24,650 nucleotides of DNA from a virus: positions 1 to 24,650 of the IMG/VR virus record IMGVR_UViG_3300028920_000878; one strand, written 5' to 3'. Of this stretch, positions 1-24,650 are shown one piece after another. How positions within the stretch are numbered: position 1 is the stretch's first letter; each line of letters begins with the position of its first letter. Below the pieces are notes generated by a model. It did not search any database. It was not told the DNA's origin and saw only the letters and a list, made by a program, of their open reading frames with translations. The position numbers were made by a program, and so were the translations under genes.

Positions 1-2429
1 TTGCCTGTTTCTGATGTATCAATATAATATTCAACGTCCTCACCTCTGTAAGACCCGTCCTCCATAAGTTCTTTTTTAAACCGCGCTATTGTTTCTCCCC
101 GTACAGCAGCCGCTTCCTCGGCCTCCATCTGAGCCGCTTCTTCTGCGGTAGGTTCTGCCATTACCGGGACGGCAGCCTCTATCTCCTCCTGAGTAACTCC
201 AACAGGCTTTTCTTTTATGTTCCAAAACTCAACAAAGCGCTTCTGCATTGCCGGGAGCGTAAGTCCCTTCATAGGTTTCATGCCGAATTTCTTGGCTAAC
301 CGCCTGAGATTGCTTTTATTCTGCTTGGTTGACTTTTCGGGATCGGGTTCAAGCCCCATCTCCTGCCTGATCTTCGGCAGCGCGTCAAGTATCTTTTGAG
401 TATCTTTGTTCTCTATATCCTCGCTCGTAACGTATTTCGTAACGATCCGGCCTAGAACTTCCTCCATCCCCTCGGGGGCGTTATCCGCGAGATCATATAA
501 AGGCTGTATGTCCTTATCAAACTGTGCGCCTTCTTCAATAGCCTGCTTATCCTCAATAACAGGAGCTTCTTCCTCTTGCAGCCTGGCAATAATTTCATCC
601 TCCATCACCTGGGCCTCAGCCTCAAGCTCCAATTCTCTCAGGAGCTCCTGTCTTTTCCTCTCCTGTATAATAAGCTCACGAACCTTTTTATTGTATTCTT
701 CAACTTTCGGCCTTATATAACGGACGAACTGCGCCCTTTCAGCTTTATTTAGCTCGGGTAGTCCGACCTTTTTGAAATCAGATCTTGACGGCTGGGGATT
801 TGAGATAAGCCATTGAGCCTGCCCCATATGGTCTGCAAGCCACCCCAGGGCGCCTTGCCTTGTTTTCATTTCCTCTATCTCTATCTGCCTACCAGCAGCC
901 ATAGTAAAATCATTCCCTTTTTGAGATGCTTTGAACCCAGCCTGCATGACGCGCTTCGCAGCCTCTTCGTCAAGGTTGTGATTTTCCATAAGGTTTTTCT
1001 TGAGGTCTATATTGTTGGCAACTGTGCCGCCTATATTCATTGATTCTGCTATACCTACAGATCCGACAGTTTGAAGCGTAGTGTCCTTAATCGTCTGAAT
1101 AAACATCTCAGTAGTGAACTGCTCCGTCCCGATAAGATTTGCGTATCGCTGATTCCATAAATGAGCTATTTCCGTCATATTTTCTTCTATGACTTCTTCA
1201 ATCACGTTCTTGCCGGTTAGCCTGAGTATCTGTTTTAGAGATGCGCCTGTAAGTCCTGTTCCCCTTCCAAGATTGCCTATTACTTTTTCTATACCCCCTC
1301 TATTGGCAGCAGAAAACGCACTTGCAACGACAGCCTCAATAGCAGCAGATCTTGTGACGTATGCCCACTTATCAACAGGCTTAAGTCCAGCTTTATCAGC
1401 CTCATACCGAGCCTGGCTCCCCTGGTCCGCAGCGAACCCGGCAATAATGCCAGCCTCCCCCATTCCCAGGGCCCGCAGGGTATACATTTTAAATAGCGAA
1501 TTAGTAATACCCCTGACATGCCTCGCAACACTATCGCCGGACTCAAACCTCTTTTCGTTGAAGGCAGTAATAGCGGCGCTCCTGAGATCACGCTGTTCAT
1601 ACAGAGCATCAGCCAATTCTGTATCGCCAATAAAGTCAAGACCAAGAGCATCAAAAATAGTTGCCCCTTTAGCAGCTATCTCTGAAGTAGCATTCCTTAC
1701 AGCCATCAGAAAGTCAAGAGAGTAATAAGCGCCTTTGGTATTCTGCTCAAGCGATTTGACATATTCTTTTATTATCGCCTGTTCCTCAATCTGTTTCCGA
1801 GTGTCTTCGTTGTCCAGCAGCTGCGCCCTAGTGCTGTAGAATATCATCTCGTCTTCAGGGAGCCATTCGCCCGATTCAACCTTTTCTTTGGCTATTTTGC
1901 TGTAATCAAGATCCTCTACAATAACTTCCGCAGCAAGATCATTTATACCCTGGTACTTATTATACAGGTCTGTCAGATATTCGTATCTCTCTTGAAATGC
2001 GGCATAATCGTCCTCGGTCCAATCGCCGAGCATATCCTGTATCTCAAGGAAATCATTTACGTCCTCACCTTCAGAGATAAGATCAGACGCCTGCTGCTGC
2101 ATATTATAATGACGCACTATCCTCTCCTGGGCAGGAGATAGCTTCAGCTGCTGTTCATCCTCAGGAATAGTGACACCCGTTGTGTGATTCACAAACTCTT
2201 TATCTGAAGCATCGGGGCGTGATGGCGGGGTTTCATCATCCTCGCCAGGCTTATATTCATAGCCGGGGTATGGATCGTAGTCATCCAAATCACCATTTTT
2301 ATCTGACTTAGCAGGGAAGCGCCCCTCATATCTCTTAATTTTCTCTTCAGTTTTATCCTTCATAGAGGTAAAACCTTCAGCTGATTTCAGTAGTTCTTCA
2401 AGTTTATTGCGACCAAGCGTTTCTGTCAT
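1..2429 (-). CDS. Very large virion/ejection-type protein, N-terminal 809 codons (3' end outside window)
   Basis: An open frame runs from ATG at 2429 to the left edge with no stop; I translated all 809 codons by eye. The start has an SD-like AGGAAAGG about 8 bases upstream. The protein begins MTETLGRNKLEELLKS. It is highly charged at first (residues 1-100), then mostly helical. A Gly/Ala-rich hydrophobic stretch lies around residues 315-400 (for example GMGEAGIIAGFAADQG), and a long Glu/Arg/Lys coiled coil around 570-650. No catalytic motif is visible in the part present. Its position, last after the fibre and several tail proteins, is where short-tailed phages often encode large internal or ejection proteins, sometimes with a lysozyme or transglycosylase domain. 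The role is inferred from position and size only. The C-terminal part, which may hold any enzymatic domain, is not in the window. Confidence 0.8.
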   Translation of the reverse strand, partial: MTETLGRNKLEELLKSAEGFTSMKDKTEEKIKRYEGRFPAKSDKNGDLDDYDPYPGYEYKPGEDDETPPSRPDASDKEFVNHTTGVTIPEDEQQLKLSPAQERIVRHYNMQQQASDLISEGEDVNDFLEIQDMLGDWTEDDYAAFQERYEYLTDLYNKYQGINDLAAEVIVEDLDYSKIAKEKVESGEWLPEDEMIFYSTRAQLLDNEDTRKQIEEQAIIKEYVKSLEQNTKGAYYSLDFLMAVRNATSEIAAKGATIFDALGLDFIGDTELADALYEQRDLRSAAITAFNEKRFESGDSVARHVRGITNSLFKMYTLRALGMGEAGIIAGFAADQGSQARYEADKAGLKPVDKWAYVTRSAAIEAVVASAFSAANRGGIEKVIGNLGRGTGLTGASLKQILRLTGKNVIEEVIEENMTEIAHLWNQRYANLIGTEQFTTEMFIQTIKDTTLQTVGSVGIAESMNIGGTVANNIDLKKNLMENHNLDEEAAKRVMQAGFKASQKGNDFTMAAGRQIEIEEMKTRQGALGWLADHMGQAQWLISNPQPSRSDFKKVGLPELNKAERAQFVRYIRPKVEEYNKKVRELIIQERKRQELLRELELEAEAQVMEDEIIARLQEEEAPVIEDKQAIEEGAQFDKDIQPLYDLADNAPEGMEEVLGRIVTKYVTSEDIENKDTQKILDALPKIRQEMGLEPDPEKSTKQNKSNLRRLAKKFGMKPMKGLTLPAMQKRFVEFWNIKEKPVGVTQEEIEAAVPVMAEPTAEEAAQMEAEEAAAVRGETIARFKKELMEDGSYRGEDVEYYIDTSETG

Positions 2430-2444
2430 TTGATCTAACCTTTC

Positions 2445-3791
2445 CTATCTTAAATAAAATGGCTGCCCATGCAATACACCATATTTTTCTTTTGCTCGCT
2501 TCCTGGTTTTCCAATAATCAGCAAGTTCCTCGTTTAGCTCAGAATCTCTTCTGTCAATCTCACGAGCCTTTTCCTTTGACAAAGAGCCAACATCACGCCC
2601 TGTTTTGCCTTTTGACTCCTTCGGAAGCAATTTCGCGATCTTCTCAAGGGTTGTAAACAGCTCAAGATCAGCAACTTTTACCTCTTTGCCTTCCGCAATG
2701 TCGCTAACGCCTTTGAGCCACTTCTTAAGATCGCGCATTGCTTTCGTAGAATCTGCTGCTCTATTGTCTTTTATGCCCTTGACAAAGTTCATCACCGCCC
2801 TCTGAGCGTCATTCACGCTGCTCCCATGAAGTTTGACTTTCTTTGCAAGCTCGTTCACCTGAGCCAGCAGATCATGCCCTAATCTGTCAATATTACTGAG
2901 ATCAGGAGCTGGCATCCCCTTAACAAACTCCTCGCCTGTTTCTTCGTTCCTCATAACAAGTTCGTCACCTCTCCTGCCAGGAGCGAACGTTCTAGGATCG
3001 CCAGGACGCCTCGGCTCCCCCTGCCTTCGCATAACTGATGGCCCGTCACGCTTGATTGGTTTAGGACCCGGCTGGTCTTCACCCTCAGGATCAGCCTGTT
3101 CTTCCTCTTCGGGGAAGTCGGGGTACATCTCCGCTGCCATCCTCCTTGCAGTTTCCATGTCAATAATTTTAGGCTCTCCTGTTTCTTGGTCAATCTCACC
3201 TGACGGCTTTCCGATTATACTTTTAATAAAATCCGCCCTCAACTGAGGTATATCAATTTTGAGCTCAGGAATTCCGTCTTTGCCGATCACATACTGCCTG
3301 TTTCCTTCGTTATAGACCTCTCCAATCTCACGACCATGAGCAAAAGATGGTTTCTTTTTCTCTTTTTTCTTTGGTACACCTCCCGCAATGCCAGCATATT
3401 TTTCAAAGAGCCTTTGCCTTAATTCCTGCTTTGTTTCATCGTCATATGAATCATCTTCCTCAAGCATAGCCATAGAATTTCTATATTTCTCGGCCTCTGC
3501 CTGCTGCTGTGTAGTCATTTCGTAATCAAAAGCATCACGATTAAGCTGAAACCTGTCAAGCATACCCTGGCGAGCCTGGCTGAACTGCAAGTCCATCTTT
3601 CCGAGATCCTGCTGGTGACGTAAACGTTCCATTTCATATTGATAGGCTCTCTGCTGTGCAAGCTCTGCTTCCCGCTGTTCAGCCGATGCAATACCTTTTA
3701 CTACTTCGCGATCCCTTTTATTCTGTGACCCGGCATAACCAGCAACTGCTGCCACCCCAGGCTGAACGCCGTGCTGTACTCCGATTACCAT
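2445..3791 (-). CDS. Coiled-coil protein, candidate internal virion/ejection protein
   Basis: 448 aa, start ATG at 3791 with SD AAGGAG 7-8 bases upstream; the TAG stop lies 15 bases before the next start. The N-terminal 24 residues are Gly/Val/Ala-rich (VQHGVQPGVAAVAGYAG). They are followed by a Gln/Glu/Arg-rich helix at about residues 25-105 that looks like a coiled coil. A basic KKKEKKK patch sits near 140-150 and a Pro/Glu/Arg-rich, probably disordered linker around 225-290, with a second helical Lys/Glu-rich half after that. No enzyme motif is seen. Small Gly/Ala N-termini joined to long helical segments are common among podoviral internal virion proteins, and this gene directly precedes the giant protein gene. 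The function is inferred from that context and I do not recognise a named family. Confidence 0.8.
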   Translation of the reverse strand: MVIGVQHGVQPGVAAVAGYAGSQNKRDREVVKGIASAEQREAELAQQRAYQYEMERLRHQQDLGKMDLQFSQARQGMLDRFQLNRDAFDYEMTTQQQAEAEKYRNSMAMLEEDDSYDDETKQELRQRLFEKYAGIAGGVPKKKEKKKPSFAHGREIGEVYNEGNRQYVIGKDGIPELKIDIPQLRADFIKSIIGKPSGEIDQETGEPKIIDMETARRMAAEMYPDFPEEEEQADPEGEDQPGPKPIKRDGPSVMRRQGEPRRPGDPRTFAPGRRGDELVMRNEETGEEFVKGMPAPDLSNIDRLGHDLLAQVNELAKKVKLHGSSVNDAQRAVMNFVKGIKDNRAADSTKAMRDLKKWLKGVSDIAEGKEVKVADLELFTTLEKIAKLLPKESKGKTGRDVGSLSKEKAREIDRRDSELNEELADYWKTRKRAKEKYGVLHGQPFYLR

Positions 3792-3806
3792 ATATATCTC
3801 CTTAAA

Positions 3807-4631
3807 TTATCTTGTAGCATTAAACCATTGAACCCAACGCCCCTGATCTGTACTTCCAAGTCCGGTTGTGTACAATGTTTCATTATAAGTAATGCCATCA
3901 ACAGCAGTAAGCTGTGATTCTGCATAGTTCAGCAAAGCAGCAATCGTTGCCCTACTCATTTCCGTTGAATTCTCAATATGAAACTCTATGTGATTCGGTA
4001 CGTCTTTATTTATAGATTGGAACGTTTTTACGGGATTTGCTTGAGGACCGGACGGGTGATACCATGTATTATTGTTCTGCTGTCCTTCTATAACATAATG
4101 TGCCCATGAATCAGTAAGCCAAAGATTCCTTATCGTGTCATATAGTTTGGTAACAGGCTGATTCCCGTAAAGCGTTGGAGTGAAACCCACCCTGTTAATT
4201 TCGTTGTTTCCAAGCACATACTCTGTAAACCATGTTGGACTAGTGAATTGAGGGTTGCACCATTCCCGAAAAGATTCATTCCATGAGAATAACGGGTTCA
4301 CATCAAGAGGAAGAACAAACAGCTGAAGAATTGCATAATATTTATTAGCTCCATTAACTGTTGGATTGCCTTTTGACGCATTATGTGCGTCCCATATTGT
4401 CTTATCTGAAGCCCACCTGGCATACCCTGCTGCTGATGGAATTGATCTGTATGAATTTCTTGTCAAAGAACTTCTCCAGGGAGAAGCGCCTTCGGTCCAG
4501 GGCATAGAAACAATAGCAATATGATACGTTGTTCCAACAGGAACTGCTTCCTCCCTATCCATAACCCCAAGAGGAGAACGAACAAACGCACCTAGCGGCG
4601 ATCTGTGAGGATTATTGCTAAGTGTCATCAT
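3807..4631 (-). CDS. Unknown virion-region protein, 274 aa
   Basis: The start is ATG at 4631, which overlaps the preceding stop as ATGA, so translation is probably coupled; a second ATG follows immediately at 4628. The protein is rich in Trp, Tyr, Asn and Ser with few charges. It contains many aromatic clusters (for example NPLFSWNESFREW and YVLGNNEINRVGF) and ends in WVQWFNATR. It has no signal peptide, membrane segment or coiled coil. The composition suggests a compact beta-rich or mixed globular extracellular or virion protein. The neighbours are two other unknown proteins and the tail fibre, so a tail or fibre accessory role is plausible. I do not recognise the family. Confidence 0.75.
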   Translation of the reverse strand: MMTLSNNPHRSPLGAFVRSPLGVMDREEAVPVGTTYHIAIVSMPWTEGASPWRSSLTRNSYRSIPSAAGYARWASDKTIWDAHNASKGNPTVNGANKYYAILQLFVLPLDVNPLFSWNESFREWCNPQFTSPTWFTEYVLGNNEINRVGFTPTLYGNQPVTKLYDTIRNLWLTDSWAHYVIEGQQNNNTWYHPSGPQANPVKTFQSINKDVPNHIEFHIENSTEMSRATIAALLNYAESQLTAVDGITYNETLYTTGLGSTDQGRWVQWFNATR

Positions 4632-5080
4632 TGCTCAACCGCCCAACATCTTCCGCCTACGTTTATGTCTATCCATTCAATAGGGCTGTTTCCAAACTTT
4701 AAATCAGCATGATAGAAAGATCCGCATAGCAGTTTCTCGCCTACATAATAGTCAGGCGTGATTATCTGCGTTTCATCATCCTCAGAACCAACTGCGTCCT
4801 CTGCAAGGCGTTCCCCAACGTCCTGGTATGTATATGTAACTCCGCCGATGGTTAGCCCGTCATAGCTTTCGCGCCTCAGAAGATACGGCTTTGCTATGTA
4901 ATAGGTTCTATTGTATTCTTCTCCCCAGCGCCCTGCAATGTAATTGTCATATATAGCAATTATCGTGAATTCACGCAGCCGTACATTAGCGAACCGATCA
5001 AAGGCAGCATATCGCCCTGAGAATTCATCATACGGAATCCTCTTTGCGAAAGGATTGGTTTCTCTTTCAGGAAAAGGCAT
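4628..5080 (-). CDS. Unknown small virion-region protein, 150 aa
   Basis: The start is ATG at 5080 with SD AAGGGAG 6-7 bases upstream. The stop overlaps the next ATG by four bases (ATGA). The protein begins MPFPERETNPFAKRIPYDEF and is rich in Tyr, Arg and acidic residues. Beta-like stretches include REFTIIAIYDNYIAGRW and GLTIGGVTYTYQDVGERL. There is no membrane segment and no recognisable catalytic motif. The tight overlap with the 274-aa gene suggests that the two products are made together and may interact. Function is unknown; a tail-associated structural protein is the simplest guess from its place in the operon. Confidence 0.75.
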   Translation of the reverse strand: MPFPERETNPFAKRIPYDEFSGRYAAFDRFANVRLREFTIIAIYDNYIAGRWGEEYNRTYYIAKPYLLRRESYDGLTIGGVTYTYQDVGERLAEDAVGSEDDETQIITPDYYVGEKLLCGSFYHADLKFGNSPIEWIDINVGGRCWAVEQ

Positions 5081-5090
5081 AAAATCTCCC

Positions 5091-6014
5091 TTAGTTGCTG
5101 GCCCATTCGCCTGATCTCATACCCATAGGACGAGCGCCGAGTTCAGTTGTAAGCCGGCCAATATCGGCGAGTGAAGGAGCGGTGTCATTTCTTCGTTCCG
5201 CAAAGTTAGCGATAGCCTCAACAACGCGATCCCGCAGCTGTGTCCTGGAAAGGCCCTGAGAATGGAGTATAGTCATAAGGCGATCCCTGGCTGCAAGAAC
5301 CTGACTTCTAACCTGTACCTGTTGCGCATATGTGGTCTGTTTAAGCTCAAGCTGGCGCTGAGTGATCTGATCTTCAAGGTTTGTAAGGGCATCTGCACGT
5401 TCCCGTTCAATCCCCGTTTCAACAGCGTCCCAAGTCGTAGAATTATATAATCCCCTGGCAATCATTTCAGATTGCTTTGAAGAGATAAGATTATCAAACT
5501 GATCGTTAATTCTCTCGCGCTCAGAATCGCCCCAATCATCAAGAAACCCATCAACATCGGTTGCATGCGATGATTGCTCACCAGGCAATGCAGTTATTAT
5601 AGCTGTAACGAGAGTTTCAAAGTTATTTTCGTCACTTATCAGGGATATAAGTTCATCTTCTGTTTCGTCAAGAGTGGCTGTATATAAAGATATAATATCA
5701 TCATACCGCTGATCGTTGATTGACCGGCTCTCATTATATGAATTTGTATATGATTCAATAAGATCATTGAGAACAAGCTCAGGATTGATAGCTCTTCGCC
5801 TGTACGCTATGCTTATATGAGGATTTCCGAGTCCATCATAATAAACATATGTAGTTGTTATCGCCCAGCCTTCGGCTCTCAGCCAATTCATTGTCGCTTC
5901 TGACGGGTCATTCATAGCGAATTCATATGTTGAATACCAATCAGAGGCAAGAAGTATCGGCTCTACTGAAAGCGTAAAATCGCTTAAGTGATCGCCTATT
6001 GCAATTTTATCCAT
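5091..6014 (-). CDS. Helical coiled-coil tail-region protein, 307 aa
   Basis: The start is ATG at 6014 with SD AAAGGG about 6 bases upstream; the gene begins 10 bases after the tail-fibre stop. The first 90 or so residues look beta-rich and aromatic (DWYSTYEFAM, YVYYDGLGNPHISIAYRRR). Residues from about 95 to 275 are almost continuously helical and charged, including EDQITQRQLELKQTTYAQQV, which looks like a coiled coil. The C-terminus is Gly/Arg/Met-rich. This is a stalk-like layout with a globular N-terminal domain. Because it follows the fibre gene, it could be a fibre partner, a chaperone or a tail-hub protein. No family was recognised. Confidence 0.75.
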   Translation of the reverse strand: MDKIAIGDHLSDFTLSVEPILLASDWYSTYEFAMNDPSEATMNWLRAEGWAITTTYVYYDGLGNPHISIAYRRRAINPELVLNDLIESYTNSYNESRSINDQRYDDIISLYTATLDETEDELISLISDENNFETLVTAIITALPGEQSSHATDVDGFLDDWGDSERERINDQFDNLISSKQSEMIARGLYNSTTWDAVETGIERERADALTNLEDQITQRQLELKQTTYAQQVQVRSQVLAARDRLMTILHSQGLSRTQLRDRVVEAIANFAERRNDTAPSLADIGRLTTELGARPMGMRSGEWASN

Positions 6015-6024
6015 TTTTTACCCT

Positions 6025-7602
6025 TTATGAAGCGGCGGTTATATTTGTGGCGGCCTGAGTTGCATTGATCGCATCTACTGCCGTCTTAAGATTATCAACA
6101 GCAGTTTTAAGTGCGGCAAGGTCAACTACAGCTGCGTCTATTTGAGCGTTGTTGGCGTCAACAGCGGTTTTAAGAGCATCAAGGTCTGCGCGGGCAAGGT
6201 TGTATTCTGCTCCGCTTGGGGTTGTCGCATCTGCCCCTGTGCCTGCGGTATGCGTCATTGCAGCAGCAGCAGCTGGATTTGTTGCTGTCATTGCAGCACA
6301 AGCAGCAGGGTCAGGATTATGTGAATCCTGAACGAAATTTCCGAGCCAATCCCATTGCGTATTGCTGATTGTAACAGAACCGATATTTTGTATCTGTTGC
6401 GCTTCTGATGCAGTGATCGCGCCGAGTTCGTCACTCATAGCATCAAGTTTCGTTTTGTCCAGCTTCGGCATTAGACCATGAGCAGATCCTGTTGCGTCCA
6501 GGTCAGTATTATCCTCAGGAGCGGCAAAATCATCAAGTTTGATTGCTTCTGCCTTTGCTTCGTAATAGTTATCCCACGAATTAACAAAGGTCAGTTCTTT
6601 CTGATTATCGCTGTCAGCAGAGTCCTTCATCACGATTTTGTCAGCATCTATAGGAGTTGTCTTTGCGCCAACACCGCCGATTTTACTGTTTATATACGTC
6701 CATATAGCCGTCATTGCAACGCTGTATATAGCGCCCTGGGAATCGTTGTGAATCAGCATTTCATCCGCATCATCAACAGCCTCACCTATATCTGAAAGGT
6801 CAGATATAATTTCATTCATCTCTTTCCTGACGCCCTGAGTGCTTGGCACAGCGCCTGTAGAGCCTGTTGCGAAAGAGTCAACAAGACTTGGGCCGTCTGC
6901 AAGAGCGGACGCTCCCGACCATACAGCAAGAAGTCCCGGGGTTGCTCCGCCCCCTGGCGCGGTTGCCTGAATCCCTAAGTGGGTTATCAGGTCTACGAGA
7001 GTTATCTTTTTCTCCACGCCCGCCTGTATGATATACAGTTCATCCGCGTCATTAGTTGTTACCACAGGAGTAAGAGCACCAACATACGTCTTGAGAGTTG
7101 CATACAGAGCGTTTGAGAAGTTGGTAAATGTGGTATACTTTGGCGTTGATCCCTCAACGACAAGTATCTTATCCGTGCCAGCCGGAGTTACCTTCGGCGT
7201 TTTATCAGATATATCAAGAATCTGCGGATCAAGTTTCGCAAGGAAATAGGTTGCAAGATCATCAGCGGTAGTGGTTTTCTCTGTTGACCCGTCTTTGAGC
7301 GGGATCACATCTGCATCATCTACTGAAGGTTCATTCGCTTTTCCCCACATTTGATTCAGGAAATACTGCTTAACCAGGTCAGTATCAACCGGCTTAAGGT
7401 CTGATCCGTTCTCAAGGACCATTATACTATCCGACCCGTCATGGGTTACAATCGGGGTTATGGCCTCAAGCGCAGCCTGGACAAAGGCTAAAATCTGATT
7501 AACAGATATACTTACCGGATTTGACCCATCAGAAGCAGGGAATATCTCAGTTCCTGAAAGGCTTGCATCGGGAGTCATTTCTGAAGGTTTTATATTTGCC
7601 AT
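6025..7602 (-). CDS. Repeat-rich tail fibre protein
   Basis: 525 aa; ATG at 7602 shares one base with the TAA of the 32-aa gene upstream (TAATG). The start MANIKPSEM followed by LSGTEIFPASDG is the usual opening of tailed-phage fibre proteins. About seven copies of a 35-50-residue repeat follow, of the form DADxIxxxxGxxxKxTxxDLxxYL, centred near residues 20, 58, 98, 145, 187, 280 and 322. Residues 370-420 carry the fibre signature SAHGLMPKLDKTKLD and then QNIGSVTISNTQWDWLG. An Ala/Met/Thr-rich segment and a heptad-like end (LKTAVDxxNAQIDAAV, residues 478-515) suggest trimerisation. It probably contacts the host surface. The fibre assignment is strong; receptor and oligomeric state are inference. 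Confidence 0.85.
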   Translation of the reverse strand: MANIKPSEMTPDASLSGTEIFPASDGSNPVSISVNQILAFVQAALEAITPIVTHDGSDSIMVLENGSDLKPVDTDLVKQYFLNQMWGKANEPSVDDADVIPLKDGSTEKTTTADDLATYFLAKLDPQILDISDKTPKVTPAGTDKILVVEGSTPKYTTFTNFSNALYATLKTYVGALTPVVTTNDADELYIIQAGVEKKITLVDLITHLGIQATAPGGGATPGLLAVWSGASALADGPSLVDSFATGSTGAVPSTQGVRKEMNEIISDLSDIGEAVDDADEMLIHNDSQGAIYSVAMTAIWTYINSKIGGVGAKTTPIDADKIVMKDSADSDNQKELTFVNSWDNYYEAKAEAIKLDDFAAPEDNTDLDATGSAHGLMPKLDKTKLDAMSDELGAITASEAQQIQNIGSVTISNTQWDWLGNFVQDSHNPDPAACAAMTATNPAAAAAMTHTAGTGADATTPSGAEYNLARADLDALKTAVDANNAQIDAAVVDLAALKTAVDNLKTAVDAINATQAATNITAAS

Positions 7603-7700
7603 TATCTATCCTTTTCCTTTTGTACTGTATAGAGCAAAAGTAATAGAGCGAGAATAATAATCGCTCCGGTAACTAGAAATCTTTCTAAATCTGACGTCAT
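7602..7700 (-). CDS. Small single-pass membrane protein, 32 aa
   Basis: ATG at 7700 overlaps the stop of the nozzle-like gene (ATGA), and its TAA at 7604-7602 overlaps the fibre start (TAATG), so it fills the gap exactly. The translation is MTSDLERFLVTGAIIILALL followed by LLLYTVQKEKDR. It has an acidic N-terminus, a hydrophobic segment of about 18-20 residues (roughly 8-26) and a basic C-terminal tail, which predicts one transmembrane helix with the Lys/Arg end in the cytoplasm. Exact coupling on both sides is strong evidence that it is translated. A holin-like, antiholin-like or membrane-ejection accessory role is possible but unproven. Confidence 0.7.
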   Translation of the reverse strand: MTSDLERFLVTGAIIILALLLLLYTVQKEKDR

Positions 7701-9292
7701 ACGCGCAATTTCCCATGTTGATAAATTTTCATAGTGACAGATTCATATGCCCACTTGCTAACAGAAGACATCACGAGTACGCCCCATGCGCCGCGAGATC
7801 TCGGTATAACCCTTCTGTTATGACCCTGCCCCCAAATCCCTGACTTGCTGATTCCAGCTGCCCAGGACGCCGCATACGCTGCGTCTGCGTTATCTGCCGC
7901 ATCTTCAGCCGTATCGCCAACAATCGTCCTCCAGGTTACCCCTGAGGCGTTATCAGCTAAATCTGAGTACATTGAGTGAATCATACCATCCATGCCATAT
8001 GCCGATCCCAGGTGAAAAGGACCAAGATACAGGTCACTATTCAGATCTTCCCCGTCATCGTTATCAGCGTCAGGATCATATTGTCTGATATACCCGTCTT
8101 TACAGCCTATGAGGACGTCAGAATAGCCTCCCTGAGGCAGCTTTGTAGTTGCGACTGCCTGGTGGTCCTCATGGTACTCCTCAGGCCACAGAGCGCGATA
8201 TTCAAGGTCTATCCACCAATGTGTACCCGTTCCGCTGTCAGGAGTGATATACAGGTTAATTCCTCTGTTATTTTGATCATATTCCATCCGAATTTCATTT
8301 GCGCTTGTATCTACGTTCTGCAACTCCTCAGGGATAACCAGCGGCGAAAACGGCTCAGGCCTGCTATTTGAGCCAACTCCCCAGGTATACAATCCGTCTT
8401 TTGATAAGAATACGAGTAGCCCGCTATTCGTTACAACAGCAGCTTTAGGAGCTATAATGCCGAATTCATAGCTTATATTCTCTTTTCTGCCTCCACCAAC
8501 ATTAGTTGGATTCCCGTATATAACCCATAAATCGCGGTCAGTACCTAAAATAAGAGCCTGATCTCGCCAGGGGATCATACACTTGATTACAGCGCCAATT
8601 ATACCATTATCACCGACAAACCCGGCATGAGCCATTCCCGAATCATCTTTATCGTCACCAAAATTGAAATCCGTATAATCACCCTGCCGAGCCATGTAAA
8701 ACATATGGTTCTCACCGGCCAAGACGAGCCTTTCCTGGTAAAAACATATAAGCGGCTGATTTGTTGGCGCAGTTGCGTTATCCTGGACAGTTCCTGTTAT
8801 AGGATCGTATATTCTAGGAGTAGCATCTGCTATATGCAGCTTGCCTTCGTGCTCTACCATCTGAAAGGCATTTGATGTGCCTATCGGGTTCACAACAGGG
8901 ACAGCAGATTCAAAAATGATGAAATCTCCATCCTCAGTTATAATAAAATCACCATCTTCTGTTTGCAGAAAGGCTGTAGTAGTTGTAACAGACACGCCAC
9001 GCACGATATTCACGCTTCCGTCTGCAATTACAATGAGATCCTCCTGTAAATCCCCTGCGGAATCAACATAGGAAACCTTCTGCATGCCCGTAATATTATC
9101 TCCGAAATCATGATCTAGCAGTTTCGCAAGTCCTGGACGCGTTCCGCCGCGCCCTCTTTCCTCAAGAGGACCAACGCTGCGCATGTTCCGTGAAGAGAAA
9201 CAGGTAAACGGGCGTGTTTTCTGAGCATATCCCCCCCGGCGGTTTAACCCGCCGAGAGGGAATTCAACATTGAGTGTCCGTTCTTTAGGCAT
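7697..9292 (-). CDS. Tail nozzle/tail tubular-type beta-propeller protein
   Basis: 531 aa, ATG at 9292, five bases after the preceding stop; the SD is only moderate (AGGGA). The opening, PLGGLNRRGGYAQ followed by FSSRNMRSVGPLEERGRGGT, is typical of a widespread podophage structural protein that resembles T7 gp12/P22 gp10-type nozzle proteins. Beta-propeller-like strands follow, for example LICFYQERLVLAG (181-193), DQALILGTDRDLWVIYG (244-260) and GLLVFLSKDGLYTWG (291-305). A tandem TEDGDFII repeat lies at residues 111-126. The gene sits downstream of the adaptor and upstream of the fibre, as expected for a nozzle that binds the adaptor ring and closes the DNA channel. The family resemblance is from memory of motifs, so the exact homologue is uncertain. 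Confidence 0.75.
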   Translation of the reverse strand: MPKERTLNVEFPLGGLNRRGGYAQKTRPFTCFSSRNMRSVGPLEERGRGGTRPGLAKLLDHDFGDNITGMQKVSYVDSAGDLQEDLIVIADGSVNIVRGVSVTTTTAFLQTEDGDFIITEDGDFIIFESAVPVVNPIGTSNAFQMVEHEGKLHIADATPRIYDPITGTVQDNATAPTNQPLICFYQERLVLAGENHMFYMARQGDYTDFNFGDDKDDSGMAHAGFVGDNGIIGAVIKCMIPWRDQALILGTDRDLWVIYGNPTNVGGGRKENISYEFGIIAPKAAVVTNSGLLVFLSKDGLYTWGVGSNSRPEPFSPLVIPEELQNVDTSANEIRMEYDQNNRGINLYITPDSGTGTHWWIDLEYRALWPEEYHEDHQAVATTKLPQGGYSDVLIGCKDGYIRQYDPDADNDDGEDLNSDLYLGPFHLGSAYGMDGMIHSMYSDLADNASGVTWRTIVGDTAEDAADNADAAYAASWAAGISKSGIWGQGHNRRVIPRSRGAWGVLVMSSVSKWAYESVTMKIYQHGKLRV

Positions 9293-9297
9293 AGTCC

Positions 9298-9507
9298 CTA
9301 CTTCGCGTTAAAGTCACAAGAAGTATAAGAACCCTCATTTATATAGAGGGTTGTGCCGGCGCCGCCGTCCGTTTTGATAAACGGACAGCCTTTGGTATAT
9401 CCAGCCGTCCCATCGGTAGGAACAGTTGTCCCTGAAGCGTGTTTCGTGCCAGGAAGCCTGAAATAACCAACTGCATAGCTAAGAACCTTACATACTCTCT
9501 GAATCAT
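9298..9507 (-). CDS. Small Gly/Thr-rich virion protein, 69 aa
   Basis: The start is ATG at 9507 with SD AAAGGAG 8 bases upstream. The sequence contains GTAGYTKGCPFIKTDGGAGT followed by LYINEGSYTSCDFNAK. This pattern, a Gly-rich turn, K-G-C-x-F, T-D-G-G-A-G-T and a closing SCDFNA, recurs as a small protein or as the C-terminal part of larger phage head, fibre or decoration-type proteins. No catalytic residues or membrane segment are present. A short beta-structured virion component is likely. The family motif is recognised but its exact job is not known to me. Confidence 0.7.
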   Translation of the reverse strand: MIQRVCKVLSYAVGYFRLPGTKHASGTTVPTDGTAGYTKGCPFIKTDGGAGTTLYINEGSYTSCDFNAK

Positions 9508-9536
9508 AACTCCACTCCTTTATAAAAATGGGTATG

Positions 9537-9579
9537 GTCGTGGTGAGTGATCCACGACAGGGAGAACCATTCCCCCTGT
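9537..9579 (-). promoter_or_regulatory. Two overlapping hairpins in the only sizeable gap of the lysis/tail region
   Basis: The 77-base gap between the holin-like gene and the 69-aa gene holds a 7-bp perfect stem (9537-9543 with 9552-9558, 8-base loop) and an alternative 6-bp stem (9557-9562 with 9574-9579). The two share bases 9557-9558, so they are partly exclusive. On the minus-strand RNA a T5 run occurs about 8-12 bases after the first stem, too far for a classical terminator. Regulation is inference. Confidence 0.4.
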
Positions 9580-9584
9580 GACCG

Positions 9585-9902
9585 CTACCCGCCATTATCA
9601 TCGTGCAAACACTTTACCTTACTATATATAGCAGTATGCAACTCCTGCTGCATATCTGTTAGCTTTTCATTTGATTCAATCAGTTTCTTATTTGACTCAG
9701 AAAACTGCATCATCACAGTATTAGTATCAAGCACCATACTTTCTAACTTATTCCTCTGATAATCCCTTACCTCCTTGATCTCAGAAGTTAAAGCCTCTTT
9801 CTCTATCGCATCAGCCTTTTCCCTTCTGTTATCCCTGTATATAAACCAAATTATCAGAGCGATTGGTATGCCGAGGCTTTCAATTATCGTTACCCAATCC
9901 AT
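9585..9902 (-). CDS. Holin-like membrane protein (BhlA/UviB-type topology)
   Basis: 105 aa; ATG at 9902 overlaps the preceding TAA (TAATG), with SD AAGGAG inside the end of the lipoprotein gene. One hydrophobic N-terminal segment (residues 4-20, VTIIESLGIPIALIIWF) is followed at once by basic residues (YRDNRREK). The rest, about residues 27-95, is a long hydrophilic, heptad-like helix. This layout is that of BhlA/UviB-type holin-like proteins: one N-terminal membrane helix and a charged cytoplasmic coiled coil. It would collect in the inner membrane and help release the host cell contents. The neighbouring lipoprotein and small membrane protein support a lysis cassette. Identity rests on topology rather than a diagnostic motif. 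Confidence 0.65.
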   Translation of the reverse strand: MDWVTIIESLGIPIALIIWFIYRDNRREKADAIEKEALTSEIKEVRDYQRNKLESMVLDTNTVMMQFSESNKKLIESNEKLTDMQQELHTAIYSKVKCLHDDNGG

Positions 9903-10180
9903 TAGTCAATCTCCTTCTTAGGTGCTCGTCCGCGAACATACGCACCGGCGGGGATAGTGCCTTTCCCCGCCGGCACCCACTCCTCTTTTTCTTCGTTCCA
10001 TACAAGGATCTCGGCTTCAACCGGACGAGCAAGCCTTACGGCTGGCGCGTCCATGTCAATAAAATTGAACTCGCGAACAACCTTATTGACCGGCTGAAGA
10101 AAGCAGCCGCTAGTGATAATCAGAATCACGAAAAGGATCACGAGGATTAATTTTCGTTTCATCTTCAGATCCGACATCAT
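9902..10180 (-). CDS. Small phage lipoprotein, candidate lysis (outer-membrane spanin-like) component
   Basis: The start is taken as ATG at 10180, because GAGGAAG lies 8-10 bases upstream. A longer reading from TTG at 10225 overlaps the previous stop (TTGA) but puts 15 hydrophilic residues before the signal sequence. The 92-aa product has a basic start (DLKMKRK), a hydrophobic core (LILVILFVILII, residues 11-22) and a lipobox TSGC with Cys26, so it should be lipidated and anchored by signal peptidase II. The mature part is about 67 residues, with RLARPVEAEILVW and GTIPAGAYVRG. It sits directly before a holin-like gene. Outer-membrane spanins are small lipoproteins in lysis cassettes, but this one is not Pro-rich like Rz1 and no partner inner spanin is clear, so the role is tentative. 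Confidence 0.7.
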   Translation of the reverse strand: MMSDLKMKRKLILVILFVILIITSGCFLQPVNKVVREFNFIDMDAPAVRLARPVEAEILVWNEEKEEWVPAGKGTIPAGAYVRGRAPKKEID

Positions 10181-10221
10181 TGTATTCTTCCTCTTCTTCT
10201 TTTGTTTTTCCGAGCAAGGCC

Positions 10222-10437
10222 TCAATCAGTGCCTTCAGGATCGCTATTATCAGCTTCATCCTTTGCATCCTTAATCATCTCGACACCTTTCTTGACTTCC
10301 TTTACTGCTTCTGTTGCATCAGGAACAGTATTCGGATCGCCATCGAACTTATCGGCAAGATACCCCGCAATAGCAGAGAGTATCATGCAGATACCAACGA
10401 TAAGAACTTTGATAAACTTCTTTTTCTTTTCGCCCAT
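10222..10437 (-). CDS. Small single-pass membrane protein, 71 aa
   Basis: The start is ATG at 10437 with SD AGGAG about 7 bases upstream, in the short gap after the adaptor stop. The sequence is MGEKKKKF, a hydrophobic helix (residues 9-25, IKVLIVGICMILSAIAG), then an acidic and Lys-rich tail containing VKEVKKGVEMIKDAKDEADN. A positive N-terminus followed by one membrane helix predicts N-in/C-out topology. Together with the lipoprotein and the holin-like protein downstream it forms a block of three membrane-targeted small proteins, so it may be a second holin, an antiholin or an inner-membrane spanin-like partner. None of these is proven; no family motif was recognised. Confidence 0.7.
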   Translation of the reverse strand: MGEKKKKFIKVLIVGICMILSAIAGYLADKFDGDPNTVPDATEAVKEVKKGVEMIKDAKDEADNSDPEGTD

Positions 10438-10446
10438 AGATTTCTC

Positions 10447-11463
10447 CTATGCCTCAATAATGATACCATTGACAGTTAATGTATACGGCCTGTAAGCGTA
10501 GTTAGCAGGACGCTGTTCGTACTCTCCATGAGTACCTACATTTCCGAAAAACTTTTGCTGCTGTTTGCGATCCCTGGCAACGTCAGACTTGAGCCTTTGC
10601 AGGAAATTCTGATAATGGATTCCATATTCATCATTTATGATCGCATCTGCTTTTGCAAGGCAGCTGAGAGTAAGAAGTTCTGCGAATTTCATGGTTCCAA
10701 CAGGGAAAGTCGGAGTATCGTCAAGCGCATCAACAAGAATCTCAAATTTATACCCTAAAGTCCATGCTGCGTCAGGAGTTGGATAAAACATGATCTGCCA
10801 TCTTTGACCGGTCAGGCCGTCACCTATTGACTTAAGCCTTAATCCAGCCACCCGGGGCGTGTCATACTCAACCTCTGCGGACCTCAGGGCCCTGATCTTT
10901 CCCTCTCCTACGTCAACGACAACAGGCAGCTCCTGATCGTCAGGTTGGAAGTGCATGCGGCTTGAGATCATGCGTCCGAATCCATCCGGTAAATCATAAT
11001 CTCCATCGTGATACAGAGTCCAATCATCTTCACCAGCAGCAACATCATCACCAACTACTGTTAGCTGAGTGTCAGAGTCATACGAGGTTATGGTGTATGT
11101 TACCCCAGCAATTACCAGCTGCCCATGATCTACTGCCCAGGTAGAGGCGTTAGAGAACGTATCCCCACCTGACAATGTGAGCGTTCCGCTTGAAACCTCA
11201 ATAGTTCCTGTAGTAGCATCACCTGTCAGCGGTGCTTCAGTTGTTATTGTGGTAACAGGCTTCAGGAACGTCCACTCATAACCTTCTTCAACGCCGTCAA
11301 CAGACGGAGGATAAAGATACTGCTTATACCCCTCCTTAACGGCTCTGTCGCACAATGCTCGTTCATCGGCTGTTAATGTGGTATAATCAGCCTCTCCATA
11401 ACATAAATGCGAAACGGCGTTCATTAGGTTTACATGGGTGATTGATAATGTTGATTCAGCCAT
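10447..11463 (-). CDS. Head-tail adaptor/connector protein with inserted beta-module
   Basis: 338 aa; ATG at 11463 lies 8 bases inside the preceding gene. Helical N- and C-terminal parts flank a beta-rich insert. The N-terminal helices include DERALCDRAVKEGYKQYLYP (33-52) and then YEWTFLKPV. The insert (about 72-150, with GTLTLSGGDTFS and VTYTITSYDSDTQLTVV) is followed by YDLPDGFGRMI, a long hydrophilic region, and a C-terminal helix GIHYQNFLQRLKSDVARDRK. This order is typical of a widespread podophage adaptor-type protein that binds under the portal. It lies between the capsid genes and the nozzle-like gene, as expected. The recognition is by motif and position, so adaptor is likely but not certain. 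Confidence 0.7.
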   Translation of the reverse strand: MAESTLSITHVNLMNAVSHLCYGEADYTTLTADERALCDRAVKEGYKQYLYPPSVDGVEEGYEWTFLKPVTTITTEAPLTGDATTGTIEVSSGTLTLSGGDTFSNASTWAVDHGQLVIAGVTYTITSYDSDTQLTVVGDDVAAGEDDWTLYHDGDYDLPDGFGRMISSRMHFQPDDQELPVVVDVGEGKIRALRSAEVEYDTPRVAGLRLKSIGDGLTGQRWQIMFYPTPDAAWTLGYKFEILVDALDDTPTFPVGTMKFAELLTLSCLAKADAIINDEYGIHYQNFLQRLKSDVARDRKQQQKFFGNVGTHGEYEQRPANYAYRPYTLTVNGIIIEA

Positions 11464-11719
11464 TTTCTACCTTTGCAGTAACAGTTTCTTTCTTTTTAAC
11501 AGATTCGGGCGGGGCAATCGGTGCGGCATGGTAATATCCGCAAATCATGCAAAGGAGTATCAGTTCTGATGGAGTTATGCTGCCAGCGCTGCATACGTCC
11601 TTCATCTTTTTATACTCCTTATATGCCGAAAGTAAGCTATTCGGTACTTCTCCGTCTACTCCAAGACCGAGTATACGGCGAAAATCCTCAACTACGCTGC
11701 CTTCAACGGGTGATTCCAT
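11456..11719 (-). CDS. Unknown small protein, 87 aa
   Basis: I choose ATG at 11719, with AAAGGA 5-6 bases upstream, over an in-frame TTG at 11755 that lies inside a strong hairpin. The product begins MESPVEGSVVEDFRRILGLG. It has a central helix (SLLSAYKEYKKMKD), a hydrophobic stretch with two Cys (ELILLCMICGYYHAAPIAPP) and a Lys-rich end. The hydrophobic stretch is short and contains Tyr and His, so a membrane helix is doubtful. The end overlaps the adaptor start by 8 bases, which suggests coupled translation. Function is unknown. Similar small genes between capsid-type and adaptor-type genes often encode head-completion or assembly factors, which is only a positional guess. Confidence 0.65.
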   Translation of the reverse strand: MESPVEGSVVEDFRRILGLGVDGEVPNSLLSAYKEYKKMKDVCSAGSITPSELILLCMICGYYHAAPIAPPESVKKKETVTAKVENG

Positions 11720-11742
11720 TCTTTTCCTTTCATAATGTGAGG

Positions 11743-11767
11743 CGGGAGGAGGCAAAGCCTCCTCCCG
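11743..11767 (-). promoter_or_regulatory. Perfect 11-bp hairpin after the decoration-like gene
   Basis: Positions 11743-11753 (CGGGAGGAGGC) pair perfectly with 11757-11767 across a 3-base loop. It begins 13 bases after the decoration-like gene stop on the minus-strand transcript. No T-run follows, so it is not a standard intrinsic terminator. A role in protecting the upstream capsid message from 3' decay, or in partial attenuation, is inference. Confidence 0.6.
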
Positions 11768-11779
11768 ATCCTCTCTGTG

Positions 11780-12850
11780 TTAGGCCTGGGTTGCCCCTAC
11801 AATGCCGGTAACTACCCATATTCCGTCCCACCTGAGAATCAGCACTTCATCTGCTGCATCAAAGGTACAGGAAGCAAAGGCAGTTGCCTTGTCCATCTGA
11901 AGACCCGCAGTTGCAGGCGTGACTTTTACTGCGTTCGTGGTCATTGCCCCGAGGCAGTAAAAACCTTTCTTCAGACCGAACTGATCGCCGTCTGCAAGCG
12001 CCCCATTGGCGTCTGCTGTTGCGATAGTGATGCTACCATTGATATAGGTAACACCGCCGACCATGTAGGACATTACAGCCGCTCCGCCGGTATTCGGGGG
12101 AGTGACAGTTTCCACAAGACCGGATTCTTCGCCGTCAAGCAGCTTGGCAAGACAGGTCTGATTTCCGTTCATTGTGTAGTAGGAACAGGTCACCGCAGCG
12201 CCCGTAGTAGCAGAAACCGCAGACTCAGTAAGCACAATAACAGTTGTGCTTGTGACGCTTGCGACTTCATACTCGCCAGGAACAACATACAGCGATCCGT
12301 CTTCATCCTCTCCGCCGATGATGAAAACCTTATCCCCTGCTACTGTGTCTGCAAACTGAGCAGCGCCAGCAGTAAGAGTAAGGCCATCAGTAGACAGAGA
12401 ACCCGTCCCGTCAATCTCGCCGCCATCTATCCCGCTTGCATTTGTCTGCATGGGAATAGCAGATCCGCGTCCTGCGAAACCTTTGAACTTGAACCGCCCG
12501 GCATCACCCTCTCCGACAGAACATGTCACCATGCCCGTATCAAGAACAGTGTCAACACCGATAGCGATTTCGCAGATAGACCCAGGCTCGTTGATTGTGA
12601 CCCACGTTTTACCGGTAACACCGATAGTAACGTTGTGGTCCAGGACACCGGCGAAATGCCGGTTGTTGGAAACTGACGGAAGCTCAACGCGGTTGAAGCG
12701 TTCCCCGTCATTTTCCGTTGCGGTTCCATAGTCAGAGTTATAACACAAACCCTGGCCTTTGACGAAAGTATCGCCATTGGAACCTGTGAGAAGGACTCTC
12801 TTAGGAATCTTTCTCGCTTGCGAAAGATGTTTTGCATCTTGTGAGGCCAT
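11780..12850 (-). CDS. Capsid-associated (decoration/head-fibre-type) protein
   Basis: I choose ATG at 12850 (AAGGAG 7 bases upstream) rather than TTG at 12856, giving 356 aa. It immediately follows the major capsid gene. The N-terminal domain has a pattern common in proteins next to podophage capsid genes: KGQGLCYNSDYGTA (31-44), NRHFAGVLDHNVTIG (63-77) and VTINEPGSICEIAIGVDT. A beta-module occupies about 150-226 and resembles the insert in the adaptor. The C-terminus ends ILRWDGIWVVTGIVGATQA. The protein is acidic and Gly/Thr-rich with few helices. Decoration or capsid-stabilising function is inferred from position and composition. Confidence 0.7.
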   Translation of the reverse strand: MASQDAKHLSQARKIPKRVLLTGSNGDTFVKGQGLCYNSDYGTATENDGERFNRVELPSVSNNRHFAGVLDHNVTIGVTGKTWVTINEPGSICEIAIGVDTVLDTGMVTCSVGEGDAGRFKFKGFAGRGSAIPMQTNASGIDGGEIDGTGSLSTDGLTLTAGAAQFADTVAGDKVFIIGGEDEDGSLYVVPGEYEVASVTSTTVIVLTESAVSATTGAAVTCSYYTMNGNQTCLAKLLDGEESGLVETVTPPNTGGAAVMSYMVGGVTYINGSITIATADANGALADGDQFGLKKGFYCLGAMTTNAVKVTPATAGLQMDKATAFASCTFDAADEVLILRWDGIWVVTGIVGATQA

Positions 12851-12887
12851 ATTCAATCTCCTTTATTTAATGGCCCGTTTGAAATAG

Positions 12888-12936
12888 GGAGAGCCGGATT
12901 ATCCGACCCTCCTCTATGCAGTAGGATCATCCTACT
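12888..12936 (-). promoter_or_regulatory. Tandem hairpins between major capsid and decoration-like genes
   Basis: In the 90-base gap, AGTAGG (12920-12925) pairs with CCTACT (12931-12936), starting four bases after the capsid stop in the transcript. A second stem pairs 12888-12898 with 12902-12912 (9 of 11 positions matched, 3-base loop). No T-tract follows either. They may stabilise the capsid mRNA or set the capsid:decoration ratio; this is inference. Confidence 0.45.
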
Positions 12937-12940
12937 TAGT

Positions 12941-13978
12941 TTACTGATAGAACACAGCCTGACGTCTGAGATCATCACAGCAGATGTTCCATACCATTGA
13001 AACGACAATGGCGAAACAATGCGGCTGGTTCGGGAGGCGCTGGACTTTGATCCTCTTCATGAACCAATTCTTGAGGAATTTGGCGTAGAAGTGGTTGAAG
13101 TCAATCATATAGAGCGGATTATCGCTCTTTGCGTCCATGTACGGAACATACTGAATCTTTGCGCCCCTGAAGACGGGTTCCTGCGTACTCAGGTCAAAAC
13201 CCAGGCTGTCGTTGTTGCTCTTTGCAACATTCTTCAGCGCGTATTTTGTTGCCCAATTACTGAAGATCCCGCGCGAGTAGCCTGAGCGCCCCATTCCAGG
13301 TTCGGGAGCGGGCGCTACCCACCTTGTTTTGTCGGCCGCCTGCTCCATCATATAGATGAGGCCTGTCGGCTCAACATCATCCACCGCAGTATACTGTCCG
13401 GTGAAGTTCTTATGGCGCGGATAATCCACGCTGGAAACCCCGGCACGGCCTGAAGAAAACCCTGTCGGGTTTCCGCCGTGAAAGCCGAGGGTTGCGTTTT
13501 TAGTGATCCAATATTCTACGCCGAACGGCGTGTCATTGTCACTTTCTGCTGCGGGAATTCCCCATACGTCCTGCTCGGCGAGTTCCACCATTGAGGTAAG
13601 CATACGGGAATTCTCCATTTTGACCAGGTCAACGATCTCCTCAGGACCGCCGTTGATTGCTGCTTCCCTTTCATCATAGACCATGTGTCCGTCCATGTAT
13701 GTCCAGGGGACAGTACCCTCAACCATTGAATCATCACGATTATAGTTGATGGTATTGAAAAGCCCCACATGCTGCGCACTGTGGTTGTGGTCGGTGACGT
13801 AACGTAATGTTATGCCCCTTCCGCCTCTCTGCTGTTCTCTTTTTGCCTTTGCTATCTGATTGAACCCAACGTGAGCTGTGAGGTCGGTCATTTCGCCGAT
13901 CCATTTACCCCTGTTAAGGTTATTCAGCGTGGCAATGACAGCATCGGGCATCTGTTCGGGTGTAAGTACCTGTGGCAT
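12941..13978 (-). CDS. Major capsid protein (HK97-fold type)
   Basis: 345 aa, ATG at 13978 with SD AAAGGA 8-9 bases upstream. It follows the scaffold gene and precedes a decoration-like gene, the usual place for the main shell protein. Visible features are a helical N-terminus (TPEQMPDAVIATLNNLNRGK), a basic segment KAKREQQRGGRGITLRYV (43-60), NRDDSMVEGTVPWTYMDG, a long spine-like helix GPEEIVDLVKMENSRMLTSM (106-125), and later strands such as RGAKIQYVPYMDA and PLYMIDFNHFYAKFLKNWF. The length fits HK97-fold capsid proteins without large insertions. It should assemble with the scaffold and portal into a procapsid. The fold is inferred; a 3D prediction would decide it. Confidence 0.85.
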   Translation of the reverse strand: MPQVLTPEQMPDAVIATLNNLNRGKWIGEMTDLTAHVGFNQIAKAKREQQRGGRGITLRYVTDHNHSAQHVGLFNTINYNRDDSMVEGTVPWTYMDGHMVYDEREAAINGGPEEIVDLVKMENSRMLTSMVELAEQDVWGIPAAESDNDTPFGVEYWITKNATLGFHGGNPTGFSSGRAGVSSVDYPRHKNFTGQYTAVDDVEPTGLIYMMEQAADKTRWVAPAPEPGMGRSGYSRGIFSNWATKYALKNVAKSNNDSLGFDLSTQEPVFRGAKIQYVPYMDAKSDNPLYMIDFNHFYAKFLKNWFMKRIKVQRLPNQPHCFAIVVSMVWNICCDDLRRQAVFYQ

Positions 13979-14005
13979 TACCTATCCTTTCTTAACAATT
14001 TAGGA

Positions 14006-14884
14006 CTAATCATCGTCCTCAAACAGAGCCGCAACTGCATTGATAGCGTCCTGTTCACGATCTGCTTCTGTGACATCATTATTCCTGTCATCTGAAGAAG
14101 AAAATCGCCCTGACGTATCACGAGGCCGGTTCACCGACTTACGCGATCTCCTTTTTGAGGCCTTAGATTTTCTCTGTCCTTTGATAATATCGCCAAAAGC
14201 GCTCTCAAAGGCTTTTTCGGATAACTCATTGTCGCTAAGCTCCTGGCCGGCATCTTTCGCATCTGCTGCGATAGTTTCTTTATGCCGGTCAAACTTTGCA
14301 CGATCAAGATTCTCATATCCTTTGCCCAGCTCGGCTAACTTATTGGTGAAAAAATCACCACCTGAGGAAGAACCATTCTTCTCCAGGTCATTGATTTTGC
14401 TCTGTAGTTCTTTAGCGACTTCCTTGAGAGCAGAGAAAGCCTTAACTACATCTTCATCATATTCTTCGGGGTCAAGATCGGGAATCTGAGAAACCAAATC
14501 ATCACCCTCTCCGCTGCTGTCATTCTCGCCGGGAATCCCTTCATCCGACTCGTTGCCAGCCGCCTTATTGGCTGCCTCAAGACGCTCAATAACGCTTTCA
14601 GGCGTTACTTTTGCTTCCTCAATAGACAAACCAACGCGGACGCCTCGTTCAATGTGTTCATCGGTGACGGAATCATCATCGTCATCCAAATCATCATCAT
14701 CGTCCTCGTCATCCTCATCATCCTCAGGGCGGCCTCCCTGGGGATCATCCTCATCACCCTTCGCTCTTTCGTCTAAAGGGTGTTCGTTTTCTTCTGTTTC
14801 TTTGATAGCATCATTTATGCCTTCAAGAAAATCTTCCGGTACAGCTTCATCTACTACCGGTTTTGCTTTATTTTCATCACTCAT
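14006..14884 (-). CDS. Capsid scaffold protein
   Basis: 292 aa, ATG at 14884 with a strong SD (AAGGAGG, 7 bases upstream). It is extremely acidic, with an Asp/Glu run at residues 54-71, and mostly low-complexity or helical. A helical segment around 150-175 (VVKAFSALKEVAKELQSKIN) is followed by more helices and a basic patch near 235-250 (QRKSKASKRRSRKSVNRPR). The end is again acidic (FEDDD). An acidic, helical protein with a basic C-terminal patch directly before the capsid gene is the standard profile of a scaffold protein, which directs shell assembly and is then released or degraded. No protease motif is visible. Confidence 0.8.
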   Translation of the reverse strand: MSDENKAKPVVDEAVPEDFLEGINDAIKETEENEHPLDERAKGDEDDPQGGRPEDDEDDEDDDDDLDDDDDSVTDEHIERGVRVGLSIEEAKVTPESVIERLEAANKAAGNESDEGIPGENDSSGEGDDLVSQIPDLDPEEYDEDVVKAFSALKEVAKELQSKINDLEKNGSSSGGDFFTNKLAELGKGYENLDRAKFDRHKETIAADAKDAGQELSDNELSEKAFESAFGDIIKGQRKSKASKRRSRKSVNRPRDTSGRFSSSDDRNNDVTEADREQDAINAVAALFEDDD

Positions 14885-14896
14885 AACACTTCCTCC

Positions 14897-15259
14897 TTAG
14901 GTGGGATCACTGAAACCACCATCAAAATCCTTTGCGCCGACAAGATTAGCATAGTCCTTCCTATGCTTCCTACTTTCAAATACAGGATGCCCCATTTTAT
15001 CAAAATAAGTAGGCACTCCATTTTTCCGTGCGAATTCGGTATATTCCTTACGCTGTGACGGGTGAACAGCCAATGCTCGCGAAATCATTGGATATGTGCT
15101 AGGGCATTGCGTCCTCTGATGGTCCCATTCATACTCAAGATCTCTTGGACAAAACGTACCATCCTCCAGGGTTATTCCGTCCTTAATATCATCGTATTCC
15201 CTGATTTCATACTCGCCTTCAATAATAAACCCGTCAGGGTGTCTGAAACAATATCTCAT
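14897..15259 (-). CDS. Small conserved protein between portal and scaffold, 120 aa
   Basis: ATG at 15259 overlaps the portal stop by one base (TAATG), so it is probably translated by re-initiation after the portal. The N-terminus MRYCFRHPDGFIIEGEYEIR is short and beta-like. Two more Cys occur at about 37 and 52. A segment near 65-110 contains AVHPSQRKEYTEFARKNGVP, then HPVFESRKHRKDYANLVGAK, with a DGGFSDP end. Proteins with this HPSQ and xSRxHRKxYxxLxG pattern occur next to portal genes in other podophages, and I recall them only as hypothetical. A head-assembly or scaffold-associated role is a positional inference. Confidence 0.7.
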   Translation of the reverse strand: MRYCFRHPDGFIIEGEYEIREYDDIKDGITLEDGTFCPRDLEYEWDHQRTQCPSTYPMISRALAVHPSQRKEYTEFARKNGVPTYFDKMGHPVFESRKHRKDYANLVGAKDFDGGFSDPT

Positions 15260-17028
15260 TATGTATTCCCCCTGCCAATAGCATCTATTTCAGATGATTG
15301 CGCTCCGCCGCCCAGGAGCAGCTGCTGAAGCGTAACCTCTTTGCCTCCTCTTGTTGCGCCAGGCCTGTTTACCCGCTCATACGTCCGCGTTGTGTTAGCC
15401 GGCTTTCCAAAAGGCTGAGAGTTGCCGGCAGGCTGATCAGTAGGCATAAGGGCATTCGGATCAATAGACACAACAATATTCTTAAGCTCAGGCATATTGC
15501 CATAATCAGCGAGAATATTGATAAACTCTCTAGCGTCAAACGTTACGCCCTGAGATTGCAGCATCGGCATCATCGGAATTATAAACTGAGATACCAGCTG
15601 ATTCAGCTTCTGAATCTTCAGGCCTGGAGCATCGTCCCTCATGCTCTGAGGCACAATATTGAAATTAAAATCAAGGAAATCGCCTTTTCTCGTTTCTTCG
15701 CTCCATATTATGGGAACAGAAACGTCAACCCCGCCCGGGGCCCTTCTTTCAATGATCCTCTCGCGGATCGGATCTGTCCATTCGTACCATGCGACCTGTT
15801 TGAACAGTTTTCTCGCAAATTCCGTCATTGCGTCCTGCATATCTGCAAGCTGGGCGCTAGCCGATTGAGCAAGCATCTTATCCTGAGTTGCTGTTTCAGC
15901 CTGCGGAGAAAGACCGCCAAGAGCGTCAAGGTTTCCAGCAGACCAGGAGAAGAGCTCTTTTACCTGGAGGAACAGAGCAAACGTATTCTGATCTATGCCG
16001 CCAACCTCTATTGATTCGGGTTTCTGCCCGTCCCAATAGATACCCTCTCCATCATGAGCTGTTTTGAACCTGTTTGCACTATCTTCACTGTTAAACCCTG
16101 CAACCCTCTTTTGATTCCTGGCCTGGTAAGCCATTCTGCGAAACAGGCTGTTTGCTAGTTCGTGGATATTCTTCAGGAGGCTGAACGGAGGCAGAGGCAT
16201 TGCATTGTCAGGAACGTCTGTAAACCAAAGGCAATGATAAGGACCTTCTTCATCTGTGTCATATTCAACGACATCAAGAGGAACGCGACCAGGACGCGAC
16301 TTTATGTAAGTGACGAGCAGACGTTCGTTGCGCAGCCATATATCCTGAAGCTCAACCTTTCCATCAAAGTTATCGTCACCGGTAAGAGGTTCGTGAGAGA
16401 GAGTTTCCCCGCGATCCGTTGCTTCATCGTCTTGAAGCTCAAGGTCATCAACTGTTACGTCCCTGGCCTTTGCTCCATATCTCCGGTCAAACTCCTCTTT
16501 TGATATTGTATATGTATCGCCCTCAAAATACGGCTTATCAGCACCCCTGGCCGACATATCACGAACATAATCATCAAAACTGACCCTGCTGGCAAAAACC
16601 TGAGTAATATCAATTTCAGACCCGGCAAGATCTTCAGATCCGACATACTCAGTACCCATTTTCACGCAAGCCAGGGGAGAGAACAGAGCCTCAGTTGCGC
16701 ACTTCCTGAGAAGATCGCCGAGCATCATTTCATCTGCTGCTTGAGCGCAAGCAAGCTCAAGTTCGGCAGCCTGCGGCCTTAAATCCTTGTAAGGCGTTGT
16801 AACATTGGCTGTCGGAGCGCGAACCGCAAGCTGCCGAACATAAACATTGGTGGCTTGCGCTATAAGGTTCAGATACACATTCTTCGCCTCCGCATCGTCA
16901 CTATATTCGCTTCCGACAAAGATACTCAGCAGTTCTGTCCGTTTTTCTCTGAAAACAGCCATTTTACGCCGACTCTCGTTTACCGCGTTTACAAGGTTTT
17001 TAAAATCTTCAGGTTTCCTTGGATTCAT
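15259..17028 (-). CDS. Portal protein
   Basis: 589 aa, ATG at 17028 with SD AAGGA about 10 bases upstream. Length, acidic character and layout fit podoviral portal proteins. A helical N-terminus (residues 5-40, NAVNESRRKMAVFREKRTEL) is followed by a mixed domain containing ACVKMGTEYVG and VELQDIWLRNERLLVTYI (225-242). A long helix around 345-415 (QVKELFSWSAGN, then QDKMLAQSASAQLADMQDAM) would line the channel. The end is low-complexity and Gly/Gln-rich. Twelve copies are expected at one capsid vertex, forming the DNA channel and the docking site for terminase and the adaptor. Scaffold and capsid genes follow. It is separated from the terminase by three unrelated genes, which is unusual. Confidence 0.85.
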   Translation of the reverse strand: MNPRKPEDFKNLVNAVNESRRKMAVFREKRTELLSIFVGSEYSDDAEAKNVYLNLIAQATNVYVRQLAVRAPTANVTTPYKDLRPQAAELELACAQAADEMMLGDLLRKCATEALFSPLACVKMGTEYVGSEDLAGSEIDITQVFASRVSFDDYVRDMSARGADKPYFEGDTYTISKEEFDRRYGAKARDVTVDDLELQDDEATDRGETLSHEPLTGDDNFDGKVELQDIWLRNERLLVTYIKSRPGRVPLDVVEYDTDEEGPYHCLWFTDVPDNAMPLPPFSLLKNIHELANSLFRRMAYQARNQKRVAGFNSEDSANRFKTAHDGEGIYWDGQKPESIEVGGIDQNTFALFLQVKELFSWSAGNLDALGGLSPQAETATQDKMLAQSASAQLADMQDAMTEFARKLFKQVAWYEWTDPIRERIIERRAPGGVDVSVPIIWSEETRKGDFLDFNFNIVPQSMRDDAPGLKIQKLNQLVSQFIIPMMPMLQSQGVTFDAREFINILADYGNMPELKNIVVSIDPNALMPTDQPAGNSQPFGKPANTTRTYERVNRPGATRGGKEVTLQQLLLGGGAQSSEIDAIGRGNT

Positions 17029-17052
17029 GAATATTCATCCTTGATTCATAAG

Positions 17053-18843
17053 CTATAGCTCCCAAATTGCCTTGCTGGCTTCATTGGGGATTTCTTTTAC
17101 ATATATTCTGTGTCCGGTAGTGATCTCATACTTTACATCACCCTCCATATTCTCTGTTTCAATCAGATCAAGTTCAAAATATCCTTCAGAATTCGGAGTT
17201 ACAGTTATCAGCGTTTTTCTTATCAGAATATTATCTTTATATTTCACTCCGTCTTTTGTCAGGGTTGCAGTAACAGCAGCCGTACTCGGGTTACCTTCCG
17301 AATCAGTCTGATACCCGTAAACAGTACAGATTGAAATATCGTCAGACGCTTCACCGCTGAAGTCATACTCAACAGTTACCTGATCTAACTCAGGAGTTGT
17401 TGACCCATCATTTGAATGGAGAAAGGCTATAACAGTTACAGTCGTACCGAGAGAAGCAAACGATGCCTTGTTCGTTTCTATCTCTGCTGCCGTGTTACTC
17501 TGAGCATACGTTCCATTGGAAGAACTCCATGCTGCGCCATCCCAATAGTAATCAGTTGATTCTTTCCTGAGAATATACTTGATTTCATCTGAACCTGTCT
17601 TTGAAGCAGTTTCATCAAATCCTTCAAGCCCCTCCATCCTGATTGTTGAGTTGAACGTTACTGTCGGGTCATCGTCAGGATATATTTTACCGGTATAAGT
17701 CAAAACATTATTGCTGACCGCATTCTGCGTACCGCCATCGGGAAAAACGACAGAAACATCTATATCATCTGCAACTGTAAGACTTCCGATATTAGTATTT
17801 ACATCAGCAGCAGAACTTGCCTGTGCATATGAATCGTCAGAAGCAGCCCATGCAGCCCCATTCCAATACTCACCATTCAAAATATAACGGGGAGTACCTG
17901 TTCCTGTTTCAGCAAATGCCGTAAGAGCCTGTATTGCCTCTACACCGGAATATGAAAACTGAGGAAGATCAACCTTTGTTTCTGCATATAAATCATCCGC
18001 TAAAGTATAACCCGGAGTATAATTCGCAGTATGCTGAACTGTATTAAAAACAACAACATCATTCATATAACAATCTGAAGTAGCAGCTCCGTTAATGCTT
18101 GAACCAATAACCATTTTTGTTGCTGTATTTGACCTTGTTCCAATCGCACTCTTTGTTGTAGATTTTTGAACACCATCAATAAATAACCTTACATCTCCTG
18201 TTGTAAAATCCATATTTAATTCAAACTCATACTCTGTTCCGGCTACACCGGTTGTCCAAGTGTCAAAGAAGGTGTTTAGTATTGCAGCACCGGAAGAATT
18301 ATAACATATAAAATAAAGTCTTGCCGTATTGGAATGATACATATAAAGTAAATTGTTATTACCGGCAGCCATTCCAATCGCAAATAAATAACGGTTTGCT
18401 GCCGGTGTTCCGGAATAGTTAGGAGTGTACCGCCAACGTATTGTTCCGGTCTGCACAAAGTTGGAATTGCCAACGGCATCATAAACAACGTTCTTAACAC
18501 CACCACCTCTTAAATCCAATTTTCCTCCGCTTACACTTGCCCCTCCTGCTGCCGTTCCCTTTAATGTCCCGTCACCCCAACTACCATCTATATCTGTTGT
18601 GTAGGTCGCTCCAAAAGTAGCATTTGCTTGGCTTTGACTTTTCTGCTGAACCTGACCGCTATCAAATTCCGCTTTGTCCGAATCATAGGTGAAATCAGTA
18701 TCGTCAGCATAATCCTCTGTAAAGGTTTCCCCTGCGTTGTCGGTAAGTTTCAGTTGAGCCTTACCGCCCGTGATCTCAACCTTGTCGGTATCGTAGGTAT
18801 AGTTCGTAGGAGTCGTAAAAGTATATGTTGCTAAATCGCCCAT
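17053..18843 (-). CDS. LamG-domain adhesin-like virion protein
   Basis: 596 aa, ATG at 18843 with AGGA about 8 bases upstream. Residues 15-70 carry two short repeats (TYDTDKVEITGGKAQLK and TYDSDKAEFDSGQVQQK). Residues 75-290 look like a LamG/concanavalin-like jelly roll, with TIRWRYTPNY, NNLLYMYHSNTARLYFICYN, TEYEFELNMDFTTGDVRLFI and TKMVIGSS. Then come two related repeats (residues about 319-386 and 422-495), each with YIL, a YWxGAAW motif, a YAQ motif and an alternating strand pair. The C-terminal 100 residues look like a beta-sandwich. There is no signal peptide. LamG modules usually bind glycans, so a receptor- or surface-binding virion appendage is likely, but attachment to the virion is inferred from operon position. 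Confidence 0.75.
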   Translation of the reverse strand: MGDLATYTFTTPTNYTYDTDKVEITGGKAQLKLTDNAGETFTEDYADDTDFTYDSDKAEFDSGQVQQKSQSQANATFGATYTTDIDGSWGDGTLKGTAAGGASVSGGKLDLRGGGVKNVVYDAVGNSNFVQTGTIRWRYTPNYSGTPAANRYLFAIGMAAGNNNLLYMYHSNTARLYFICYNSSGAAILNTFFDTWTTGVAGTEYEFELNMDFTTGDVRLFIDGVQKSTTKSAIGTRSNTATKMVIGSSINGAATSDCYMNDVVVFNTVQHTANYTPGYTLADDLYAETKVDLPQFSYSGVEAIQALTAFAETGTGTPRYILNGEYWNGAAWAASDDSYAQASSAADVNTNIGSLTVADDIDVSVVFPDGGTQNAVSNNVLTYTGKIYPDDDPTVTFNSTIRMEGLEGFDETASKTGSDEIKYILRKESTDYYWDGAAWSSSNGTYAQSNTAAEIETNKASFASLGTTVTVIAFLHSNDGSTTPELDQVTVEYDFSGEASDDISICTVYGYQTDSEGNPSTAAVTATLTKDGVKYKDNILIRKTLITVTPNSEGYFELDLIETENMEGDVKYEITTGHRIYVKEIPNEASKAIWEL

Positions 18844-18852
18844 GTGTTAATC

Positions 18853-19995
18853 CTATGACACTGTGATTGCATAAATATACCCATCAGAATTCGGTCCCTG
18901 AGAAGCGAGCACATAAAGAGTTTCTGTCAACTTCACCAATTTACTCTGAGCCGTAAAAGTCGGATTCGTATTAAAAACTTCAATAGTGTCCAATGCTGAA
19001 ATATTATAATTTCCATCAATCTCAAGAATCCACGCATTGTGTTCCTCAACAGGTACACCGCCAGCTGCGCAAACCAATAGATGCGTTTCGTCTATTTTAG
19101 CTACAGAACAATGAATCGTGTTCTTATTTGAGAACGCATAATTATCCTTTTCCACACCCGTAGGATTCGTTGTATCAATGGTTCTTGCTATACCATTTAC
19201 CGCTGAACCTCTGTGAGCGACCATATAATGCGTCGCATCTATCGCCGCCACTCCGCAATATCTCCCCTCAGTTGTATCAAAGAGTATACTTGAAACTTCT
19301 GTCATTTGATATGAGCCATCAAACTCAATAACCTTTGCATACCCGTCCACTGAATTCGTGTAACAGGTTACAATATGAGTATCATCAAGTTTTGCAATAT
19401 CACAATAAGTCGGCAGACCTGTCACAGAAATACTGTCAAGCTCCTGTATGTTCTGATAGTTTCCATCCCATGTGAAAACCTCAATATACCCGTAATCAAT
19501 AACAGCATCCATTTTGTAATGAGCAGCAATATGATTGGAGTCCAACAGACACGCAGAAGCATATTCAGCAGACCCGGCATGGTGATTTAGAACAGATTTT
19601 TGCGAAATTGGAGTATAATCAGCATCAGTTTCATAGATGTAAATGTAATTTCTGTTGATAAGCGCAAAATGATGAACAGTTGGCGAAGAATCTATCGCAA
19701 CAAGAGCGCATCCCTCTGTATCAGGACCGCTTGCAGGACCGGCGACACTACTTACAAGTGAAATACTTGAACCATCAGAAGCGACTTCAAATATCTGTAT
19801 AATATTCTGATTGCCAAAAGTAACGACATGAGTTTCATTCAGAGCGCAGATACAGATGTCAACTCCCGTTGTTGTATCACATAACGCATTATCACCGACA
19901 GCAAGTTCATAATTAAGCCCACCGCCGCCGCCGCCAAAGGCGGAGATTTTTACGTTACTGAACCCACCACCGATTTTTATTGGAGAGAAATCCAT
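18853..19995 (-). CDS. Predicted seven-bladed beta-propeller protein
   Basis: 380 aa; ATG at 19995 follows directly on the preceding TAA, with no clear SD, so it probably depends on re-initiation. After a short head (MDFSPIKIGGGF) and a Gly6 run (21-26), the protein has seven repeats of about 49 residues. Each is marked by a C-x-[IV]-A-x-[IL]-D-x-T-H-type strand, at residues about 48, 96, 148, 198, 247, 296 and 351. The best copies are CDIAKLDDTH, CGVAAIDATH and CSVAKIDETH, and each is followed by a Y-x-x-[VI]-[IF]-E-[IF] strand. This periodicity predicts a seven-bladed propeller. The protein is acidic, and no catalytic residue is evident. It lies next to the LamG protein and may form part of the same appendage or head fibre. 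Confidence 0.75.
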   Translation of the reverse strand: MDFSPIKIGGGFSNVKISAFGGGGGGLNYELAVGDNALCDTTTGVDICICALNETHVVTFGNQNIIQIFEVASDGSSISLVSSVAGPASGPDTEGCALVAIDSSPTVHHFALINRNYIYIYETDADYTPISQKSVLNHHAGSAEYASACLLDSNHIAAHYKMDAVIDYGYIEVFTWDGNYQNIQELDSISVTGLPTYCDIAKLDDTHIVTCYTNSVDGYAKVIEFDGSYQMTEVSSILFDTTEGRYCGVAAIDATHYMVAHRGSAVNGIARTIDTTNPTGVEKDNYAFSNKNTIHCSVAKIDETHLLVCAAGGVPVEEHNAWILEIDGNYNISALDTIEVFNTNPTFTAQSKLVKLTETLYVLASQGPNSDGYIYAITVS

Positions 19996-20298
19996 TTATC
20001 GTAATGCCTGACTAAAAACAGTATAGTACAGATCAATCCCTGACGCAAGATACACACTTATTTCGGTAGTCCCACCCTTAACAGGATAGACTTCCGGTAT
20101 ATCCTGTTTCAGATAAGGCTCGGTTGCTGTGGCATCGTTTCCATCCCAGGCCATAGGAGCATCACCTCCACTTGCGATCAGACGCACATGAGTTGCGCCT
20201 TTAGCAAGCGGTATATCCTGGGCAGCATCACCGCCGGTAAGTTTCCCTTCAGCAATATAGGTCATATATCCTACAAATTTATCAACATCAAGTCCCAT
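19996..20298 (-). CDS. Unknown small protein, 100 aa (structural-type)
   Basis: ATG at 20298 has SD AAGGAG 7-8 bases upstream, and the TAA abuts the propeller gene ATG. The sequence begins MGLDVDKFVGYMTYIAEG and continues with beta-like stretches (THVRLIASGGDAPMAWDG, TTEISVYLASGIDLYYTVF). It is acidic, Gly-rich and small, with no membrane segment. The abutting stop and start suggest that it is made in ratio with the propeller protein, so it may be its adaptor or base that attaches to the virion. I do not recognise the family, and the role is inference. Confidence 0.65.
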   Translation of the reverse strand: MGLDVDKFVGYMTYIAEGKLTGGDAAQDIPLAKGATHVRLIASGGDAPMAWDGNDATATEPYLKQDIPEVYPVKGGTTEISVYLASGIDLYYTVFSQALR

Positions 20299-20319
20299 CT
20301 TATAACTCCTTTTTAAGGT

Positions 20320-22215
20320 TTACCAATCATCGTATTGTCGTTGGGCCAGCTCCATTTCTTCTTGTTTGAGCCTCCATGCAGGACTCATCCAGGGTGCTTC
20401 CTTTTCATCCTGGTCAGGCTCTTTATAGTTTATGATCCGCAGCCTGCTTACTAGGGCATCAGCAATAACTTCGTCACCATGCGCCTCTCTTGCGCCTGTG
20501 GGGTCCTGAGAATTCAAAGCGGCAGAATGCTCAACCTTTCCCCCGGGTTCTACTATGAATTGCAGCGTTTCTTTCATGCCAGCTTCAGAGAAATTGATGA
20601 AATTCCTCCCCTCAAGCGCGGCACGATAGTCACGCAGAACAATAGCGCGATCCTCAGGGTTAAGGTAGTAGCCAGGTTGATCAGAAATACGCTTCCTGAA
20701 CTTCTCCTCGTCCGTGCGGTAATACACTTTTGTATACCCTACTTCTACCACACGTTTTGTAAAGACGCGGCCCGATGCCCCGCTGGCGTCCCATATGAGC
20801 TTTCCGCCGTTGAACCACTTAGCCAAAGCAACAGTTAATTCAGCAAAACGTCCAGGCTCTATATTCGGACTTTTCCACATGGCAACTTTCTGACCTGTTT
20901 CAAGATCGCAAATAGACGTTACCGAGTTTGACGCTCCTGTTCCGAAAGATACGTCAGAGCCTATGCCGAATTTCTTTCCTTTGAAATAATCCTTATTGTC
21001 AAGAATCGGATTGCTTCCAGGTATATTAAACCATAAATGCAGATTCCCTTTTGAACCAGGCTGGAATCCTTCAGGTTTCAGGGTAATAGGATCGTAAATC
21101 AGCTCACCCCTCATTTTCGCCGGCACACAATATTCAGCAATCAGCTTCTGAATAAATGATTGATCAAAGAACTGATACGCAGAACCAAGAAAGTCAATGT
21201 CAAGCTCCTGAGCGATCTCCTGAGGAGATACACAGCGTGAGCATTCGGTGTCATACCAGGGGGACCTGAGTTTGCCGTCAAGTATAAACGGGTAATCATC
21301 GGGGAATTTCATATCCTTAGGCTGTTCCCATTCCTTGCGCAGAACAGTTACATCACCTGAATAATCGTCAAGACGCTTAACTGTCATAGCCCCGTTTACC
21401 TTCTCGCTTATATACAGGCCAGCTGAGTAGATCGGGTGCTCTGACCAGTGCATTCGCCGAACTTTCGCGGCTGAATCATGAACGACTTCAAAAAAAGCGT
21501 TTGCAGCGCCTTGCGGGGTGGAGTTGAACAAACGACATTTGGTAGTGTCCCTGGAGGATTTAAGGACTTTATACCCATCGTTTAGCTCAAAGGCAGCATG
21601 TTCGTCAACCAACATAGCGGTGCGCCGGTCACCACGTCCGGCGTCACCTGTAGTTGACTCACCATCAATCACGCTGTTGGTGTCAGCATTCTTGACATGC
21701 AGCAGCCGGCGGTTCGGATCTCTCCACCCCGCCCACCGACCGGCGGGAAGTAACCATTTTGGTTGATTTTGATGGAGGAAATCAATCTTCCAAAACAGCG
21801 ACTTCGGGTTTCCACTCTGATCTACATAGTCCTGATTTCGTGAAATCAGCAGAAATGAAAGATCATAGCGAAAATGCCAAAACCATTCAATCACAGTTAA
21901 AGCCATCCAGGACGCACCCATAGTCCGCGACTTCGGCCAGGCCAGGTCAAAGCCTTTGTTTATCGCAGTACAGAATTCTCCTATAGCATCGTCCTGGAAA
22001 TCATAGGTGATAAACGGCTTGTTCGGAACTTGCTGATCTCTCGGATCATAGGTCCAGCAAAAGCCGTTAATGTAAAACAGCAGATCTTCTGCGCACATAC
22101 GATACGCAGCCTCAGCGAAAACTTCATCTCCCGCCGCCCTCGTAAGGAGATCGCGGCGCCATTTAAGGTTTTCGCTGAAATCCTTAGGTACTCCGCTGTA
22201 ATACGGGAAATCCAT
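20320..22215 (-). CDS. terL: Terminase large subunit (packaging ATPase-nuclease)
   Basis: 631 aa; ATG at 22215 overlaps the previous TAA (TAATG) with SD AAAGGA. The N-terminal ATPase domain has a deviant Walker A, PKSRTMGASW (94-103), a Walker B MLVDEH (201-206) and a coupling-motif candidate NSTPQG (231-236). The C-terminal RNase H-like nuclease domain shows three acidic sites: GSDVSFG (Asp421), IWDASG (Asp476) and HGDEVIADAL (Asp581). Order and spacing match tailed-phage large terminases, which cut concatemeric DNA and pump it through the portal using ATP. The product appears complete, with all expected catalytic residues. The gene belongs to the packaging block; the usual small subunit partner is not identified with confidence. 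Confidence 0.92.
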   Translation of the reverse strand: MDFPYYSGVPKDFSENLKWRRDLLTRAAGDEVFAEAAYRMCAEDLLFYINGFCWTYDPRDQQVPNKPFITYDFQDDAIGEFCTAINKGFDLAWPKSRTMGASWMALTVIEWFWHFRYDLSFLLISRNQDYVDQSGNPKSLFWKIDFLHQNQPKWLLPAGRWAGWRDPNRRLLHVKNADTNSVIDGESTTGDAGRGDRRTAMLVDEHAAFELNDGYKVLKSSRDTTKCRLFNSTPQGAANAFFEVVHDSAAKVRRMHWSEHPIYSAGLYISEKVNGAMTVKRLDDYSGDVTVLRKEWEQPKDMKFPDDYPFILDGKLRSPWYDTECSRCVSPQEIAQELDIDFLGSAYQFFDQSFIQKLIAEYCVPAKMRGELIYDPITLKPEGFQPGSKGNLHLWFNIPGSNPILDNKDYFKGKKFGIGSDVSFGTGASNSVTSICDLETGQKVAMWKSPNIEPGRFAELTVALAKWFNGGKLIWDASGASGRVFTKRVVEVGYTKVYYRTDEEKFRKRISDQPGYYLNPEDRAIVLRDYRAALEGRNFINFSEAGMKETLQFIVEPGGKVEHSAALNSQDPTGAREAHGDEVIADALVSRLRIINYKEPDQDEKEAPWMSPAWRLKQEEMELAQRQYDDW

Positions 22216-22475
22216 TATTCCTTTTTGCTCGCTTTCTTCTTGGCTGCCTTCTTTTTAGCCGGTTTCGGCTCTTCCTTCTCAGCCTTTTTTTCATTGACGT
22301 CAACCTCAAGCGCTCCCAGGGCCTTTGCCCTTACTTCTGTCGGGTGCTTGCAATCCGGCGTCCGCAGAATATATACCCCATTAACCGGGAGTACGATTTC
22401 GTCTGTTTCCCTGTCAACAACATTGCCCTCTTTCGTGATCTTGTAGTCAGGGAACCCTTTGATACCTTTAGCCAT
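22215..22475 (-). CDS. Small NUMOD4-like protein with Lys/Ala-rich tail
   Basis: 86 aa; ATG at 22475 with SD AAAGGAG lies 8 bases inside the preceding gene. The first 55 residues contain GFPDYKITKEGNVVDRETD and then VNGVYILRT, which resembles the NUMOD4/HNH-associated DNA-binding pattern (G-x-x-x-Y-x-I-x-x-x-G-x-V). No HNH catalytic residues follow. From about residue 58 the sequence is Lys/Glu/Pro/Ala-rich and ends PAKKKAAKKKASKKE, like a histone-H1 tail that binds DNA non-specifically. It is directly coupled to terL. DNA binding during packaging or packaging-site recognition is a reasonable inference, but the domain call is by eye and might be wrong. Confidence 0.7.
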   Translation of the reverse strand: MAKGIKGFPDYKITKEGNVVDRETDEIVLPVNGVYILRTPDCKHPTEVRAKALGALEVDVNEKKAEKEEPKPAKKKAAKKKASKKE

Positions 22476-23178
22476 TAAAATCTCCTTTTAATATTCGGTC
22501 AATATTCCCAACAATCTCTTTCCCGTCAAATTCAACTTTCTGACGATTGCTGAGCTGCGTTTTGTTCGGGATCAGCTTCACATACACCTTGTCCCAAAAC
22601 TCTGCCTTCCTGGCATCTGACGTTCCATAACTCCGCAGCATGCCAACAGCCTCGGCACAAGGAGCTTCTGCAACTATCTCCTCGGTGATCGGTGATTCCA
22701 GGCGCTTTGCCACCCACTCTATCACATCAACTGTGTTTGCCTCCCTGCGCATAATCTCGTCGGGAAGCGTAATTCCATCCTTGGTTATCTTGATGTCTTT
22801 CTTCAGGTCCCTTGCTATGCTATTCTTTTTCCCAGCGGGCTTAGATTTGGGAGGGGCAGCATCTGCATCAGCTTCAACCGCACCCTCCCCGATCACCCTG
22901 TCGGCAGCAGGATCTTTTGTTTTGAGGATTGAGCTTTTTTTTATTTTGTCTTCTGCTCCCGCGATAGGGATTTTATCTATTCCATCGTCAGTTGGCGTAA
23001 TACCATTGGATTCATAAAATTTTAAAACTGCCTGGGGGGTTAGTTCCTGGGCCGCTTTTTCCTCGGCCTCGTCTTTTGTGTCGCTGGTTTTTTTGTACTT
23101 TTCAGCAAGAGCGGTTAGTTCTCCCGAAAGGCCTGTTTCCTCAAACAGACCGAGCCATTCGGAAGTTAGTGTACTCAA
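22468..23178 (-). CDS. Unknown protein in small-terminase position, 236 aa
   Basis: The start is TTG at 23178, just after an in-frame TGA; no ATG lies nearby and GGAG lies 11-14 bases upstream. The leader is about 50 bases from the predicted promoter. An acidic N-terminal helical part (residues 1-50) is followed by a linker rich in Asp, Ala, Pro and Lys (85-125). A C-terminal half contains LPDEIMRREANTVDVIEWVA, GMLRSYGTSDARKAEFWDKV and YVKLIPNK. The first late gene next to terL often encodes the small terminase subunit that recognises phage DNA. No HTH or NTPase motif is obvious here, so this is position-based only. The TTG start is uncertain. Confidence 0.6.
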   Translation of the reverse strand: MSTLTSEWLGLFEETGLSGELTALAEKYKKTSDTKDEAEEKAAQELTPQAVLKFYESNGITPTDDGIDKIPIAGAEDKIKKSSILKTKDPAADRVIGEGAVEADADAAPPKSKPAGKKNSIARDLKKDIKITKDGITLPDEIMRREANTVDVIEWVAKRLESPITEEIVAEAPCAEAVGMLRSYGTSDARKAEFWDKVYVKLIPNKTQLSNRQKVEFDGKEIVGNIDRILKGDFNG

Positions 23179-23236
23179 ATAGACTCAGGACTCCATAATC
23201 TGCTCCATAAGTTACCAGCGAAATCCATTCACAGGT

Positions 23237-23294
23237 AATATACAACAATATATAGCTAAAGTCAAACTTTTTTTACTATATTTCGTATTTTTTT
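23237..23294 (-). promoter_or_regulatory. Strong sigma70-like promoter with UP-element-like A-tracts
   Basis: On the minus strand TTGACT (23265-23260) is separated by exactly 17 bases from TATATT (23242-23237). Each matches the sigma70 consensus in 5 of 6 positions. Upstream are two 7-base A-tracts (23274-23268 and 23294-23288), 20 bases apart, consistent with an UP element. The predicted RNA starts near 23230 and would cover the whole structural operon. It is the only good promoter I see, in the only AT-rich gap. Confidence 0.75.
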
Positions 23295-23308
23295 CAAATG
23301 TTCATGTG

Positions 23309-23434
23309 GGTATAGGTGGATGCCCTGGTAGGATTTGAACCTACAAAGTGACGGGATCAAAACCCGCTGCGTTGCCAATTTCGCCACAGGGCATCATAAG
23401 GCCTGAGTCGGCCAAACTCAATCCTCCCTATACC
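23309..23434. repeat. 8-bp inverted repeat flanking tRNA-Gln
   Basis: GGTATAGG at 23309-23316 and CCTATACC at 23427-23434 are perfect inverted copies that enclose tRNA-Gln. In the transcript they could pair to hold the tRNA in a loop for processing. An 8-bp match could be chance. Confidence 0.35.
23317..23393 (-). tRNA. tRNA-Gln (anticodon UUG), CCA encoded
   Basis: The acceptor stem TGCCCTG/CAGGGCA has 7 pairs. The anticodon stem is GCGGG/CCCGT with loop TTTTGAT, so the anticodon is TTG at 23360-23358, reading CAA. The T-stem GTAGG/CCTAC has loop TTCAAAT. The discriminator is T and is followed by encoded CCA (23319-23317). The U1-A72 pair and UUG anticodon agree with tRNA-Gln; the T discriminator differs from the usual G. 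It may help translate CAA-rich phage messages. Confidence 0.85.
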
Positions 23435-23439
23435 TATTC

Positions 23440-23511
23440 CTGGCCCGAAAGGACTTGAACCTTTATTTTCCGCATTAACAGTGCGGTGCATTACCATTAT
23501 GCTACAGGCCA
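23440..23511 (-). tRNA. tRNA-Asn (anticodon GUU)
   Basis: The acceptor TGGCCTG/CGGGCCA has 7 pairs, one of them T-G. The D-arm is GCAT/ATGC. The anticodon stem CCGCA/TGCGG has loop CTGTTAA, so the anticodon is GTT at 23479-23477. The T-arm is AAAGG/CCTTT with loop TTCAAGT. The discriminator is G, normal for Asn. No CCA is encoded (GAA follows), unlike the neighbouring tRNA-Gln. It starts right after the stop codon of the upstream coding gene. Confidence 0.87.
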
Positions 23512-23715
23512 TTATCTCGTATACCCTCCTGTCTGACACTCAGAAATGAACTTTATCCTCTTGCGCAACCCGGTATTGGCGTGACGCAGACCATCTTTGT
23601 GTATCTCAAGCTCCTTGATGTAATCCTTCATATCCCTTATCTGCTGCTTAAGCCTGTCTACCTCCTCCTGGAGCTCTTTGTTCTCCTCCATATATCCCTC
23701 AAGCACATCATCCAT
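23512..23715 (-). CDS. Short coiled-coil protein, 67 aa
   Basis: ATG at 23715 has a strong SD (AAGGAGG, 7 bases upstream) inside the end of the preceding gene. After MDDVLEGYMEENKELQ comes a highly charged heptad-like helix through about residue 60 (EVDRLKQQIRDMKDYIKELE), with a basic end (GLRKRIKFI). No other domain is seen. It begins with the same MDD codons and start region as the next upstream coiled-coil gene, so the two may be paralogues. The stop lies directly before tRNA-Asn. Function is unknown; small coiled-coil proteins in such early blocks are often host-interaction factors. Confidence 0.7.
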   Translation of the reverse strand: MDDVLEGYMEENKELQEEVDRLKQQIRDMKDYIKELEIHKDGLRHANTGLRKRIKFISECQTGGYTR

Positions 23716-23730
23716 CCCTATTCCTCCTTG
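23713..23730 (-). repeat. SD/start junction cassette, copy 3
   Basis: CAAGGAGGAATAGGGATG matches copies 1 and 2 at 16 of 18 bases. It supplies the SD, the stop of the 101-aa gene and the start of the 67-aa gene. Confidence 0.8.
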
Positions 23731-24023
23731 TTGAGTAGTTTTCTCGTGAATTTCTCTGTCGGGTACACAAGAGGCTCACCATCATCGTTATATTTCAGTA
23801 GTCCTAAAGCTTTCTCCAACTCCTTTATGCGCTGTTTGAGGGATTCGTTTTCTGTTTGAAGTTTAATACAAACGTCATCAACACCTAACGAATACTCTTT
23901 TTGTGCCTTCCATTTATATTTTATTGAATCCCGCTCTTCCTTCAACCTCTCTATCTCTGCTTTTAGTTGTTCGTTTTCTTTTCCAATACGTTTTATGTAT
24001 AGATGTTTTTCAAAATCATCCAT
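23718..24023 (-). CDS. Coiled-coil protein, 101 aa
   Basis: ATG at 24023 with SD AAGGAG in the shared junction cassette. It begins MDDFEKHLYIKRIGKENEQL and has a long charged helix (about residues 10-75) with heptad-type KENEQLKAEIERLKEERD and QTENESLKQRIKELEKALG. It then ends in a short polar segment with YPTEKFTRKLLNKEE. It is similar in design to the adjacent 67-aa gene and probably a paralogue. No enzymatic or DNA-binding motif is visible. Its job is unknown. Confidence 0.7.
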   Translation of the reverse strand: MDDFEKHLYIKRIGKENEQLKAEIERLKEERDSIKYKWKAQKEYSLGVDDVCIKLQTENESLKQRIKELEKALGLLKYNDDGEPLVYPTEKFTRKLLNKEE

Positions 24024-24038
24024 CCCTATTTCTCCTTA
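24021..24038 (-). repeat. SD/start junction cassette, copy 2
   Basis: TAAGGAGAAATAGGGATG is identical over 18 bases to copy 1. It joins the zinc-ribbon gene stop to the 101-aa coiled-coil gene start. Confidence 0.8.
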
Positions 24039-24208
24039 ATCGAACCACTCAAAAAATCACACCGCCTCATTGGCTCTATTTGTTCTTCACAACTATCACA
24101 ATTCATTACAACATTTCCATCTGTACTGTATCCCATGGGTATGAAAGTACCACCGCATTTACACTTTAATTCCCTATTGACTATCTTGAACGCAAGCTTA
24201 TTGCACAT
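24026..24208 (-). CDS. Zinc-ribbon protein, 60 aa
   Basis: ATG at 24208 with the junction SD AAGGAG. Four Cys form CKC (residues 16 and 18) and NCDSC (37 and 40), giving C-x-C, 18 residues, C-x2-C, a short zinc-ribbon arrangement with a Gly/Thr/Tyr loop between. It is probably a small metal-binding protein that contacts nucleic acid or protein. The rest is short and has no other motif. It lies in a run of small genes joined by the same SD cassette. Zinc binding is a motif-based inference. Confidence 0.7.
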   Translation of the reverse strand: MCNKLAFKIVNRELKCKCGGTFIPMGYSTDGNVVMNCDSCEEQIEPMRRCDFLSGSIKEK

Positions 24209-24223
24209 CCCTATTTCTCCTTA
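24206..24223 (-). repeat. SD/start junction cassette, copy 1
   Basis: TAAGGAGAAATAGGGATG joins the 70-aa gene stop (in -KEK-stop) to the zinc-ribbon gene start. The SD is read both as Lys-Glu codons and as a ribosome site. Confidence 0.8.
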
Positions 24224-24423
24224 TCCCTCAAGTGACAGTCGCACGGAGGCCTGTCGCCATAAATGGCATCAAGTATATATCTGAAAACCTGAACATCTCC
24301 ACCAGCCCGAACAAAAGTGCTCTTGAAGACCTCAACCTCATTCTCCTTGGTGTAAGAAGGGTCTGAATACCCGTCCTTCGCCACCCGATACACCACAATC
24401 CTGTATTCCATCATATTACTCAT
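24211..24423 (-). CDS. Unknown small protein, 70 aa
   Basis: I choose ATG at 24423 because GAGGAG lies 7 bases upstream and the ATG overlaps the preceding gene end. An in-frame upstream reading exists but would lie wholly inside that gene. The product MSNMMEYRIVVYRVAKDG has a beta-like start, then EVEVFKSTFVRAGGDVQVFR and a Cys/His end (PPCDCHLRD). The last codons also form the SD of the zinc-ribbon gene. Function is unknown; no family was recognised. Confidence 0.65.
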   Translation of the reverse strand: MSNMMEYRIVVYRVAKDGYSDPSYTKENEVEVFKSTFVRAGGDVQVFRYILDAIYGDRPPCDCHLRDKEK

Positions 24424-24650
24424 CCGCAATCTCCTCGTCCGTAAATTGGCACTTAAGCTCACCCTCATGCAGAACCTCCTCGTATGCCAACAGCATACGC
24501 TCGTAGTCTCTGGCAAAATCCTTCACACTGTCTGATTTCTTTACCGCCATGCTTGCCGTAACATTATCCTTCACGCCCCTACCACGGACAACAACAGCAT
24601 GAAGATATACACCGTGTGGATCTGGATTAGGAACAATCTCTATACTGTCG
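24416..24650 (-). CDS. Unknown small protein, C-terminal 77 residues only
   Basis: An open frame enters from the right edge and ends at TAA (24418-24416), overlapping the next start by 8 bases. The residues read DSIEIVPNPDPHGVYLHAVV, a basic patch (VRGRGVK), then a helical acidic end (DFARDYERMLLAYEEVLHEG). The start lies outside the window, so length and function cannot be given. Codon and residue use look coding. Confidence 0.65.
   Translation of the reverse strand, partial: DSIEIVPNPDPHGVYLHAVVVRGRGVKDNVTASMAVKKSDSVKDFARDYERMLLAYEEVLHEGELKCQFTDEEIADE

Follow-up and report, generated by a model that had tools for sequence, protein, structure and literature searches.

The window analysed here, a stretch of 24,650 bases from the IMG/VR viral record IMGVR_UViG_3300028920_000878, comes from an uncultured podovirus, a short-tailed phage, with an SU10-type adaptor. 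Its late genes are read from the minus strand, beginning with TerL and continuing with s100, prop380, LamG596, portal, g120, scaffold, MCP, g358, g99, the adaptor g338, g69, the nozzle and the tail fibre. Of particular interest are the three genes between TerL and the portal, which an earlier note on this DNA had picked out; they are indeed present there, all on the minus strand, with the following coordinates and neighbours.

20320..22215, minus strand: TerL, the terminase large subunit (phrog_5989, E = 1.3e-7), upstream boundary of the insertion
19996..20298, minus strand: s100, 100 aa, first gene of the cassette, with a strong AAAGGAG ribosome-binding site upstream
18853..19995, minus strand: prop380, 380 aa, with seven repeats of ~49 residues and a Gly-rich N-terminus that is modelled with low confidence
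17053..18843, minus strand: LamG596, 596 aa, starting 9 bp after the end of prop380
15259..17028, minus strand: portal, assigned by its position between TerL and the scaffold and MCP genes, downstream boundary of the insertion
10447..11463, minus strand: g338, homologue of the SU10-type head-tail adaptor; the relatives' homologues match PF24175
minus strand: nozzle, 531 aa (phrog_376)
6025-7602, minus strand: tail fibre (fibre525), 525 aa

The homologues of TerL in related phages are full-length and 55-66% identical, and those of the portal are 50-60% identical; the portal of the window gave nothing significant when searched directly against Pfam and PHROG. No match to MCP or portal was found among phage isolates, and the host is thus not assignable. 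Promoter and terminator scans of the window stayed at chance level. The GC content of prop380 and LamG596 is 41%, vs. 48% for TerL and portal.

Portal-based searches gave 9 close and 53 wider relatives; once duplicates had been removed by hand, 36 distinct contigs had both TerL and portal. The two genes are separated by 30 bp or less in 24 of these 36, by 138-527 bp in six and by 1-5.2 kb in another six, and in the closest relatives they mostly overlap, by 1-4 bp. The earlier expectation that TerL and portal are usually near neighbours thus holds within the phage's own lineage. In the window the spacing is 3291 bp, taken up by the three genes, and since TerL and portal abut in 24 of the 36 distinct relatives, the block represents an insertion here. 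The same junction carries other insertions of at least 1 kb in six relatives, four of which (L065, L066, L093 and L102) combine a small protein of ~90 aa with an adhesin or fibre-type gene. The junction contents of individual relatives are:

L065: a 90-aa small protein, a LamG protein of 525 aa (Pfam, 5.6e-15) and other genes
L066: small proteins of 96 and 101 aa and a repeat protein of 396 aa (period 44, z 9)
L093 and L102: a small protein, then fibre-type genes
L079 and L095: a small protein and little else

Judged by its repeats, the 396-aa protein of L066 appears propeller-like, and it is otherwise unrelated to prop380. A further repeat protein is found in L075, where a leucine-rich/BspA-like repeat fragment, recognized by eye (2-553), lies immediately upstream of the portal.

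L065, L066 (both copies), L079, L093 and L102 have small proteins of a single family, with leave-one-out E values of 4.5e-4 to 2.5e-23, and among 588 small ORFs from all loci this family is confined to the TerL-portal junction. The relation of s100 to it is at most suggestive: hhalign gives E 0.3, the family HMM does not list s100, and the W-D-G-x-D-x-T motif that links s100 with small junction proteins such as that of L095 does so at a score that is not significant. Homology to the small proteins of L002, L042 and L035 was considered as well and dropped, again for lack of a significant score. Neither tblastn against 50,697 phage records nor peptide-pattern scans of IMG/VR nor profile searches found a homologue of s100. 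From its sequence, s100 is probably a small all-beta protein, and it would be a small structural or adaptor protein of the cassette.

A gene-for-gene copy of the block occurs in no relative, only analogous cassettes, so that the search of related phages which the earlier note had proposed came back empty for the trio itself and turned up the same pattern built of different sequences. Given the differing junction cassettes and the non-significant scores of s100, it is the arrangement of a small protein with an adhesin that recurs and not the genes. The trio is unique to this contig, since neither s100 nor prop380 has a detectable homologue (for prop380, in tblastn against the 50,697 phage records and peptide-pattern scans of IMG/VR), and no account of this cassette turned up in literature searches.

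The TAA stop of s100 immediately precedes the ATG of prop380 (..CGA TAA ATG..), so the abutment of the two genes noted earlier is real and fits their coupled translation. The repeats of prop380 are likewise borne out: its periodicity at lag 49 has z = 4.9, where no lag in 300 shuffles exceeded 4.4, and seven units can be set out by eye, the first three of them weaker. An AlphaFold2 model, made from the single sequence with no alignment, has a pTM of 0.73, a mean pLDDT of 66 and 28 strands, i.e. 7 x 4. Foldseek matches it to WD40-type propellers in the PDB with a probability of 1.0; these are mostly eukaryotic and hence evidence of fold only, and at the sequence level no relation to a solved structure was detected. 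Repeat statistics and modelling thus agree with the earlier suggestion of a propeller, and prop380 is predicted to be a seven-bladed beta-propeller with four strands per blade, which would form the second binding module of the cassette. The Asp-box motif S-x-D-x-G-x-x-[WFY] is absent from it.

The architecture of LamG596, as defined by profile scans, consists of two N-repeats (residues 6-32 and 38-71), a LamG/ConA-like domain (80-280), two W-domains (313-383 and 388-495) and a C-terminal domain (505-596). Its match to Pfam Laminin_G_3 (PF13385) has E = 2.9e-4 and, at 21.5 bits, lies below the curated cutoff of 27.6; Laminin_G_3 is matched at E<=1e-3 by 10 of 25 members of the LamG596 family, the best at 1.9e-7. 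The model built from the 25-sequence alignment (pLDDT 92) has a lectin domain of ConA-like type, after which come repeat domains, so the LamG-like domain that had been proposed for this protein does show a jelly-roll/ConA-like fold in the predicted structure. Against the PDB, Foldseek matches the lectin domain with a probability of 1.0, the best fits being CBM40 (TMt 0.6-0.66) and the ConA-like domains of sialidases. In the viral library BFVD it matches LamG proteins and virion, neck and baseplate proteins; the LamG protein of Ralstonia phage RSL2 and the gp14 neck and baseplate proteins of cyanophages share its ConA-like jelly roll, at only 10-19% identity, and differ in that LamG596, with its N-repeats, LamG domain, W-domains and C-terminal domain, is a separate gene at the TerL-portal junction. 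No GH16 motif was found in the lectin domain. Crude hydropathy, the only test applied, revealed no segment resembling a signal peptide or membrane span, which makes a secreted or membrane moron unlikely.

A profile search of IMG/VR for the LamG596 family, which is uncharacterised and of virion type, gave 41 loci. In many unrelated phages its genes adjoin portals, terminases, proteases and capsid genes of many types, and in four unrelated phages with differing terminase and portal families a member lies between TerL and the portal:

L016 and L049: between Terminase_3 and Phage_portal
L047: between a gpA terminase and a lambda-type portal
L028: TerL assigned by phrog_15, portal inferred from position and size

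In a genome collection the LamG profile had a single match, a domain in the 2087-aa ORF of a Woesearchaeota contig (L056, 2113-8373), where the LamG module is 38% identical over the domain.

L031 and L054 carry the N-repeat/LamG/W module within the SU10-type head-tail adaptor itself; these adaptors match PF24175 after the insert with E values of 5e-16 and 3e-5, that of L054 falling just below the curated cutoff. L052 and L053 have a W-domain within the nozzle (phrog_376, 1e-125). The two nozzles (L052 1012-4014, L053 1355-4387) are T7 gp12-like and also contain E1_FCCH-like domains. All four fusions lack the C-terminal domain of the LamG596 type, which 27 distinct stand-alone members have, and the simplest reading of this distribution is that it serves as a non-covalent anchor; it is missing also from about six stand-alone members. 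The adaptor of the window, g338, has an insertion of ~70 residues after 'PVTTITTEA' that five aligned relatives lack, and the loop of the adaptor seems able to take up domains. The adaptor of L014 (11746-12828) has an extra N-terminal domain, with a 393-aa beta-rich gene directly upstream.

We consider it likely that the three genes make up a horizontally exchanged accessory cassette of virion adhesins at the TerL-portal junction, most plausibly attached at the neck. From the gene order, the cassette would be expressed together with the head genes, with s100 and prop380 made by coupled translation and LamG596 after them. The latter would form a multidomain rod, in which the N-repeats are followed by a ConA/LamG lectin-like head, the W-domains act as spacers and the C-terminal domain as anchor. 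The fusions suggest that this anchor may bind the virion non-covalently, most plausibly at the neck formed by portal and adaptor. The three proteins might work together, providing weak, low-affinity contact with glycans of the cell surface or the environment before or beside the tail fibre. Of the appendage suggested in the earlier note, an adhesin-type cassette is supported and attachment near the portal is plausible, in view of the LamG modules in the L031 and L054 adaptors; attachment to the capsid, binding of carbohydrate and assembly of the three proteins into a single appendage receive no specific support.

A position on the capsid shell, where the proteins would decorate the head like Hoc-type head fibres rather than sit at the neck, seems unlikely to us. 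Ig-like and lectin-like domains are known on phage capsids, and the LamG genes of L002 and L043 come after a major capsid or capsid-region gene. Against this, the covalent fusions of LamG596-family domains to virion proteins are confined to the adaptor (L031/L054) and the nozzle (L052/L053), with none to a capsid protein. Dispensable Ig folds bound to the capsid, as in Hoc of T4 and similar head decorations, are thought to provide weak adhesion to glycans; in contrast to Hoc, no capsid-binding domain is recognised in the cassette proteins.

It is also rather improbable that the cassette supplies components of the main tail fibre or tailspike, or swappable tips for it, and owes its location to migration of fibre genes. 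In favour of this are the fibre-type genes at the same junction in L093 and L102, and also in L080, and the LamG-family gene that lies beside Baseplate_J/DUF2612 genes in L032. However, the window retains a fibre gene apart from the cassette, downstream of the nozzle, and so does L065, where a LamG block at the junction coexists with a homologue of fibre525 located beyond the nozzle; this supports an additional role for the cassette, distinct from the fibre at 6025-7602, as the earlier note had it. With family members near capsid genes in L002 and L043 and near baseplate genes in L032, the neck need not be the only site of such proteins.

A split glycan-degrading enzyme of sialidase type, with prop380 as its catalytic part and the adjoining LamG596 as its lectin part, might be read from the best PDB matches of the latter and is most improbable, the propeller of prop380 being seven-bladed, WD40-like and devoid of Asp-boxes, where sialidase propellers are six-bladed and have them; with the GH16 motif absent from the lectin domain as well, the glycosidase reading is rejected.

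Returning to the neck-attached adhesin cassette, the adaptor has a known precedent as a holder of fibres. In the Kuravirus SU10 the portal-bound adaptor is the dock of the trimeric long tail fibres (PMC9509320). The family of this fibre dock, PF24175, includes the relatives' g338 and also the adaptors of L031 and L054 that carry LamG inserts; the LamG protein of the window differs in having a gene of its own, whereas the adaptor of SU10 holds fibres. Propellers, too, are known among receptor-binding proteins of phages, five-bladed in gp45 of phi11 and seven-bladed in gp131C of phiKZ (PMC4901313); in these the propeller is part of a virion component for which surface binding is proposed, whereas prop380 is a stand-alone gene without a stem. 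An accessory virion adhesin is of a known kind, and what is less ordinary is the recurring cassette site and the presence of LamG inside head-tail adaptors.

A broader version of this reading, which we regard as possible and put forward tentatively, would make the TerL-portal junction a general site for cassettes of accessory virion adhesins, both in this lineage and in tailed phages unrelated to it. Modules would be swapped there, in some phages having been captured covalently by the adaptor, and an adhesive neck collar of propeller and lectin would make a third layer of adhesion beside tail fibres and capsid decorations. If true, the interval between TerL and portal would be a predictable place to seek accessory host-contact proteins, which receptor searches limited to tail-fibre loci would overlook, and the natural adaptor fusions would point to the neck as a hypothetical location for the LamG/W-domain family.

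One more gene near the adaptor deserves mention. In relatives, the counterpart of the 69-aa protein g69 (9298-9507) forms the N-terminal portion of far larger proteins, and for this reason g69 looks like a stand-alone tailspike anchor domain. Larger loci of this type are found in L012 (16789-19506 and 21050-21763) and L006 (17116-17832); one of the L012 proteins has 905 aa and, by eye, a beta-helix-like middle.
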